Shown: positions 1-64,000 of the stretch, one piece after another
How positions within the stretch are numbered: the first letter of the stretch is position 1
Layout: each line of letters opens with the position of its first letter
From: Sulfitobacter aestuariivivens
GTDB lineage: Bacteria; Pseudomonadota; Alphaproteobacteria; Rhodobacterales; Rhodobacteraceae
Direction of reading: 5' to 3'
NCBI RefSeq assembly: GCF_014763045.1
Contig: NZ_JACTAG010000001.1
Coordinates: 310,001 to 374,000, forward strand
Length of the DNA stretch: 64,000 nucleotides
Translations under genes and position numbers: made by a program
The notes under the pieces: model-generated
The model's database searches: none
The model's input: only the letters and a program-made list of their open reading frames with translations
Told to the model about the DNA's origin: nothing

Positions 1-53
1 TGGTGGCAGACAAAAAGTCGAGTGAGTGCGGAACCAAAGCTCGCACTCTTGAT

Positions 54-76
54 TATATACCCCATGGGGGTATATA
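54..76. promoter_or_regulatory. Palindromic operator, CsoR/CstR-like
   Basis: Two perfect 10-base arms, TATATACCCC and GGGGTATATA, flank a 3-base ATG centre. An AT-rich flank with a CCCC/GGGG core resembles operators of the CsoR/CstR (metal- or persulfide-sensing) repressor family. It lies 43 bases before the preferred start of the glutaredoxin/MauE gene, where a repressor would block transcription. No CsoR-family gene is in the window, so the regulator is inferred. Confidence 0.65.
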
Positions 77-118
77 GAAATGAGATATGCCCACGCAATT
101 AAATCGTCGGAGAAGCCA

Positions 119-904
119 ATGCCCAAAGACAGACGCGACGTTGCAGACATTGATACAAACCCGGCCGACGTGGCGGTGGGCAAGACAGCTGTGCTTTACC
201 GGATGGCTCTAACAGATCATCTGTGCCCATCCGGTCAAAAGGCGCGCTGGCTGCTGGAACGTCAGGGATATGATGTCGATGACCGGCTTTTCCGAACCCG
301 TACTGAAGTTGACGCTTTTAAGGCCGAGCACGACGTCAAGACGACGCCCCAAGCATGGATCGAAGGCGAACGCGTTGGCGGCTATACGGACCTGCGCGAA
401 AGGCTGACTGGCTGGGACCCGAAGGCAACCACCTACCGGCCAGTGCTTTATCTCTTCGCCGTAGCTGCGCTCACCGCCATCGCGCTCTCCATTGGGTTCC
501 TTGGCGCAATTACATGGCAGACACTCGGTTGGTTCATCTCTGTCTCGATGATCCTTCTCGGCATGCAGAAACTACGCGATATCGAGGGCTTCTCCACGAT
601 GTTCCTCAACTACGACCTTCTCGCGCGGAAATGGGTGCCTTACGCCTACATCTATCCGTTCGTGGAAACAGGCGCAGGCATCCTCATGACCGGCATGATG
701 CTGACCTGGGTGTCAGCTCCCGCAGCGCTTTTCATCGCGAGTATCGGAGCCATCAGCGTCTTCAAGGCCGTCTACATCGATAAACGTGAGCTCAAATGCG
801 CCTGCGTCGGTGGAAATTCAAACGTCCCGCTTGGGTTTGTGAGCCTCACCGAAAACCTGATGATGGTCGGAATGGCGGTCGTGATGCTTTGGCTGATGGT
901 TTGA
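119..904 (+). CDS. Glutaredoxin-like/MauE-DoxX-like membrane fusion protein
   Basis: A predicted inner-membrane protein of 261 residues. Residues 24-95 form a glutaredoxin-like domain with a monothiol-type CPSG motif (C36), the cis-proline loop TTP (75-77) and GGYTDL (87-92). Residues 108-260 hold four to five hydrophobic segments with a KCACVGG motif (C228, C230) as in MauE/DoxX-type proteins. A role in thiol/disulfide or sulfur/metal homeostasis is inferred from the fusion. The ATG at 119 is chosen because GGAGA lies 7 bases upstream. An in-frame ATG at 80 abuts the palindrome and has no ribosome site. The upstream CCCC/GGGG palindrome suggests control by a CsoR/CstR-type repressor. Confidence 0.8.
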   Translation: MPKDRRDVADIDTNPADVAVGKTAVLYRMALTDHLCPSGQKARWLLERQGYDVDDRLFRTRTEVDAFKAEHDVKTTPQAWIEGERVGGYTDLRERLTGWDPKATTYRPVLYLFAVAALTAIALSIGFLGAITWQTLGWFISVSMILLGMQKLRDIEGFSTMFLNYDLLARKWVPYAYIYPFVETGAGILMTGMMLTWVSAPAALFIASIGAISVFKAVYIDKRELKCACVGGNSNVPLGFVSLTENLMMVGMAVVMLWLMV

Positions 905-1031
905 ACCAAAGCGGCTCATCTTTCTGACTGGTCATCTAGGCGCCAAGACGGGAATTGGTGTTCTATGTTATTCTTCTGTGTCAACAAAGGGTTGTCGTTT
1001 CGGGAGGGCATGGCGGATCGGAGGATCAGTC

Positions 1032-1664
1032 ATGGAAACACCAAACCTACCAGCCATTCGCGCACTTCGCCCTGCATGGAACAAAGGTCGCATCGTCGGT
1101 CAGAAACGACCTCTAAAACCCAAGCATGTCTGGGCGATCCGTGTCCGCCTTGAATTGGCAGAAAACCATCGCGACCTCGCTCTCTTCAACATGGCGATCG
1201 ACAGCAAGTTGCGCGGTTGCGATTTGGTCAAGATGAAGGTCGTCGACGTCATGGCATCTGGCCAGGTCAAAGAACGTGCATCGGTGTTGCAAAGCAAGAC
1301 GAAGAAACCTGTGCGCTTTGAAATTTCCGAAGGCACCCGGGCCTCGGTCGAGAAGTGGATGGAGGACGAGCTCATGGTCGGCTCCGAATATCTATGGCCT
1401 GGCCGCTTCCACGAGCGCCTGCATATCTCGACACGCCAGTATGCACGGATCGTCCGCGATTGGGTCATATCCATCGGTTTAGAAGCGAGCGCATACGGCA
1501 CGCATTCGATGAGGCGAACGAAGGTGACCCAGATCTACAAGAAGACCGGCAACCTGCGCGCCGTTCAACTTTTGCTCGGCCACACGAAGATGGACAGCAC
1601 GGTGCGATACCTAGGCGTCGAGCTTGAAGATGCGCTAGCCATTGCGGAGGCCATTGAAATCTGA
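1032..1664 (+). CDS. Tyrosine-type recombinase/integrase, catalytic domain only
   Basis: The 210-residue protein carries the tyrosine recombinase residues R61 (LRGCDL), a lysine near 89-92, H158 and R161 (THSMRR), H184 (LLGHTK) and Y193 (VRYLG). It lacks the usual N-terminal SAM-like core-binding domain and is about half the length of a phage integrase. It belongs to the short integrases seen in alphaproteobacterial accessory DNA. GGAGG lies 7 bases before the ATG at 1032, so this start is preferred over longer in-frame options. The gene stands alone with no excisionase or structural genes beside it, so it may be a relic or serve an island. The catalytic set appears intact. Confidence 0.85.
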   Translation: METPNLPAIRALRPAWNKGRIVGQKRPLKPKHVWAIRVRLELAENHRDLALFNMAIDSKLRGCDLVKMKVVDVMASGQVKERASVLQSKTKKPVRFEISEGTRASVEKWMEDELMVGSEYLWPGRFHERLHISTRQYARIVRDWVISIGLEASAYGTHSMRRTKVTQIYKKTGNLRAVQLLLGHTKMDSTVRYLGVELEDALAIAEAIEI

Positions 1665-2068
1665 GCCTACCGGGCCGTCTTCACTGGCGGCCCTGAGCTG
1701 CCTTTCATTGGGTTAGGCCACGCCGCAATGCAGCGTCTCGGAACTTACCATCAGCAGCGCCAGCGAGATCGATGCTGCTGTGCAAACAGAAGCTTCCCCG
1801 TTCGGGGCTAGTTTTTTCGCACTATAGTTTCAGAGACAGTCTGGATGCGTTCGGCAATATCATGATCGCTGCCGGGTCCTTGTTCCCGAATGCGAAACAG
1901 GAAGGTCGATAATGCGATTGGAGATGGCCATCCTTAGCGCTGGCGAGAAGACGCATCTCGCAGGGTTAGGCAATCAGGTGAGGGCAGCTTCATAGAACTA
2001 GGTAAGGCCTCTGCGCCGCTGCAATCGTCATGAATCTGAAACCCGCGACGGCGCCCAACTCGGAGCGG
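1665..2068. other. Intergenic, no supported gene
   Basis: No convincing coding frame. It starts with a GGGCCG/CGGCCC hairpin followed by GAGCTGCC, which resembles the dispersed repeat found in other gaps of this window. A weak stem (CCCC-GTTC-GGGG) followed by a T-run near 1795-1818 could be a terminator. A short minus-strand frame ending near 1811 is too short to assign. Confidence 0.4.
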
Positions 2069-2683
2069 TCAGATGTTTGCGGAAAGCCAGTGAACTTTAC
2101 CCACCCCACCTTTCACAGCCCGCGGCACCAGGCGTATCTGCTCTGGCTCCAATCGTTTCACATGTAGCGCATGGGCGATCAGTGCGCCATCCACTCGAAT
2201 GTCGATCCCACACCCGTCAGGACCACTAGCCAGGTCGATTGCGCGATGCAGAGCCTCGTTGTTGTCTACTTCCACTTCGATACAAATCGAGTCATGCGCA
2301 TCAATTATTGCATCTATGATCGGCACATCGCTGGGCCGCTGATATTTGCCAAAATTCTTGCGAGTTTCAGGAGATGTCGCCACCGTGATTTTCAGTGGCT
2401 GCGACGGTTTAACAACAGCCACTACGATCCCAACAACAGAAATTCCTATCCAGAATGTCTGGATCATGGCTGAGGGAAGGTTAAAACTGGCGGTCAAGCT
2501 GATCAGAACCAAAGTCGCAGCAACAAGATTAATCGTGAAATGCGCTATCGAGCCACCGGTCAGCCTCCGTAGCGCGATCAAGAGATAACCCACCACATAC
2601 AAAACGAATCCTAGCAAGCCGATGACTTCAAGAAACGGAAGGCTTCCCGGATTGTTAGAAAATGACTCAAGCATCTGTCTCAA
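2069..2683 (-). CDS. CBU_0592-like membrane domain protein
   Basis: A 204-residue protein with three predicted membrane helices at about 18-36, 45-63 and 72-90. They match the small CBU_0592-type membrane domain (a GLLGFVLYVVGYLL-like first helix). A soluble tail of about 110 residues follows and is rich in acidic residues and valine; no known domain was recognised in it. The protein probably sits in the inner membrane with the tail in the cytoplasm. It is flanked by non-coding stretches on both sides, so context gives no function. Confidence 0.6.
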   Translation of the reverse strand: MRQMLESFSNNPGSLPFLEVIGLLGFVLYVVGYLLIALRRLTGGSIAHFTINLVAATLVLISLTASFNLPSAMIQTFWIGISVVGIVVAVVKPSQPLKITVATSPETRKNFGKYQRPSDVPIIDAIIDAHDSICIEVEVDNNEALHRAIDLASGPDGCGIDIRVDGALIAHALHVKRLEPEQIRLVPRAVKGGVGKVHWLSANI

Positions 2684-3238
2684 CCGGCTGCACGCTGTAT
2701 GCAGTCTCGGTTCCTACGACTGCATGACGTAGTGGATTAACCATTGCCGCTACCTTTGAATATTCGGACTGAGTCGAATATTGCCGGATCAAGCAAATCG
2801 CTTCATGGTGCAATTGCCCTATGACCTGACTGGCGATAGCGGCCCGTCCTCTAGCCTGCTGAGCGCGAAAAGCTGGGCCTTTGTGTCCACTAGGTGACTA
2901 TGCACGCGCGGATCCAACCGCGACACGCAGAGGATCCAGCCGAGTCGACAACGCTGGATCGAGAACATCGCCACCAGACTCCAGCCGCCGAAAACGCCCA
3001 ATGATAACTTGGCTCTCTATCCAAGAATGCTTCAGCGCTGCGAAGTGACCTGCATTGTGGCCACAAGAGCCTTTTTGGATTTTAGGAGCCCGCAACTGTA
3101 GCAAGGGGGCAAATCTGAAACCTCTGCCCAAAGCCATCGAGACAACAAATGGCGGATCGAGAGACGGGCTGGAGCTACGGCATCAAAACCAGGCAGGTCT
3201 GCGACGGTGCTGGCAATCTTGGTGGCTGCCAAAAAGCG
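2684..3238. other. Intergenic, no supported gene
   Basis: About 550 bases without a convincing gene. Short minus-strand frames between 2819 and 3232 lie in shifting registers, as expected for a decayed gene, but no family was recognised. An imperfect inverted repeat with GACT-GAGTCGAATATT lies near 2766-2781. Confidence 0.35.
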
Positions 3239-4768
3239 TTAGGTGCCAAGAGTGGACGTGAGAATTTGGCCAACATCCCGCCACCACGTCAGATTGCCCC
3301 TATTTTCCAGGACATTGAGCCGTGCCTGCGGCAAAGATTGGGCGAGCCTCTCGATGACCTGCAACCGTGTAATTTGATCCTCTTTACCATGAATGAAATG
3401 TATCGGCACATCCAATCCTGCGAGGTAGGTCTCCCACGGATGGAGCACCACACGCATATCCGCATCCAGACCGCCGATGCTTTCGCGCAAGCTCAAAGGG
3501 GGGACAGCCAGCGCGAGCCCTTGCTGTGCAGTAGACTCAACGACCGAGAGGTCTGCGGGGCAATTCTTGTAGGTTTTGTGGAGGGTTTTGATACATGTAT
3601 CGATGTCATGGACCCGGGCTGCATGCAACTGCGCAATCGGTTTTGAAAGCCAAGGCGCCTTTTTGACGATGCCAGCCAACGAATGAAGGAACGACGCCGT
3701 GCGCGCCTCGGTCTGCCACTGGCTGCTGGGATGTGGCGGCGAGAACATAACCATGCTCTGCACGCGCTCGGAATAGCGACGCGCAAAGTCAGTTGCCCAA
3801 ACTGCGGCGTAGTTGATACTCGCGACATGTACTCTGTCGAAGTTTAGAAATGTCAGGAGCGCGTCACATCGTTCCGACCAAACCGCCAGCATTTCCTCAG
3901 AGTTTGCTCTGCCGCGCCATTCGGGCGCGTCAAAGAAGCCTGGGCGAAACGGTACGATGACCCGGAAACCAGCCTTGATTACTTCCGCGATCGCCGTTGG
4001 AGGCAAGCCGCATGGAAATAGCATCATGTGGTGCAATAGTATCGGCTGTCCTCTCGGGTCGCCGTATTCGACCACGCGGATAGGGGGGTGCCCTGACAAG
4101 TGGATCCAGTGAAACCGGACGTCTTCACCATGTAACTCCGCGAGTTTTGAGATCCCTGCTCCGGGAGCGTCAGCTTCGCCCAAAGCCAACAAGAGCCTGT
4201 CGACCATCGTGACAAAAACGAGCCGAATAGCCTCCAACTGCGAGTGGACACCCAACTTTCCAAGAAGAGTTTCAGTCTGCCGACGACGGGTGTTGTAGGA
4301 CACCCCGTCAGCATCCGAGATATCGCGCAAGCTGTGACCGTTCATAAGCCCAGCTAAAACGGTAAATTCTGCTTGGGTCAGACGGGTGGTTTCGGGGAGT
4401 ACGACATGCAGATGCTCGGCATCAAGGCCCATGCACAGCTTGCACGCCATTCCCTCTAAAACGATTGGCTGGAAAAACAAAAGTTCTCCGCGCGCTCCCA
4501 CGTAGGTCTTTGTCGATAAACCGCGCGGCAAGGACACATTTTCAGGAAAGCCGTCGGGGCCAAGGATACGGGAACCATTCTCATCATAAATGGCGGCCGG
4601 TAAACCGACACACTCCAAGGATTTTTTCTGGGGTACCGCAGACACCAAACTGGCTGCGTTGATCAGGTGGTCCGGATCTTGGCCATCTACGGGCATGCCC
4701 GGCATATCTGCTATGATCTCGGTCGCCTTATCCCAGATATCTGGTTTGATTTCTCGATCTACAGGCAT
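3239..4768 (-). CDS. LuxR-type regulator fused to a degenerate alpha/beta-hydrolase fold
   Basis: A 509-residue protein in three parts: a PAS-like N-terminal region (about 50-125), a LuxR-type helix-turn-helix (about 128-190, starting LTQAEFTVLAGL) and an alpha/beta-hydrolase fold (about 228-505). The hydrolase part keeps HGKEDQ (460-465). At the nucleophile elbow it reads ASINYA, with N319 where GxSxG has serine. The region of the catalytic histidine reads NRGNLTW, with no histidine. The fold therefore probably binds a ligand and does not hydrolyse it, making this a one-component sensor-regulator. The position of the HTH in the middle of the protein is unusual. It stands as a single gene between long gaps; its targets and ligand are unknown. 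Confidence 0.75.
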   Translation of the reverse strand: MPVDREIKPDIWDKATEIIADMPGMPVDGQDPDHLINAASLVSAVPQKKSLECVGLPAAIYDENGSRILGPDGFPENVSLPRGLSTKTYVGARGELLFFQPIVLEGMACKLCMGLDAEHLHVVLPETTRLTQAEFTVLAGLMNGHSLRDISDADGVSYNTRRRQTETLLGKLGVHSQLEAIRLVFVTMVDRLLLALGEADAPGAGISKLAELHGEDVRFHWIHLSGHPPIRVVEYGDPRGQPILLHHMMLFPCGLPPTAIAEVIKAGFRVIVPFRPGFFDAPEWRGRANSEEMLAVWSERCDALLTFLNFDRVHVASINYAAVWATDFARRYSERVQSMVMFSPPHPSSQWQTEARTASFLHSLAGIVKKAPWLSKPIAQLHAARVHDIDTCIKTLHKTYKNCPADLSVVESTAQQGLALAVPPLSLRESIGGLDADMRVVLHPWETYLAGLDVPIHFIHGKEDQITRLQVIERLAQSLPQARLNVLENRGNLTWWRDVGQILTSTLGT

Positions 4769-6160
4769 TGGTGTACTAGCTCTAAATGGCTGATTTCGCT
4801 CGACCTGATTAAGTTCGACTAGATTCTGTCACAGAGTTTCCCTTTAGCCAAACGATAATCCTTCAGGCTTGGCATTGGAAACGATAGCGCACTGCGCCTT
4901 CCACCAACCGCTGATGCCTATGCAAGCGTGTCAATGTCCTTGATTCATTGTGATTTTTTTTTCGAGCGGGCCGACTGGCTGAACCGATTTGGCCTCGCGG
5001 CTATCTTGATTTGCCCTTGCCACAAAGGTCCGCTTCCCTGAAGAACTGAGCAAAAACAAGACAACACAAAGACCTCGGTGACGATGGTCCGTTTTCGCGA
5101 CTGCTCAGATTCCCGCTGCATTGCAGCGAATTCACACTTTCCGCCGAACTTGCCGGCCCGATCAAAGCACCTACTCTTTGGTCACCGTTTGAAGTTGGCC
5201 TGTTCCCCCACTGATGAAGTAGAATTCAAATATAGCGCGCTCATTTCGCATTAAAGTGGAGCGGCTTGGTTCGGAGCCTGGAAAAAAATTTGATGGAGCG
5301 TTGGCTTTTCAAACGTCCAAAGGGAAAAATGATCTCTGAAATCGTGTACAGACTGTGGAACTGAACGAACTAAGGCAACCCATGGCAACGCTCCAGTGTG
5401 AGCTTCCTCAACTCATTGTTATAATGTGATAAATTATAAACTCTAGCAAAAACAATAGAAGACTTCTACCCGCAAGAGGAAAGTCGCAGTCTACTCAGCG
5501 CGTCTAAGATAAACGGAGGTTCACGGGAAAAAAATTCTGCGCGTGCTAGGGAGACGGGTTTGAACGTCGCGCCGTTTGAGGGATATGGCCCCCCCTCCCT
5601 TATTAAATCGCCAGAGGATCCTCCAAATGTTCGAGCAGTCTTGGCAAGGTGATCAACAACAACCCCAATCTCAACCCTGACCGAATTCGACATAGACCGA
5701 TAACACGGGGTGCGAATTACCAGCATGAAGGAACGCCTTTGGAAGGACCCGAACGACAAACAAGCGAGACCAGGCTACTCAGGTGGATGCGGGCCGTTGT
5801 GAGACATCGGACGCAGTCAGAACGAGTGGCCGGTGTTGGCATAAAGCGGGCGTTGCGGCGGCGCGAGCCAATCATGAGTGACCGGTTACGCTGGCTAAGC
5901 GGTCATCTGAGAGAAACACTCAGATGTCGGCTTCGGGCCGTGCGTGTCGCCAGCCGGAGTAGGGTCTGAGCCGATGCTGCAATGCATCCAATGGCCGGAA
6001 TGAGCCCATGCCGCCCTGATTGCTATTGTGCAGCGAACGTCCGCTTCTGCCAACATCCCATGCTGGCAGCAGTTCTGGGCACTGATAAGTTCACACAGGC
6101 TCCAGCAGGTTGAGCTTTACGGGCAGGCGCAAGATTGACATGCAGACGGGAGCTATGGGT
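4769..6160. other. Long intergenic region with dispersed repeat
   Basis: About 1.4 kb without a supported gene. The first 600 bases are AT-rich and hold the promoter region of the LuxR-type gene. From about 5810 to 6110 the sequence is an imperfect copy of the dispersed intergenic repeat (AACGTCCGCTTC, GCAGCGAA and CAGATGTCGG motifs). Open frames at 5466-5759 and 5649-5969 lack ribosome sites and recognisable similarity. Confidence 0.4.
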
Positions 6161-6565
6161 CTAGTTTTCCTGTCCATCTGTCTTGGCGGCGACAAATGGC
6201 CCGACGCCATAACGCACAATCGTAAAAGCAAAGAGCGCCATAGATAGGATCGCTAAAAGTGACCCGATTTGGGCTAACAACTCTCCGCGATCCGTAATTG
6301 CAATAACGATCCCCGGCGCCAGTAATACAACTGCCGCCGTTGCTATCCAAAAATGCAACTTGGCCAATGGCCTATCCGCAGCGCGCGGCGTCAATGCATA
6401 GTAGGTGCCGAAGATGGACATTGTGACAAATCCGATGAGATTGAGATGACCGTGTGCAGGTGAAAGCGTGTAGTCGTGACTGGCGGACATTTGAATGCCC
6501 CAGATCATTCCGAAGAGCGCCGCGACTGCTGCTAGGGCAAGAAATCTTGTCGGAATTTCTTTCAT
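6161..6565 (-). CDS. Small haem-copper-oxidase-like membrane protein
   Basis: A 134-residue protein with four predicted membrane helices and an AHGHLNLIGF motif in helix 2. It resembles a fragment of subunit I of haem-copper oxidases or nitric oxide reductases, and such single-module proteins are common in proteobacteria. It is far too short to be an oxidase subunit. It is translationally coupled to the upstream TetR gene by an ATGA overlap, so both share a transcript and probably a TetR-controlled response. The biochemical role is not known. Confidence 0.7.
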   Translation of the reverse strand: MKEIPTRFLALAAVAALFGMIWGIQMSASHDYTLSPAHGHLNLIGFVTMSIFGTYYALTPRAADRPLAKLHFWIATAAVVLLAPGIVIAITDRGELLAQIGSLLAILSMALFAFTIVRYGVGPFVAAKTDGQEN

Positions 6566-7194
6566 ATGACGTCTCCTTTTGTGTATGTATCTCCATGCCT
6601 TGTTTGATTTTGCTCGGCGGTGAGACTCCCAATCAGCGCGTCTACTAAATCTGTCTCGGAATGCTTCAGTGGATCGCCGACCGCGTCAGCCAGAGCAAAC
6701 ATAAGAATAACCCCAAGGACAGCAGAGTGGATTGCTACAGCTTTCTTTCGGGCACCCCTTTGGTCGCCAGACAAGCGACTGGCAAGCGCACCGTAAAGCC
6801 GGTTTGTGATCTGATGGATGCTATCATCGGGCGTAATCTTGGATCGATGTTTAAGTTTGGCACTGATGGTCTGTGGCAAAAGGTACATCATGCGGAACCG
6901 GTTCAGGTCATCGAAGTGAAACATAGCCATGCCGCTGACAAACGATGCGATAGCTTCATCGCTATTTGTGGCGTTAGAGACCGCAGCTTCAGCCGCGTCT
7001 GCTTCGGCTGAAAGCCATGGTACGAACATAGCGTTCAATAGGGCGTGTTTGTTTGGATACCAGTACAAAACGGCCTGTTTGGAGTAGCCGATCCGCCGCG
7101 CAATTGCGTCAAACGAGACTGCATCAAGCCCATCCTTTGCGAGTATCTGCCGCGCTACGGACAAGATTTGCGCTTTTGTATCCTTGTCTTGCAT
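6562..7194 (-). CDS. TetR family transcriptional regulator
   Basis: The 210-residue protein has a TetR DNA-binding domain at residues 5-55 (AQILSVARQILAKDG, then the recognition helix YSKQAVLYWYPNKHALL). A helical ligand-binding C-terminal part follows. The gene overlaps the downstream oxidase-like gene by ATGA. Two copies of a 13-base palindrome lie 18-57 bases upstream, in the gap shared with the divergent MAPEG gene, so autoregulation and joint control of both directions are likely. The ligand is unknown; the MAPEG neighbour suggests a lipophilic or electrophilic compound. Confidence 0.9.
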   Translation of the reverse strand: MQDKDTKAQILSVARQILAKDGLDAVSFDAIARRIGYSKQAVLYWYPNKHALLNAMFVPWLSAEADAAEAAVSNATNSDEAIASFVSGMAMFHFDDLNRFRMMYLLPQTISAKLKHRSKITPDDSIHQITNRLYGALASRLSGDQRGARKKAVAIHSAVLGVILMFALADAVGDPLKHSETDLVDALIGSLTAEQNQTRHGDTYTKGDVI

Positions 7195-7212
7195 GCGGGC
7201 GATCCTTGACTG

Positions 7213-7251
7213 CTTACCATTGGTAATGGTAGATCACTTACCAATGGTAAG
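7213..7251. promoter_or_regulatory. Double TetR operator, TTACCAWTGGTAA x2
   Basis: Two 13-base palindromes, TTACCATTGGTAA (7214-7226) and TTACCAATGGTAA (7238-7250), have centres 24 bases apart. Together with one flanking base they form a perfect 14-base inverted repeat. They lie between the divergent TetR (start 7194) and MAPEG (start 7327) genes. This is a typical layout for a TetR repressor binding as two dimers. Confidence 0.85.
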
Positions 7252-7326
7252 TAAATGGTTATCTCAAGATTTTCGCCTCGACGTTGGCGATAAGAATAAG
7301 AGCCAGTCCCAACATAAGGACAGACA

Positions 7327-7791
7327 ATGAACCTGCTGAATTTGGATAACCCGGTCTTTGAAGTCTATGCGATTGCTGCCGCGCTCATGGTATTGAAAGT
7401 GATGCTGCAAGGCTGGATGACAGTCTACCGAATGCTGAAAATCGGCTCCGGTTGGGCCAGCCCCGAAGACTTGCGCAAAGGCCCTATCAACAAACATCCC
7501 AGTCCGGAACAACTAGACTCCAACGAATATGTCGAACGATCACGCCGGTTGCATCGCAACGACCTTGAGAACATTCCAGCGTTTCTGGCTGCTGGCTTGC
7601 TATTTGTGGTCATCGACCCGATTTTGTGGGTCGCACAAGTGCTGATGTATGGATTCGTGTTGGCACGGACAGCACATTTCATTGCCTACGCCACTCAACA
7701 ATCTCATGAGCTTAGGGCTACGTTCTACTCTGTCGGCTCGCTCATTGTTATCTATATGGCCTTTCACGTCATGTGGTCGGTGATGTTTTAG
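7327..7791 (+). CDS. MAPEG family membrane protein
   Basis: A 154-residue protein with four membrane helices and the MAPEG signature (YVERSRRLHRNDLENI, about residues 61-76) of microsomal glutathione transferase/prostaglandin E synthase-like proteins. Family members conjugate glutathione to, or isomerise, lipophilic electrophiles in the membrane. It is transcribed divergently from the TetR gene, with the double operator between them, so induction by a TetR ligand is likely. The ATG at 7327 is preceded by an AAGGAC ribosome site. Length matches MGST1-like members. Confidence 0.85.
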   Translation: MNLLNLDNPVFEVYAIAAALMVLKVMLQGWMTVYRMLKIGSGWASPEDLRKGPINKHPSPEQLDSNEYVERSRRLHRNDLENIPAFLAAGLLFVVIDPILWVAQVLMYGFVLARTAHFIAYATQQSHELRATFYSVGSLIVIYMAFHVMWSVMF

Positions 7792-8191
7792 CGGCAATCG
7801 CTTCACGACACGTTCTTCCCAGAGTTTGTTGGAAAGGTCGCGTTCCGAAATACTAAATGTTCCGATTTGGTCCACACGATCCGAAGACGGCGGGATTCCG
7901 GACCTTCGCCGCAAGTGCGATATCTCATGATGCAATCAGATACAGCCGACATTCAGAAGACCTCAAAAGCTCGCTTTTCTCCGCACTGCCGCAAGGCAGC
8001 TTCGAGTCATAAAGCAGCAATTGACGCCGGGACCCGTTAACAGGTCCAGAGCCTAGCGATGTGCAGCGAACAATACTTGTGCCGATTAGTGACAAGTAGC
8101 TGAGAGTACAAAATGTAGCTTAACCTTGGATCCAAGGAGCCACGACACCGGCATTGCTGGTTTCCGAGCTTCGTCCTTTTTCAATGTTGGT
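7792..8191. other. Intergenic, no supported gene
   Basis: About 400 bases without a gene. CAGCCGACATTCAGAAGA and GTGCAGCGAACAATA, near 7945 and 8060, resemble pieces of the dispersed repeat. The ECF-type promoter of the next gene starts at the right edge. Confidence 0.4.
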
Positions 8192-8218
8192 GAAACTTTT
8201 TCGGCGCCTACCGCGTGG
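8192..8218 (+). promoter_or_regulatory. ECF-sigma promoter GAAAC-N17-CGTGG
   Basis: GAAAC (8192-8196) and CGTGG (8214-8218) are separated by 17 bases, 31 bases before the start codon of the DUF7282-like gene. The same two boxes with the same spacing occur before the genes at 10079 and 11189. Sequence around the boxes is also shared (GTGAAACTTTTTCG and CGTGGCT). Confidence 0.8.
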
Positions 8219-8248
8219 CTTTCTGCGTACAAAAAGGAGAAATGTCAC

Positions 8249-8662
8249 ATGAAATACGTCATTCTTGCAGCATTAATCGGAACGATGGGTGGCGCCGCTC
8301 TTGCCGATGGGCACGCCGCGAAGCCGATGGTGCTCGCCATGGATCAATCAGTTGCAAACGGAATTGTCAGCGCGGAAATGATCGCTGCGAATGAGAACGG
8401 CTGGATGGTTGTGCACCGCACCGACGCAAATATGAAACCGGGGCCGGTTGTTGGATACGCACCGTTGCGTGCGGGCGACAATGCAGACGTGGCAGCCATC
8501 CTGATGGAAGCCGTTGCGCCGGGCGACATGCTCATGCTGATGGTCCATGGCGAAGCTGGCGGGAACTCCACCGGCGTTTTCGAATACACGCTTGGGGCCA
8601 AGGAAGACGGGCCAATCAAGATTGACGGCAAACTTGTCATGCGTGTGATCACCGCGATGTGA
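8249..8662 (+). CDS. Exported DUF7282-like protein
   Basis: A 137-residue protein with a signal peptide (MKYVILAALIGTMGGAALA, cleavage before DGHAA). The mature domain of about 115 residues resembles DUF7282, a small beta-rich exported domain (KPGPVVGYAPLRAGDN and DMLMLMVHGE stretches). AAGGAGA lies 8 bases before the ATG at 8249; longer in-frame extensions have no ribosome site and would run through the promoter. It is the first gene of the ECF locus and carries the shared GAAAC-N17-CGTGG promoter. A hairpin terminator separates it from the sigma gene. It is probably periplasmic; the function is unknown. Confidence 0.8.
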   Translation: MKYVILAALIGTMGGAALADGHAAKPMVLAMDQSVANGIVSAEMIAANENGWMVVHRTDANMKPGPVVGYAPLRAGDNADVAAILMEAVAPGDMLMLMVHGEAGGNSTGVFEYTLGAKEDGPIKIDGKLVMRVITAM

Positions 8663-8693
8663 GGGTAACGGCGGCAAGCCTTTGTTCGCGACT

Positions 8694-8738
8694 GCGTCCC
8701 CGATACGATTTCCCGGGGACGCGGTACCCTTTTGTTTG
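8694..8738 (+). terminator. Intrinsic terminator/attenuator
   Basis: A 9-bp stem, GCGTCCCCG (8694-8702) with CGGGGACGC (8714-8722), encloses an 11-base loop. CCCTTTTGTTT follows at 8727-8737. Lying between the exported protein and the sigma gene, it may let only part of the transcripts pass into the sigma gene. Confidence 0.7.
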
Positions 8739-8789
8739 ACATTGGCTGGCGGCTGGCAAACTCTCGACCGAGGGGGGGGGTGGCAGAAC

Positions 8790-9335
8790 GTGGCGACGAC
8801 AAGAGCACAGATCGAAGACATGATCGCGCGCATTAAGTTGCGCGACCGAGACGCGTTTGCATTGCTCTACGACGCGACGAGCACAAAGCTCTTTGGCGTG
8901 TGCCTGCGTATCTTGAAAGACCGCGGCGAAGCCGAAGAGGTGTTGCACGACGTGTTTCTGAGGGTTTGGCACAAGGCCGACACTTACGCCATCACGGGCC
9001 ACAGCCCTATGACCTGGCTCATCACGGTTGCGCGCAACATGTCCATCGACCGATTGCGCAAGCGGCGGCCCGATGGTGGGTCAGATGCTGTGATCGCACG
9101 TCTCACTGATACCGCTCCGGGGCCCGAGGCAATTGCCATTGCGCGATCTGAGCGGGCGAGGATTGACGCCTGCCTTGAAGAACTGGAGCCGGAAAAGGCG
9201 GCGTCAGTACGCGGTGCGTATCTGGATGGCGAGACCTACAAATCCTTGGCGGCGCGCCACGACGTTCCGTTGAACACCATGAGAACCTGGTTGCGGCGCA
9301 GCCTGATGAACCTGAAAGACTGTCTGACGCGATGA
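8790..9335 (+). CDS. ECF-type RNA polymerase sigma factor
   Basis: A 181-residue sigma-70 family protein. Region 2 lies at about 12-78 (RDAFALLYDATSTKLFGVCL, then EEVLHDVFLRVWHKADTY) and region 4 at about 122-176 (EPEKAASVRGAYLDGETYKSLAARH and TMRTWLRRSL). A GTG at 8790 with a purine-rich G-run 9-17 bases before it is the likely start; no ATG is available before residue 11. The gene overlaps the anti-sigma gene by ATGA. Three exported-protein genes around it share GAAAC-N17-CGTGG promoters, which this sigma factor probably reads. No such box was seen directly before the sigma gene, so it may be fed by read-through from 8192. Confidence 0.9.
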   Translation: MATTRAQIEDMIARIKLRDRDAFALLYDATSTKLFGVCLRILKDRGEAEEVLHDVFLRVWHKADTYAITGHSPMTWLITVARNMSIDRLRKRRPDGGSDAVIARLTDTAPGPEAIAIARSERARIDACLEELEPEKAASVRGAYLDGETYKSLAARHDVPLNTMRTWLRRSLMNLKDCLTR

Positions 9336-10018
9336 GCGAACCCGAAGACGCATATGATGACGACACCCGCGCCGCGGAGTATGTCTTGCGTCTGCTCGAA
9401 GACGACATGGAGCGGGCCTTTGAGGCGCGCCTGGCGAATGACCGCGATTTGCAATCCCTGGTCCAGTCCTGGGAATACTATCTTGCGGATTTGGCCGTCG
9501 ACATAGAGGAGGTAGAACCGCCGAAGGCTGTCAGGTCGCGCGTGCTGGCGTCCGTCGCGGACCGTGCCGGGCATAGGTCGTGGTCCCCAATCTGGTCATG
9601 GCTCGCCGGTGGTCTGGTTGCGGCCGGTGTCATGGTCGCGGTTGTCCTGGGAGGACTGTTCGACGGGTCAGACGACCTCACGCCGTCTTTCCGCGCTGAA
9701 TTGATCTCAGAAGACCGGTCGGTCATCCTGACGGCGGGGGTCATACCTGCCACGCATGAAATTGTTGTTGAACGCGTTGCAGGCGCGCCGCCGGCGGAGC
9801 AAATCCACGAATTGTGGTTGATTGCCGACGGGGCTGACGCTCCGGTGTCGCTTGGCCTGCTGCAAAATGAAGGTACGACGCGCATTCGGGTCCCCGATGA
9901 GATCGCGCCCGGCGTGCGGACAGGAACGATAGCGATATCAATTGAGCCGCCGGGCGGTTCGCCAACCGGCGCGCCCACCGGACCTGTGGTGGCTGCAGCG
10001 CAATTCTCTGACCTGTAA
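9332..10018 (+). CDS. RskA-type anti-sigma factor
   Basis: A 228-residue membrane protein. The cytoplasmic N-terminal part (1-85) has the helical AAEYVLRLLEDDMERAFEARL segment typical of RskA-type anti-sigma domains and no zinc-binding cysteines. One membrane helix lies at about 89-110. The C-terminal domain (115-228), with IHELWLIADGADAPVSLGLL, is the RskA extracytoplasmic fold. It should hold the sigma factor at the membrane until an envelope signal causes release. ATGA overlap with the sigma gene couples their translation. Confidence 0.9.
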   Translation: MSEPEDAYDDDTRAAEYVLRLLEDDMERAFEARLANDRDLQSLVQSWEYYLADLAVDIEEVEPPKAVRSRVLASVADRAGHRSWSPIWSWLAGGLVAAGVMVAVVLGGLFDGSDDLTPSFRAELISEDRSVILTAGVIPATHEIVVERVAGAPPAEQIHELWLIADGADAPVSLGLLQNEGTTRIRVPDEIAPGVRTGTIAISIEPPGGSPTGAPTGPVVAAAQFSDL

Positions 10019-10025
10019 TTTCAAC

Positions 10026-10052
10026 GAAACTATTTGACCGTCCGCTGCGTGG
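10026..10052 (+). promoter_or_regulatory. ECF-sigma promoter GAAAC-N17-CGTGG
   Basis: GAAAC (10026-10030) and CGTGG (10048-10052) are 17 bases apart, and CGTGG lies 27 bases before the ATG at 10079. The boxes and spacing are identical to the promoters at 8192 and 11247. This gives the DUF4198 gene its own start just after the anti-sigma gene. Confidence 0.8.
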
Positions 10053-10078
10053 TTTCTGAAAGATCAGGAGAACCCGCA

Positions 10079-10918
10079 ATGAAGACCGGACCCAAAGCAA
10101 CCTTGGCCCTCGCGGCGATACTCACATTCGCGTTTGTTCAATCGCCGCAAGCACATGAGTTCTGGATTGATGTGGGCGCGGACATTGTTGAAATCGGCGA
10201 CACGCTTTCAGCACATCTTCGCGTCGGCCAGGATCTTTCCGGATCATCGATCCCGTATCTGGACTCCACAATGAAGTCGATGAAACTGCACGCGCCGGGC
10301 GGCACACAGGCGATTGAGGCCCGGTTGGGAGACCGCCCGGCAATCGCCGATCTGCCAATTGTGGATGAAGGGCTGCACATTCTGACGGTGGAAACAAACC
10401 CGTCCTACATCGAGTTTGACACGATGTATGAGTTTGAGGACTACCTTGACTATGAAGGTCTGGGCCACATCGTGGAGGCGCATGGCGAACGTGCACTGCC
10501 CGATACCGATATCGCCGAAGCGTACATTCGCAATGCCCGCGCACTCATTCAAATCGGCGCCCCCACCGCACATGAGTCGGACCGGCGGACGGGACTGCCA
10601 TTCGAGATACGCGTTGACGGGTCACCATTTGATCCTGACGTCACCGAGCTCAGCGTCGTTCTCGAATGGCGCGGTGAGCCGCTCGCCGATGCGCAGATTG
10701 CCATGTTTCACGCGCCCATTGGTGCCAATGCTCCGCAAGATACGGTGCGGACATTGGCTCGAACAGGCGAACATGGTCGCGGTCGATTTCGGATCGCTGC
10801 TGCAGGGGACTACATGTTCAACGCCGTTTACATGGCACCGGTAGAGGGACCAGGCAGTGTTGTGTGGGAAAGCCACTGGGCCTCACTGACCTTTGTCAGA
10901 AACGAACCCCAAAAATAA
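10079..10918 (+). CDS. Exported DUF4198 domain protein
   Basis: A 279-residue periplasmic protein with a signal peptide ending SPQAHEFWID. The HEFWI start of the mature chain and the later beta-rich domain with LRVGQDLSGSSIPYL are typical of DUF4198, a family often linked to metal uptake or envelope functions but of unproven role. AGGAG lies 8 bases before the ATG at 10079. It has its own ECF-type promoter and closes the sigma locus. A strong hairpin follows the stop codon. Confidence 0.85.
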   Translation: MKTGPKATLALAAILTFAFVQSPQAHEFWIDVGADIVEIGDTLSAHLRVGQDLSGSSIPYLDSTMKSMKLHAPGGTQAIEARLGDRPAIADLPIVDEGLHILTVETNPSYIEFDTMYEFEDYLDYEGLGHIVEAHGERALPDTDIAEAYIRNARALIQIGAPTAHESDRRTGLPFEIRVDGSPFDPDVTELSVVLEWRGEPLADAQIAMFHAPIGANAPQDTVRTLARTGEHGRGRFRIAAAGDYMFNAVYMAPVEGPGSVVWESHWASLTFVRNEPQK

Positions 10919-10920
10919 CA

Positions 10921-10944
10921 AGGCCCGGTTGGGGAACCGGGCCT
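10921..10944. terminator. Hairpin terminator between convergent genes
   Basis: A perfect 10-bp stem (AGGCCCGGTT/AACCGGGCCT) with a GGGG loop lies 2 bases after the DUF4198 stop codon. On the minus strand a T-rich run follows it. It probably ends transcripts from both directions. Confidence 0.8.
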
Positions 10945-10970
10945 GAGTTACTCGTTAACAACCCCCAGAA

Positions 10971-11189
10971 TTAACGGCCGGCTTTGTCTGATGCCGGGTT
11001 ATCTGCCGACGGACCTTTGCCGCCCGGCCGTTCTCCGACGGCTCCGCCAAGCGATTGGGCAGAACTCACGGTGCCCGACCCAACATTGTCAGCACCCGGA
11101 ACGTCTGTGCGGCCCTGGTCGTGTTCCTTTGCAAACGCGCCACCTGCCACCAGGCACAGCGTCACACATGTCATGGTCATGAATTTCAT
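10971..11189 (-). CDS. Small exported Gly/Ser-rich protein
   Basis: A 72-residue protein with a clear signal peptide (MKFMTMTCVTLCLVAGGAFA). The mature chain of about 52 residues is hydrophilic, disordered-looking and rich in Gly, Ala, Ser and Asp. AGGAGG lies 7 bases before the ATG. An ECF-type promoter with the same boxes and spacing as two neighbours lies 32 bases before the start. This makes it a member of the local sigma regulon. No family was recognised. Confidence 0.75.
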   Translation of the reverse strand: MKFMTMTCVTLCLVAGGAFAKEHDQGRTDVPGADNVGSGTVSSAQSLGGAVGERPGGKGPSADNPASDKAGR

Positions 11190-11220
11190 AATCCGTCCTC
11201 CTATTGGTTCAGTTTAGGAG

Positions 11221-11247
11221 CCACGTAAGAAGTCGCGAAAAAGTTTC
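11221..11247 (-). promoter_or_regulatory. ECF-sigma promoter GAAAC-N17-CGTGG (minus strand)
   Basis: Read on the minus strand, GAAAC (11247-11243) and CGTGG (11225-11221) are 17 bases apart. The flanks GTGAAACTTTTTCG and CGTGGCTCCT match the 8192 promoter almost base for base. It drives the 72-residue exported protein. Confidence 0.8.
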
Positions 11248-11629
11248 ACCCAAACTTGCGCGCATTCGATTTTCTCAGCTTACAGCCGGTTCCGAGTTGT
11301 GCAACTGCAGCGAATGGCGGAATTGCGGGCTGCGACTGCGGCATCTGGACAAGCGGGTGGACGGCAACTCAGGGCCGCTCACGTCGCTGAAGAACGGCCT
11401 GATAGGGGCGATGCTGCGCTGCATCCGAGGTCGGTTGTGAGCCCTAATTGACTGATGTTGCAGACCTAACTGTCGGCGAAAAGTGACAAATTGCAGCCAT
11501 CTCTCATGGGGGCACAACTTTTTGCTATGACGATAATCATAATTAAACATGCCTTCGCTTGTGGTCAAAGACGTTAGGGTACTTCCAGCCTACTTTAAGA
11601 CCTACTCAACGCGCTTAAGGAGAAATAAT
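11248..11629. repeat. Intergenic dispersed-repeat copy
   Basis: From about 11285 to 11450 the sequence is an imperfect copy of the dispersed repeat. It has GTGCAACTGCAGCGAATGGC and, on the minus strand, GCGGCCCTGAGTTGCCGTCC. A short promoter region for the next gene follows. No gene is supported. Confidence 0.5.
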
Positions 11630-12106
11630 TTGAAAACCGCACTTTGCTCACTCGCTGCCCTGCACCTGCTGTCGGGACCAATTCTGGCACAGTCGTATGA
11701 CGTAGATTTCGTCGGATATGGGCAAGCGGAAAACTTCTTTGAGCCCCTGTCTGGAGACTTGATGGTGGTAAGGAGCGGTTCGACAATGGATCGCTTTGAG
11801 GGGCTGGAGGAAACTCCGCTTGAGGGCATGACAATGCGGTGTTTTGGGGCAACGACGATCCTGAATGGAATGACTGGCGGCTCTGGAAACTGTGTTTTGA
11901 CGGATATCAATGGCGACAAGATTTTGCAGGCATGGACAGTAGATGAAGTCGGAACAGGCAGCGCTTATGGAACATGGCATTTTGTAGGCGGGACAGGCAG
12001 GCACGAAGGCGTTCGAGGCAGAGGACACTATTCGCAGTTGACTGTGGCGACCACAGGATCGAAGGAAATGTCTATCGTTGGCATAGCAAGCTGGCCGGAA
12101 AAGTAG
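11630..12106 (+). CDS. Small exported protein, possible AOC-like barrel
   Basis: A 158-residue protein with a signal peptide (LKTALCSLAALHLLSGPILAQS). The mature part has alternating hydrophobic residues and glycine turns (GTWHFVGGTGRHEGVRGRGHY), which suggest a small beta-barrel like allene-oxide-cyclase/dirigent folds. The TTG at 11630 has AAGGAGA 7 bases upstream and sits right at the signal peptide. An upstream in-frame ATG at 11549 would add 27 residues with no signal character. It stands alone between repeat-rich gaps. The function is unknown. Confidence 0.65.
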   Translation: MKTALCSLAALHLLSGPILAQSYDVDFVGYGQAENFFEPLSGDLMVVRSGSTMDRFEGLEETPLEGMTMRCFGATTILNGMTGGSGNCVLTDINGDKILQAWTVDEVGTGSAYGTWHFVGGTGRHEGVRGRGHYSQLTVATTGSKEMSIVGIASWPEK

Positions 12107-12767
12107 TTAGATTCTCGCAAGACCACTCCCACGTCACACGGAGGCTTTGCCCGCACTGTACGAATTCGCCCATCGCAGATTTCGCAGTTGCAGCGAATTG
12201 CCGGAATGGCGTGCCGCACCGTAGCATTGGTAAGGCTTGGTCAAAGCCCGCTTAGGGCCGTCCTTGCCGGGGCGGAAATGCTTGGCGAACCGATATGCTG
12301 CGACTGATCTAATGACGGCAACGAGCCCAACCGGTGAATTTGATATTCTTGCTGCGTGCGCTCGCAGCGCGGAAATCGCTTCATGTGCTCACTTCGCGGC
12401 GCCGCGCGGCAGCACAGATACCGGCCATTCGTTCAGGATGCAGCGAATATATTGGAGGCAAGGATCAAGTCGCGGGACTTACCGGACATTCGACTGCGGG
12501 CAAGTTCAGTAAGTCGTCGTCCTGAAAGCCGTCATTGGTGGAAGGTGCAGCATTTTGGTTTGAGCGGGCGACTGCATCGCGGAACTTTCTTGCCTTTCGC
12601 TGCAACCGCATCATCCCGGATTTCGGAATTGTGTTCGCGATTAAGTGAAATCGGCCTCGGCTGATAGCGAATTGAAAACTCAAAATCGATAAAGCGGCCG
12701 TCCGAAGAGGTCATTGGCTGACACCACAGCCGAAACGCGTCGCGACTGTAATCCGTCGGCATTAGAT
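12107..12767. repeat. Repeat-rich intergenic region
   Basis: Several degraded copies of the dispersed repeat lie head to tail, with GCAGTTGCAGCGAATTGCCG near 12188 and ACTGCATCGCGGAACTTT at 12571-12588. The latter recurs with one substitution at 26763-26780. Small open frames here shift register and lack ribosome sites, so no gene is called. Confidence 0.5.
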
Positions 12768-15700
12768 TTACGCCGCCAATTCGGCGAGCAGTTTGCGGGC
12801 CGTTGCCTGATCTTCGGGGCAATTTCCTTCGACGATGCTGTTGTGGATGGGGTCGAGAAGGGTAATGGCCTCATTTATCCGACCCTGCTCCTGCATATGG
12901 TGAGCGAGGTCGATGGCTGCGCGCAGTTCCCAAAGTTTCGCCCCCTGTTGTCTGGCGACATCCAGGGCCGTGCCTAAGTGTCTTTCCGCAGCCTCTGTAT
13001 CATCATCCGCTCTTGCTATTGCCGCGTTCAACCGGTGGAGGTCGGGCAGAGCGTAAGTCTCACCTGTTTCATTGATTAACTTTTCCGCCATCATGGCCAG
13101 TTCGGCCGCATCTTCGCGAAGGCCCATCGCTAAGGCTGACCAGCTTACACTTATGCGCATGTGGGGCACAAAGAATGTGCAGTTTATCGAGACAAGGTCT
13201 GCGTCTCTTAATTTGTATCGCTCGACGCTGTTTGTATCGCCATATTCAGCAGCGATGACCTCGCTGAACATTGCCACATATGCGAGCCAGAGCGTCAGAT
13301 TATGTTCTTTAGCAATTGGCTCCAGTTCGGACATACAGCGTCGAACATCGGCCTTGTCACCACTCAAATGACTGGCAACGCCGCCTCGCATCACCTTTAA
13401 ATAGCAAATTGTTGGAACGTGCCCTGATTTTTGTGCAATGCGTTCAGCCTCCTTGGCGTGCGTCCTAGCGCGTTTTGTCCGCCCTAATAGCACTGAATTA
13501 CACGCCTCGAATATGTGAACCGTTACACCGATATCCTGTCCAAACTTGTTGGCGAGGCCCGCGTGCTTGACAGGGTCAAAACGACTTAGCGCAATTTCCA
13601 GATGACTCTCAGCCAACGCAAAATTTCCCATGAACCAGTGCGAAGCTGCTGCGACCCGATTGGCGACAACAAGCGAGGCAGAATCTGAGGACTTACCCGC
13701 CAGCTTGACTAGCGCCTCAGCGGTTCTCAAGGCTTCTACGTGCTGCCCCCTGATCGCCGTGCTCACCCACAACCCATAAAGAATTGAGTAACGCATCGGC
13801 GTTTCGCCAACCCTATCAGCCAAAGCCAGCGCGTATTCAAACGCAGACACAGTTTCGTCAGCACCGTAGCCCCTGCGTGTCAGCAATGCCATGCCGAGAG
13901 GTACCTGCAGAGCAAGTGCACGTTCAAACGGGGGGATGTTGTGGGTTTCCAGTTGGGGCTTGATCAGTTCAATCGCCCGGCCAAGGTGAGAGATCGCTTC
14001 ATCGAACGCCGGTCGCGCAATGGCGGTTTTGCTCGCCGCTTCCCAAAGGTCGATAGCGCGGTCAGTTAGCCCGGCTGCCTCGGCATGTACGGCGAGGACT
14101 TCCGGGGCAACGTCAGCGTCGGCCTCCAGCGCCGTTTGGATTCGCGCGTGGATTGCGCGGCTCTTTTCCTTGAGCAGGCTTTCGTAGGCGGCGTCGCGCA
14201 CCAGCGCGTGCTTGAACAGATAGGTCGCCTCGGGTGGCAGACCCCGGCGGTAGATCAGTTCCGCCTCGATAAGGCCTTCCAGAGCGGCGGCCAGTTCGAC
14301 TTCGGGCAATAAAGAGATCTGCGCCAGCAGGCTGTGGCTGAACTCGCGTCCAATACAGGCAGCCGTCTGCGCCACTTCCTTGATCGGTTGCAGACGGTCG
14401 AGCCGCGCCATCAGGCTGTCATGCAGTGTGGTAGGGATGGCAATGGTGCTGAGCGGTCCATTCAGAACCAGCCGGTCACCGTCCTCTTTCAACGTGTCGG
14501 ATTCAAGGATTGTCTTGGTTAGTTCCTCGACAAACAACGGCACACCATCCGTGCGGTGCGCGATGATCGCCATGATCTCGTCCGGCATCGCCTTGCCGCC
14601 AGTCAGCTTAGAGACGATGTCTCCGATTTGATCCTTGCCCAGCCGGTTTAGAGCAAAGCGCGTCACGATGGGATGACCGCCAAAACCATACCCAAAGCTG
14701 GGACGCGCCGTGGCCAGGATCATGATCTTCTGATTGGCAACAGTATCCAACAGCAGGTCGAGCAATTCCAGCGAGGTCGGGTCGATCCAGTGCAGGTCTT
14801 CGTAAACCAGCAGTACAGGCTTGTCCCTGCTTTGCTGAACCAGCAGCTTGGCCAGCGACTGCATCGTGTGCGCCCGTTGTTGCGCCGGCGTCAAATCAAG
14901 CGCACCGTATCGCGCTGTACCGTCGAGACCCACCATCGGCGTGATCAGCTTCAGCATCTCGGAGTCCTGACCGAGCAGCGCCTCCAGCTTGTCCAGCCGG
15001 GTATCCAGCCCGTCCGCCGATGTGAACCCGGAGGCGAAAGCGATCTGCTGAACGACCGGATAGAACGCTGAATCAGCGTGATAGGGCGAGCATTGATAGG
15101 TGATGCGGGTGTGGTCATCCTTCCCAACCTCGTCGATGACCGCTCTGGTGATGCGCGACTTTCCGATGCCGGCCTCGCCGCTCACAATGACCATCTGGCC
15201 TTGGCCGGATTTGGCAAGCGCCCAGCGTTCCAGCATAAGCTCGATCTCACGGTCGCGCCCGACGATAGGGGTCAGGGCGCCGGACTGGCGCGCCGCAAAG
15301 CGGCTCTCGACGGATGTCTCTCCTACAACAACGAACGCCTCTAGAGGCGTGCTCATGCCCTTCAGTTCCTGTTCGCCAATTGACGTCAGCTTGTACGTGC
15401 TGCCCAGCAGACGACGTGTTTCGCTGGGTAGGACAAGCTGGTTCGGCCCTGCAACGCCTTGCAGTCGCGCAGCCAAGTTGGGCGTCTCTCCGACAACGGC
15501 TGCCTCCTGAGTTGCGCCGCTGCCGATCAGGTCTCCAACGATCACGACACCCGTCGCGACACCGATGCGGGTTGCCAGCGCTGAACCGTCGGGCGCTTTT
15601 GTCGCTCTGACGCTGTCGATGATTGCCAGGCCAGCGCGAACCGCGCGTTCTGCATCGTCTTCATCTGCGCGGGGCCAGCCGAAGTAGCACATCACGCCGT

Positions 15701-16127
15701 CGCCCATGAACTTAGCCACAAACCCCTCATAGCGGCTCACCACACCAGCGACCGTGTTCTGGTAGCCCGTGATGACATTCCGCATATCTTCGGCATCCAG
15801 GCGGGTTGCCATCTCGGTCGAGCCCACAAGGTCGACGAACATGACTGTCAGGTGGCGGCGTTCGGCGTCGGAGGAAGGTGCCGCTGTGTCAGCGACGACC
15901 TCTTGTGGCGCGTTGTCTTTCGCTGCGCCTCCTGGGGAGGCGGGCGGGTCTCCAAGGCGTTGGATGGCGGCCCAGATTTTGCGACGCGGCCCGATGGGCA
16001 AACCCAGCTCTCTTAGGTCATCTTCGACTAAATCGGCCAAAACCTCAGAGTCGATCTCTGCCTCGGCAAAAGCTGGGGCATACTTCTCCAAGCCAAGTTC
16101 AGCGAGCCAGCTTTGAATGTCCTGCAA
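12768..16127 (-). CDS. SAM-class III cyclase-AAA-TPR signalling protein
   Basis: A 1119-residue multidomain protein. It has a SAM domain (1-58), a class III adenylate/guanylate cyclase domain (about 90-265) and an AAA/NACHT-like ATPase with Walker A GEAGIGKSR (317-325) and Walker B LLVYEDLHW (about 439-447). A long helical TPR-like region (about 640-1119) follows. The cyclase keeps both metal-binding aspartates (D99, D143) and K139, so it is probably active. The architecture is common in alphaproteobacteria and rhizobia; the ATPase and TPR part is thought to sense a partner or stress signal. It is transcribed alone. The start is supported by the complete SAM domain. Confidence 0.9.
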   Translation of the reverse strand: MQDIQSWLAELGLEKYAPAFAEAEIDSEVLADLVEDDLRELGLPIGPRRKIWAAIQRLGDPPASPGGAAKDNAPQEVVADTAAPSSDAERRHLTVMFVDLVGSTEMATRLDAEDMRNVITGYQNTVAGVVSRYEGFVAKFMGDGVMCYFGWPRADEDDAERAVRAGLAIIDSVRATKAPDGSALATRIGVATGVVIVGDLIGSGATQEAAVVGETPNLAARLQGVAGPNQLVLPSETRRLLGSTYKLTSIGEQELKGMSTPLEAFVVVGETSVESRFAARQSGALTPIVGRDREIELMLERWALAKSGQGQMVIVSGEAGIGKSRITRAVIDEVGKDDHTRITYQCSPYHADSAFYPVVQQIAFASGFTSADGLDTRLDKLEALLGQDSEMLKLITPMVGLDGTARYGALDLTPAQQRAHTMQSLAKLLVQQSRDKPVLLVYEDLHWIDPTSLELLDLLLDTVANQKIMILATARPSFGYGFGGHPIVTRFALNRLGKDQIGDIVSKLTGGKAMPDEIMAIIAHRTDGVPLFVEELTKTILESDTLKEDGDRLVLNGPLSTIAIPTTLHDSLMARLDRLQPIKEVAQTAACIGREFSHSLLAQISLLPEVELAAALEGLIEAELIYRRGLPPEATYLFKHALVRDAAYESLLKEKSRAIHARIQTALEADADVAPEVLAVHAEAAGLTDRAIDLWEAASKTAIARPAFDEAISHLGRAIELIKPQLETHNIPPFERALALQVPLGMALLTRRGYGADETVSAFEYALALADRVGETPMRYSILYGLWVSTAIRGQHVEALRTAEALVKLAGKSSDSASLVVANRVAAASHWFMGNFALAESHLEIALSRFDPVKHAGLANKFGQDIGVTVHIFEACNSVLLGRTKRARTHAKEAERIAQKSGHVPTICYLKVMRGGVASHLSGDKADVRRCMSELEPIAKEHNLTLWLAYVAMFSEVIAAEYGDTNSVERYKLRDADLVSINCTFFVPHMRISVSWSALAMGLREDAAELAMMAEKLINETGETYALPDLHRLNAAIARADDDTEAAERHLGTALDVARQQGAKLWELRAAIDLAHHMQEQGRINEAITLLDPIHNSIVEGNCPEDQATARKLLAELAA

Positions 16128-16686
16128 CTTGATCCCCCACGGATGCCGGTGTCAGCAACCGACACTTCCCAAAAACCCGACAGTAACTCATTTTTGTTTT
16201 ATGTCATGCTTTGATAGTACGCGATTAATCTGACCGTTTGACGGCTGATCAGCCCGTCGGCGACAAATGAATCTAGTTAATCCAGCCAGTTGGACTGACC
16301 TCTGATGGTCGGAAAAGCTGCGGATTAAATGAGCGTACGTAAAGCGAAAACGGTATAGAAAATGCAAGATGCAACTGACCGGCAGGTCTGGTCTGGCCGT
16401 GGATTTGCAGGTCGTACTGCAACCGCCAAATGAACGTATTCCTGCGCGACCGTTTTGAGCTCACAACCGCCCTTAGATCGGTTGCGGCATGTACGACAGA
16501 CAGGTCATCCATTCACAGTAGGTCGGCCCAGACCCGACATTGGGCACCCAGCCTGAATGCTGCAGCTGCAGCCCCTTTCAAGACATTCGCTGCCGGCGCA
16601 AAATTCAATGCCGGTCGAAATTTCAGATAGCGGACGAAGCGGAACCAACCTTCAGAAAGTTGAATTTCCGCCAACCTACCAGCGAT
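16128..16686. repeat. Intergenic region with dispersed repeat
   Basis: Holds the promoter region of the cyclase gene, then a copy of the dispersed repeat at about 16440-16650. The block CCGCCCTTAGATCG (16467-16480) recurs exactly at 28016-28029, and GACATTCGCTGCCGG is also present. No gene is supported. Confidence 0.5.
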
Positions 16687-17171
16687 TCAAAGTTCCATCG
16701 ATATCGCATGCCAAGTCATTCCGCCATGGTCAGAAGTCGATGGATGTAGATATCTGTACCCAAATCCCTCATAGCGCGGGACGTGATGTTCTTTGCACAT
16801 TAGGTAGATTGTAGATTTCCCCATCTTTTTCATGCGTTCTACGAACTCGACCATCAACGCCCTTGATAGGCCCTTTCCTGTTGAGCCGGATCAACGACAA
16901 CAGACATAATTACGACATTTGGTACGTTGGGGTCATGCCCTGCAAGCTCTTTGAACTATTCATCAGAAATTTCGACGCCCTACGCACATCCGCGATTCAA
17001 AAAAATAACGATCTCGCCTTCGACCTCAAGAATCAGGAAGCCATCAGGATAGATCTCTATCCTCTTGGAAATCCTTTCCAAGGTCGCTGCTTCATCGCCT
17101 TCACAGGCAGCCGCCTCGATCTTAAAGCATCAAACTGCGTCAGAGTGCTGGGCTTCTCGAAATTCGCTCAT
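16687..17171 (-). pseudogene. GNAT N-acetyltransferase pseudogene
   Basis: Reading the minus strand from an ATG at 17171 gives fragments of a GNAT acetyltransferase in order. These are SEFREAQHSDAV, RISKRIEIYPDGFLILEVE, FKELAGHDPNVPNVVIMSVV, GKGLSRALMVEFVERMKKMG, then YEGFGYRYLHPSTSDHGGM and a stop at 16687. The acetyl-CoA-binding region (VDPAQQ-GKGLSRAL) is split by a one-base deletion near 16870-16880. At least three in-frame stops interrupt the N-terminal part (after SDAV, RGCA and SDE). The intact relative would be about 160 residues. This is a clear recent loss, and it explains a stretch that otherwise seems empty. Confidence 0.85.
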
Positions 17172-17239
17172 ACACAAAAAACTATGCGTCAATGAACAAT
17201 TTGCAAAAGCCAGTTGTCGAAGATGGCCGTAGCCACTGC

Positions 17240-17383
17240 TTAGGAAAAGAAGGCAACAGTAGCGAGGGCCAACACAACCAAGCCGATACCAGTAAACACA
17301 CACATCCGAAGACTGTTTTCCATACCGTCCGCCATCTCTTCGATTGCAGGGTTGGTTGCGCTGTAGGACTTGCAGAGTTTCAT
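17240..17383 (-). CDS. Small one-helix membrane protein (candidate)
   Basis: A 47-residue frame starts with ATG at 17383 after GGAAACGA. The first half is polar (MKLCKSYSATNPAIEEMADG) and the second half is a clean hydrophobic helix (VFTGIGLVVLALATVAFFS) that ends at the stop. This polar-then-membrane pattern is unlikely by chance, but the frame is short and no family is recognised. It may be a small tail-anchored protein. It lies between the GNAT pseudogene and the hybrid kinase. Confidence 0.4.
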   Translation of the reverse strand: MKLCKSYSATNPAIEEMADGMENSLRMCVFTGIGLVVLALATVAFFS

Positions 17384-17893
17384 TTCGTTTCCAGTTCATT
17401 CATCTAGTGGTGTGCTCCGGGTATCTCGTCGAATGCAGAGCTGATTACTTGTTGGTTACGTTTTGCCATTCCAATCAATCTTTTCCAATTGATTGAATAT
17501 TCAAACTTCGGGAACACGAATACGACCAAGACCGGTGATTGCTTTAGCATTACATCTGGAAACAGTGGGCGCTCAATGTCGCATCAGATGCGATACTGTT
17601 TCCGAAGCGATAGGTAATCGCGTTTCTCAGTGATCTGAAGTGAAAGCACACTTTCGATAACGCCGCCCAGGGGTTTCAATCGATGGACGAAGAAGCCTAC
17701 CGAACGAAACGCTGATTCTTTGACCAATCAATGGGCAAAATTGCCACAACCTGTGGTTTGGTTTCCTCTGGATCGATCGCGTCTATGGTAACGGATGTCA
17801 CAACAACTTAACGTTGATGAGAAGTAATAATGGCCTACTGAGGGTGGGGCATAAAACCCGTCGTAAGGCCACACATTTGTTGAATGGACAGGC
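17384..17893. other. Intergenic, promoter region of kinase locus
   Basis: No supported gene. It holds the inverted repeat TTTTCCAATTGATTGAA (about 17491-17507) and an imperfect hairpin around GTTTCC/GGAAAC (17570-17605). The last 100 bases should contain the promoter of the hybrid kinase. Confidence 0.35.
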
Positions 17894-20800
17894 ATGAAGC
17901 GTCTGGAATTAGTGTTGGTGGTTCTATGCTTGCTTCTGGTCGGTAGCCTCGTTGCTCTGAGCAACAAGCTTAACACAAACTATGCTGCCAGTGAATTTAC
18001 CCGATTGGCTGAAGATGGCGTGCAAGGCCTCGATTCCCGAATAGAAACTTATGTCCAAAGCCTGCGCGGCACGCTGGCCTTCCTTAACGGCAATTCCAAC
18101 GTCTCAAAGGAACAATTCAGCAGGTTCGTGGAAGACCTGAAGCTCGCGGAGTTTCTTCCAGGTATAAACGGCATCGGCTTTATTGAGCCGGTGATGGAAA
18201 GCGATCTGGTCGCTTATGCCGAAGAGGCGCGCGCGTCCGGGTACCCGGAATTCCAGATCAAGCCGGACACACCCTTTGAGGAAAACTTCGTTATCCGTCA
18301 TGTTTTTCCAGAGGAGCCGAACGCCAAGGCGATCGGGTTGAATGTAACTTTCGAGAGCGGGCGCCGAAACGCCGCGCTGAAAGCGCGCGAGACCGGGAGC
18401 CCGCAGCTGACGCCCAAGATCAACTTGGTTCAGGACGAAATGCAGGAAGCGGGTTTCCTTCTTTTGTTGCCGCAATATGCAGAGGCCGGCGATCAGGAGG
18501 GAATGCAAGGTCAGTTCTTGAGGTGGGTCTATGCGCCGTTCGTTGCGCGGAACCTCCTTGCGGACCTGACACCAAGTCTGTCGCGGGACTACGACCTTGA
18601 AGTATTTGATGGTCGATCTGCGGTAACGGATGCCCTGATTTTTGAAAGTGCGTCGGAGCAGGATCGCACCGGAGACTACATAGCGAGTTTTACAACTGAA
18701 ATGTATGGTCGGCCTTGGACCCTGCGGTTTACGAGCACGCGCAATTTCGACGTCGCATTCGCGACATTTACACCGCAGGTCATTCTGGTAGTCGGACTGA
18801 TTTCCACCGCTTTTCTTGGTTACCTGCTCAAGAGCATGCGGCTGCGTGCCGAAAACCTGCGCAAGATCGCGAATACCCGCGCGCGCCAGATCGCCGAACG
18901 GGAGGACGAAACGCGGTCGCTGATCGAGAACGCGATCACGCCGGTTTTCCTGCTGGATGAAGCGGACCGTATCATTTTGGCGAACGAGGCGGCACGGAAC
19001 TGCTTCGACATCGGAACGCGCAAAATCGAAGGGACCTCATTCAGCGCCTTTGTGGAGCAAGTCCCAGATACCTCGCCAAAAGATAGTAATAATGCGGTCG
19101 GGCTAACGACAGATGGTAGGCGATTGGCGCTCAACCTGCAGCGCAACGAGTGGATCACCCATGATGGCACCCGGCGCACCACTGCGATAGTGCGGGATAT
19201 CTCTGCGGAAATAGCAGCCGTGCATGAGCTTTCACGGACCAAGACGCTTTACGACCAGGCACTGCAGGGGGCGCGTATCGGGGTCTTCGATATCGACATT
19301 TCGTCGGGTCAGTCGGATGTGTCCGATACTTGGTGCTCGATCATGGGCCTCAAGGCCGGATGCAATGAGATTGACACGCAGAGCAACTTCATGTCCCGCA
19401 TACATCCCGAAGACAAATCGGTGCTGGAGCAGGCCGATAAGGACTGCATTAGCGGAAAAACTAGCCGTTCGATCTCGGAGTTCAGGCTGCGTTTCGGCGC
19501 CGAGGAATGGCGATGGATGCGGTCTGATGCCGTGATCGTTGAGCGGGCAAAGGACGGTACCGCGCTTCGTCTTATCGGCACGCAACAGGACATCACCGAA
19601 GAGCGGCATGCCCGCAATGCGCTGGAGGCGAGTGAAAGCCAATTCCGGCAGGTCATCTCCGCGGCGCCGATCGGCATGGCGCTGATGGACTCAAGCGGAA
19701 AGTTCGCCGTGGTAAATCATGCATTCTGCGAGCTTTGCGGCCTCAATGAAAAAGAAATTGTCGAGGAAAAGACGCTGCCAGACCTCATGCCGACGGAGGA
19801 CATGAAGAACATCGTCAGAGCGGTCGATGGTATGATCAAGAATGGGGACAGTACAACCTACGAAGGAGAGCATCGGCTTCTGCGTTCGGATCGGACGACG
19901 CGGGAATGTCTGTTCCACGTGTCCTGGACCTATAACCGAAACACCGACAGTAACCTCTTTATCGCGCAGATCATCGACATCTCTGAGCAAAAGCGGGTCG
20001 ATCGGATCAAGGATGAATTTGTCTCTACCGTCAGTCACGAGCTGCGCACGCCGCTGACGTCCATCAAGGGCGCACTCGGGCTGATAAAGGCAACGGCGGA
20101 GGGCAGCATGAGCGCGTCCTTCAGTCGGCTTTTGGACATTGCAAGCACCAACGCCGAGCGGTTGACAACAATCGTTAACGATATCCTCGATCTGGAAAAG
20201 ATTTCCTCTGGCGAAGTCAACTTCGATTTCCAGCCGGTCGATCTGGGGTCACTCATCTCTGAAGCCATCGGCGAGCTGACGCCATTTGCCCTGCAGCACC
20301 AGAACGAACTGAGAACCTCGCTTGCGGAAGAGGCCCTTGTCGTCGACGCGGACCCGACGCGCCTGCGACAAGTACTTGCAAACCTGATTTCGAATGCTTG
20401 CAAGTACTCCACCCCGAACACTGAGGTAAACCTCCTTGTAGAACGGATCGACGATGTCGCCATCGTCTATGTCCAGAACGTCGGGCCTGGCGTGCCTGAG
20501 GCGTTCCGGCCACACATCTTCGAGGCCTTCTCGCAAGCCGATGCTTCAGATACCCGCGCGCGGGGTGGTACAGGCCTTGGGCTAAATATTTCGAGGCAGA
20601 TCGTTAAACGGCACAATGGCAAGATCGGGTTCGAAAGCGTGGCGGACGGAGTTACTGTGTTCTGGTTCACTTGTCCAATGTCGGTTCGCGCCAGCCAACC
20701 ATCCGATCGGACAGCCGACGAAGGCACGGAACATCCCAAGCGCAGAAAGACTGTTCTGCACGTAGAGAACGATCTGGATTTTGCGGAGGTCATCGCATCG

Positions 20801-21124
20801 GGGCTGGTAAGCAAGGCGAGAGTTCTTCAGGCCACGACAGTCGCAGAGGCACGAAAACTCATCGCAAGCAAGAACATAGACGTCGTGCTTTTGGATTGGC
20901 TGCTACCTGATGGAGACGGCCTGGAACTGATTGGCGAGATCACGGCAAAGCTGCCCGAAGCACGCATCGTCAGTTTGTCGGCAGACAGTGATCGTAAGCC
21001 CGATCCTAGAGTGGCAGTAAACCTCATCAAGTCACGCTCCGCGATCAGCACTATCGCCGAAAAAGTTTTGGGAATTGGGCATAACGATCCAAAAATGCGA
21101 CACTATCAGAATAATCTGACCTAG
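17894..21124 (+). CDS. CHASE-PAS hybrid sensor histidine kinase
   Basis: A 1076-residue inner-membrane sensor kinase. It has a membrane helix at 5-24, a periplasmic CHASE-type domain (about 40-285) and a second helix at about 295-315. Three PAS-like domains (about 345-450, 455-570, 575-700) lead to a HisKA domain with phospho-accepting H715 (VSHELRTPL). A HATPase with GGTGLGLNISRQI (about 893-905) and a C-terminal receiver with D1001 (VVLLDWLLPDGDG) follow. The receiver makes it a hybrid kinase that needs an Hpt partner, and one is encoded at 23306-23665. It opens a set of six phosphorelay genes. The extracellular ligand is unknown. Confidence 0.9.
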   Translation: MKRLELVLVVLCLLLVGSLVALSNKLNTNYAASEFTRLAEDGVQGLDSRIETYVQSLRGTLAFLNGNSNVSKEQFSRFVEDLKLAEFLPGINGIGFIEPVMESDLVAYAEEARASGYPEFQIKPDTPFEENFVIRHVFPEEPNAKAIGLNVTFESGRRNAALKARETGSPQLTPKINLVQDEMQEAGFLLLLPQYAEAGDQEGMQGQFLRWVYAPFVARNLLADLTPSLSRDYDLEVFDGRSAVTDALIFESASEQDRTGDYIASFTTEMYGRPWTLRFTSTRNFDVAFATFTPQVILVVGLISTAFLGYLLKSMRLRAENLRKIANTRARQIAEREDETRSLIENAITPVFLLDEADRIILANEAARNCFDIGTRKIEGTSFSAFVEQVPDTSPKDSNNAVGLTTDGRRLALNLQRNEWITHDGTRRTTAIVRDISAEIAAVHELSRTKTLYDQALQGARIGVFDIDISSGQSDVSDTWCSIMGLKAGCNEIDTQSNFMSRIHPEDKSVLEQADKDCISGKTSRSISEFRLRFGAEEWRWMRSDAVIVERAKDGTALRLIGTQQDITEERHARNALEASESQFRQVISAAPIGMALMDSSGKFAVVNHAFCELCGLNEKEIVEEKTLPDLMPTEDMKNIVRAVDGMIKNGDSTTYEGEHRLLRSDRTTRECLFHVSWTYNRNTDSNLFIAQIIDISEQKRVDRIKDEFVSTVSHELRTPLTSIKGALGLIKATAEGSMSASFSRLLDIASTNAERLTTIVNDILDLEKISSGEVNFDFQPVDLGSLISEAIGELTPFALQHQNELRTSLAEEALVVDADPTRLRQVLANLISNACKYSTPNTEVNLLVERIDDVAIVYVQNVGPGVPEAFRPHIFEAFSQADASDTRARGGTGLGLNISRQIVKRHNGKIGFESVADGVTVFWFTCPMSVRASQPSDRTADEGTEHPKRRKTVLHVENDLDFAEVIASGLVSKARVLQATTVAEARKLIASKNIDVVLLDWLLPDGDGLELIGEITAKLPEARIVSLSADSDRKPDPRVAVNLIKSRSAISTIAEKVLGIGHNDPKMRHYQNNLT

Positions 21125-21245
21125 AGGCGCACGACATAATTTGGCCAGAATACTCAGGCATGCATAGTAAATCGAAGCAGCGCCAAGATCGAAAAACAAG
21201 GATACATCTGAATATCCACCGGATCCTGGCTTGAAGGAACTGAAT

Positions 21246-22892
21246 GTGAGGAAAGGGCGGTCATTGACCAGTGCAGGCACGTCGTTCGCTATTGGATCAA
21301 TTTTTTCCGGCGTAACCTACGCAACGTTGGCACAGTTGCTTGGCGGTACCGGCATAGTTCCCGTGGCTGGCGCAATTGCTGTTGCAGGCCTCGCCCCTTT
21401 ACTGCTGTCTGCAAGGATATTCCCTGCGCGTCCGTCGAGCGTGCAATTCGAGACCGCGCAGCGCCTCGTTGCGCTGGACCAGCACGCGATGGTCAATATC
21501 GTCGATAAGAACAACATACTGACCGAAGTGAACCAGCAGTTTCTCGATCTGACGGGGTATGCCCGCGAAGATGTGATTGGGAAGCCTGTTGCGGTCCTCT
21601 ATGACGACAACAGCAAATCGCTGGCTTTGGACATTCGCGGCCATCTTGCCCGAGGGGAAACCTGGCAAGGGGAAACGCCGTTGCGGCATGCGGATGGTAG
21701 CATGTTCTACACTCAGGCCACCATCATGCCGCTCTACGATGAGCAGGGGAACTGGTCGGGGTCCATCAGCGCAAGAACAGATGTTACCCATACGAATGAG
21801 CTTGTAGCCCAACGGGATACCGCACAGACGTTGCACGAACTGCGCGACGACATCTGGATTGTTGACGCTCGGTCAGAGCAACTTGTCTACATGAACAAGG
21901 CGGCGAAATCCCGATTTGGCTGGAGGCCCGAGGACATCGCCGGGAAGTTCGCAAAAGACATTGGCGAGGCTGCGGAAGGAAGCATGATCCTCGAGGCCTG
22001 CCGCAATCTCATTGAAAAAGGCGAGAGCTTTTCGAGTTTTGAGATGACATATCTCGGCTTGCCGTTCCAGATCAGTGTCAAATACCTTGCAGATCGGAAC
22101 CGTAGCGGTCGTTTTCTGGTCCTGTTGTGCGATATCTCCGAGCAAGTCGAGCAGGAACGTCGCAAGTCGGAATTCATCTCGACGGTCAGCCATGAATTGC
22201 GCTCCCCGCTTACGGCGATCAAGGGGTCGATGGGCCTGCTGCTTTCCAATGCCGTCGGAGAATTGCCGTCCAAGGCGCACGAACTCCTCGAGATCGCACA
22301 TCGGAATGCGGATCGTCTTGTCCTGATCATCAATGACATACTCGACCTGGAAAAGATTTCGAGTGGTAACATGGATTTCGACAGCCAGGCAGTCGATATC
22401 TGCGCACTTGTGCGCGAAAGCAACGCCGCGAATGCACTTATTCAGAACCGGTTCTCCCTAGATGTCCAGACGACCGGTATCGGGACGCCGATCATTCTTC
22501 ACACGGATCCAGATCGGATCATTCAGGTTCTTAACAATTTCCTGTCGAACGCCTGTAAGTTTTCCAAGCCGTCCGGACGGATCGAGATCGCGGTGGCAGA
22601 CACCGATGATCATGTGCGTGTCTCCGTCAAGGACGAAGGCGCCGGCATCCCAATTGAGGATCAGCAGAAAGTCTTTGCGCGCTTCGCCGACATGGCCAAC
22701 TCCGACCGTTCCAAGAAGGGCGGAACTGGCCTTGGTCTGAGCATCTGCAAGGCGATCATCGATGGGCTAGGCGGTACGATCGGGTTCGACACCCAAGAAG
22801 GGATCGGCACGACCTTTTACTTCGTGCTTCCGAAAAATGCTGAAGAAACAAGGGCTGCTCCGTCAGGAGACGGTCTAGCCCAAGTTAGTTGA
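21246..22892 (+). CDS. PAS-domain sensor histidine kinase
   Basis: A 548-residue membrane kinase with two hydrophobic segments near the N-terminus (about 12-60) and a short loop between them, so little is exposed outside. Two PAS domains (about 72-180, 195-295) precede HisKA with H316 (VSHELRSPL). The HATPase domain has DEGAGIP and GGTGLGLSICKAI. GTG at 21246 follows AAGGAA by 6 bases and is preferred; a TTG at 21231 overlaps that ribosome site. The next gene, a single-domain receiver, starts 11 bases after its stop, so the two probably work together. HisKA and HATPase are close in sequence to those of the upstream hybrid kinase. Confidence 0.85.
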   Translation: MRKGRSLTSAGTSFAIGSIFSGVTYATLAQLLGGTGIVPVAGAIAVAGLAPLLLSARIFPARPSSVQFETAQRLVALDQHAMVNIVDKNNILTEVNQQFLDLTGYAREDVIGKPVAVLYDDNSKSLALDIRGHLARGETWQGETPLRHADGSMFYTQATIMPLYDEQGNWSGSISARTDVTHTNELVAQRDTAQTLHELRDDIWIVDARSEQLVYMNKAAKSRFGWRPEDIAGKFAKDIGEAAEGSMILEACRNLIEKGESFSSFEMTYLGLPFQISVKYLADRNRSGRFLVLLCDISEQVEQERRKSEFISTVSHELRSPLTAIKGSMGLLLSNAVGELPSKAHELLEIAHRNADRLVLIINDILDLEKISSGNMDFDSQAVDICALVRESNAANALIQNRFSLDVQTTGIGTPIILHTDPDRIIQVLNNFLSNACKFSKPSGRIEIAVADTDDHVRVSVKDEGAGIPIEDQQKVFARFADMANSDRSKKGGTGLGLSICKAIIDGLGGTIGFDTQEGIGTTFYFVLPKNAEETRAAPSGDGLAQVS

Positions 22893-22903
22893 ACGGGGGT
22901 GCG

Positions 22904-23269
22904 ATGATCAAGATCCTGCACGTAGAAGACGACGCCGATATACGTGAAATTGCGCAGCTTTCGCTTGAGCTTTCCGGGGAATTTGAACTGGTTCAGTGTG
23001 AATCGGGCGAAAAGGCGCTGGAAGCAGTCAATTCATTCACTCCTGACGTACTACTGCTAGACATGATGATGCCCGGCATGACGGGCAGGCAGACACTTGA
23101 GCTGATGCGCCAGATCCCGGCCCTGTCGGAAACCCCCGCGATCTTTATGACCGCCCGCGCGCAGCACGCCGAGATTGAGGAGTTGCGATTTGCCGGGGCT
23201 GCGCACGTGATCAGCAAGCCTTTCGATCCGGTGTCCCTGGGGTCAGAGATCATGGAAGTTCTCGGCTAA
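22904..23269 (+). CDS. Single-domain response regulator
   Basis: A 121-residue CheY/Spo0F-like receiver with the acidic pair E8-D9-D10, phospho-acceptor D53 (VLLLDMMMPGM), a conserved Thr (FMTAR) and Lys (ISKPFD). It has no output domain. It probably passes phosphate on or acts by protein contact. A G-rich ribosome site (GGGGG) lies 6 bases before the ATG, just downstream of the PAS kinase stop. It is probably the target of that kinase and an intermediate to the Hpt protein encoded convergently. Confidence 0.9.
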   Translation: MIKILHVEDDADIREIAQLSLELSGEFELVQCESGEKALEAVNSFTPDVLLLDMMMPGMTGRQTLELMRQIPALSETPAIFMTARAQHAEIEELRFAGAAHVISKPFDPVSLGSEIMEVLG

Positions 23270-23305
23270 AGACTGGCCTGTGAGGTTGTCTGCCAATACG
23301 TCCAA

Positions 23306-23665
23306 CTAACCGGTTCGATCACTTTTCACAGTCAGCAGATCGCCACACATCCCGACAAACACATCCAACTGTTCGATCAGGGGCAAAAGGTTTGCACTGC
23401 TGAAGTTTTGCAGCGTCGCGATGATCGCTTCCTCTGAGGCGCGCGCCTCATTGCCGAGGGTGTCGAATCCTAGCGACCCTGCGGTGCCCGCGATTTTGTG
23501 AAGTATGTTCTGGGCCTCCAGCAATTCCGCTTCAGTCTCGGCCGGGCTGTGGGCGTCAAGCGCCGCAAGTGTATGCAAAGCGATGGCCGACCGCCGTTCG
23601 GCCAAGAGCCCGAGAAACTTTTCCCTCACACGCTCAAGGCCCGGCATCGCGAGGACGCCCTCCAT
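23306..23665 (-). CDS. Hpt phosphotransfer protein
   Basis: A 119-residue helical protein with the Hpt motif ILHKIAGTAGSLGF and phospho-accepting H56. It shuttles phosphate between receiver domains. The ATG at 23665 overlaps the stop codon of the upstream receiver gene (TGATG), so translation is coupled. Longer in-frame starts would lie inside that gene. It is the natural link between the hybrid kinase receiver and the other receivers of this locus. Confidence 0.85.
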   Translation of the reverse strand: MEGVLAMPGLERVREKFLGLLAERRSAIALHTLAALDAHSPAETEAELLEAQNILHKIAGTAGSLGFDTLGNEARASEEAIIATLQNFSSANLLPLIEQLDVFVGMCGDLLTVKSDRTG

Positions 23666-24663
23666 CAACCGTATTCCCTCACCATCCAGATATTGCCGAG
23701 ATCCTGTTCTTTTCGGACGGCGGCTTCCTCGGCGCTCGAATGTGCATCGGCTAGAGACTGCAGGATGGAACTGCCGACTTTCCATACCAGTCGGATAGGT
23801 TTGCCGGTGACTACGCGCGGTTGAAGGCGTTCGCCGCTGTTGTCGTAGATCTCCGTCTGGGCAAGTGCGAGGTTTACGGCATCCTTCAGCTTTTCCATAT
23901 CGGGCCGCCAGCCGCTTTCGGTCACGACGACGAAAATGCCGTTTCCAGCATAGGACATGAGAAATTGGTGCCCTTGCATCGTATTGGAGATCACCTCGGC
24001 GGTGTCAGCGAGGAGCCCTCGGAATTCGAAGCCGCTCAAGGCGTCGTAGAAGCTTTCGATCCGGCGAACAGAGAAGGCGAATATCGTCGACCCGAAAAGA
24101 GAATTGCGCGAGAGCTGCGTCACGTAGTTCTCGAGCGCGGTATGGCGGATAACGTTGTCGACATCTGGTATGGAAATCGGCTCGAAGAGTGCGATCTCCT
24201 GCTCCTGTGTGGGCAGGGGGGCCGCTTCTGTCTGCGGGGTCGCCGCGAAAATCTTCTTCGTGGAAGGTTGAGCAGCCGGAACAAGCCGTTGGACAAGACC
24301 CAACCGCGTCTTGAGTTCGGTCACTTCGAAGGGTTTGGTGACATAATCCGTAGCACCGGCGGCGAATGCTGAGTCGATATAGCGCTTTTCCGACATAGCC
24401 GTCAGCATGATCGCGGGCGTGTGTGCGTGGGCCTTGAGCGCACGAATGGCCCGTACCAGTTCAACACCGTCCATCCCTGGCATCTGTATGTCGAGAAGGA
24501 AGCATTCGAACGGCGCCATCGCGTGCTGCTCGATTACCTCAAGCGCCTCGGCTCCGGATTCCGCAGTGACCAGTTCATGACCGCCAACTGCGTCCATGAA
24601 TTGCGTCAGCAATTCCAGAATAATTGGATCATCATCAACCGCCAGTATTTTCATTTTGGCTTC
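23665..24663 (-). CDS. Receiver fused to degenerate GGDEF-like domain
   Basis: A 332-residue response regulator. The receiver (5-125) keeps D11-D13, D59 (FLLDIQMPGMDG) and the lysine of VTKPFE. A Gln/Pro-rich linker follows at about 128-165, then a domain of about 165 residues that looks like a decayed GGDEF fold: the signature position reads SYAGNGIFVVV instead of GGDEF. It therefore probably lacks diguanylate cyclase activity and may act by binding. ATG at 24663 has GGAGG 9 bases upstream; ATG at 24654 is the alternative. It is coupled to the Hpt gene and closely resembles the next upstream gene. Confidence 0.75.
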   Translation of the reverse strand, partial: EAKMKILAVDDDPIILELLTQFMDAVGGHELVTAESGAEALEVIEQHAMAPFECFLLDIQMPGMDGVELVRAIRALKAHAHTPAIMLTAMSEKRYIDSAFAAGATDYVTKPFEVTELKTRLGLVQRLVPAAQPSTKKIFAATPQTEAAPLPTQEQEIALFEPISIPDVDNVIRHTALENYVTQLSRNSLFGSTIFAFSVRRIESFYDALSGFEFRGLLADTAEVISNTMQGHQFLMSYAGNGIFVVVTESGWRPDMEKLKDAVNLALAQTEIYDNSGERLQPRVVTGKPIRLVWKVGSSILQSLADAHSSAEEAAVRKEQDLGNIWMVREYG

Positions 24664-24810
24664 CATGACTAAGGGCCTCCATCTTAGATTACGCACCGCT
24701 CTTGGCGATCAACCTTATGGCGAAATGTGGCGAAAATTCGGCATCTCATTACAATTCGGTCGATTTTTTTCAATTGTTTCCTAGACGTAACGTAAAGGTT
24801 CTTCCGCTGG

Positions 24811-25788
24811 TCACGACTTTTTCCGGATCATCCTGTCTTCGGGGCCGGCAAAAAGATTTCGCTCCTCGTCTATGCCGATGGAGGCAAGAAGATCCAGGTT
24901 TTGCGCCTGCTGTCGGAGGAACAGGCTTGCTGAGTAGCCAGACCAGAACCGTTGATGTGAAAGTTCATCGATGTACAGCGATGGCCGCCTTGGTGCCTTA
25001 CCGACGGCGTCATACCACGTAGTCTCAAGAACGGCTTCGATTTCGCCGATTAGCTCAGACGGTTTCAGCCGCCCGCGCCCAAAGGCGATGCAGACAAAAC
25101 GGCCGAAACCGGCGTAGCCCAACTTCATGCGGCCATTGGAGTTATGATGGACGATTGCCTCGGCGACCAGTTCCATGCTCTTGCGAAAGAGCGTGGGCGA
25201 GACAATGTGGTGGATATCCCTTGCACCTTCGACCTGGACGGCAAAGAAATGCATCGCAAAACAGCCAGTTTCCAACCGCAAGAGCCAGTTCTCGATTGCT
25301 GCCAGTGTTTCGGTCCCTTCCACACGCAATGCGAAGGGCTCCTCGAGCCCCAGCATCATTGAATCCGTCATGTCGATCAGTGACTGACGCGCTTCGATCT
25401 CCCGGGCGATGCTCTTGCTGAGTAAAGAGGCCGAACGGACGCGTGCCATGAGTTCGATCTGGTGAAGTGGCTTTGAAATGAAGTCAGTCGCGCCGGCCTG
25501 AAAAGCCTTTTCCATAAGCCCAAATTCACGACTTGCAGTTATCATGATGATGGGCACGGCACGGTAGGCTGTGATATCGCGCATTTTCCTACACAATTCT
25601 ATTCCGCCACCACCCGGCAGAACGATGTCGAGAAGAATGCAGTCGTATTGTACGCCCTCATTCTGGACCGCGTTGGTAGCTTCTTCAAAACTGCTCGCGC
25701 AGGTGAGATAGAATCCATTCGCGGCGCTGAGGCAGACCTTGAGAAGGTCGAGGACCAATGGATCATCGTCAACAGCCAGAATTCGCAT
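24811..25788 (-). CDS. Receiver fused to degenerate GGDEF-like domain, paralogue
   Basis: A 325-residue paralogue of the gene downstream. The receiver (1-120) keeps D7-D9, D54 (CILLDIVLPGGGG) and the lysine of ISKPLH. The C-terminal domain has LGYAGFGRFVCIAFG where an active diguanylate cyclase would have GGDEF, so cyclase activity is doubtful. AAGGTG lies 6 bases before the ATG. Transcribed toward its paralogue with a 147-base gap, it probably shares the operon with it and the Hpt gene. A tandem duplication followed by divergence is the simplest origin. Confidence 0.75.
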   Translation of the reverse strand: MRILAVDDDPLVLDLLKVCLSAANGFYLTCASSFEEATNAVQNEGVQYDCILLDIVLPGGGGIELCRKMRDITAYRAVPIIMITASREFGLMEKAFQAGATDFISKPLHQIELMARVRSASLLSKSIAREIEARQSLIDMTDSMMLGLEEPFALRVEGTETLAAIENWLLRLETGCFAMHFFAVQVEGARDIHHIVSPTLFRKSMELVAEAIVHHNSNGRMKLGYAGFGRFVCIAFGRGRLKPSELIGEIEAVLETTWYDAVGKAPRRPSLYIDELSHQRFWSGYSASLFLRQQAQNLDLLASIGIDEERNLFAGPEDRMIRKKS

Positions 25789-26382
25789 ACAATCACCTTT
25801 TGGTTGAGATCACCCTTTTGGATGAACCGATATGTTTTACAGAGAAGCACACGCATAGCTGGCAATATTGTGGAAAGTTGAAGGTTATTTGTTGTGGCGG
25901 ATGTGTGTTGCGTGACAGAGTTGGCCTAATTAGAACTTGTGGTTCTTCACCGCCAAGCGAACCCATACAAGGGTCCTCGCTGTGCCGTCGTCTCCTCGCG
26001 CATACGCAGTCTCATCAGGCGACGTTTCCAGCATAGTAGCCATCGCTGCATTGACGTAATTGTATAATTGCGCTGAATTATGCGTTGGTTAAGACTTGAA
26101 TTTGTGAAGGTTCCTAGAACTGCCATTTAACGTTGCGAGGTCGTTTAACAACTGCGAGAGAAGACCTCGGAACTAGCGAGGATAAGTGAACAACAAGCAA
26201 CGGCCCAGAGCTGCCGTTGAAGAAGAAGGCCTTCGCTGCAGTGCGGCCCGTGAAGGCTTTGTTGCAGAGATCCAAATCCGTATCGCAGTCCTCAACCGCT
26301 ATACCGCCCTTGGCATTCCCATCACGAAAGCCGTGGGCTAAATCCGTCCGGAAAAGGGGGAAGTCCGATCCTCACAGGATTT
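25789..26382. other. Intergenic, repeat hairpin and decayed sequence
   Basis: Includes the promoter region of the phosphorelay regulators and AT-rich sequence. At 26198-26219 a hairpin has a 7-bp stem (CAACGGC/GCCGTTG) and loop CCAGAGCT. The same loop with a compensating stem occurs at 28071-28092. The stretch 26230-26380 may be the decayed N-terminal part of the HNH gene that follows. Confidence 0.45.
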
Positions 26383-26649
26383 GTGCAACAAAGCCACTAT
26401 CGAAACAAGAATGGTGGAAGGTTGATTTGTGCCGTTTGCGATTTTGATTTCGCCGCCTTCTATGGCTCCCTAGGCGAAGGTTTCATGCACGTTCATCACC
26501 TAGATCCCATCTCGGAAGCGCGCTCTTCGCGGATCGTATCCCCTGAGTTTGAACTTGTTCCAGTTTGCCCAAACTGTCACTCAATGATCCATCGAAGAGG
26601 CAAGAATAGATCAATCGCTGATATGCGCCGGATTCTGGTTCGAACCTGA
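26383..26649 (+). pseudogene. HNH endonuclease C-terminal remnant
   Basis: An 88-residue frame encodes the C-terminal half of an HNH nuclease: CAVCDFDF, FMHVHHLDPIS (the two histidines of the HNH core), then VPVCPNCHSMIHRRG. The CxxC...CxxC zinc-binding pairs are intact. No ribosome site or proper N-terminus exists, since the frame is only open from about 26380. Restriction-type relatives carry 150-200 further residues before this point. It is best read as a truncated McrA-like restriction endonuclease; expression as a mini-HNH protein cannot be excluded. Confidence 0.7.
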
Positions 26650-27011
26650 TGCCTTATAGCAAGCGGCCCATCAGAGACATTCACCGCCAATCAGAAATGC
26701 TGCGGTTGCGGCCCGCATAGCGGAAATTGACCTTTGAGCGTAGCACTGCAGCAAGTTGGATAACTGCATCGCGGGACTTTGCTGCCTTTTGTAGACGCAG
26801 CTAATGCTCATGCAGCATTTCCTCGCACTCGCGGCAGCATATTTTCGGTGGTGCAGTGGAATTCACCGAACTGGGCCTTCAACGGTGTCAATTTCGGAAA
26901 ATTTCAAACCGCCGATTCGCTGCGGTAAGATTCGACAATCGAGACGCAGACGAAGCGGTCGCCTTGTGGCATCGCGAGCTAAGGCTCGGGGCGGCTGTTC
27001 GGATTTTGTGA
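26650..27011. repeat. Dispersed-repeat copy
   Basis: No gene. ACTGCATCGCGGGACTTT (26763-26780), followed by GCTGCCTTT, matches the copy at 12571 with few changes. GCTGCGGTTGCGGCCCGCAT and GATTCGCTGCGGTAAG belong to the same family. Confidence 0.5.
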
Positions 27012-27830
27012 TTATCGAGGTGACAACTGCTCTCCTGCCCGAAGCCGTCGAGCGAAGGCTGCAACAAAAGCCGCGATCTCTCTCGGTTTTTCGGTGCAAA
27101 GGGCGTGACCTGCTCCGTCAAGGTCAACTATCTGAACGCGGTCGGGGAACTTGGCTTTAAGAAGATAACCGTTGGCGGGGGGAGCGATACGATCCTGCAA
27201 GCCTTGAATGGCCAATATCGGGCAGCTTCCACCCGCCCACCAATCGCCCACCGGAGTGGCTGCCAGAGCAGCTGAAAATGCCCGCCCGAATTCAGCCGAA
27301 CGGTCTGGTACCTCGAAATACTCATCCGGAATCTTACTGTCGGGCGCAAAGAGCGCGGTGCGGTATAGCTTGTGTCTCTCAGCCTTTTCGACACTACCTG
27401 ACATAATTTGAGATAAAGCTGCTTGCGCCTCCTCGTCTGGCGGGACCATCCCACCCGCGGCCAGCAGAACAACTGCCGTGATCAGATCAGGCCTCATGCT
27501 AGCGGCCATACGCGCCACTCTATTCCCTCCAGCATGTCCGATAAGGAGTGCAGGTGCGTCGCAAAGGACGCTCAAAACCTCAATTACGTCTCCAGCCAAA
27601 TCCCGTAGTGTGACGTTTTCGAGAGATGCCTGGCTGCCTCCGCACCCTCTGGGATTCATGCCCGCAACTCCCAGTCCAAGGGACTGGAGTTCGGCACCCA
27701 GCGCACCATAACCGCGAATACCGCCCGTAGCTCCCGGCAATAGAAGCGCTTCTGGAATATCTGAGGACCAACGGATAATCTCGAAACGGTGGCCGTTCGA
27801 TTGGACGATCTGGATAGTCGGTCCAGTCAT
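27012..27830 (-). CDS. Alpha/beta-hydrolase with Ala at the nucleophile site
   Basis: A 272-residue alpha/beta-hydrolase fold protein with an oxyanion-region LLLPGATGG (29-37), NPRGCGGS (59-66), and a C-terminal DGAGHAL histidine and GLQDRI aspartate in place. The elbow reads GHAGGN (98-103), so A100 replaces the usual serine. The same alanine occurs in a subgroup of bacterial hydrolases, which may use another residue or have a non-hydrolytic role. The protein lacks a signal peptide and should be cytoplasmic. It stands alone between repeat-rich gaps. Confidence 0.8.
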   Translation of the reverse strand: MTGPTIQIVQSNGHRFEIIRWSSDIPEALLLPGATGGIRGYGALGAELQSLGLGVAGMNPRGCGGSQASLENVTLRDLAGDVIEVLSVLCDAPALLIGHAGGNRVARMAASMRPDLITAVVLLAAGGMVPPDEEAQAALSQIMSGSVEKAERHKLYRTALFAPDSKIPDEYFEVPDRSAEFGRAFSAALAATPVGDWWAGGSCPILAIQGLQDRIAPPANGYLLKAKFPDRVQIVDLDGAGHALCTEKPREIAAFVAAFARRLRAGEQLSPR

Positions 27831-28294
27831 TTTGTGCCCCTTGGAGATGGTGCTGGCCTACCGGAAAACCGCGACTCGATGTCCGGCACGCTAGTTGCGA
27901 AGTGCATTTCAAAGCATACTACAGAAATGCCGAGCAACGAGCCAATGGGTGAGGGCCGGCCGGCGTCGCGTGAGGACAGGTTCCTATCGGACCAACGTCC
28001 ACAAAGGGCTCCAAGCCGCCCTTAGATCGAGTGCAGCAATTTCTCGGGACTGCCCAGTCCGTCTTGTCATGGACGGCCCAGAGCTGCCGTCCAACAACGA
28101 CCCTGGTTTCTGCAATCGCAGCCCGCTTTCCGGCCATTCGCTGCATGAGTAAAACTGGTGGATGGATGAACTCACTGTTTGCGGGACGAAGCAGCCGATT
28201 GCAGGTGCCGCATCTGAGTAGGTTCACCAATGGTTGCAAAATGTCTTCTCGTGGTAGATGATTTTTTGGCAATCTTTTCAGGGAGTGAGCAAAC
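27831..28294. repeat. Dispersed-repeat copy with hairpin
   Basis: No gene. From 28010 to 28150 lies the best copy of the dispersed repeat: CCGCCCTTAGATCG, the hairpin GGACGGC-CCAGAGCT-GCCGTCC (28071-28092) and GGCCATTCGCTGCATGAG. The promoter of the DUF805 gene is in the last 100 bases. Confidence 0.55.
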
Positions 28295-28810
28295 ATGGGT
28301 TTGGTTGAAGCCATCAAGACGTGCCTCGCAAAGTACTTTGTCTTTTCGGGGCGCGCGGTGCGGTCCGAGTACTGGTGGTTTGTGTTGTTCGTAGTTGTCG
28401 TGAGCCTCGTCTTGGCAGTCATTGACGCCTCCCTGTTTGGCATGGACCCGGAAACTGGAGAGAGCAGCCAAGTCCTCACCCCGATATTCCAACTTGCCGT
28501 TGTCGTACCCATGCTTGCCGCTGGATGGCGTCGACTTCATGACACCGGAAGACCAGGCTGGTACTTGCTTTTGCCTGCAGCACTAAGCATCGCAACCATG
28601 TTCATGCTGTTCAGTGGCGTCGCTGTATTCTCAGTGCTCGAGCAAGGCGCGGGCGACCCTGAAGCGTTGAGAGGCCCAGCGGCACTACTTGGCGTCACCG
28701 GCGTGATGGTTGTGGGTGTCCTTCAACTTATACTCTCGGTGCTGATGATCTGGTGGCTAAGCCGACCGTCACAGCAAGGTACAAATGAATATGGTCCACC
28801 CGCAGCTTGA
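28295..28810 (+). CDS. DUF805 membrane protein
   Basis: A 171-residue inner-membrane protein with the DUF805 start (YFVFSGRAVRSEYWWF), four predicted helices and the conserved RRLHDTGRPGWY motif (about 80-91). The family is widespread and of unknown function. GGGAGTG lies 9 bases before the ATG. It starts a run of four same-strand genes that otherwise encode exported proteins, spaced 28-73 bases apart, so a shared transcript is likely. Confidence 0.9.
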   Translation: MGLVEAIKTCLAKYFVFSGRAVRSEYWWFVLFVVVVSLVLAVIDASLFGMDPETGESSQVLTPIFQLAVVVPMLAAGWRRLHDTGRPGWYLLLPAALSIATMFMLFSGVAVFSVLEQGAGDPEALRGPAALLGVTGVMVVGVLQLILSVLMIWWLSRPSQQGTNEYGPPAA

Positions 28811-28883
28811 ACTTATGACGTGGGTCATCATTGCTTTCGCAGCGACATTGCGAAACATGGCTAAACTGCCAAGGGGGTTATAT

Positions 28884-29654
28884 ATGAAGACGCATCTAGT
28901 CGCCGGCACGGTCCTTACATTCATGCTGTCAACACCTGCGACGGCTGACTGGAACTTCAGTGGGCCTCCGAATGCCAACGCCTTCATCCAGACAGACAAC
29001 ATGACGCTGGAGTTGCAATGTGATTGGGTCCGTTTTGCGCCAGCAGGTTACGAGGACTCGCAAGACATCGTTTCCAAGCAAGGCCTGTCCTTTCGGTTCA
29101 TGAAAGATGGTTCGACCGAGGTGGGTGCGTTTCAGGCAGGATCAGTGAATGCGGATATCTCGCTCGTCGACAACTATCCTGTTGAGGTCCGTTTCTTCGA
29201 TCAGGGCGACTATGATTTCGTTTTGGATCAGATCGCGCAGAACGCCGTTCTGAACCTTTCGATGGCTGACCAGGATGTCTCTTATGGCATCTTTACACTC
29301 AAAGGATCATCTGCAGCGGTGAGATCCCTGCGCGCGGCCTGCGGCTCTAACGCGTCGACATCACAGAGCATGGAGGCGCCAGAAGGCATTGTGTATTGCG
29401 GTGGCGGTGCGGTGCAGAGGGTCATCGAATACGCGATAGTAGGTCAATCAGGTGACCAGTGGGATGCCGTTGTGACCGTCAATGGTGAGACCGTACGCGC
29501 GATGACCTCATACAGCTTCTTCGGAAACTCCGAACCACCGGCAGGCTTCCAGGTGGCGCTCTTGGGTGAAGATCGGTCAGAGTTCCTCGTCTTCAGCGAT
29601 GGGGGCCGGAACTGGATCGAGTTTGGCGATTACACCTACGATCAGTGCAATTGA
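28884..29654 (+). CDS. Exported protein of unknown function
   Basis: A 256-residue protein with a signal peptide (MKTHLVAGTVLTFMLSTPATA, cleavage before DWNF). The mature part is beta-rich and has four cysteines that could form two disulfides (LQCDW, RAACGS, VYCGGG, YDQCN). AAGGGGG lies 6 bases before the ATG at 28884; an earlier in-frame start at 28785 would overlap the DUF805 gene and bury the signal. No family recognised. It is probably periplasmic and cotranscribed with its neighbours. Confidence 0.75.
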   Translation: MKTHLVAGTVLTFMLSTPATADWNFSGPPNANAFIQTDNMTLELQCDWVRFAPAGYEDSQDIVSKQGLSFRFMKDGSTEVGAFQAGSVNADISLVDNYPVEVRFFDQGDYDFVLDQIAQNAVLNLSMADQDVSYGIFTLKGSSAAVRSLRAACGSNASTSQSMEAPEGIVYCGGGAVQRVIEYAIVGQSGDQWDAVVTVNGETVRAMTSYSFFGNSEPPAGFQVALLGEDRSEFLVFSDGGRNWIEFGDYTYDQCN

Positions 29655-29682
29655 GCCGCATGAGAAGGCCGGAAATACAGAC

Positions 29683-30198
29683 ATGGTGAGCCGACTAGTT
29701 GAAAAGGGAGAACGCGCTGGTGCCGGCACAGGATTGGTTGTTTTCTGTGTGATCTCCGCAGCTTTCAACACTGCTTCGGCTCATGCGCAGGACTTGTCTG
29801 GTCTGCCCACACAGTTGCTTGAGAAAGTCGAGGCCGCGCAGCAGGCATGCTCCGATTTCGAAAATGGACAGTTCGCCCTTGAATTGGGATCTATTCACCG
29901 CATCGATCTCGATGGAGACATCCAACGGGGCTGGGTTCTGGACGAGGCGGGTTTCGCCTGTTCCACCGCTGTGTCGCTCTATTGCGGGACAGGCGGTTGC
30001 ATGTCTCACTTCTTGGTCGAAGAACATTTGTTCTCGCTTCTCAATCAGGGATGGGACATGGCGAACATTAGCCCATTGCGCGTGCTTTTGGCGGATGTGC
30101 ATGGCTCGCAATGTGGTGGGATCAACCCAACGCCCTGTGTCGTGGCCAGTGTTTGGGATTCAGATGAAATGGTCTGGCGCAGCACGGGTGCAGAGTAA
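29683..30198 (+). CDS. Cysteine-rich exported protein of unknown function
   Basis: A 171-residue protein with an N-terminal hydrophobic segment (LVVFCVISAAFNTASAHAQ, residues 18-36) acting as signal peptide. The mature chain of about 135 residues has six cysteines (ACSDF, GFACS, YCGTGGC, SQCGG, TPCVV), suggesting disulfides and an exported location. ATG at 29683 is preferred because earlier in-frame starts lie in the previous gene. It is 28 bases downstream of the previous exported protein. No family recognised. Confidence 0.7.
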   Translation: MVSRLVEKGERAGAGTGLVVFCVISAAFNTASAHAQDLSGLPTQLLEKVEAAQQACSDFENGQFALELGSIHRIDLDGDIQRGWVLDEAGFACSTAVSLYCGTGGCMSHFLVEEHLFSLLNQGWDMANISPLRVLLADVHGSQCGGINPTPCVVASVWDSDEMVWRSTGAE

Positions 30199-30233
30199 GA
30201 GTAGAATATATGGAAAGGCACCTCGAAAAGGTC

Positions 30234-30536
30234 ATGCGTGCCATCTGTGCCTGCGCTTTGGCGCTGACGGTGACGGGATGCGTCGAAACCGCTCCAAAGG
30301 TCGCGATCAGCGAACCTGACCCGGAACTGAACTTCGTTCGCGGTTACCGAAGTGTTGCGGACGAGTGCCAGCTTGTCGGCGAAACGGCGTTCACTGTCGA
30401 TTTCTTAGACGACGCGTCTGATCTCGTGGCCTGTCCGACGGGAAGCGCGGCAATGGCTAGCCTATTGGCGGAAACGGGAGCGGCCGTAGTCACCCAGACG
30501 AACAGCTTCACGTTCTTTCGCTTTCCATATCGCTGA
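30234..30536 (+). CDS. Small predicted lipoprotein
   Basis: A 100-residue protein with a lipoprotein signal (MRAICACALALTVTGC, lipid-attachment C16). The mature part is about 85 residues with two more cysteines (DECQL and VACPT). AAAAGG lies 5 bases before the ATG at 30234; an ATG at 30210 would place charged residues before the signal and is less likely. It is the last of the DUF805 run. No family recognised. Confidence 0.65.
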   Translation: MRAICACALALTVTGCVETAPKVAISEPDPELNFVRGYRSVADECQLVGETAFTVDFLDDASDLVACPTGSAAMASLLAETGAAVVTQTNSFTFFRFPYR

Positions 30537-31054
30537 ACCAGATAATTGCAGAATTTGGCACGAGCAAACCTCGGTTCCGCTTTGGTGCCTGACGGCTTGG
30601 CTGGAAGGCTTGGTGCATTGCTGCATCTCCCAGCATTATCAGTCGACCACTTCCGGTTTCGGCCCAAAGCGGACACCACGCCGCTCAACTTGGCTGCGAT
30701 GCGGCGTTTTCTGGAGCAGACATTCGCTGCGGTAGCGATATCGAACGGAGAGTGAAATAAGCAGTCGAAGGCTATCCGCCTTTTGCGACTTCGCTACAAT
30801 TGACTGCATGACTTTTCATCTGTGATCGCCCTTCGAGTCCATTGAGCATGCCTCAATTGTTTGCATTTGATTGCTGGCAGAGGGCAAACTTAAAGCAATC
30901 ATTATTGCTCCAACCAAAGATACCTCGGGAAGTGATCTTGTAAGTCACGAGAAGAACACTTTGCGGATCACCAGCATGCCCGCATTTTCGACTTGTGGAT
31001 GTGTGAAACTCATGTTCGATTTGTCTTATGAGCATTTGGTCTGAAAGGAATTCT
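30537..31054. repeat. Intergenic, dispersed-repeat copy
   Basis: No gene. From about 30580 to 30760 the dispersed repeat recurs: GCATTGCTGCATCTCCCAG, then CTTCCGGTTTCGGCCCAAAG and GACATTCGCTGCGGTAGCG. After 30780 the sequence turns AT-rich and holds the promoter of the metalloprotease operon. Confidence 0.5.
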
Positions 31055-33517
31055 ATGCGAATTGCATTCGCAGTCGCTATCCTTATCTGTCATCTTGTTC
31101 CTTTGCCCACGTCAGCGCGTGACACTGAGGATTATCAGCAGATCGTCGCGGGTGCGAAGTTGAGCGATGGACCGGTCCAGATTTTCGCAAAGGACGCGCA
31201 CCATTATCTATCACTCCCGCCTGACATCTTCGACCGGACCCTGATTTGGTCCGCGGAGGTGGCGCGATATCCGGCGGATGCGATTTCATTGGCCGGTACG
31301 GAGATTGCAACCCGAGCCATAAAACTGGAACGACAAGGCAACCGCGTGCTTGTGCGGTCTCTTTCATCGGGGTCGATCCGCGCAAGCGGTACGGCAGGGT
31401 TTCCGACCGAAAGCCTGAAGATGACCCCAATCAATATTGCTTTCGCGAATGCCCAGATCGGTCCGGTTCTGCTCTCGTTCGACATTCTGGCAGAGAATTC
31501 GGACGGCCGGATCCTTCTGGAAACGACGGGGCCGTTCACATCCGATATCGCAGACTACTCGGTGAAGGGCCAATTGAGCAGCACGGGGATGACATCGATT
31601 GCGGTCGATCCTGCGAGGTCCTACATTGCACGCGCCTCTGCCCATCCAACGAACATCTTCCTCGTCTCGCATCTGACGTTCATGGCACAGGATCAACTGG
31701 GGCAGGATCGCGCGCTATCAATCGAAGTTGCCCATACCATCACGATGCTGCCTAAGGACCCGATGGAGCGTCGGCCATTTGATCCGCGCGTGGGATATTT
31801 CGCGACAGAAGTGCTCAACTTCGAAGGCGATGACGGATCGCCAGCAAGTATCCTTCAACTCGCTTTGCGACACCGTCTTACACACGCCGATCCGGACGCC
31901 CCGCGCCCGTCTGATCCGGTTGAGCCGTTGGTCTACTATCTCTCGCCGGAAATCCCCAAAAGATGGCGTTCCTACATCCGCGCCGCCATTGAAGACTGGC
32001 AACCGGCCTTCGAAGCGGCAGGTTTTTCCAATGCTATTGTAGCACGAGACGCTCCGACACAGGAAGAAGACCCCGATTGGTCAATCAACGACGCCAGCAA
32101 CAATGTCATCCGGTGGCTCACACAACCGATTGCCAATGCACTTGGACCAAACGTCCATGACCCCCGCACGGGCGAGATCATTTCTGCACACATTCTGGTT
32201 TGGCCTGATGTACTGAACACCTTCTCAGACTATTACTATTTGCTGATGTCGGACATTGATCCCCGGGCGCAGTCGCTGCCGCTTCCCGAAGAAGTTCAGG
32301 GCCGCATTCTTCGCTATGCGGTCAGCCACGAAGTGGGCCATACGCTTGGGCTACGCCACAATCACCATGCCTCAACTGCATGGAGCACAGATCAGCTACG
32401 TGACGCGGCCTTCGTGGCTGAACAAGGATCGACATCATCAATTATGGCCTACGGTCGGTTCAACTATGTCGCGCGGCCCGAAGACGGCATTGATCAGTTT
32501 TTTCCGTTGATCGGCAGCTACGATTCTCATGCGATTGAATGGGGCTACACACCAAACCTCGACGCCGCAGAGCTGGACACAATTGCATCCGCGTCGACCG
32601 AGAAACACGAGCTTGTTTGGGGTGCGGGTGAGTTGCCATCCGAGGGCTATGGACGGCTCGATCCAAAAATCCTCACCGAAAACATCGGTGCAAATCGTAT
32701 CGAGGCCACCCGCGCGGGCGTGGCCGCCCTTCAAAGCTCTCTTGCCCGATTACCGGACGCCATTGCGCCATCACCTGCGAAAGCCGACATCATGGGCCGC
32801 GTCTTTGATCAGGCCAAGGAGCGTTACCTGGGTTTCATGGATAGCGTGGTCCAGATGGTTGGCGGTTTGACGTCGACCGCATCGGATGGTCTGCCGACCG
32901 GATACTCACGCGTTGAGGATTCAAAGGCCGCCTTGAATTATCTGATCTCCGAAGGCGTTTCCGGCCTCGACATGTTTGCCGATCCGAAGCTGTTGGCAGA
33001 GTTCCGACCTGTTGGCGGATTGGAAGGGGCCGACGCCATGGCGCGAAAACTCCTATCGGATATACTCGAGCCGTCCAAAATTCGGTTGGTCTACACGCAG
33101 AATGAGCTGCGCCCTGATCGAAATTTTGGCGTGGCTGAAATGCTCGCAATCATCACTGATGCCTTTTTGCAGGATGCGGAAGCGATTGAGAATATGGCCT
33201 CGCCTAAACGTGCAGCGCTGGCGCAGTATGTCGAACTGCTGCGAACCTTACCCTCATATGAGGGGGATCCATCGGTCGAAGTACTGGCAGTCCTTGGTTT
33301 CCCGCAAGGTCTTGTCGATCTGAGCGCTGCGGGCTTGACCGACACAGGTCTTGATGCAGCGGCGGCGCGGGAGTTGGAACGACTGGTCGCAGCGCTGGCA
33401 CCCCAGGGAGACGGGTTGGCAACCCGGTTATTCAAAGATGTTGAGCGTCTAATTGGGATCGATCCGGATGCGGAGAAAACAACAGCGACACCCCCCTCTG
33501 GAGGAAATGGCCCATGA
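31055..33517 (+). CDS. Exported zinc metalloprotease, DUF5117/DUF5118-type
   Basis: An 820-residue protein with a signal peptide (MRIAFAVAILICHLVPLPTSA). It carries the metzincin-type zinc site HEVGHTLGLRH (H425, H429, H435). The long N-terminal region (about 30-250) matches the DUF5117/5118 part of large bacterial metalloproteases, and a helical C-terminal part (about 560-800) follows. AAGGAA lies 6 bases before the ATG at 31055. Family members of 800-900 residues are periplasmic or secreted with unknown substrates. The gene heads a tight five-gene operon and overlaps the following lipoprotein gene by ATGA. Confidence 0.9.
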   Translation: MRIAFAVAILICHLVPLPTSARDTEDYQQIVAGAKLSDGPVQIFAKDAHHYLSLPPDIFDRTLIWSAEVARYPADAISLAGTEIATRAIKLERQGNRVLVRSLSSGSIRASGTAGFPTESLKMTPINIAFANAQIGPVLLSFDILAENSDGRILLETTGPFTSDIADYSVKGQLSSTGMTSIAVDPARSYIARASAHPTNIFLVSHLTFMAQDQLGQDRALSIEVAHTITMLPKDPMERRPFDPRVGYFATEVLNFEGDDGSPASILQLALRHRLTHADPDAPRPSDPVEPLVYYLSPEIPKRWRSYIRAAIEDWQPAFEAAGFSNAIVARDAPTQEEDPDWSINDASNNVIRWLTQPIANALGPNVHDPRTGEIISAHILVWPDVLNTFSDYYYLLMSDIDPRAQSLPLPEEVQGRILRYAVSHEVGHTLGLRHNHHASTAWSTDQLRDAAFVAEQGSTSSIMAYGRFNYVARPEDGIDQFFPLIGSYDSHAIEWGYTPNLDAAELDTIASASTEKHELVWGAGELPSEGYGRLDPKILTENIGANRIEATRAGVAALQSSLARLPDAIAPSPAKADIMGRVFDQAKERYLGFMDSVVQMVGGLTSTASDGLPTGYSRVEDSKAALNYLISEGVSGLDMFADPKLLAEFRPVGGLEGADAMARKLLSDILEPSKIRLVYTQNELRPDRNFGVAEMLAIITDAFLQDAEAIENMASPKRAALAQYVELLRTLPSYEGDPSVEVLAVLGFPQGLVDLSAAGLTDTGLDAAAARELERLVAALAPQGDGLATRLFKDVERLIGIDPDAEKTTATPPSGGNGP

Positions 33518-33906
33518 AACCAATCGTCTCATTGCTCGGAGGCCTGGCACTTGCTGCATGTAGCGTGTCCCAATCCAGCGAAGAAACCCTGCGTCAGCAT
33601 GGATATTCGGCAACTTATGTTGCGGGTTACCACGACGGCTGCCCTAGCGGGAAACGCGCGGGCGGGGACATGTTTTCCCAACGGATGCAAAACGCTTCAG
33701 CCTATGCTGCCGATGGCGACTACAAAACCGGTTGGGATTTTGGATTTGTGCAGTGCCGTGAGATCGAGGCACGTAATGAAGCAATAGCAGGGGCAATCGG
33801 TACTGCCATTGCATCAGGGGCGGGGCGTAGCCATGGCGCAGATGGCGTTGATGTGCGTAAGATCATGTCGGGGATTGATACCTCGGGCCTCGAAAACCTC
33901 AATTGA
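33514..33906 (+). CDS. Small lipoprotein in metalloprotease operon
   Basis: A 130-residue protein with a lipoprotein signal (MKPIVSLLGGLALAAC, lipidated C16). The mature part has YVAGYHDGCPSGKRAGG and WDFGFVQC, two cysteines that could pair, and a Gly/Ala-rich helix near 95-110. It overlaps the protease gene by ATGA, so production is coupled. A role as partner or anchor of the protease is an inference from coupling only. No family recognised with confidence. Confidence 0.75.
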   Translation: MKPIVSLLGGLALAACSVSQSSEETLRQHGYSATYVAGYHDGCPSGKRAGGDMFSQRMQNASAYAADGDYKTGWDFGFVQCREIEARNEAIAGAIGTAIASGAGRSHGADGVDVRKIMSGIDTSGLENLN

Positions 33907-33919
33907 ATAGGAAAGAAAC

Positions 33920-34216
33920 ATGACTTTACTCCTTCGCACAATTTCGCTCGTCGGCATTGCCGTCGTCTCGATGTCTTCGGCCGTTCTCGCTTTTGACCGA
34001 GAGACGACAGATGCTCTCAAGGCCTGCCATGACCACCTTTGGGAGGTATCGGAATTCGCCGACCTGCCAAATGCCGCGCTGTCTGTGTGGCCCGCCTCAT
34101 CCAATGACGGCGTGACAAAAATCTATTGGGTGGTGGACTGGTCCGACCCGGACATCCGCGCTGCCGGTCAGTGTGAATATAGCGGGGATGAAGTCACCGG
34201 CTATGAGCGCTTCTGA
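33920..34216 (+). CDS. Small exported protein in metalloprotease operon
   Basis: A 98-residue protein with a signal peptide (MTLLLRTISLVGIAVVSMSSAVLAF). The mature 73 residues hold two cysteines (KACHDH, GQCEYS) and aromatic residues (IYWVVDWSDPD). AGGAAAG lies 6 bases before the ATG. It sits 13 bases after the lipoprotein gene and overlaps the MFS gene start. It is probably periplasmic, of unknown function. Confidence 0.7.
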   Translation: MTLLLRTISLVGIAVVSMSSAVLAFDRETTDALKACHDHLWEVSEFADLPNAALSVWPASSNDGVTKIYWVVDWSDPDIRAAGQCEYSGDEVTGYERF

Positions 34217-35426
34217 TCGCGTCGGCACGACTGGTGCGCTGATCGCCCTTGTTCTTGTTGCGGCATTCTTTCTGTTTGAATTCGTTGCCCGCATTTTGCC
34301 AAGCTTGGCCATCGACCAGATCGCATCCGACTTCGGGCTGTCGAATGCGCGTTTTGGCACCTTGTCTAGCGTCTTTTTCTGGGTCTACGCGCCGATGCAG
34401 CTTGTTGTCGGGGCGCTTCTTGACCGTTTCGGCGCCAAGCGGCTAGTTTTCCCCGCCTGTGCGATTTGCGCACTCGGCGTACTTCTGTTTGGCGTTGCTG
34501 ATGCGCCTATGCTGGCCACTATAGGTCGTTTCCTGACAGGCCTCGGTGCCTCATTCGCTTTCGTGTCCGCCCTGTTTGTCGTTACACATCAATTCCCGGC
34601 GGAACGATTTGCCATGCTCTCGGGCGTAGTGAACATGGTTGGTATGATCGGCGCGGCGATCGGGGCCGTTGTGCTGACTGACATGATGGTTACGACGGGC
34701 TGGCGGATCGCCTTTGTTGCAACAGGCGCAATTGGTCTGCTCATTGCAGCCTTGATGGTTGTGTTCGTTCCTGGAGTGGCCCCAGCCACCCGTGAGGCAT
34801 CTGCGCCTCCATTAGTTTCGGGCTTCGCATCGATTTTTCGCAATCGGCGTCTTTGGATCATCGCGCTTTGTGGTGCGCTTTATTACATGCCCATCAATGT
34901 ATTCGGCGGGCTTTGGGGGCAAAGCGACCTGATGCAGGACCATGGCCTGTCGCAGGTCTCGGCTGAATTCGCGGTCTCAATGGTCTTTTGGGGTATGGCT
35001 TTGGGAAGCGTCGTCGCTGGTATTGTCGCCGACCGCTCCGGGCGTCCACGCGTTATCATTGTCAGCAATGCCTGCCTTGCCGCCATCTGCTTTGGCTTTG
35101 CAATCTATTCGGCCACTTCGTCCGTCGCACTCTTGAGTGCAGCGCTTTTTCTGGGCGGTGCTTTTTCGGGTGCACAGATTCTGACATTCGCCATGGCCAA
35201 GGAAGGGGCGGAAGCAACCGAAACTGGCAAGATTATCGCCTTCGTGAATATGATCGGCATTGCGTCAGCCGTTATCTTCCAGCCACTAATTGGTGAAATG
35301 CTCGATCAGTCCAGCGGCAACTATCGTATCGCTTTGTCGCTCGTTCCAGCCTGTCTGGTCTTGTCGGCCTGTCTGATGTGGGTGGGCGTCAAAAGTAACG
35401 GTCCAAAAGCGGTGAAGAAACCGTGA
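34203..35426 (+). CDS. MFS transporter
   Basis: A 407-residue major facilitator with twelve predicted helices. The loop 2-3 motif GALLDRFGAKRLVF (about 60-73) and the matching loop 8-9 motif GIVADRSGRPRVI are present. ATG at 34203 lies inside the end of the previous gene; ATGs at 34188 and 34173 are alternatives. The substrate cannot be told from sequence. Placement between a secreted protease and periplasmic proteins suggests export or import of a product linked to the protease, which is only an inference. It overlaps the next gene by four bases. Confidence 0.85.
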   Translation: MSASDRVGTTGALIALVLVAAFFLFEFVARILPSLAIDQIASDFGLSNARFGTLSSVFFWVYAPMQLVVGALLDRFGAKRLVFPACAICALGVLLFGVADAPMLATIGRFLTGLGASFAFVSALFVVTHQFPAERFAMLSGVVNMVGMIGAAIGAVVLTDMMVTTGWRIAFVATGAIGLLIAALMVVFVPGVAPATREASAPPLVSGFASIFRNRRLWIIALCGALYYMPINVFGGLWGQSDLMQDHGLSQVSAEFAVSMVFWGMALGSVVAGIVADRSGRPRVIIVSNACLAAICFGFAIYSATSSVALLSAALFLGGAFSGAQILTFAMAKEGAEATETGKIIAFVNMIGIASAVIFQPLIGEMLDQSSGNYRIALSLVPACLVLSACLMWVGVKSNGPKAVKKP

Positions 35427-36472
35427 AGTCGCTTCTCGGTGTTGCGCTCTGCGCCGTTGCCGCAGTTGCGGTCGCAGTGTTCTTGGTGCAACGCGAGATC
35501 ATCGACGTTACAACCGATCCGCCCCGTTCCCTCGAACCGCGTTCAACGCTTGTTGGCGATGATGCGACGCCGGACACTGTCCGTCGCGCGCTCCTTGAGG
35601 CTGGCCTGAATGACACGCCGGTATTGGGCGACACGGGTGTGACCGCGCATCTCGCACGACTGGAACGTGGGCAAGTGAGTTCCGCATCGCTTTTGGAATA
35701 TGCAGAGGACCTGAACACTCTGTCACGTCTGTCTGCCGTGCAAGGCAGATCAATCCCCAGCGCATTCTGGGACGTAGAGACGCCTGCCTTGATCAAAGAC
35801 GGTTGGACACCCCACGCGATTGTCGCGCATCTGGCGGATGATCGCGGCCGTCCCTATGTTGATGTGCTCTCAAGAGCTTATGGGCGTTTCTATGAGTATC
35901 GCGCGGGGGCCAATCCCGATGACACGGCATTAAACGCCGCCTTCGACATTCTGGATGTATCGCACAGCTATATCCTCTCGTTGCCAGAAGACCGTCGATT
36001 GCAACACGGGCCAAAGCTCCGCTCGGTCGAAGCAGCCACGCTGATGTCCTGGCAGACGCTCGTCGCTGGCACGACGCGACGCATCCCGGGACTTGGCCGA
36101 CCGATATTCGACCATGGATTTGTCGGACGGTTTAGCGTCAAGACGATCTACCAATATGATGTCAAAACCCCAATGTCGGTTGGCGAGGTTTGGGGAACGA
36201 GTGGTTTCAAGGAGCGATTTGTGGGGCCCGCTGAGAACAACAACCAAGTAGAACATTTGACCATCAGCGCACTGCTCCAAGCCGTCGCAGGAACGCCCGC
36301 AGCCGTTCTCAACGCAGTGGAGTTGGAGAAAGCCGCTTCCGCTCAGGCCAGCCCGGGAGAAGCGCGGGCCGACATGAGGCTCAACAATGCAATCAGGCAG
36401 TTCTTTGTGCCAACAGTGTTCGACGACTTAGGGATTGCTTCACGCAATCTCAAGGCGGCGTTGCAGGACTGA
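35423..36472 (+). CDS. Membrane-anchored periplasmic protein in metalloprotease operon
   Basis: A 349-residue protein that starts with GTG in a four-base overlap (GTGA) with the MFS gene. One N-terminal hydrophobic segment (about 3-22) looks like a signal anchor or uncleaved signal. The rest is helical and soluble. Residues 200-250 (RRIPGLGRPIFDHGFVGRFS, then GTSGFKERFVGP) are the most distinctive part. No family recognised. It ends the operon. Confidence 0.7.
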   Translation: MKSLLGVALCAVAAVAVAVFLVQREIIDVTTDPPRSLEPRSTLVGDDATPDTVRRALLEAGLNDTPVLGDTGVTAHLARLERGQVSSASLLEYAEDLNTLSRLSAVQGRSIPSAFWDVETPALIKDGWTPHAIVAHLADDRGRPYVDVLSRAYGRFYEYRAGANPDDTALNAAFDILDVSHSYILSLPEDRRLQHGPKLRSVEAATLMSWQTLVAGTTRRIPGLGRPIFDHGFVGRFSVKTIYQYDVKTPMSVGEVWGTSGFKERFVGPAENNNQVEHLTISALLQAVAGTPAAVLNAVELEKAASAQASPGEARADMRLNNAIRQFFVPTVFDDLGIASRNLKAALQD

Positions 36473-36642
36473 TGGAATACAGACTGTTGTTGGGTCAGGA
36501 TTGGGGCGAGGAATTGTAGCGGGCAGCCAATATCAAAGGACAAAGACGAGCCGGCTAGAGACCGCGTACATTCGGGTAAGCCTTCAGCTTGCAACGTCCA
36601 AGCAATCCCAACCGCAAAGACAATCGGCAAGGGTCTAACACG

Positions 36643-38001
36643 CTACTGTTTTCGCCGCTTAACCGACACAATGCAGTGCGAGTGCCGTGGGTGCAAAGCT
36701 GGAAGATCGCGCCCAAGCACGTCAACCGATCCCACATGGCGTAGCGCACCCGATGAAACGACTTTTCCATTCCGCACAGATTTGCGCTTACCGTGACCGC
36801 TTGCCAAACAGTTCCAGGTTTCCCCGTCTGCTTTGCCTCGGAACGCCGGAGGATTATGCGCGGGTTGGCGTCCTGGCGTTGCGGTGATCAACTCGCGTCC
36901 GATGCCGTCTGGCCTCGGTTTCGGCCTATGCACGATCTTGGGCACTGCGGTCGGGACCATTTGAGGAATCGTTTGCGGTCTGGCTTGGGGCCGCGCGTTC
37001 GGAACGATTTGTGGGATCATCAGCGGAACGGATACGGGTACAGTGACCTTGGCAGGCACAGTCTGTGGCACGTTCGGTAAGACAGGTTGCCCGGTTTGAA
37101 CTGTACCGGAAGGAACACTCACGGTTTGACCGAGGGGCAAGGGAACGCGGTTGGGCACCACTGGTTTTGGTCTGGGAAGTACAAGAACCGTTTGCGGAAC
37201 TTGGCCTGGCACTCTCCCTGGCACCGCGACTGGGACTTGACCAGGGCCCGGCTGCGGCACCTGGTTCGGTACGGCCAGCGGCGTCGGAACCTGACTCGGG
37301 ATCGGCTGCGGCACCTGGTTAGGCACGGCCAGCGGCGTCGGAACCTGACTCGGGATCGGCTGCGGCACTTGGTTAGGCACGGCCAAAGGGGTCGGAACCT
37401 GACCCGGGATCGGCTGCGGCACCTGGTTCGGTACGGCCAGCGGCGTCGGAACCCGACCCGGGATCGGCTGCGGCACCTGGTTAGGCACGGCCAGCGGCGT
37501 CGGAACCTGACTCGGGATCGGCTGCGGCACTTGGTTAGGCACGGCCAAAGGGGTCGGAACCTGACCCGGGATCGGCTGCGGCACCTGGTTCGGTACGGCC
37601 AGCGGCGTCGGAACCCGACCCGGGATCGGCTGCGGCACTTGGTTAGGCACGGCCAGAGGGGTCGGAACCTGCCCCGGAATGGCCTGTGGGACCTGATTGG
37701 GCACAGCAATCGGTACTTGGCCGGGAACAGCATTCGGAGCAATCGACGGCACGAGAACAGGCGCTACCGAAGGCGTCGGAACGCTTCCTTCTGTGGTAGG
37801 TAAGGGGTTCGCTGTGGGAACTTCGCTTGGAGACATAGTTGGCCCTGGGGTGTTTGCTGACCCTCCGCTCGAACCACCACATTGTGTGCTGGCGTGTGGG
37901 TTCCCTCGGCCATTGCACCATCCGTAATGACTGCCAGCCGCGATCGCGGTAGTTCCGCAGGACAATCCGATAAGAAATGTGACAGCGGCCAAATGTTTCA
38001 C
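36643..38001 (-). CDS. Exported VPxxVP tandem-repeat protein
   Basis: A 452-residue protein with a signal peptide (MKHLAAVTFLIGLSCGTTAIA). After a Ser/Gly/Pro linker, residues 90-270 are about eight 18-residue repeats of the form VPNQVPQPIPGQVPTPLA. The region to about 350 has looser VP/IP repeats. The C-terminal 75 residues differ: they hold two cysteines (WNCLASGHGKRK and HSHCIVSVKRRKQ) and look like a small folded domain. GTG at 38001 has AAGGAG 7 bases upstream inside the porin gene, and the two genes abut with no gap. No TPS hemagglutination domain is visible. It could be the passenger of the TpsB-like porin; that is inferred from position only. Confidence 0.8.
   Translation of the reverse strand: MKHLAAVTFLIGLSCGTTAIAAGSHYGWCNGRGNPHASTQCGGSSGGSANTPGPTMSPSEVPTANPLPTTEGSVPTPSVAPVLVPSIAPNAVPGQVPIAVPNQVPQAIPGQVPTPLAVPNQVPQPIPGRVPTPLAVPNQVPQPIPGQVPTPLAVPNQVPQPIPSQVPTPLAVPNQVPQPIPGRVPTPLAVPNQVPQPIPGQVPTPLAVPNQVPQPIPSQVPTPLAVPNQVPQPIPSQVPTPLAVPNQVPQPGPGQVPVAVPGRVPGQVPQTVLVLPRPKPVVPNRVPLPLGQTVSVPSGTVQTGQPVLPNVPQTVPAKVTVPVSVPLMIPQIVPNARPQARPQTIPQMVPTAVPKIVHRPKPRPDGIGRELITATPGRQPAHNPPAFRGKADGETWNCLASGHGKRKSVRNGKVVSSGALRHVGSVDVLGRDLPALHPRHSHCIVSVKRRKQ
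37240..37690 (-). repeat. 54-bp coding tandem repeat with 162-bp higher-order duplication
   Basis: About eight 54-base units encode the VPNQVPQPIPxxVPTPLA repeats. Units alternate as R/Q/S variants at one position. A block of three units (162 bp) is repeated in tandem without a single difference over about 175 bases (37298-37475 against 37460-37637). This is the mark of a recent slippage or unequal exchange. Confidence 0.9.
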
Positions 38002-39492
38002 TTACCAGCTCCTTGTCAGACCAATATAGAGAGATGGGTCGTGTTCATTCGTCGTTGGACCATCAGTCAGAGGTACGGCTACATGCGTGGTCGCGAACAA
38101 ATTGTTGGTAAAGTGCGTATCTAGGCCGACACCCAGAGATGCGAACGTGTCATCCCCGTCATCGCTATTTCTTACCACGTATCCCACATCCGCAAATATG
38201 AAGGGACGCATGCGTTCGACAGCAGCCGAATTCGGAAATAAGTCTCGTCCGATTGAGACGGTCGCTGAAAGGCCACTGTCGCCCTGCGCTTCCGCAAAGC
38301 GATATCCCCGCTCATCAAAGCGTCCGCCGATGTAGAACTGTTCCGCTGAGGGGAGTTCATTGTTGGTCACCTGCCCCCAGAATTCGGCATGCAGATAACT
38401 GTGTTCACCCAGCCAATTATTCGGAACGTTGACCCCGGCACCAAAACGCAGATGCGTGAAGCTTTCATCACCATCGGTGAATCCATCCAAATCGGATGCG
38501 CGCGCTCCGTAGGTCAATGACGCCGCATATTCCCATGCGGCCCCATTTTCGAACGCTTTACCGTAAATCCATGTTGCCGAAATTGCATTGATCTCACTGT
38601 CGAATTCCTCTCCAGCGACATCAATCTCTGTGCTGGAATGGCGAAATTCTAACAACCCGTAGCCATAAGTATCGATGTCCCGGAGCACGGGGTATCCCAA
38701 TGCGAAGATCGCAGTTCGCCCGGCGATATCTGTTTCCTGCAAGGCACCATCAACATCACGGCGCGCCCCGACGTTGCCGAGATATGTCTCTGCATAGGCC
38801 CCACTACCACCCAAAGGTAGGCGGTATCGTAGTGCCCCAAACAATGTATCATCACCTGAAAAGTCACTCGTCCCGGAGAGTTCGATCCCCAAAAGGTCGC
38901 CGGGTGTGAACGCACTCAGGAAGGTTTGGCCGAAAGTTAAGGTCGCTTCGTTGCCAAGTTCGCGCGCCGGATGGTCCAGCGTGATGAAACCGCTGGACCT
39001 CTGTTCATCGATCGCAACAACGCGAAGCTCTGCAGGACCATTCGGATCAGGATAAGCGACCTCTGCTGTAACAGAAACGGACCCAATGTCATCAGAAAGC
39101 ATCAAAGCCCGCTCGAAATCAGTGAGTGTCGTTGGCCGTGTCTCAAGGAGAGGTTGCATATACCGCATTATCAGCGATGCCGCATCAGCGTCAGAGCCCT
39201 CAATAACAACGCTGCCAATGGAGCCCTCATCGACGAACAAGGATGTCCCATTGGGCTCCAGGAAAACTTCGGCAAGAAAATACCCATCTTCGCGATAAAT
39301 GACCTCAATCACGTCGATCAACGTGGATACATCAACCACGCCGTACCGCGAAAGTGAAACCTGTGTGGCGAACTCAAGAAGCGCTTGCGGATCATACGCC
39401 GTCACACCGTCCAGCGAAACGGACCGCGACTGCGCACCAGCTGACGTGGACATCGCGCCGATGAAAACGGCCAATAAAATGCGAGCAAGCAT
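38002..39492 (-). CDS. TpsB/ShlB/FhaC-type outer-membrane porin
   Basis: A 496-residue protein with a signal peptide (MLARILLAVFIGAMSTSAGA). A POTRA-type domain lies at about 25-105 (IYREDGYFLAEVFL, then VDEGSIGSVVIEG), followed by a beta-barrel of alternating residues. The Omp85/TpsB loop-6 motif GGRFDERGYRFAE occurs at about 397-409, and the chain ends in an aromatic strand (LYIGLTRSW). Such porins export or activate large TpsA passengers. Only one POTRA domain could be seen, so the protein is slightly shorter than FhaC. The next gene starts one base after its stop and encodes the VPxxVP protein. Confidence 0.85.
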   Translation of the reverse strand: MLARILLAVFIGAMSTSAGAQSRSVSLDGVTAYDPQALLEFATQVSLSRYGVVDVSTLIDVIEVIYREDGYFLAEVFLEPNGTSLFVDEGSIGSVVIEGSDADAASLIMRYMQPLLETRPTTLTDFERALMLSDDIGSVSVTAEVAYPDPNGPAELRVVAIDEQRSSGFITLDHPARELGNEATLTFGQTFLSAFTPGDLLGIELSGTSDFSGDDTLFGALRYRLPLGGSGAYAETYLGNVGARRDVDGALQETDIAGRTAIFALGYPVLRDIDTYGYGLLEFRHSSTEIDVAGEEFDSEINAISATWIYGKAFENGAAWEYAASLTYGARASDLDGFTDGDESFTHLRFGAGVNVPNNWLGEHSYLHAEFWGQVTNNELPSAEQFYIGGRFDERGYRFAEAQGDSGLSATVSIGRDLFPNSAAVERMRPFIFADVGYVVRNSDDGDDTFASLGVGLDTHFTNNLFATTHVAVPLTDGPTTNEHDPSLYIGLTRSW

Positions 39493-39714
39493 TGGAGCAC
39501 TTTCTTTCTACAGCTTTAGGGTGAGTAATACATACTCTTTCAGCACCCGACCAGACTTGCATAAATGGCACATGCGAAACGATCCGCCTGACGTATTTTG
39601 GTAACGGTCCGACCTTGATGGCGGGTCGCAAGATCCTCCAACAATTCTTGTGTATCTAAGACTGTCCCAGATGGATTGGACCTGTCCCGCTTTTGTGCCG
39701 CCCCAAGTGCTCGT

Positions 39715-40572
39715 TTAGGCCACTTTCCGTTCGAAGGCGACCGGGCTTTTCCATCCCAAGGCTGAATGCCGTCTTCGTGGATTATGGAAGCCGTTGATGT
39801 ACTGGAAGATCGCCGCTTCGGCCTGCCGTCTGGTTTCCCACGAACGCCGCCAGATCAATTCTACTTTGATCGTTTTGAAGAAGGTTTCGACGGCGGAGTT
39901 GTCGTAGCAATTTCCTTTGCCAGACATCGATACTTTGAAGCCGTGCTGGCGCAGGATTTTTTTATAGTCATGCGAACAGTATTGCGACCCACGATCTGTG
40001 TGTTGAATGCAGCCTTTGGGCGGTTGCCGCAGTGCCACAGCCATCTTCAATGCCCGGATCGCCAGGTCACGCTTCATCCTGTTGCTGACCGCCCAGCCGA
40101 TCACGCGGCGAGAATGAAGGTCAAGGATCACTGCCAGATACAGCCACCCTTCTCGGGTCCAGACATAGCTGATGTCGCCTGCCCATTTCTGATTGGGGCC
40201 ATCAGCATAGAAGTCTCGGTTCAGCAGGTTCGGCGCGATGTTGAAGGCATTGTTGCTGTCCGTCGTGACCTTGTACTTCTTCGACCGCTCAACGCGGATG
40301 CCATTCTCACGCATCAGCCGACCGACACGACGATGCCCCACGCTCAGGCCTAGCTCCTTCAGTTCTTCGGTCATCCTTGGACGACCGTAGCTGCCTAGAC
40401 TGAGACGAGATTGTTCCTTGATATGCGCCAAGACAACCATGTCAGTCCGTTGCCTTTGGCTGGCCGGGCGACTGCGATATGCGCATAGGCCGCGTTCGCT
40501 GACATCCAGCAAGACACACATCCGATTGGCGCAAAACGCATCGCGGTGTTCTTCAATGAACTTAAACCTCAT
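39715..40572 (-). CDS. IS3-family transposase ORFB (DDE)
   Basis: A 285-residue integrase-core protein with an HTH_21-type N-terminal part and the rve catalytic core. The DDE triad is visible as WAGDISY, HTDRGSQY and SAVETFFKTIK. Length is full for the family. It starts with ATG overlapping the end of the alternative ORFA frame. In intact relatives ORFA-ORFB fusion by frameshifting makes the active transposase, so this copy is probably not mobile alone. Confidence 0.9.
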   Translation of the reverse strand: MRFKFIEEHRDAFCANRMCVLLDVSERGLCAYRSRPASQRQRTDMVVLAHIKEQSRLSLGSYGRPRMTEELKELGLSVGHRRVGRLMRENGIRVERSKKYKVTTDSNNAFNIAPNLLNRDFYADGPNQKWAGDISYVWTREGWLYLAVILDLHSRRVIGWAVSNRMKRDLAIRALKMAVALRQPPKGCIQHTDRGSQYCSHDYKKILRQHGFKVSMSGKGNCYDNSAVETFFKTIKVELIWRRSWETRRQAEAAIFQYINGFHNPRRRHSALGWKSPVAFERKVA

Positions 40573-40786
40573 GGTTTTTGGCCCGCGAAGAACTGCGTTG
40601 CTTTTTTAAGATCTCCCTCTCCTCCTTGAGAATGCAGTTCTCGCGTCGAAGCCGTTCATTCTCGCGGGCAAGGTCGAGGTCCTTATCAGACACGACATCC
40701 GTGTCACGATGTGCCGTCACCCATTTGTTCAGCGTCGACAGGTCATTGTCGACCAATGTCCGTTTTGACCTTGCAATTGAGCTCAT
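40562..40786 (-). pseudogene. IS3-family ORFA, N-terminally truncated
   Basis: The 74-residue frame keeps the second half of ORFA: DLSTLNKWVTAHRDTDVV and the leucine-zipper-like RENERLRRENCILKEEREILKK. The N-terminal HTH is replaced by unrelated sequence (MSSIARSKRTLVDN). Near the end a run AAAAAAG occurs: in frame it yields KKQRSSSRAK, while a -1 shift gives the usual KKATQFFAGQKP ending. It is either the programmed slippage site or a one-base deletion. Confidence 0.75.
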
Positions 40787-40933
40787 GTGGCACTCGCAGA
40801 GAAGTTCCGCTTTCCGCCCTTGTTACAATTTCCCGACTACGACGGATGCGCAGCAAAGATCGCTATTTCTTGGTGTTATTGGCTGGTTCGCTTGACGCTG
40901 CTACAGCCATCAAATACTACCAGATTCTGTCGA

Positions 40934-41007
40934 GCGGGCGTTGTGTAATGGTAAGACCCTTGCCTTCCAAGCAAGAGATGCGGGTTCGATTCCCGCCGCC
41001 CGCTCCA
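40934..41007 (+). tRNA. tRNA-Gly (anticodon TCC), CCA encoded
   Basis: A full cloverleaf: acceptor GCGGGCG/CGCCCGC, D-loop AATGGTAA, anticodon stem CTTGC/GCAAG with loop CTTCCAA (anticodon TCC), T-arm GCGGG-TTCGATT-CCCGC, discriminator T and CCA. The D-stem has one G-G mismatch. A second partial 3' half lies 138 bp downstream. Confidence 0.9.
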
Positions 41008-41097
41008 GAAATTCTCCACCGACACACCACCTACAAAATGGATTGTGTAGTTGGCATAAGCAATATGCTAACATGAGGTTATATTCATTTTAAAGCA

Positions 41098-41146
41098 TTG
41101 CCTTCCAAGCTGATGACGCGGGTTCGATTCCCGCCGCCCGCTCCAG
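41098..41146 (+). repeat. Partial tRNA-Gly duplicate, putative att remnant
   Basis: TTGCCTTCCAAGC (13 bases) and, after 7 differing bases, 29 bases from the T-arm to the CCA are identical to the tRNA-Gly at 40934. The 5' half is missing. Such 3'-end duplicates are left when elements integrate into a tRNA gene and restore it. Packing and base composition of the genes change across this point. Confidence 0.75.
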
Positions 41147-41366
41147 GAACCCATTTTCCCGCCCGTTGGTGAAAATGGCTCGGATGGAGCCAGGTAAATC
41201 GTGAGCAGCGCTGCTTTATTGCGGATGTGTGGGTTTTCGCGCCAAGCGTGAGGTGCGGGCTCGGCCCTAGCCGTCTGCGACACGTATACTTAAACCCTGA
41301 CACTCTGCCGCCTTGACCCCGCGGCGCGTGCGGTCCATCACACGGGCGATCAGACAAGGACACGCC
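41147..41366. other. Short intergenic region before the ABC exporter
   Basis: No gene seen. It should hold the promoter of the ABC exporter; no clear boxes could be assigned. Confidence 0.3.
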
Positions 41367-43169
41367 ATGGCGCAGGCTCCAACACCGGCAAATGCAGCAT
41401 CCGAAGAGCGCGAAAAGTCACGCGAGATCCGTGCATTGCGCGCGCTGTTGCCATTCATGTTTCCCTATCGTGGTCTGATGGCCGCAGCCGTTCTGGCGCT
41501 GGTCATGACGGCCGTGATCTCGCTCACGTTGCCGCTGGCGGTACGGCGGGTGATCGATAATTTTGGGACAAAAGATGTCGGGCTGCTGGATCTGTATTTC
41601 ATGGCCGCCTTGGGTATTGCGGCGCTTTTGGCCATTGGTACCGGCTTGCGGTACGCGCTGGTAACCCGGTTGGGGGAGCAGGTCGTGGCGGATATCCGCA
41701 AGGCGGTCTTTGACCGTGTGATCGGGATGAGCCCGGCCTTTTATGAAAAGATCATGACCGGCGAAGTCCTAAGCCGGATCACGACGGACACCACTTTGAT
41801 CCTCAGCGTGATCGGATCATCGGTGTCCATTGCGCTGCGGAACGTGCTGATCTTTGCGGGCGGGCTGGTGCTGATGATGCTGACCTCGGCCAAGCTCACT
41901 GGGCTGGTGCTGCTTATTGTACCTGCGGTGGTCATCCCGATCTTAACACTGGGTCGCCGTTTGCGGGTGATTTCGCGCGAAAACCAAGACTGGATCGCGG
42001 CCAGTTCCGGCAACGCTTCGGAAAGTCTGAGCGCGGTACAAACCGTTCAGGCCTTTACCCATGAAATTGCCAGCCGGGGGCAGTTTGCGCAGATGACTGA
42101 GGCGTCCCTTGACGCGGCCCGCCGCCGTATCTTTACCCGAGCGTTGATGACGGTGATCGTGATCTTTCTGGTGTTTTCCGGTGTTGTCGGCGTTCTGTGG
42201 ATCGGTGCACGCGACGTGCGGGCAGGGGACATGAGCGCCGGCGCGTTGGTTCAGTTTGTGATCTATGCCGTCATGGTCGCCGGTGCCGTCGCAGCCCTGT
42301 CGGAAATCTGGAGCGAATTGCAGCGCGCTGCGGGAGCCACCGAACGTTTGGTGGAGCTTTTGCAGTCCAGGGACAGCGTCCAGGATCCTGATACCGGCGC
42401 CCCTTTGCCCGATCCTGTTACGGGCCGTATCACCTTTGAGGATGTACATTTTTCCTATCCCGCGCGCCCCGACATGCCCGCGCTTGCCGGTGTGGACCTA
42501 GAAATCAGGCCGGGCGAAACAGTTGCCTTTGTCGGGCCCTCAGGGGCCGGCAAAACGACGATCATCCAGCTGATCCTGCGCTTCTACGACCCTTCGGCGG
42601 GACGTATCATGCTTGATGGTATGGATCTGCGCGACATGGCCCGAAATGCGTTTCGCAAGGCCATCGCGCTTGTCCCGCAGGACCCGGTGATCTTTGCCGC
42701 TTCCGCATCGGAAAACATCCGCTTTGGCCGCCCCGACGCCACCGACGCCGAAGTGCAGGCCGCAGCCCGCGCGGCTGCGGCGCATGACTTTATCACTGCA
42801 TTGCCGGAAGGATATGACAGCTATCTTGGCGAACGTGGCGTGATGTTGTCAGGCGGGCAAAAACAACGCATCGCCATCGCCCGCGCAATCTTGCGCGATG
42901 CCCCCGTGCTGCTGCTGGACGAAGCGACCAGCGCACTGGACGCAGAAAGCGAACGTGCGGTTCAGCAGGCGGTGGATCAGCTTAGCGCAGACCGCACGAC
43001 ACTGATCGTCGCGCACCGTCTGGCGACGGTCAAAAAGGCGGATCGGATCGTGGTGTTGGAGGCCGGACAGGTTGTGGCCGTTGGCACCCATGATGCACTC
43101 GTGGCCAAGGGCGGGCTTTATGCGCGGCTGGCACGGCTTCAGTTCACGGATGGGATCGCGGCAGAGTGA
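41367..43169 (+). CDS. ABC exporter, fused permease and ATPase
   Basis: A 600-residue half transporter of the MsbA/lipid-exporter type. Six membrane helices (about 30-310) precede an ATPase with Walker A GPSGAGKTT (about 390), signature LSGGQ (about 494) and Walker B VLLLDEATSALDAE. It should dimerise in the inner membrane to export a lipophilic substrate. ATG at 41367 has AAGGA 7 bases upstream, whereas an earlier TTG at 41313 has none. It is the first gene to the right of the tRNA-Gly boundary. The substrate is not known. Confidence 0.9.
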   Translation: MAQAPTPANAASEEREKSREIRALRALLPFMFPYRGLMAAAVLALVMTAVISLTLPLAVRRVIDNFGTKDVGLLDLYFMAALGIAALLAIGTGLRYALVTRLGEQVVADIRKAVFDRVIGMSPAFYEKIMTGEVLSRITTDTTLILSVIGSSVSIALRNVLIFAGGLVLMMLTSAKLTGLVLLIVPAVVIPILTLGRRLRVISRENQDWIAASSGNASESLSAVQTVQAFTHEIASRGQFAQMTEASLDAARRRIFTRALMTVIVIFLVFSGVVGVLWIGARDVRAGDMSAGALVQFVIYAVMVAGAVAALSEIWSELQRAAGATERLVELLQSRDSVQDPDTGAPLPDPVTGRITFEDVHFSYPARPDMPALAGVDLEIRPGETVAFVGPSGAGKTTIIQLILRFYDPSAGRIMLDGMDLRDMARNAFRKAIALVPQDPVIFAASASENIRFGRPDATDAEVQAAARAAAAHDFITALPEGYDSYLGERGVMLSGGQKQRIAIARAILRDAPVLLLDEATSALDAESERAVQQAVDQLSADRTTLIVAHRLATVKKADRIVVLEAGQVVAVGTHDALVAKGGLYARLARLQFTDGIAAE

Positions 43170-43199
43170 GCGGTTCACTTTGGTTCCTCGTCGCCGCGC

Positions 43200-44084
43200 T
43201 CAATTGACAGTCGGTTGGCTCTCATCCAGTAGCCACTGCCGCACGGCCCGCACAGATTTGCGCCGCCGCGCCTGGCTGTTTATGGCCAGATAATACCCGC
43301 CATAGCGGATCGAGACAGGGGACAGGGGAACAAGCGCACCTGATTGGACTTCCGGCTCACAGAGGTGCTTGTCCATCAGCACGGCCCCAAGGCCGGAAAC
43401 CGCGGACTGAATGGCAAGCAGCGCAGTGAGCGGATGGGGCAGATCAAGGGGACCAACGGAAGCTAGGCCCGTCCGCGCGAACCACTCCGGCCAAAGGCGA
43501 AATGTCGCATCTTGAATCAAGGGCCCCTCAGCCAAGGCACGCAGATCCACCTGACCGTCAATCATTGTAATGAACCCCGGTGCGGCAAACGCCTGAACGG
43601 TCGAGGGGAACAGCAGATCATGATCCTGCGGCGGCTCCGTCCGCAAATATCTGATTCCGATGTCAAATTCATGGGCCTCGACGTCCATGACCTGCGGGTT
43701 CACCGAAAGCTTGAGGTCGATGTTCTCGTGTGCCTGCTTGAGTCTGGCCAATCGCGGGACCAGCCACTTCTGCGCGAGCGTGCTCTCTGTGGTCAGGGTT
43801 ACTGTGCCCTTGGACGGCGCGGCAAGCGCCTCAGTCGCCAGTGCAATCCCGTCAAAAAGCGGCGTGATCTCTGCCAGATACCTCTGGCCCACCTCGGTCA
43901 ACTCAACGCCTGTGTTTTTGGTTCTGAAGAACAGCACATCCAAGCGTTTTTCCAATCCACGCACATGCCGCGATATGGCCGAATGGGACACATTCAACTC
44001 TTCTGCCGCCTTTGAGAAGCTGCCAAGCCGGCCAGCGGCCTCAAAGGCGCGCAGCGCATTCAGCGGGGGAAGGGTACGTGGCAT
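43200..44084 (-). CDS. LysR-family regulator, GcvA-like
   Basis: A 294-residue LysR regulator. The DNA-binding helix-turn-helix is at 7-66 (LNALRAFEAAGRLGSFSKAAEELNVSHSAISRHV is the typical GcvA-subfamily start, split here into consecutive helices). The effector-binding domain follows at 90-290. AAAGGGG lies 3-9 bases before the ATG. It is convergent with the ABC exporter and divergent from the small gene at 44191. The regulated target is not evident. Confidence 0.9.
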   Translation of the reverse strand: MPRTLPPLNALRAFEAAGRLGSFSKAAEELNVSHSAISRHVRGLEKRLDVLFFRTKNTGVELTEVGQRYLAEITPLFDGIALATEALAAPSKGTVTLTTESTLAQKWLVPRLARLKQAHENIDLKLSVNPQVMDVEAHEFDIGIRYLRTEPPQDHDLLFPSTVQAFAAPGFITMIDGQVDLRALAEGPLIQDATFRLWPEWFARTGLASVGPLDLPHPLTALLAIQSAVSGLGAVLMDKHLCEPEVQSGALVPLSPVSIRYGGYYLAINSQARRRKSVRAVRQWLLDESQPTVN

Positions 44085-44190
44085 GCCCCTTTGTGACTTT
44101 TTGGAACAATTGATGTCAAGGAACGGCGTTTGATGCAGATCGGGGCCAGGGCCACGTTGTGTGCAAGGAAGCCATCAAAGGAAAGATTAC

Positions 44191-44415
44191 ATGCACACCT
44201 CAAGAAAGACCGCTTTTACGGCTATCGGGGGCCTGACACACCGGGGCAAGACAGTTCTGGCCCGAGGTGCCTCTAAATGTCGCGACTTGGTTCGGCTGTC
44301 ATTCCAGCAAGAGGCAGACCTTGATCGGCTGAGCGAAAGACTGCAACGCGATGCGGGGCTGGATGCGCAAAATCTTGAGATGTCTCGCATTAGCCGCGCG
44401 CCACTCATTCGCTGA
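44191..44415 (+). CDS. Small basic protein of unknown function
   Basis: A 74-residue protein rich in Arg and Lys, with a C-terminal helical part (FQQEADLDRLSERLQRDAGLD). AAAGGAAAG lies 6 bases before the ATG at 44191. It sits between the LysR gene and the stress-controlled BON-LysM gene. The shape recalls short regulatory or DUF1127-like proteins, but no match is claimed. Confidence 0.5.
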   Translation: MHTSRKTAFTAIGGLTHRGKTVLARGASKCRDLVRLSFQQEADLDRLSERLQRDAGLDAQNLEMSRISRAPLIR

Positions 44416-44489
44416 CGACAAAGACTGCCGGCCATCGGCGCAGGGTAAGAATTTAAAGGGGAATTGTCGCGGGATTGTAGCCTTGTGGG

Positions 44490-44514
44490 GGAACGAAAGA
44501 CTCTTCAGATCGTT
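44490..44514 (+). promoter_or_regulatory. EcfG-type general stress promoter
   Basis: GGAAC (44490-44494) and CGTT (44511-44514) are separated by 16 bases. This matches the GGAAC-N16/17-CGTT promoter of the alphaproteobacterial EcfG (RpoE2) sigma factor. It lies 28 bases before the BON-LysM start codon. Confidence 0.8.
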
Positions 44515-44541
44515 GTTCTCTTAACCTTAAGGAGGTCAATC

Positions 44542-44973
44542 ATGGGTTTGTGGAGTTTCGTAAAAGACGCCGGCAAGAAAGTCTTCGGTGGCGGTGGTGA
44601 CGATGAAGTATCGGGCGGCGCGCTGAAAGACGAATTGAAAGAACTCGGACTTGATTCCGACGATATCCAAATTTCTGTCGAAGGGGACAAGGTTAAGGTA
44701 TCGGGAAAGGCTGCAAGCCAAGAGGCCAAGGAGAAAGTGATACTCGCGGTGGGTAACGTTGAAGGCGTCGCCGAAGTCGAGGACGATGTTGAGGGTGGCG
44801 AGGGTGAGCCGGTTTTCCATACGGTGGAAAGCGGTGATACCTTGTGGGCCGTGGCGGAAAAGGCTCTTGGCAACGGCGCGCGCTACACAGAGATTTTTGA
44901 GGCCAACAAGCCGATGCTCAGCGACCCTGACAAGATTTATCCCGGTCAGGTTCTGCGGATCCCAACCGCCTGA
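44542..44973 (+). CDS. ygaU: BON-LysM protein, YgaU/Kbp-like
   Basis: A 143-residue protein with a BON domain (about 25-85) and a C-terminal LysM domain (about 92-141, VESGDTLWAVAEKALG...YPGQVLRIP). It matches the YgaU/Kbp family (about 149 residues), where BON-LysM is a potassium-binding protein induced by osmotic and general stress. AAGGAGG lies 6 bases before the ATG at 44542. The EcfG-type promoter directly upstream fits stress induction. A terminator follows. Confidence 0.9.
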   Translation: MGLWSFVKDAGKKVFGGGGDDEVSGGALKDELKELGLDSDDIQISVEGDKVKVSGKAASQEAKEKVILAVGNVEGVAEVEDDVEGGEGEPVFHTVESGDTLWAVAEKALGNGARYTEIFEANKPMLSDPDKIYPGQVLRIPTA

Positions 44974-44998
44974 AACAACATCCACGGGAGAACTGGGT

Positions 44999-45033
44999 GG
45001 GGCGCTTGCGGAGGCATGCGCCCCGTTTTATTT
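44999..45033 (+). terminator. Intrinsic terminator
   Basis: Stem GGGGCGC (44999-45005) with GCGCCCC (45018-45024), a 12-base loop, then GTTTTATTT. It ends the BON-LysM transcript. Confidence 0.85.
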
Positions 45034-45156
45034 GGCGGCCCGATTTGACGCCACGTCGCTCCGCCCCATGTTTCCTTGTGTATTGCGACATTACAACGCA
45101 TGCTTAACGGCACTTAAAACATCGCTGGTCAAACCGGCGCTCATGGGAGGATGAAG

Positions 45157-47022
45157 ATGGCGTACAGTGGGCTCGCTGACAAGCTGGCGATTGAGAATGA
45201 AAAACCGTGGGCGGACAGAGATGTCCCTGTCACGTTATATGGCCAGCTAAGCCAGACTGCAGGCAAGTTTCCTGACTACAAGGCGATGAGTTTTCAGTTG
45301 TTGTCGGGTGCGACAGACAAGGCCGAAACACTGAGCTGGAAGGATCTGCACGGCAAGGTATCTCAGGCGGCAAACCTGTTCCGCTCTTTGGGTATCGGGC
45401 CCACCGATGTTGTGGCCTATGTGCTGCCCAACTGTAACGAGACACTGCTGACGCTGTTGGGCGGAGCCGTTGCCGGCATTTCCAACCCGATCAACCCGCT
45501 GCTGGAACCCGAGCAAATCGGTTCGATCCTGCGCGAGACCGGTGCGTCTGTGGTTGTCACACTGCGCCCCTTCCCAAAGACGGATGTGGCGGAAAAAACC
45601 GCTGCCGCGGTCAAGCTCGCGCCCGGCGTCCATACCGTTCTTGAGGTTGATCTTGTCCGCTACCTGACGCCGCCAAAATCATGGATCGTGCCCTTCATCA
45701 GGCCCAAGAACAATACGCAAAATCAAGCCAAATACCTGAATTTTAACGCGGAACTGGCCAAGCATAACACCACGCTCGACTTCGAAGACGTGCAGGAAGA
45801 CCGCGTTGGCTTCTATTTCCACACCGGCGGCACCACGGGCATGCCAAAGGTGGCACAACACACATATGGCGGCTCAATCTACAATGGTTGGGTCGGCACA
45901 ACGACGCTTCTCAGCGAAGACGACGTGCTGCTGTGCCCCTTGCCGCTCTTTCACGTGATGGCCTGTCAGGTGATGGTCATGGGGGCGTTGGCCTCTGGTG
46001 CCCATGTCGTATTCCCGACGCCGCAAGGCTACCGCGGCGAAGGCGTTTTTGACAACATCTGGAAGCTGGTGGAGCGGTGGAAAGTGACCTTTGTGGTCTC
46101 TGTGCCGACGGCGCTGGCCGCAACTATGCAGGTGCCGGTGAATGCCGATATCTCGTCGGTCAAGACGGCGTTCTCTGGATCCGCGCCACTTCCGCTCGAG
46201 CTGTTCAAGCGGTTTGAAGACAAGACCGGCATGACCATCGTCGAAGGTTACGGCATGACCGAGGCAACTTGCCTTGTTTCCGGCAACCCGATTGATGGTG
46301 AAAAGAAGGTCGGTTCGATCGGTATTCCGTTCCCCTACACAGACATCAAGATCATCAAGAACGGTGAAGAAGCCGGGGTTGATGAGATTGGCGAGATTTG
46401 TGTGTCCAACCCGGGTGTATATGTCGGCAATACCTATACAGAAGCAGAAAAGAACGCGAACCTTTACCACGATGGAAAGTATCTGCGCACAGGTGATCTG
46501 GGCCGGGTCGACGCCGACGGTTACATGTGGATTACGGGCCGCTCCAAAGACCTGATCATTCGCGGCGGTCACAACATTGACCCCGCCGAAATCGAAGAGG
46601 CGCTTTTGGGGCATGAGGCCGTGGGCTTTGCCGGGGCCATTGGCCAGCCCGATGCCCATGCAGGTGAATTGCCCTGTGTGTACGTCGAACTGGTGGAAGG
46701 TGCATCAGCAACCCCCGAAGAGTTGATGGCGTTCTGCAAGGAGAAAGTGACGGAACGTGCCGCACATCCCAAGCATGTCACGATCATGGACGAACTGCCC
46801 AAGACGGCTGTCGGCAAGATATTCAAGCCCGATCTGCGCAAACAGGCCATCACTCGGATCTTCAACGCCGACCTGGAGACCAAGGGCCATGCCGCCCGCG
46901 TAACCAACGTGATCGACGACAAAAAGCGCGGTCTGGTGGCACAGGTGACCATGAACGGGTCCAGCAAGGCGGATGTTGACGGCGCACTTGGATCCTACAC
47001 TCAACCTTGGGAAGAAGCTTGA
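45157..47022 (+). CDS. Acyl-CoA synthetase (AMP-forming)
   Basis: A 621-residue ANL-superfamily enzyme with the AMP-binding motif YFHTGGTTGMPK (about 221-232), VEGYGMTEATC, and the hinge/lysine region GRSKDLIIRGGHNIDP and KTAVGKIFKPDLR. It activates fatty or related acids to acyl-CoA via acyl-AMP. GGAGG lies 7 bases before ATG 45157; the ATG at 45151 overlaps that site and is less likely. It is translationally linked to the following esterase gene by a TTGA overlap. Length exceeds typical FadD (about 560) because of a C-terminal extension. Confidence 0.9.
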   Translation: MAYSGLADKLAIENEKPWADRDVPVTLYGQLSQTAGKFPDYKAMSFQLLSGATDKAETLSWKDLHGKVSQAANLFRSLGIGPTDVVAYVLPNCNETLLTLLGGAVAGISNPINPLLEPEQIGSILRETGASVVVTLRPFPKTDVAEKTAAAVKLAPGVHTVLEVDLVRYLTPPKSWIVPFIRPKNNTQNQAKYLNFNAELAKHNTTLDFEDVQEDRVGFYFHTGGTTGMPKVAQHTYGGSIYNGWVGTTTLLSEDDVLLCPLPLFHVMACQVMVMGALASGAHVVFPTPQGYRGEGVFDNIWKLVERWKVTFVVSVPTALAATMQVPVNADISSVKTAFSGSAPLPLELFKRFEDKTGMTIVEGYGMTEATCLVSGNPIDGEKKVGSIGIPFPYTDIKIIKNGEEAGVDEIGEICVSNPGVYVGNTYTEAEKNANLYHDGKYLRTGDLGRVDADGYMWITGRSKDLIIRGGHNIDPAEIEEALLGHEAVGFAGAIGQPDAHAGELPCVYVELVEGASATPEELMAFCKEKVTERAAHPKHVTIMDELPKTAVGKIFKPDLRKQAITRIFNADLETKGHAARVTNVIDDKKRGLVAQVTMNGSSKADVDGALGSYTQPWEEA

Positions 47023-47957
47023 GCGCACCGGACTACCGCACTCTCATAGATGCTGACATGTGGGCGTTCATCGACAAGGTGAACGCCCTCTATCCGCCTG
47101 GTGCGGTCGACTTTTCCATCGAAGAACAGCGTGCGCTTTACAACGACGTGTGTCGGGTCTTCTATCAGGGTCGACCCGCGGGTGTGTCCAGCTGGGATGA
47201 AGATCACGGCGGTGTCCCTTGCCGCCGTTACGAGCTGTGCGAAAGCGACGTGACCCTCATTTATCTGCATGGCGGTGGCAACGTTGTCGGCGATTTGGAC
47301 TCGCACGATGATGTCTGCGCAGAAATCTGTGACCGCACCGGATACCGCGTCATTGCGGTGGACTACGGGCTTGCACCAGAGGTGGTTTACCCGGGCTGCT
47401 TCAATGATGGCTGGTCGGCGTTTACAGCCGTGGCAGAGGCCTTTGACGGTCACTTGATGTTGGCAGGTGACAGCGCTGGCGGCACCCTGGCAGCCGCAAT
47501 TGTCCACCACGCACGCAGACGGGTCGCGGGCCGCATTATCGGTCAGATCCTGATTTATCCAAGTCTGGGCGGCGACATGACGCGCGGCAGCTTTGTCCGG
47601 TATGCCAACGCGCCACATCTTACCACCCAGGACGTGATCTATTTCATCGACCAGCGTTTGGGCGGGGCGGAACCGCCCAAGGGTGACGGGTGCTTTGCGC
47701 CGCTGCAGGACGCGGAATTCTCTGGTTTGCCCCCGACAGTCTGCATCTCCGCGCAATGCGATCCTCTGGCGGGTGAGGGGGAAACCTACTGCGACAAACT
47801 CCGCGCAGCCGGTGGGCGTGCAGAATGGATCAATGTGCCTGGCATGGTGCACGGATGCCTGCGCGCGAGGGGCATATCTCCGGCCGCTGCGGGGTTCTTT
47901 GACACGGTGGTTGAGGCGATAGATGCGCTCGGACAGGGCAGGTGGCCCTATCAGTAG
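47019..47957 (+). CDS. HSL-type alpha/beta-hydrolase esterase
   Basis: A 312-residue esterase of the hormone-sensitive-lipase family. The oxyanion motif HGGG (84-87), nucleophile GDSAGG (S152) and the C-terminal GMVHG histidine are all present. TTG at 47019 overlaps the acyl-CoA synthetase stop (TTGA) and has GGAAG 7 bases upstream; the next ATG (47058) would trim the N-terminus. Pairing with an acyl-CoA synthetase suggests ester cleavage followed by activation of the acid. It is followed by a convergent gene. Confidence 0.85.
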   Translation: MSAPDYRTLIDADMWAFIDKVNALYPPGAVDFSIEEQRALYNDVCRVFYQGRPAGVSSWDEDHGGVPCRRYELCESDVTLIYLHGGGNVVGDLDSHDDVCAEICDRTGYRVIAVDYGLAPEVVYPGCFNDGWSAFTAVAEAFDGHLMLAGDSAGGTLAAAIVHHARRRVAGRIIGQILIYPSLGGDMTRGSFVRYANAPHLTTQDVIYFIDQRLGGAEPPKGDGCFAPLQDAEFSGLPPTVCISAQCDPLAGEGETYCDKLRAAGGRAEWINVPGMVHGCLRARGISPAAAGFFDTVVEAIDALGQGRWPYQ

Positions 47958-47978
47958 GATCCGGGGCAGGCGGTTACT

Positions 47979-48815
47979 CTAGCTCAGAAAGCTATCGGCC
48001 TTCATCGAACCGGCGATCGGTGCGCCAAGCCTGTTGAGGATCGTCGGGGCCAGCTGCAACTGATCAATGACCACGTCTTCCGCTGGTCCCTCTGCAGGCC
48101 CGAAGTAGTAGAGGGCTGCCTCCTGCTGCAGCGCGCCGCGTCCGCCGTGATGACCGCGCTCGTCCTGCCCGTGATCCGCTGTCACGATCACTTCATAGCC
48201 CGCCGCAAGCCACTTAGGAATAAAGGGGGCCAGCATCTCGTCCATGACGGCACAGGCGTGGTCCATTTCCTGACAATCATGAAAGAACCGATGGCCCATG
48301 CTGTCGAGCGTACAGGTGTGCAACATTCCGTAGTTCAGCCCGAACCGCTGGCACAGGTTTGTCAGCGTGCCGAAAAGATCAACATCAGAGGGGGTCATCT
48401 GGTTGATCATCCCGTAGCCCGTCATCGTATGAAAGCGGCCATGATTGATAGTGTCACTGTCTGGCTCATCATATTCGATATCGCGGACATAATCGAAAGG
48501 ATGGCGGTTGAAAAATTCAGACCAGAAGGAATGTGCGACCGCGCCCGTGACCCCACCGCCTGCTCGGACCTGGGCAAAGACATCCTTTTCCTTCAGGCGA
48601 AAGACGTTGCCATTGCCCGTGCAGCCATGCACCGCCGGTGAGACACCAGTATGGATCGATGCATAACATGAGGCCGAGATGGATGGCAGCACCGCGCGCA
48701 GTTTCCAAACCCGCGCATCGCCGCTGTCTACCCAGCCTTCCAGATTGCCGAAAAGCCTGCGCCAGTTGCGCCACGGCACTCCATCAAGAATGATCAGCAG
48801 CAGTTTTCGATTCAT
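47979..48815 (-). CDS. Type I phosphodiesterase/nucleotide pyrophosphatase-like protein
   Basis: A 278-residue alkaline-phosphatase-superfamily enzyme. It has the early metal site ILDGV (9-13), the nucleophile region SISASCYASIHTG (44-56), and the late metal ligands HTCTLDSMGHR and TADHGQ with GHHGG. Nucleotide pyrophosphatase/phosphodiesterase-like activity is likely; the substrate is unknown. AAGGA lies 7 bases before the ATG. No signal peptide, so it is cytoplasmic. It is near bciA but not clearly linked to it. Confidence 0.85.
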   Translation of the reverse strand: MNRKLLLIILDGVPWRNWRRLFGNLEGWVDSGDARVWKLRAVLPSISASCYASIHTGVSPAVHGCTGNGNVFRLKEKDVFAQVRAGGGVTGAVAHSFWSEFFNRHPFDYVRDIEYDEPDSDTINHGRFHTMTGYGMINQMTPSDVDLFGTLTNLCQRFGLNYGMLHTCTLDSMGHRFFHDCQEMDHACAVMDEMLAPFIPKWLAAGYEVIVTADHGQDERGHHGGRGALQQEAALYYFGPAEGPAEDVVIDQLQLAPTILNRLGAPIAGSMKADSFLS

Positions 48816-48871
48816 GAGCGTTGTCCTTTTATTGAGAGCACGCTGTGACAGGACAGGTGATTTTGCAAGTC

Positions 48872-49828
48872 TTAGAAAACCGCGTGATCGCCGCGCTCTG
48901 GGGTTGCCGTGCCGTTGATCAGACTTTCGTAATGATCAAACAGCCGATCGCTGCCAAATTCAGGTGTGGCGTCCGCGTCGTAGCGGCGTGATTCCGGGTC
49001 CCAGACCAGCATGGATTCCGTCGCGTAATACTTGCCGATCTGCGCCAATGCGGCCTTGGCGCGCAGCGGCGGGAGGATCCGGCCCCCGACACGCAGGGCG
49101 CTTTCGATCCCCGAAAGCAGGCCTATCGGCACATGCCGGAATTTCTGAGGCTGACCGGTGAGCTCAAACAACCGGTTGCCCATGTCCAACGGTGTCAGGG
49201 CCGGGCCGGGCCCGCCGATGGGCAGGGTGCGGCTCTGCCGGGTGGTATCTTGCAGGCAGGACACCAGATAAGCGGCGAGGTCACGGTCAGAAATCGGTTT
49301 ACAGGCCGTCAGCTTTCCGTCCTCAAACACTACATAGGGCCGACCGGCCTGTACGCGGCCAACCTGCCCGGAAAGCGATTTGAAAAGGGCTGTAGGGCGC
49401 ACGATAGTATGGGTCAGGGAAGACGCGGCGAGCGCGGCCTCAAAAGCCAGTTTGGCGTGCTGAAAGGCAAGCCGCGGTTTTTGTACGCAAATCGCAGACA
49501 GCAGAACGAAGTTTTCAACACCGGCTGCTTCGGATGCCCCCAGAATGGTGACGTGCGCATCGTAATCGATGGCCCAGGCATCCTGCGGAACGCCGGTGCG
49601 GGACGCAAGGCACGACAATACGCCACGCACGCGATGGGCGATCATGGCCTTGGTTGCAGCCGCCCGGTCGGTGATGTCCAGCGCCACGAACCGCACGCCC
49701 GGGACGGCAGGATCGCGTCGGCCTGCCGCAATCACCGGGTAGCCTTCATCGCGCAGCCGAAGAGCTGCGGCTCGGCCCGCCGTTCCGGTCCCCCCCAGTA
49801 GCATGATGGTGTCATTTGTGGTGTGCAT
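48872..49828 (-). CDS. bciA: Divinyl chlorophyllide a 8-vinyl-reductase, BciA-type
   Basis: A 318-residue Rossmann-fold reductase with the NADPH motif LGGTGTAG (11-18). The family-specific stretches VRPTALFKSLSGQVGRV, KPISDRDLAAYLVSCL, IGGPGPALTPLDMG, GKYYATESMLVWDP and the C-terminal ERGDHAVF fit BciA. The enzyme reduces the 8-vinyl group of divinyl chlorophyllide during (bacterio)chlorophyll synthesis. AAGGA lies 6 bases before the ATG. No other photosynthesis gene is in the window, so bciA is outside a cluster here, as in some roseobacters. The assignment rests on recalled family sequence. Confidence 0.85.
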   Translation of the reverse strand: MHTTNDTIMLLGGTGTAGRAAALRLRDEGYPVIAAGRRDPAVPGVRFVALDITDRAAATKAMIAHRVRGVLSCLASRTGVPQDAWAIDYDAHVTILGASEAAGVENFVLLSAICVQKPRLAFQHAKLAFEAALAASSLTHTIVRPTALFKSLSGQVGRVQAGRPYVVFEDGKLTACKPISDRDLAAYLVSCLQDTTRQSRTLPIGGPGPALTPLDMGNRLFELTGQPQKFRHVPIGLLSGIESALRVGGRILPPLRAKAALAQIGKYYATESMLVWDPESRRYDADATPEFGSDRLFDHYESLINGTATPERGDHAVF

Positions 49829-49975
49829 TTGCGTCCTTCATTCCCCCCACTATAGCCTCAGCCAGTGGCCGTGCGAAACCACTGTCATCGCGGGTTTGTG
49901 AGAGGCGCGTGACGAACTGTCATGAGGTCATGCTGCGATCCCGGGTTAAGGTGGCGCAATTGCAAGGAGAGGCAG

Positions 49976-50479
49976 ATGGCCCGGAAAACGAGCAAACGCA
50001 AATCGGCGCAGGCCGCGCAAGTCTCACGGGCGGTGGGATGGTCTCGGCGCGATATGCTGCGGATGGGACGCAATGGGGCAATCGCAACGGTGCTGCTTGC
50101 CGGTGCGGGCTATGCCGGAAGCCGCTGGTTCGCGGCCTATCAGCATGAGCATGACCTTGCGCGCATCGGTCAGGGCAAACCTGCGGTTGTGCAGGTACAT
50201 GACCCACTGTGCCCCACATGCACCGCGCTGCAGCGCGAAACCAAAAAGGCAATGAAGCGATTTGGCGAATGTGATCTGCTTTATCTTGTGGCCGATATCC
50301 GGCAGGATACCGGTGCCGCCTTTGCCGCCGTTCATAATGTCCCGCATGTGACACTCGTCCTGCTGGATGGGGCCGGAGAGGTCACGCAGGTGTTGCAGGG
50401 AATGCGCTATCATGACGAGATAGAACCCATTCTCGCGGGTCATTTTGCAGCCCATGGGAACGGCGCGCAGCGCTCCTGA
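49976..50479 (+). CDS. Tat-exported thioredoxin-like protein
   Basis: A 167-residue protein with a twin-arginine signal (SRRDMLRMG, about 23-31, then a hydrophobic stretch to about 50). A thioredoxin-like fold follows with DPLCPTCTALQ, the CPTC redox pair. It is probably a periplasmic or membrane-anchored dithiol oxidoreductase. AAGGAGA lies 5 bases before ATG 49976. Convergent with the ABC importer; its partner is unknown. Confidence 0.8.
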   Translation: MARKTSKRKSAQAAQVSRAVGWSRRDMLRMGRNGAIATVLLAGAGYAGSRWFAAYQHEHDLARIGQGKPAVVQVHDPLCPTCTALQRETKKAMKRFGECDLLYLVADIRQDTGAAFAAVHNVPHVTLVLLDGAGEVTQVLQGMRYHDEIEPILAGHFAAHGNGAQRS

Positions 50480-50596
50480 GCCTGAGGGCTCAGATCGCCC
50501 CGCCCGCCGTCCCGATTGCGCCACGCCAATGACCGGTGTGTCTGCACCCGGCGCGCCGAGGTATTTTCAAAAGGGTGAATAGGATGTGGAGGCGCC

Positions 50597-52237
50597 CTAG
50601 TTGCCAGCGCTTTCCATTTTGCGGTGTTCCAGCACCTCTTCGAGCCATCCAAGCTTCATTTCCGGCACCGAGCTCAGCAAAAGATCCGTGTAGTCGTCGA
50701 ATGGCGGCGACAGGACCTGCGATTTCGGGCCGTAACGGACAACCTCGCCCTGAAACATGACCGCAATGCTATCTGCGATCGCTTTCACAGTGGCCAGATC
50801 GTGGGTGATGAACAGATAGGCTACATCTTCGATCTTTTGCAGTTCCAGCAGGAGCTTGAGAATGCCATCGGCCACCAGCGGGTCAAGAGCTGAGGTGACT
50901 TCGTCGCAGATGATCATCTTGGGCTTGGCAGCCAGCGCCCGGGCGATACACACGCGTTGTTTCTGCCCGCCGGACAGTTCCGCCGGATAGCGGTCCTGAA
51001 ACCCGTCACCCAGTTCGATTTCATCGAGCAGTTCCTGAATGCGTTTTTGTTTTTCAGCGCCCTTCAGCCCGAAATAAAATTCGAGAGGCCGTCCGATGAT
51101 GGTCCCAACCGTCTGCCGGGGGTTCATCGCGGTGTCCGCCATCTGATAGATCATCTGCAGCTCGCGCAGGTCTTCAAGCGGGCGTGTTGGCTGGTCAGGT
51201 GTCAGCGTGCGACCGTCAAACGTGATCTGGCCCGCCGAAGGCGGCAGCAGACCCGTGATGACGCGTGCCAGCGTTGATTTGCCCGAGCCGGATTCGCCAA
51301 CGACGGCGAGGGTCTGGCCGCGGTACATCTCAACGCTGATATCCTTGAGAACATCAAAGTCTGTGCCCTTGTAGCGCGCCGTGATGTTTTCGACCTTGAG
51401 AATGGGCGTATCGCCCGGCTGCTTTTCTTCGTGCCGGATGGATCTTACCGACACCAGCGCCTTAGTATAGTCCTCTTGCGGGTCGTTGATGATCTGATCA
51501 ACGGTGCCGTATTCCACCATCTCGCCCATTCTGAGGACCATGATGTGGTCTGATACCTGTGCCACGACTGCAAGATCGTGCGTAATATAGAGGGCGGCGA
51601 CACCCGTGTCGCGGATGGCGTCCTTGATCGCTGCCAGCACGTCGATCTGGGTCGTCACGTCAAGCGCCGTGGTCGGTTCGTCAAAGACCACGAGGTCGGG
51701 TTCCGGGCATAGCGCCAGTGCGGTCATGCAGCGTTGCAGCTGACCGCCGGAAACCTGATGCGGATACCGCGAGCCAATATTTTCCGGGTCCGGAAGGCCC
51801 AGTTTGCGGAAAAGTTCGACGGCGCGGGCTTCGGCGTCTGATTTGTTGAATTTCTTTTGCAGCACGGCGGCTTCGATCACTTGTTCCATGATCTTCTTGG
51901 CCGGGTTGAAGGACGCGGCAGCCGATTGCGATACATAGGTCACTTCCGCGCCGCGCAGACGGCGCACGTCGCGCACGCCCGTCTGGAGAATGTCGCGGCC
52001 GTTTACATGGACTTCGCCACCAGTCAGTTCCACGCCGCCGCGACCATAGGCCATGGCCGCAAGGCCGATGGTTGATTTTCCGGCCCCGGATTCACCGATC
52101 AGGCCCAGAACCTTGCCTGGGGCGAGATCGAAGTCCACGCCGTGCACGATTTCGATGTCTTTGGGGCGTTCGCCGGGGGGGTAAATCGTGGCACCAATCT
52201 TGAGGCCGCGGACTTTGAGAAGGGGGGTGTCGGTCAT
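50597..52237 (-). CDS. Oligopeptide-type ABC transporter, duplicated ATPase
   Basis: A 546-residue fusion of two ATPase domains as in DppD-DppF fusions. Domain one has Walker A GESGAGKST (about 49-57) and signature VSGGQ; domain two has GESGSGKST (about 315) and LSGGQ. Each carries Walker B and the Opp/Dpp C-terminal tail (YTKALVSV, YTDLLLSS). It powers uptake via the two permeases upstream. GGAG lies 8-9 bases before the ATG. It ends the importer operon. Confidence 0.9.
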   Translation of the reverse strand: MTDTPLLKVRGLKIGATIYPPGERPKDIEIVHGVDFDLAPGKVLGLIGESGAGKSTIGLAAMAYGRGGVELTGGEVHVNGRDILQTGVRDVRRLRGAEVTYVSQSAAASFNPAKKIMEQVIEAAVLQKKFNKSDAEARAVELFRKLGLPDPENIGSRYPHQVSGGQLQRCMTALALCPEPDLVVFDEPTTALDVTTQIDVLAAIKDAIRDTGVAALYITHDLAVVAQVSDHIMVLRMGEMVEYGTVDQIINDPQEDYTKALVSVRSIRHEEKQPGDTPILKVENITARYKGTDFDVLKDISVEMYRGQTLAVVGESGSGKSTLARVITGLLPPSAGQITFDGRTLTPDQPTRPLEDLRELQMIYQMADTAMNPRQTVGTIIGRPLEFYFGLKGAEKQKRIQELLDEIELGDGFQDRYPAELSGGQKQRVCIARALAAKPKMIICDEVTSALDPLVADGILKLLLELQKIEDVAYLFITHDLATVKAIADSIAVMFQGEVVRYGPKSQVLSPPFDDYTDLLLSSVPEMKLGWLEEVLEHRKMESAGN

Positions 52238-52307
52238 CTCGGGCTCCGGTGCCCGGATGCGGGCGTTGGATGTGCATATTTTTGGAACATTGAAAGGCGC
52301 GTGTGCA

Positions 52308-53123
52308 TCATCCCCGGCCGCCTTTCAGCGATGTGGTGCGGTTGAGGATCCAGTCGGCCACGAGATTGATGGAGATACACAAGGTGGCGATGGCGTAGGC
52401 CGGATAGAGGGCCGCCTGGATGCCGTAGTTGATCCCTTCCTTGTTCTCTTTCACGATACCGCCCCAGTCTGCTTGCGGGGGTTGGACGCCCAGGCCCAGG
52501 AACGAGAGGGTGGAGATGAAAAGCACCATGAAGATAAAGCGCAGTCCGACCTCGGCCACCAATGGGCTGAGCGCGTTGGGCAGGATCTCACGGAAGATGA
52601 TCCAAGCCGTTTTCTCACCGCGCAGGCGGGCGGCTTCGACATAGTCCATTACCGTGATGTCCACTGCCACCGCGCGTGAGAGGCGGTAGACACGGGTAGA
52701 ATCCAGCAGGCCCATAAGAATTATCAGCGTAATCATGTTCGTCGGCATCACCGAGAGGACCACGAGGGCGAAGATAAGCGAAGGGATCGACATGATGAGA
52801 TCTACGAACCGGCTGAGCACCTGATCTACCCAGCCCCCGGAGACGGCTGCAAAAAAGCCAAGGACCGCGCCGGTCACAAAGCTGAGGGCCGTGGCGGCGG
52901 TAGCGATGAAGATTGTCGTGCGGCCGCCGTAGATGAGACGGGTCAGCAGGTCGCGGCCAATACTGTCGGTGCCCAGAAGATGCTCTGACGACGAGGGTTC
53001 CCACACATCGCCGACAACTTCGGCCATGCCGTAGGGGGCGATGAGGGGTGCGAAGATCGCGGCGAGAAAATAGATGCCCGTAAAAAACAGGCCAATCATG
53101 GCTGAGATGGGTATGTTCTTCAT
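52308..53123 (-). CDS. Oligopeptide-type ABC permease, DppC-like
   Basis: A 271-residue permease with an N-terminal helix, the LLGTDSIGRDLLTRL motif of DppC-type proteins (about 49-63) and five further helices. The EAA loop RGEKTAWIIFREILPNA is present (about 170-186). ATG overlaps the DppB-like stop by ATGA. It forms the second half of the translocation channel. Confidence 0.9.
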   Translation of the reverse strand: MKNIPISAMIGLFFTGIYFLAAIFAPLIAPYGMAEVVGDVWEPSSSEHLLGTDSIGRDLLTRLIYGGRTTIFIATAATALSFVTGAVLGFFAAVSGGWVDQVLSRFVDLIMSIPSLIFALVVLSVMPTNMITLIILMGLLDSTRVYRLSRAVAVDITVMDYVEAARLRGEKTAWIIFREILPNALSPLVAEVGLRFIFMVLFISTLSFLGLGVQPPQADWGGIVKENKEGINYGIQAALYPAYAIATLCISINLVADWILNRTTSLKGGRG

Positions 53124-54139
53124 TTGGGATGCCTCAACCGCGGATTGGCCAAGATTGAGACGACGTCGGCAATCAGGTTCAGGCCGATGTAGACCGCCGC
53201 AAATATCAAACCGCAGGCCTGCACAACGGGCACGTCTCGTTTGCTGACGTGGTCCACAAGGTACTGCCCCATGCCTGGATAGGCAAAGACGACCTCGACC
53301 ACCACAACGCCCACGACCAGATAGGCCATGTTGATCATCACCACGTTGACGATAGGCGCGATGGCGTTCGGGAAGGCGTGTTTGCGGATGATCTTGAGCA
53401 TCGCCATGCCCTTGAGCTCTGCGGTTTCAATATAGGCGGACTGCATCACATTGAGGATCGCAGCGCGCGTCATACGCATCATATGCGCCAGCACCACCAG
53501 CGTCAGTACCATGATCGGGATGGTTATCGACTTGATCTTGTCGATCAGGCTCATGGAGTCGTTGATCAGCGCGACGGACGAGAACCGGAAGTTCGAAAGC
53601 AGCCATTGCTGCATCGGGTCGCCCAGGAATTCGGCGGCATTGATCCAAGCGGGCAACTGGATGGCCAGCACGAAAATCAGGATATAGCCGATCATAAATT
53701 CAGGGATCGAAATGGTTGTGAGGGTCACGGCCGAGATCAGCTTGTCCGGCCAGCGGTTCTTGTAGCGGACCGCGACAAGCCCCAGTGTGATGGCCAGCGG
53801 GACCGAGATCACGGCCGCCCAGAAGGCCAGGAACAGCGTGTTCTTCAGGCGCGTGCCGACACTATCGGCAATGTCGCGGCCATTCGTAAGTGCGGTGCCA
53901 AGGTCACCTTGCAGGAACCCACCAAGCCATTGGAAATAACGGGTCACAGGCGGGTCGTTCAGACCCAGCTCTGCACGGAGGTTGGCCAGCGACTCAGGCG
54001 TGGCCGACTGGCCAAGGATCTGCTGTGCCACGTCCCCGGGCAGCATCATCGTGCCCGCGAAGATCAGTATGGAGGCTGCAAAGAGCAGCAGGATGCCCAG
54101 CGCAATGCGCTGGGCAACCAGTTTGATGACGGGATGCAC
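53120..54139 (-). CDS. Oligopeptide-type ABC permease, DppB-like
   Basis: A 339-residue permease with six helices, the DppB-type periplasmic segment (LGLNDPPVTRYFQWLGGFLQGDLG, here split in two pieces) and the EAA loop KGMAMLKIIRKHAFPNA. It starts with GTG, with AAGGGG 7 bases upstream. Pairs with the DppC-like permease through an ATGA overlap. Confidence 0.9.
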   Translation of the reverse strand: MHPVIKLVAQRIALGILLLFAASILIFAGTMMLPGDVAQQILGQSATPESLANLRAELGLNDPPVTRYFQWLGGFLQGDLGTALTNGRDIADSVGTRLKNTLFLAFWAAVISVPLAITLGLVAVRYKNRWPDKLISAVTLTTISIPEFMIGYILIFVLAIQLPAWINAAEFLGDPMQQWLLSNFRFSSVALINDSMSLIDKIKSITIPIMVLTLVVLAHMMRMTRAAILNVMQSAYIETAELKGMAMLKIIRKHAFPNAIAPIVNVVMINMAYLVVGVVVVEVVFAYPGMGQYLVDHVSKRDVPVVQACGLIFAAVYIGLNLIADVVSILANPRLRHPK

Positions 54140-54149
54140 GCGCTACCCC

Positions 54150-55757
54150 TTAGGCCGCTTTCCAAGTCTTCTTGAAGGCGTACCAGTTCATCTGCGGGCC
54201 ATTGGGATCGCCTTCAAAGCCAAGAACGTCATTCGACACAGCGTCGATGAAGTCATTGAACATCGGCAGGATCAGGCCGCCTTCTTCACGGAGCATGCGG
54301 CCCATCTTGGAGTAGATCTCCTTGCGCTTGGCCTCGTCCAGCTCGGCGCGTGCCTCCAGCAGCATCGCGTCGAACTCGTCGCGCTTCCAGCGGGTATCGT
54401 TCCAGTCGGCGGTGGACAGATACGCGGTGGCGTACATCTGATCCTGAACCGGACGACCGCCCCAGTAAGAGCAGCAGAAGGGCTGCACGTTCCACACTTC
54501 GGACCAATAACCGTCGTTGGGCTCACGCTTGACTTCCAGCGGGATACCCGCCGCCTGGCAGGACTGCTGGAAAAGCGCGGCAGCATCGACCGCACCGGGG
54601 AAGGCACCATCCGCAGTACGCAGAATGATGGGGCTGCCATCATGGCCGGATTTCTTGTAATGCTCGGCCGCTTTCTCAAGCGAGAATTCGCGCTGCGGGA
54701 TCGTGTCATCAAACAGCGGATAGGCCGCGTTGATGGGCATGTCATTGCCGACACCACCATAGCCCTGAAGGATCTTGTCCACCATTTCCTGGCGGTTCAT
54801 GGCGTATTTCAGCGCAAGACGCAGGTCGTTGTTGTCAAACGGCGCCGTGTCGATATGCGCGATGAATACATAATGGCCCCGGCCTGAAACGTTCTGCACG
54901 CTCAGTGTTGGTGCGCGGTCAAGGAGCTTGGCGATCTTGGGTTCAACGCGGTTGATGGTGTCAACCTGACCGGACTGCAACGCCGCAGTACGTGCAGTGG
55001 CGTCGTTCAGAACGATCACTTCGACACGGTCATAGTGTGCGGTTTGGGTCTGGTCCCCGCCCCAATAGTCGTCGCGGCGCGTCGCCGTGGCGCGCACGCC
55101 GGGCTCGAAATCTTCCATGACGTAGGCACCGGTGCCAATCGCCGCCGCAGGATCGTCCATGCCGCCACCGGGCTGGATCATCAGGTGATAATCAGCCATC
55201 AGATAGGGCAGGTCAGCGTTGCCGGTTTCCAGTTCAACGACGAAGTTCATACCGTCGACGGACATCGCCTTGATGCCCTTCATGATGCCAAGCGCACCGG
55301 ATTTGGAATCTTCGTTCGAGTGCCGCTCCATTGTTTGCATCACGTCTTCGGCGGTCACGGCATTGCCGTTTGAGAACATGCAGTTCTCACGGATCTTGAA
55401 GGTCCAGGTGGAGGCATCGGCGGAGCCTTCCCAGCTTTCGGCGACCAGACCGGTGAGCGAGCCGTCGGCCTCAACCTCGACCAGGGTTTCGCCCCAGAGC
55501 TGACCGATGGCAATCGGCACGTCGGAAGCCCATGTCGCGGGGTCTTGCGTATTGGTGGATTCACCGCCCTGCACACCCATGCGGAAGGTGCCGCCAGCTA
55601 CGGGTGTCGCGTGGCCATCGGCCTGCGCCTGCTTGGCCAGCATGGAATTGGCAACCGCAGCCGTCACGCCGAGTGCCGCCGCGCGCGCAACGAATTCACG
55701 GCGGGTCATGTTGCCCGCGGCAACCTCACCTGTGAGGTGCTTCAAGTCGTTCTTCAT
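54150..55757 (-). CDS. Family 5 ABC substrate-binding protein, Tat signal
   Basis: A 535-residue SBP_bac_5 protein with a twin-arginine signal (TRREFVARAAALGVTAA, about 18-34). The mature fold matches oligopeptide/dipeptide receptors. GGGAG lies 7 bases before the ATG. It is the first gene of the transport operon, as expected for the receptor. The ligand is unknown; the neighbouring CocE-type hydrolase suggests a peptide or ester substrate. Confidence 0.9.
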   Translation of the reverse strand: MKNDLKHLTGEVAAGNMTRREFVARAAALGVTAAVANSMLAKQAQADGHATPVAGGTFRMGVQGGESTNTQDPATWASDVPIAIGQLWGETLVEVEADGSLTGLVAESWEGSADASTWTFKIRENCMFSNGNAVTAEDVMQTMERHSNEDSKSGALGIMKGIKAMSVDGMNFVVELETGNADLPYLMADYHLMIQPGGGMDDPAAAIGTGAYVMEDFEPGVRATATRRDDYWGGDQTQTAHYDRVEVIVLNDATARTAALQSGQVDTINRVEPKIAKLLDRAPTLSVQNVSGRGHYVFIAHIDTAPFDNNDLRLALKYAMNRQEMVDKILQGYGGVGNDMPINAAYPLFDDTIPQREFSLEKAAEHYKKSGHDGSPIILRTADGAFPGAVDAAALFQQSCQAAGIPLEVKREPNDGYWSEVWNVQPFCCSYWGGRPVQDQMYATAYLSTADWNDTRWKRDEFDAMLLEARAELDEAKRKEIYSKMGRMLREEGGLILPMFNDFIDAVSNDVLGFEGDPNGPQMNWYAFKKTWKAA

Positions 55758-55875
55758 CTAGGTTCTCCCAATTGGAATCATGCGCTTTTGCGCTTGTTTA
55801 TTGATTGATGGGCCAAGTTTGCGCATCCCGCGCTATATCGCAAGTATTAATGCGCCCTTTTGTACGACGCCTGTG

Positions 55876-57870
55876 TCACGTTCCGAAACGCTCAATCCTG
55901 TCTTCAATCTCACGTTGGTAGATCAGCGCGTCGTTTTCGTAGGCTTCCAGTGTTGCGGTAAGGTGAAAATGTGTGGCGTCAGACCACATCTGGCTGCGGG
56001 TCTCGGTGCGTAGCCTGATGTCATCTCGCTCCAACTCATCGGTCCAGTGACAGATGCCGCGGGCGCTCAATGGATCGTCTGGACAAATGTCCCAGCGTTC
56101 GCGCGCGACAGAGCCGTTGATCAATCCGTGATCGCTGTCTCGGACCTTGCCAAAGTCATCCTCGATGATCAGCGATACCCTACCGGTTGCCATATCGACC
56201 TCTTGGCGGCGGACATGGATTTCATCGCGCAGCGTTTCGGTTTCCCACGCAGGCGCGGCATCGGGCGGTGGAAAGGATACCTCATCCCGCGTTCCCGAAG
56301 GACGTTGGGGCAGGGTGATCTGACCCTCCTGCAGGGTCAGGGTGGCTGCTGTCGGTGCGGGCCAGATCAGGGGCCAGTACGCCGTTGAAATTGCGATGCG
56401 CAGCCGGTGCCCCTTCGGCACACGGTAGGCAATGTGATCGAGGGCAAGTGCCACATCTGTCTGAGATCCTGCAACCATAGGTTCTGGCGCAGCGTGGTCT
56501 TTGCGGTGGCTCAGGTTGAGAACTCCGTAAGTGATCCGTGTGGATGCCCCATCCGGATGGATATGGTTCAGCCGAACGGCAATCTGTCCATGCGGCTGGT
56601 CACTGGTCACCTTGAGCGCGATACGCGGGGCCCCGACGATATCCATGTCCTGCGCCAATGGCCCGCTGTCAAAGCAGGCCGAAAGCGCATCGTCTTCCCG
56701 CTGATCCCCGGGCAGCTCCGGCCCCAACCAGATCGCGCAGTACTCACCACCTCCCGCACCGCAATGGGCGGGCGAGGCGACCGAGACAGCAAGCGGATCC
56801 TGCTGGGGATGCAACCCCTGATCCGTCAGATAAAGCGTCTCGAGATCCAGATGCGATGTGGCGCCGGTTTCTTCTGCAATCCAGAGTCCCGGCCGTTCCG
56901 CATACCACCGTTTCGGGCGCACACCGTCCATAAGGTATGCGCGATAGTCCGGATCGTCTTCAACACCGGTGTCGATGTCCTTGAGCCAGCGATCCCACCA
57001 TCTGAGCGCCTCTTGCAAAAAGCCAATACGCGGCTCTGGCACGGCAAAATGCGGATACTTGTGCACCCACGGTCCCACAATCCCCTTGGCACCGGGCAGC
57101 GCCTCGACCAGTTGCGGCACCGCGTTTTTATAGGCATCGCCCCAGCCGCCGACGGCCAGCACCTTGGCCTTGATCGTGTCGTAGCTCTCGATGACAGAGC
57201 CGTGTTTCCAATAGGCGTCCCGGGTCTGATGGCGCAGCCAGACCGACGGCAGAAAGGGCTCATTCTCCAACCGATCGAGCCAGATCGCGCGCCAATCGTC
57301 ACGCAGCGCCGGATCCGGCGCGCGGCTGGAGTAGGACCACATTGTCGCCCCCCAGCCAAGATTTTCGTTTAGCAGGCAACCGCCCTTGTAGTGAATGTCA
57401 TCCGCATAGCGATCCACGGTAGAGCAAAGCGTCACCACCGCTTTCAACGCATCGGGAGCCATCGCGGCCACCTGCAATCCGTTAAAACCTCCCCAGCTGA
57501 TCCCCATCATCCCGACGCGCCCGTTGCACCACGGCTGGGCCGCGAGGTGCGCGATGACTTCGACGGCATCGTCGAGCTCTTGTTGGGTGTATTCATCCTC
57601 CATCAGGCCGTGGCTATCCCCATTACCGCGCATGTCGACCCGCACGCAGGCATAGCCGCGCGCGGCAAACCACGGATGGGTCAGCGCATCACGGGCTGTT
57701 GTGCCGTCGCGCTTGCGGTAAGGCAGGTATTCCAGAATGACCGACACCGGGTCATCACCCGCGTCCTGTGGCATCCAGACCCGGGCCGACAACCGGCATC
57801 CGTCCGACATCACGATGCCCCTATCCGGGTCTTCGATCACGTCACGTAAGGTGTTGGAAGAAGTATGCAT
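55876..57870 (-). CDS. CocE/NonD-family hydrolase
   Basis: A 664-residue peptidase S15/CocE-type hydrolase. The catalytic domain has GISWGG (S125 nucleophile) and YLPYRKRD (49-56). A C-terminal jelly-roll (X-Pro dipeptidyl-peptidase C-terminal type) fills about 330-655. Family members cleave X-Pro dipeptides, cocaine-like esters or acyl groups. ATG 57870 is chosen from family length and the conserved MSDGCRL start; ATGs farther upstream (57942, 58008) add unmatched residues. It lies 118 bases before the importer operon on the same strand, so it may act on the imported compound. Confidence 0.85.
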   Translation of the reverse strand: MHTSSNTLRDVIEDPDRGIVMSDGCRLSARVWMPQDAGDDPVSVILEYLPYRKRDGTTARDALTHPWFAARGYACVRVDMRGNGDSHGLMEDEYTQQELDDAVEVIAHLAAQPWCNGRVGMMGISWGGFNGLQVAAMAPDALKAVVTLCSTVDRYADDIHYKGGCLLNENLGWGATMWSYSSRAPDPALRDDWRAIWLDRLENEPFLPSVWLRHQTRDAYWKHGSVIESYDTIKAKVLAVGGWGDAYKNAVPQLVEALPGAKGIVGPWVHKYPHFAVPEPRIGFLQEALRWWDRWLKDIDTGVEDDPDYRAYLMDGVRPKRWYAERPGLWIAEETGATSHLDLETLYLTDQGLHPQQDPLAVSVASPAHCGAGGGEYCAIWLGPELPGDQREDDALSACFDSGPLAQDMDIVGAPRIALKVTSDQPHGQIAVRLNHIHPDGASTRITYGVLNLSHRKDHAAPEPMVAGSQTDVALALDHIAYRVPKGHRLRIAISTAYWPLIWPAPTAATLTLQEGQITLPQRPSGTRDEVSFPPPDAAPAWETETLRDEIHVRRQEVDMATGRVSLIIEDDFGKVRDSDHGLINGSVARERWDICPDDPLSARGICHWTDELERDDIRLRTETRSQMWSDATHFHLTATLEAYENDALIYQREIEDRIERFGT

Positions 57871-58183
57871 GTGCGGAACGTCCCGACCGCCAGAAGATTT
57901 GTCAACTGCTGTATCGCGGTCTGTGCGTCCGAAAGCGACCATTAGTCCTTTGAAATGAATCGCATAACCCCGGTCTGGCATCGACCAGCGGACCGGCACG
58001 CAACACATCTGCAGGTTTAGGGGAACGATAGAAATAAAAAGACTCTAGCCTTGTGAAGGCTTTAGCGGTATCCAAGTCCCACGAACACGAATGCACGGCG
58101 CGCTCGAACGGGCCGGCTTTGTCAAAAAAGAAAACATAAGAAGGTCCGCATAGAACGGGCCTTTGAGGTAGAGTGGTGGTGTT

Positions 58184-61100
58184 ATGAAGGCGATTGATTT
58201 CGTCGTCCGCGATGGTGCGGGCGGACTGGAACGTGGTACGGTATCGAGTGATGCAAGGTCCTACGTGATCACGGCCGAGACGGGCCAGGAAATTTCCCTA
58301 AATCTGCGACAGACGGACCTGCAAGGACAGGTGCGCTCGGGCAATGATCTGGTGATCACGCTGGCGGACGGCAGGGTCATCACCATTGATAACTTTTTTG
58401 ACGGTGGCGCAAATCCCAATCGGCTGTTTGTGTCTTCCGATGGCTACCTCAATGAGGTGACCCTGGTCGATCAGGGCACCGGAGAGCTTTACGCACAGTT
58501 CGGACCGACCGAGCAGTGGGGCAAATGGAGCCCGTCAGACGACCTTATCTATCTTGGCGGAACAGAAGTGGCGAATGTCGGCGCGGACAACGAAGTGTCC
58601 ATGCTGGGCGCACCTTTGCTGGGCGGCCTTCTGGGCGGCGGCGCGGGTGTCGCAGCGGCGGTTGTGGGCGGCGCTGGTGTCATCGCCGGCGTTGGCGGCG
58701 GCAGCGGCGGCGACGGCGCCCCGGGACCAGTCGCGCCCTTCGTTGACGATCCTGACAGCAATACGAACATCGGCGGCGACGATACGGCGCCGCATGCCAT
58801 CACTGTCACCGGTGGGGGGGCACCCGGCGATGCGGTGCTCATCATGATCGGGGATGCCCAGGTCGAAACAAGCATCGGCGATGACGGGACGTTTGAAGCC
58901 ATCTTTGAAGGCGACAATTTCCCTGCCGATGGCATCTATGAGACCATTGTCGTGGTGACCACCGCAACCGGGGATGAAACGCTTGATGGCCCGGGTTATC
59001 ACATCGATACAACACCGCCCGACGTGGCCGTGTCCTCAGGCACTGATTCAGTTGGGGACTTTTTCAACGCGGCGGCCTTTGAGGACGGCGTGTTGCTTAC
59101 CGGCACAGGTGAGGCGGGTGCGACCCTGTCGCTGACAATTTCCGGGGTCACACAGACCACAGTGATCGATGCAGACGGCAAATGGTCTGCACTCTGGGCA
59201 AACGGCACGCTTGATGCAGGCGAATACACCTCCGGTGTTACCATTGTGGCTGCGGATGCCTTCGGCAACACGACCACGATCACCGATACAGTCGTGATCG
59301 ACACCGTAAGCAACGTCACCATCGATACCGAAAACGTTGAGACCGACGGCATCGTCAATGCGGATGAACGCGAAGATGGCGTGACCCTGACCGGCACCGC
59401 GCAGGCCGGATCGAGCGTTTTGGTCACTTTTGGCACGGGGTCGCATCAGGCCACGGTCGATGCGAATGGGAACTGGTCGGCTGACTTTGCCATGAGCGAA
59501 ATACCAACCGGAGAGCTTGCCGCGACGGTGACCGCCGTGGCGACTGACAGCTTTGGCAATACGTCGACAGCCAGCGGCGAGGTTGATATCGACACATTGG
59601 TGCGCGACTTTGGCTTTACCGGAACTACCGGTGGCGCAGATGGTGTGATCAACATTGCCGAGGCCGCCAGCGGGTTCACAATGACAGGGACAACCGAACC
59701 GGGTGCGACCGTTTCGGTAACCATGAACGGGTTCACTCACCAGGCCACGGTGGCCGCGAATGGCACCTGGTCGGCGGATTTCGCCGCAAGCGAGATTCCC
59801 ACTGGCGAACAGACGGTTGTCATGTCGGCGACCGCCACAGACATCGCCGGCAACACCGAGACAATCACCCAAAACGTGATTGTGGACCGCGATGCTGGTG
59901 TGCTGACCATCGACAGCCCGATCGAAGGCGATGACATCGTCAGCGCCGCAGAGGCCAGCGATGGCGTCATTCTGACAGGCACCACAAATCCCGGTGCAAC
60001 TGTCACCGTGACCATGGGCGGCTTTACTCACGAAGTGCTTGCCAATCCCAGCGGACAATGGGCCGCGAATTTCGCAGCAAGCGAAGTCGCACCGGGCGAC
60101 TACATCGCCAATATTCTTGCCACGACTGTGGACAGTGCGGGTAACCCGCTGAATGCGACCTCCTCTGTGCGCGTAGATACGCGCGTCGACAACCTCAGCA
60201 TCGATACCGGCGCGGTCGGGGGCGGCGACAATATTCTGAATGCGGCTGAGCGGCTTGCAGGTGGCGGTGTTCAGATCACCGGCACGACCGAAGTCGGTTC
60301 GACTTCTGTCATCGTGGATCTGGGCGGGCAGCAGGTGAATGCGGCTGTGGATGCGGCAGGGAACTGGACGGCTGTCTTCAGCGCGGCGCAACTGGCACGG
60401 GGCACCTACGAGGCGCCGATCACGGTCACCGCGACGGATCATGTCGGCAACGTCGACAGCGTCAGCGGCACGATTCAGGTAGATACCGAAGTTGTGCCGT
60501 TCTCTATGACCGAAACAGGCGGCGGCGCGGATGACTTTGCCAACGCGGCGGAGGCTGCAACAGGTATCGATCTTGGCGGACAGGTCGAAGCGGGATCAAC
60601 TGTGGTCGTGAACTTTGACGGCACGGATCACGCGGCGAGCGTGGATGCGGCGGGCAACTGGTCGCTGACAATCCCACCGGTCGCTATCAGGCCCGGCACC
60701 TATGCGGCAGCGATCAGCGTGACAGCGACAGATGCGGCAGGCAATGTCGCGACGATCAATGACACGCTGGGCATCGACACCGAAGCGCCCGAAGGGCCGG
60801 TCATCGCCTCGTACACACGTGACGGCGACGGTATCAGGGGCATCTCGACCGAGATGAGCGAAGATGATCTTGGCGTCTATCAGGTGACCGATGCGGGTGC
60901 CGTAAATGCGATCAACGCCCTTCAGGCGGATATCCCCGTGCTGGGCGAAACCGCGTTCCAATTCAACAGCGAGGTGCCGGATGGCTCTCATCTGGTGATC
61001 ACCGCAACGGATGATGCGGGTAACTCTTCGGGCACGTATGTCGTGCTGGACGACGAGGCCGCAGCGACCCAAGTTACGCTGGACGCCAGCGCGCTGGGTA

Positions 61101-61351
61101 GTTTCAACATCGAAACGCTGGATCTGAGCTTTGCGGAAGAAGGCAATCTGACGATAGACGCGGCAACGCTGCTTGCACTGTCATCGAACACCAACGAATT
61201 GCAGATCAATGGTGGTGCGGATGACACGGTCACGATCTCCGACGCAGTCGCCGCAGGAAGCGAGGTACGCGATGGCCAGACCTATACGATCTACACGTTG
61301 GGTGATGAAGGCACGCTGATCATCGATGATAACGTCAACGTCGTCATCTAG
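58184..61351 (+). CDS. BapA-like Ig-repeat adhesin, type I secretion substrate
   Basis: A 1055-residue protein. Residues 1-130 match the BapA N-terminal prefix (MKAIDFVVRDGAGGLERGTV, GNDLVITLADGRVITIDNFF). A Gly/Ala-rich hydrophobic stretch (about 140-180) follows, as in adhesins held in the TolC channel. Seven Ig-like domains of 90-100 residues (about 195-875) come next, each with an ITGT/LTGT-type strand and an NGNWSADF-like motif. The C-terminal 150 residues hold a glycine- and aspartate-rich secretion-signal type end (DDTVTISDAV...LIIDDNVNVVI). No RTX nonapeptides were seen. The genes for the exporter follow directly. Confidence 0.9.
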   Translation: MKAIDFVVRDGAGGLERGTVSSDARSYVITAETGQEISLNLRQTDLQGQVRSGNDLVITLADGRVITIDNFFDGGANPNRLFVSSDGYLNEVTLVDQGTGELYAQFGPTEQWGKWSPSDDLIYLGGTEVANVGADNEVSMLGAPLLGGLLGGGAGVAAAVVGGAGVIAGVGGGSGGDGAPGPVAPFVDDPDSNTNIGGDDTAPHAITVTGGGAPGDAVLIMIGDAQVETSIGDDGTFEAIFEGDNFPADGIYETIVVVTTATGDETLDGPGYHIDTTPPDVAVSSGTDSVGDFFNAAAFEDGVLLTGTGEAGATLSLTISGVTQTTVIDADGKWSALWANGTLDAGEYTSGVTIVAADAFGNTTTITDTVVIDTVSNVTIDTENVETDGIVNADEREDGVTLTGTAQAGSSVLVTFGTGSHQATVDANGNWSADFAMSEIPTGELAATVTAVATDSFGNTSTASGEVDIDTLVRDFGFTGTTGGADGVINIAEAASGFTMTGTTEPGATVSVTMNGFTHQATVAANGTWSADFAASEIPTGEQTVVMSATATDIAGNTETITQNVIVDRDAGVLTIDSPIEGDDIVSAAEASDGVILTGTTNPGATVTVTMGGFTHEVLANPSGQWAANFAASEVAPGDYIANILATTVDSAGNPLNATSSVRVDTRVDNLSIDTGAVGGGDNILNAAERLAGGGVQITGTTEVGSTSVIVDLGGQQVNAAVDAAGNWTAVFSAAQLARGTYEAPITVTATDHVGNVDSVSGTIQVDTEVVPFSMTETGGGADDFANAAEAATGIDLGGQVEAGSTVVVNFDGTDHAASVDAAGNWSLTIPPVAIRPGTYAAAISVTATDAAGNVATINDTLGIDTEAPEGPVIASYTRDGDGIRGISTEMSEDDLGVYQVTDAGAVNAINALQADIPVLGETAFQFNSEVPDGSHLVITATDDAGNSSGTYVVLDDEAAATQVTLDASALGSFNIETLDLSFAEEGNLTIDAATLLALSSNTNELQINGGADDTVTISDAVAAGSEVRDGQTYTIYTLGDEGTLIIDDNVNVVI

Positions 61352-61438
61352 GCACTGAAGAAAAGACTGGTAGGCGCGGGCACCAAACGATCCGGGCCAC
61401 CACAAAAAACATAATAATCCGCACGTTAGAGGCAGGAC

Positions 61439-62755
61439 ATGGGGCACGGTGTAACAAGGGCAGGATTGGTGTGCGCAACTGCGTTCATCCTGACAGGTTG
61501 TCTGTCGGATATGGGTGGCAATGGCGAAGGCTTTGTGTCGCGGTTGATGACCACGGACCACACAAAGGTCGGCAAACCTACACATGCTGAGAAGGTGAAT
61601 GCTGAAAGCGTAATCATTCAGGGGCTCACCGCGCGCCGCTCTGCACTGCCGGATGGCAGCACCTTTGATCAGGTCGCCACCTCAGTTCTGGCCGCGTATT
61701 CGCGCGCCGCAGAAGCCGAATTACGCGCCGCGCGCCTGCGGTCCGAGGCCGCCTCCAAGAATTGGCTGCCCAAAATCGGGCCCAGCATTTCCCTGACATC
61801 GCTCAGCTCTGTTGTGGCCAATCTGGTCGTGGATCAGGTGCTCTTTGACAATGGTCGCCTGAAAGGCGAACGCGCGTTTGCCATTGCGGACGTTGAAGTT
61901 GCCGCTGTGTCGCTGGCACAAGATACCAATGCGCGGGTCCATTCGGCACTTGGCCTTTACACTGACGCGGTTGAAGCACGCGAGAAAGCAGCCCTGGCTC
62001 AGACTGCCCTGCAGGACATGGGCCATTTCGCCTGGATCATGGAAGAACGTGTGAAAGGCGGCGTGTCAGATTTGTCTGAGTACAATGTCATGATCCAGAA
62101 ACTTGATGAAATCAAAGCGGAAAACCGTGCCAATGCCGAACACGCGGCGACCTCATTGGCCGAACTGAATGCCATGTCGATCCAGCCGTTGGATGACCTG
62201 CGCGGTGTGCCGCGCTTTGCGGTTTCACCCGATGCCGCCCAACCATTGACAGTCACCCTGGCCGAGGCTGAAAAGACGCGCGCCATCGCCGCCGCCAAGG
62301 TGGAGCGTGCTAGCAATCTGCCCGGACTTTCCGCCGGAGGAACTGTGGGAGAGGAGGCGACCTTTGGGCTGCAGGTGAAATCCGAGAAACTGCTGGGTCT
62401 GGGCACCGGGGCATCATTGGAGGCCATCGAAGCTGCCAGCGAAGCAGCCGGGCGTCGCGTCAGTCAGGCCAACGAAGATGCCAACCGCACCTTGCGCAAA
62501 CTCGAGGGTCAGATTGCAGCCAAGCAGCGCCAGTCCGATGAAGCGGCGCAACTGACCATCAAGGCCAAGGAAAACCTGCGGGTCTTCCGCGCACAGTTCG
62601 ACGCGGGCCAGCGGCAGGTGCTGGATGTGGTCGGGGTCTATGAAATCTATGCCCGTCAACAACAGGCCGAGGTCACGCTCAAGTACGAGGCTGTGCGCAT
62701 GCGCCTTGAGATGGCCGAACTGTTGGGCGTTCTCGCGGATGGGGATGCAATTTGA
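61439..62755 (+). CDS. TolC-family outer-membrane lipoprotein
   Basis: A 438-residue protein with a lipoprotein signal (lipobox LTGC, C21) and TolC-type coiled helices (two OEP-like halves, about 80-250 and 280-435). It forms the outer-membrane duct for the type I exporter. It lies 87 bases after the adhesin gene and overlaps the ABC gene by TTGA. Acylated TolC homologues are known in efflux systems; in type I secretion of adhesins they are also seen. Confidence 0.85.
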   Translation: MGHGVTRAGLVCATAFILTGCLSDMGGNGEGFVSRLMTTDHTKVGKPTHAEKVNAESVIIQGLTARRSALPDGSTFDQVATSVLAAYSRAAEAELRAARLRSEAASKNWLPKIGPSISLTSLSSVVANLVVDQVLFDNGRLKGERAFAIADVEVAAVSLAQDTNARVHSALGLYTDAVEAREKAALAQTALQDMGHFAWIMEERVKGGVSDLSEYNVMIQKLDEIKAENRANAEHAATSLAELNAMSIQPLDDLRGVPRFAVSPDAAQPLTVTLAEAEKTRAIAAAKVERASNLPGLSAGGTVGEEATFGLQVKSEKLLGLGTGASLEAIEAASEAAGRRVSQANEDANRTLRKLEGQIAAKQRQSDEAAQLTIKAKENLRVFRAQFDAGQRQVLDVVGVYEIYARQQQAEVTLKYEAVRMRLEMAELLGVLADGDAI

Positions 62756-64000
62756 CCAACACACCTGCGTTCACTTTAACCATTGCCAACGGAAATCAGG
62801 GGCGGATCGTTCCGGTCAACAAGGAAGCCAGCGCAAACAGCGCGTCCAATCGCTTTGCCAATCGCATTCACGCCCGCGCCACCCTTGCCGCGACCTATGC
62901 CGGGATCTTGGGTGTGGAGGCCGTACCACGCGATCTGGTTGAGAGCATCGGCAGCGCAATCCGTGAAGGGGCCTCTGCTGGCGAAGATGCCCGGGCAATC
63001 GCACAGGGTCTTACCGGTCTGGGACTGTCTGCGGAAACGGTTCGGGTTGATGGTTTGCGCGCCGAATTCTGGCCCGCTCTCGCCTATATGACCTCTGGTC
63101 AGGTACTGCTGGTGCTGGGGCAATCGCGTGGCGACCTGATTGTTTTCGACAAGACCTGTCCCGATAACCGCGCCTATGTACCCCTGCGCGACTTTGAGCC
63201 GTTCTTTGCGGGCATTCTCGTGCGGGCGGAAACACCGCTGGAAAAAGTGGCAGAAACCCACAAGACCGAAAGCGCCGCGCCGCATTGGTTCTGGGGGCAA
63301 TTCACCCGTTTTCGCCGCCAGCTGGGCGAGGTCGCGCTTGGGTCATTCGTGGCAAACCTTCTGGCCGTCGCCGTGGCGCTTTTCTCATTGCAGGTCTACG
63401 ACCGCGTCATTCCCCACCAATCCGAGGCGACCCTGTGGGTGCTCGCCGCCGGTGCAGCGCTGGCGCTGTTGATGGAGGCCTTCATCAAAATCGCCCGGGC
63501 GCAGATGATGGACGGGGCGGGGCGGCAAATTGAACTGTCCGTGCTGCACATTCTGATGAACCGCATCCTTGGCATGCGCTCTGACACCAAAGACCGCGCC
63601 CCAAATGAAGTCTTCTCGGCGATGCGCGAATTCGGATCTGTGCGGGAATTTTTCACCGCCTCGACGATCGGCACGATTGCCGACATTCCCTTTATCTTCG
63701 TGTTCCTGTTTCTCGTGGCCTCCATCGCGGGCAACGTGGTGTGGGTCTTGGTGCTGGGCGGCATCCTGATGGTGGTGCCGGGGTTCTTCTTGCAGCGCAA
63801 GATGATCCGCCTGACCCAAGAGACCCAAGGGGCCTCAGCCAAATCCTCGCGCCTGTTGCACGAGGCGATTTTCGAACTCGATACGCTCAAGACACAGCGC
63901 GGCGAAGATCGCGTGCTGCGCCTTTGGAACGAACTGAACACCTTGTCCGCCCTGAAATCATCGGAACAGCGTCGGCTCGCCTCCACACTGACCTTCTGGT
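62752..64000 (+). CDS. Type I secretion ABC exporter (cut by window end)
   Basis: The first 416 residues of an exporter of the LapB/HlyB type. TTG at 62752 overlaps the TolC-like stop (TTGA) and starts MTNTPAFTLTI. Residues 1-150 are a degenerate C39 peptidase-like domain (GQVLLVLGQ, LIVFDKTCPDNRAYVPL) without a catalytic cysteine at the expected place. Membrane helices begin near 205 (LGSFVANLLAVAVALFSLQVYDRVIP). The ATPase lies beyond the window. With the adhesin and TolC-like genes it makes a complete type I operon apart from the membrane fusion protein, which may follow. Confidence 0.9.
   Translation, partial: MTNTPAFTLTIANGNQGRIVPVNKEASANSASNRFANRIHARATLAATYAGILGVEAVPRDLVESIGSAIREGASAGEDARAIAQGLTGLGLSAETVRVDGLRAEFWPALAYMTSGQVLLVLGQSRGDLIVFDKTCPDNRAYVPLRDFEPFFAGILVRAETPLEKVAETHKTESAAPHWFWGQFTRFRRQLGEVALGSFVANLLAVAVALFSLQVYDRVIPHQSEATLWVLAAGAALALLMEAFIKIARAQMMDGAGRQIELSVLHILMNRILGMRSDTKDRAPNEVFSAMREFGSVREFFTASTIGTIADIPFIFVFLFLVASIAGNVVWVLVLGGILMVVPGFFLQRKMIRLTQETQGASAKSSRLLHEAIFELDTLKTQRGEDRVLRLWNELNTLSALKSSEQRRLASTLTFW

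What the first reader, a model, noticed from the sequence alone, without database searches (positions are those of the whole stretch)
36643..39492. TpsB-like porin coupled to a VPxxVP-repeat exported protein: possible non-canonical two-partner system
A TpsB/FhaC-type porin is followed, with no gap, by an exported 452-residue proline-rich repeat protein instead of a large beta-helical TpsA passenger. The ribosome site of the repeat protein lies in the porin gene, so production is coupled. The passenger has no recognisable TPS domain but ends in a distinct two-cysteine domain. A new passenger class for TpsB porins is possible.
Basis: partly seen in the sequence, partly recalled or inferred. Interest (0 to 1): 0.85.

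Follow-up and report, generated by a model that had tools for sequence, protein, structure and literature searches.

The report
Porin with proline-stalk partner protein
Next to an outer-membrane protein-export pore, this bacterium carries a gene for an exported, proline-rich protein unlike the usual cargo of such pores; the same two genes sit side by side in distantly related bacteria, which suggests an unusual variant of two-partner secretion.

Summary
A 496-residue TpsB/FhaC-type porin (38002-39492, minus strand) is followed with zero gap by an exported 452-residue protein (36643-38001). The pair is conserved: on 26 of 26 distinct contigs with an orthologous porin the partner follows at once (Rhodobacterales, Roseibium, Sphingomonadaceae, Burkholderiales), and two more divergent pairs exist (G558, G329). 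In 295-genome family searches the seven genomes with the porin ortholog are the seven with a strong hit of the partner's C-terminal domain. One orphan partner without a porin was found (G1043). The VPxxVP repeats are not the signature: one paired member lacks them. Constant are four cysteines: an N-terminal pair 9-13 residues apart and a C-terminal pair 45-46 apart (26 of 26 complete partners). No TPS domain occurs in the partner or in the ten genomes tested. The modelled porin has two POTRA domains and 16 strands but no H1 plug helix. Best reading: a non-canonical two-partner system in which a disordered proline stalk is passed out and the C-terminal disulfide domain stays as anchor and plug, as described for HMW1/HxuA. 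Export itself is not shown. New variant of a known kind.

The parts
38002..39492 (-). TpsB/FhaC-type porin gene, 496 aa, stop codon included
39433..39492 (-). signal peptide of the porin (residues 1-20), by eye
   Evidence: sequence; no predictor run
39229..39417 (-). POTRA 1 (residues 26-88)
   Evidence: predicted strands and helices in the model; Pfam POTRA_2 at residues 23-82
39007..39219 (-). POTRA 2 (residues 92-162)
   Evidence: model
38005..38997 (-). 16-stranded beta-barrel (residues 166-496)
   Evidence: 16 strands counted in the model; Pfam ShlB at residues 302-458
38302..38310 (-). R395-G396-Y397 of the L6-type signature
   Evidence: R395 and G396 invariant in the 21 rows of A3; the name of the loop is from recall and the abstract of PMC4490367
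38009..38014 (-). AAGGAG ribosome-binding site of the partner, inside the porin gene
   Evidence: sequence
36643..38001 (-). partner gene, 452 aa, GTG start, stop codon included
37936..38001 (-). signal peptide of the partner (residues 1-22), by eye
   Evidence: sequence; no predictor run
37873..37935 (-). N-terminal cysteine motif (residues 23-43; C29 and C41)
36940..37839 (-). proline-rich stretch (residues 55-354), with the 54-bp array at 37238-37704
   Evidence: blocks of pLDDT 23-38 in the model
36646..36939 (-). C-terminal two-cysteine domain (residues 355-452; C398 and C443)
   Evidence: 8 invariant columns in 23 rows

Best explanation
The two genes form a non-canonical two-partner secretion unit. 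Shown: a conserved, adjacent pair made of an Omp85/TpsB-type porin that, by model and alignment, has no plug helix, and a small partner with a signal peptide, no TPS domain and two cysteine pairs at its two ends. Inferred: Sec exports both; the porin takes the unfolded partner by its POTRA domains; the N-terminal short loop and the disordered proline stalk pass to the cell surface; the C-terminal domain, closed by a disulfide over 45-46 residues, is too large to pass, stays at the periplasmic mouth, anchors the stalk and closes the pore, taking the place of the missing H1 plug. Each porin would then serve one partner molecule, which fits the coupled genes. The outcome would be a surface stalk of variable length with a small cysteine-loop tip, most likely for binding or attachment.
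For: Adjacency in 26 of 26 distinct contigs and in G558 and G329; seven of seven genomes agree between the porin and C-terminal-domain searches; both are rare together, 2 of 62 genomes of the genus. Cysteine spacing fixed in 26 of 26 complete partners while the middle varies from 119 to 360 residues. TpsB fold, two POTRA domains, 16 strands, no helix before POTRA 1; best PDB matches CdiB and FhaC. No TPS domain in ten genomes, so no canonical cargo for this porin was found there. HMW1 and HxuA keep a disulfide-closed C-terminus in the periplasm that locks them in the pore (PMC5422565, passages); closely spaced cysteines are held not to hinder passage (PMC8151025, passages). The C-terminal domain reached higher confidence modelled with the porin (ten-residue blocks 89 61 71 71 72 38 57 65 64 68) than alone (mean 45).
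Against: No experiment on export exists here. G1043 has a partner and no porin match. The fused model gives no coordinates, so no contact was seen; it is one chain with a stop read as G, and its alignment misplaces the last W of the porin rows into the C-terminal domain. The N-terminal motif is not resolved (blocks 47 and below). Without a beta-helix the usual proposed driving force of export is missing. Whether the cysteines form the assumed pairs is unknown.
Confidence: 0.5

Rival explanations
1. The partner never leaves the periplasm. It is a fixed subunit or plug of an H1-less porin: the C-terminal domain binds the POTRA domains or the barrel mouth and the proline stretch is a flexible periplasmic tether.
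For: No TPS domain; missing H1 would call for another plug; higher confidence of the C-terminal domain beside the porin.
Against: Middle of 131-360 residues in the proline-rich copies, which as an extended polyproline chain (about 0.31 nm per residue, recalled) would exceed the periplasm; length varies, so it is no ruler. An elaborate N-terminal motif would have no evident role.
Confidence: 0.22
2. Reverse use: the N-terminal motif is the recognition signal and the C-terminal domain is delivered to the outside, as a binding head or released effector.
For: The C-terminal domain is the best-conserved part (window against L027: 82% identity, porin 69%, N-terminus 49%); canonical TpsA are recognised at the N-terminus (PMC5422565, passages).
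Against: A disulfide over 45-46 residues formed in the periplasm would hinder passage (inference from PMC8151025); the N-terminal motif is reduced in the Burkholderiales.
Confidence: 0.2
3. The two genes share an operon but do not work together.
For: The orphan partner in G1043.
Against: Adjacency kept in 26 of 26 distinct contigs, G558 and G329, with differing other neighbours; agreement in the same seven genomes.
Confidence: 0.04

Closest known systems
Two-partner secretion (type Vb): FhaB/FhaC, CdiA/CdiB
   Same: Adjacent genes for an exported protein and a TpsB-type pore with two POTRA domains and a 16-stranded barrel; best fold matches CdiB and FhaC.
   Different: No TPS domain, no predicted beta-helix, 452 residues instead of 100-650 kDa (PMC5422565), no H1 plug helix in the pore.
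HMW1/HMW1B and HxuA/HxuB with C-terminal disulfide anchor
   Same: A cysteine pair near the C-terminus of the passenger, proposed to hold it in its pore (PMC5422565).
   Different: Those have a TPS domain and a beta-helical body; here a proline stalk and an additional N-terminal cysteine pair. Sequences were not compared.
Type Vd, PlpD
   Same: A 16-stranded TpsB-like barrel used for a passenger other than a TPS-headed beta-helix (PMC6555100, passage; nature of the PlpD passenger recalled).
   Different: One polypeptide there, two genes here.

Membership tests
TpsB transporter (FhaC/CdiB/ShlB) | sequence family ShlB/FhaC/HecB | tested here: met
   Pfam ShlB 3e-13; profile hits to CdiB 2e-11 and FhaC 5e-7 in PDB sequences
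TpsB transporter (FhaC/CdiB/ShlB) | two POTRA domains and a 16-stranded barrel | tested here: met
   secondary structure of the model; best folds CdiB and FhaC
TpsB transporter (FhaC/CdiB/ShlB) | signature residues RG(Y) of L6 and the inner-wall D/G motif | tested here: met
   R395, G396, D435, G437 invariant in 21 of 21 rows; motif names partly from recall
TpsB transporter (FhaC/CdiB/ShlB) | N-terminal plug helix H1 and linker | tested here: not met
   no helix before POTRA 1 in the model; 3-46 residues before the POTRA 1 Gly, signal peptide included, in 21 rows that start at the match, against 71-175 in 19 of 20 comparison TpsB counted from the first possible start and 34 in one (L018); 13 full N-termini read by eye. 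CdiB without H1 and linker still secretes (PMC7644211)
TpsA passenger | N-terminal TPS domain (PF05860) | tested here: not met
   no Pfam match at E<=1; PF05860 in 0 of 10 genomes with the pair or partner, in 3 of 6 with distant TpsB
TpsA passenger | large beta-helical body, 100-650 kDa | tested here: not met
   452 aa; no strands and pLDDT about 30 in the middle
TpsA passenger | signal peptide and gene next to tpsB | tested here: met
   adjacency; signal peptide by eye only
TpsA passenger | export through the TpsB partner | not testable with these tools
   needs cell fractionation with and without the porin
HMW1/HxuA-type C-terminal anchor | cysteine pair close to the C-terminus | tested here: met
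   26 of 26 complete partners
HMW1/HxuA-type C-terminal anchor | disulfide formed and domain held in the periplasm | not testable with these tools
   needs experiment
HMW1/HxuA-type C-terminal anchor | sequence relation to the HMW1 or HxuA C-terminus | not tested
   no HMW1 or HxuA sequence was fetched

The most novel reading that the evidence does not exclude
A subtype of two-partner secretion without a TPS domain: a TpsB-type pore without its plug helix exports a disordered proline stalk, the C-terminal disulfide domain serving as recognition site, anchor and pore plug at once, one pore per partner, like an autotransporter split into two genes.
Probability: 0.4. Interest if true: 0.8.

Novelty: new variant of a known kind. 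Interest (0 to 1): 0.6.

Why it matters
The review passages seen here say that all TpsA proteins share a TPS domain and are predicted to form beta-helices, and that folding of the helix at the surface probably helps drive export (PMC5422565). A TpsB-type pore whose partner has neither would separate what the pore needs from what the beta-helix supplies, and would give a small, tractable system for asking how such pores recognise and move their cargo without an energy source of their own.

Tried and rejected
Fold of the C-terminal domain alone: mean pLDDT 45, unusable, not searched further. Remote relatives of that domain: PDB profile hits to TREX1 at E 0.1 or worse and Pfam hits at E 0.07 or worse in 1-2 of 18 members were taken as chance. 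The window's partner and those of G558 and G1043 matched nothing in PHROGs at E<=0.1; the window pair nothing in PADLOC at E<=0.1. Viral contigs: 62 pattern stretches, no relative. Plasmids: 28 records with distant TpsB by the porin, none by the C-terminal domain. One of these, H26 (Variovorax, L060), was opened: its porin is a 576-aa TpsB with an 819-aa ORF upstream, and I saw no partner of this kind among its ORFs of 100 aa or more. Three weak family hits of the C-terminal profile (G017, G080, G011; E 6e-4 to 5e-3) were dropped as chance: the frames hold no protein with the cysteine pattern, and G080's lies across an ORF that I recognise from recall as dnaN. The idea of a periplasm-spanning ruler was set aside because lengths vary widely. 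A third gene was considered: a small exported family (window 28785-29654) lies near the pair in 8 of 21 loci compared and occurs in 4 of 7 genomes with the pair against 10 of 288 without (Fisher p 1e-4, taking the two 295-genome draws as the same), so it is enriched but neither required nor specific. The mirror-tree correlation of porin and C-terminal domain (r 0.94, 19 pairs, 0 of 2000 permutations) is not used as evidence, because shared ancestry alone would give it. The first alignment of the fused chain was discarded because partner N-termini were laid on porin columns; the second misplaces the terminal W of the porin rows.

Full report
Observation. The porin (38002-39492, minus strand, 496 aa) and the partner (36643-38001, minus strand, 452 aa) are as described. 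The GTG of the partner follows the TAA of the porin without a gap, and AAGGAG lies 7 nt before it inside the porin gene. The porin matches Pfam ShlB at 3e-13 and POTRA_2 exactly at its cut-off; the partner has no Pfam match at E<=1 and no NCBIfam match. The repeat array is 54 bp by 8.6 copies. Synonymous outnumber non-synonymous codon differences among its eight units, 103 to 48, although 28% of single-base changes would be synonymous.

Conservation of the pair. The porin was searched in 295 genomes of the family: 25 match at E<=1e-5; 7, the own genome included, are orthologs (E<=4.3e-152), 18 are distant TpsB. A pattern scan of the genome collection gave 21 loci. On all 26 a partner with the N-terminal motif follows; its earliest candidate start lies between 4 nt before and 10 nt after the end of the last sense codon of the porin. 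In 24 it is complete; in L043 and L044 the contig ends inside the repeats. The porin of L045 has an in-frame stop. The 21 named loci come from Roseivivax, nine Ruegeria, Shimia, Roseibium, two uncultured Roseobacter, an uncultured Rhodobacteraceae, two Sphingomonadaceae, Zwartia, a Burkholderiaceae bin, and two contigs under 4 kb from bins labelled Gammaproteobacteria, which may be misbinned.

Wider search. A profile of the C-terminal domain matched 4 of 385 genomes of the class, 3 of 398 of the phylum and 10 of 295 of the family, own genome included each time; a wider profile matched 2 of 29 in the family of G558. In the family search seven hits are strong (E<=1.9e-40), in the same seven genome handles that hold the porin ortholog; the two draws have the same size and shared handles, but their full lists are not printed. 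The three weak hits looked like chance. In some searches only part of the candidates in each genome were scored (13 of 58 in one case), so misses are possible. G558 has a divergent porin directly followed by a partner without proline repeats. G329, 84% complete, has the porin and the partner's start on one contig and the partner's end on another. G1043 has a 353-aa partner and no porin match at E<=0.001 in a genome given as 100% complete: an exception to pairing. In the genus of the window's genome 2 of 62 genomes, the own one included, hold the porin.

Anatomy of the partner. All 26 complete partners (24 beside an orthologous porin, G558, and the orphan G1043) have four cysteines after the signal peptide: an N-terminal pair 12-13 apart (9 in G558) and a C-terminal pair 45-46 apart, the last one 7-11 residues from the end; some have one more inside the signal peptide. 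The N-terminal motif of the Rhodobacterales, Roseibium and sphingomonad members is close to GNHxGWCxGxGNPH...CG; in the Burkholderiales it is reduced to cysteines and glycines. The middle holds 19-30% proline in the 24 and 5% and 10% in G558 and G1043. The C-terminal domain has eight invariant columns in 18 and in 23 rows and no relative that I could find. Between the window and its nearest relative L027, non-synonymous change is lower than synonymous in porin and C-terminal domain (pN/pS 0.19/0.76 and 0.12/0.67).

The porin. The model of the fused chain (best of five, mean pLDDT 64, pTM 0.63) shows two POTRA domains and 16 strands, porin blocks at pLDDT 73-96 save two (44 and 62), and no helix before POTRA 1. 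The first four PDB matches are CdiB and FhaC entries, then BamA. Before the first POTRA glycine the 21 rows of this group have 3-46 residues, signal peptide included, but they start at the match; 19 of 20 comparison TpsB, counted from the first possible start, have 71-175, and one (L018) has 34. I therefore read 13 full N-termini by eye: about 5-25 residues follow the signal-peptide-like stretch.

No other TpsA. The TPS domain PF05860 was found in 0 of 10 genomes that hold the pair or partner (two of them 84% and 86% complete) and in 3 of 6 genomes with distant TpsB, on the same contig as that TpsB.

Mechanism. The passages that I read say that all TpsA share a TPS domain of about 250 residues and weigh 100-650 kDa, and that HMW1 and HxuA keep a disulfide-closed C-terminus in the periplasm that locks them in the pore (PMC5422565); that type V passengers have few and closely spaced cysteines, small loops not hindering passage (PMC8151025); and that CdiB without H1 and linker still secretes, whereas in FhaC the linker is essential (PMC7644211). 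On these grounds the short N-terminal loop could pass and the wide C-terminal loop would not. The C-terminal domain gained confidence when modelled with the porin: mean 45 alone, blocks 89 61 71 71 72 38 57 65 64 68 beside it. The anchor model is a reasoned choice, not a result.

Literature. Nine full-text searches were answered; among the rows listed, no title or abstract start described a TpsB pore with a proline-rich, TPS-less partner. Papers seen: passages of PMC5422565, PMC7644211, PMC8151025, PMC6555100 and PMC4104836; PMC4490367 and the rest as listings only. Most subscription papers are not held, so this absence is weak evidence.

Verdict. A real, conserved two-gene unit; TpsB-like by its pore, though without H1; outside the TpsA definition by its partner; function unproven.

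Noticed in passing
window 28785-29654; also near the pair in L033, L037, L040, L042, L047, L064, L065: Small exported cysteine-containing protein family without a Pfam match; in L042 and L047 it ends just before the porin ORF. In 14 of 295 family genomes, 4 of the 7 with the pair.
   Followed up: partly
window 28295-28810: DUF805 membrane protein (7e-26); DUF805-like genes lie near the pair in 8 of 21 loci compared.
   Followed up: partly
window 39715-40572: Transposase of the rve/HTH_21 type (rve 4e-30) about 220 nt upstream of the porin start, same strand; it may have cut the pair off from its old promoter.
   Followed up: partly
window 40934-41007: tRNA-Gly (tcc) next to the transposase, a common site for island insertion; the pair is patchy in the genus (2 of 62).
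   Followed up: no
L029 1895-5709, L035 858-4645, L069 3330-8112: Conserved module near the pair in three loci: a weakly phosphatase-like protein, a 477-507-aa protein of unknown kind, a metallophosphoesterase (8e-16) and a 252-258-aa protein.
   Followed up: partly
window 31028-33517 and 33514-34216: Met-zincin (DUF4953, 7e-59) followed by two small exported cysteine proteins; relatives of both small ones lie together at the end of L029.
   Followed up: no
L045 6001-7434: Shimia copy whose porin has an in-frame stop while the partner gene stays open.
   Followed up: no
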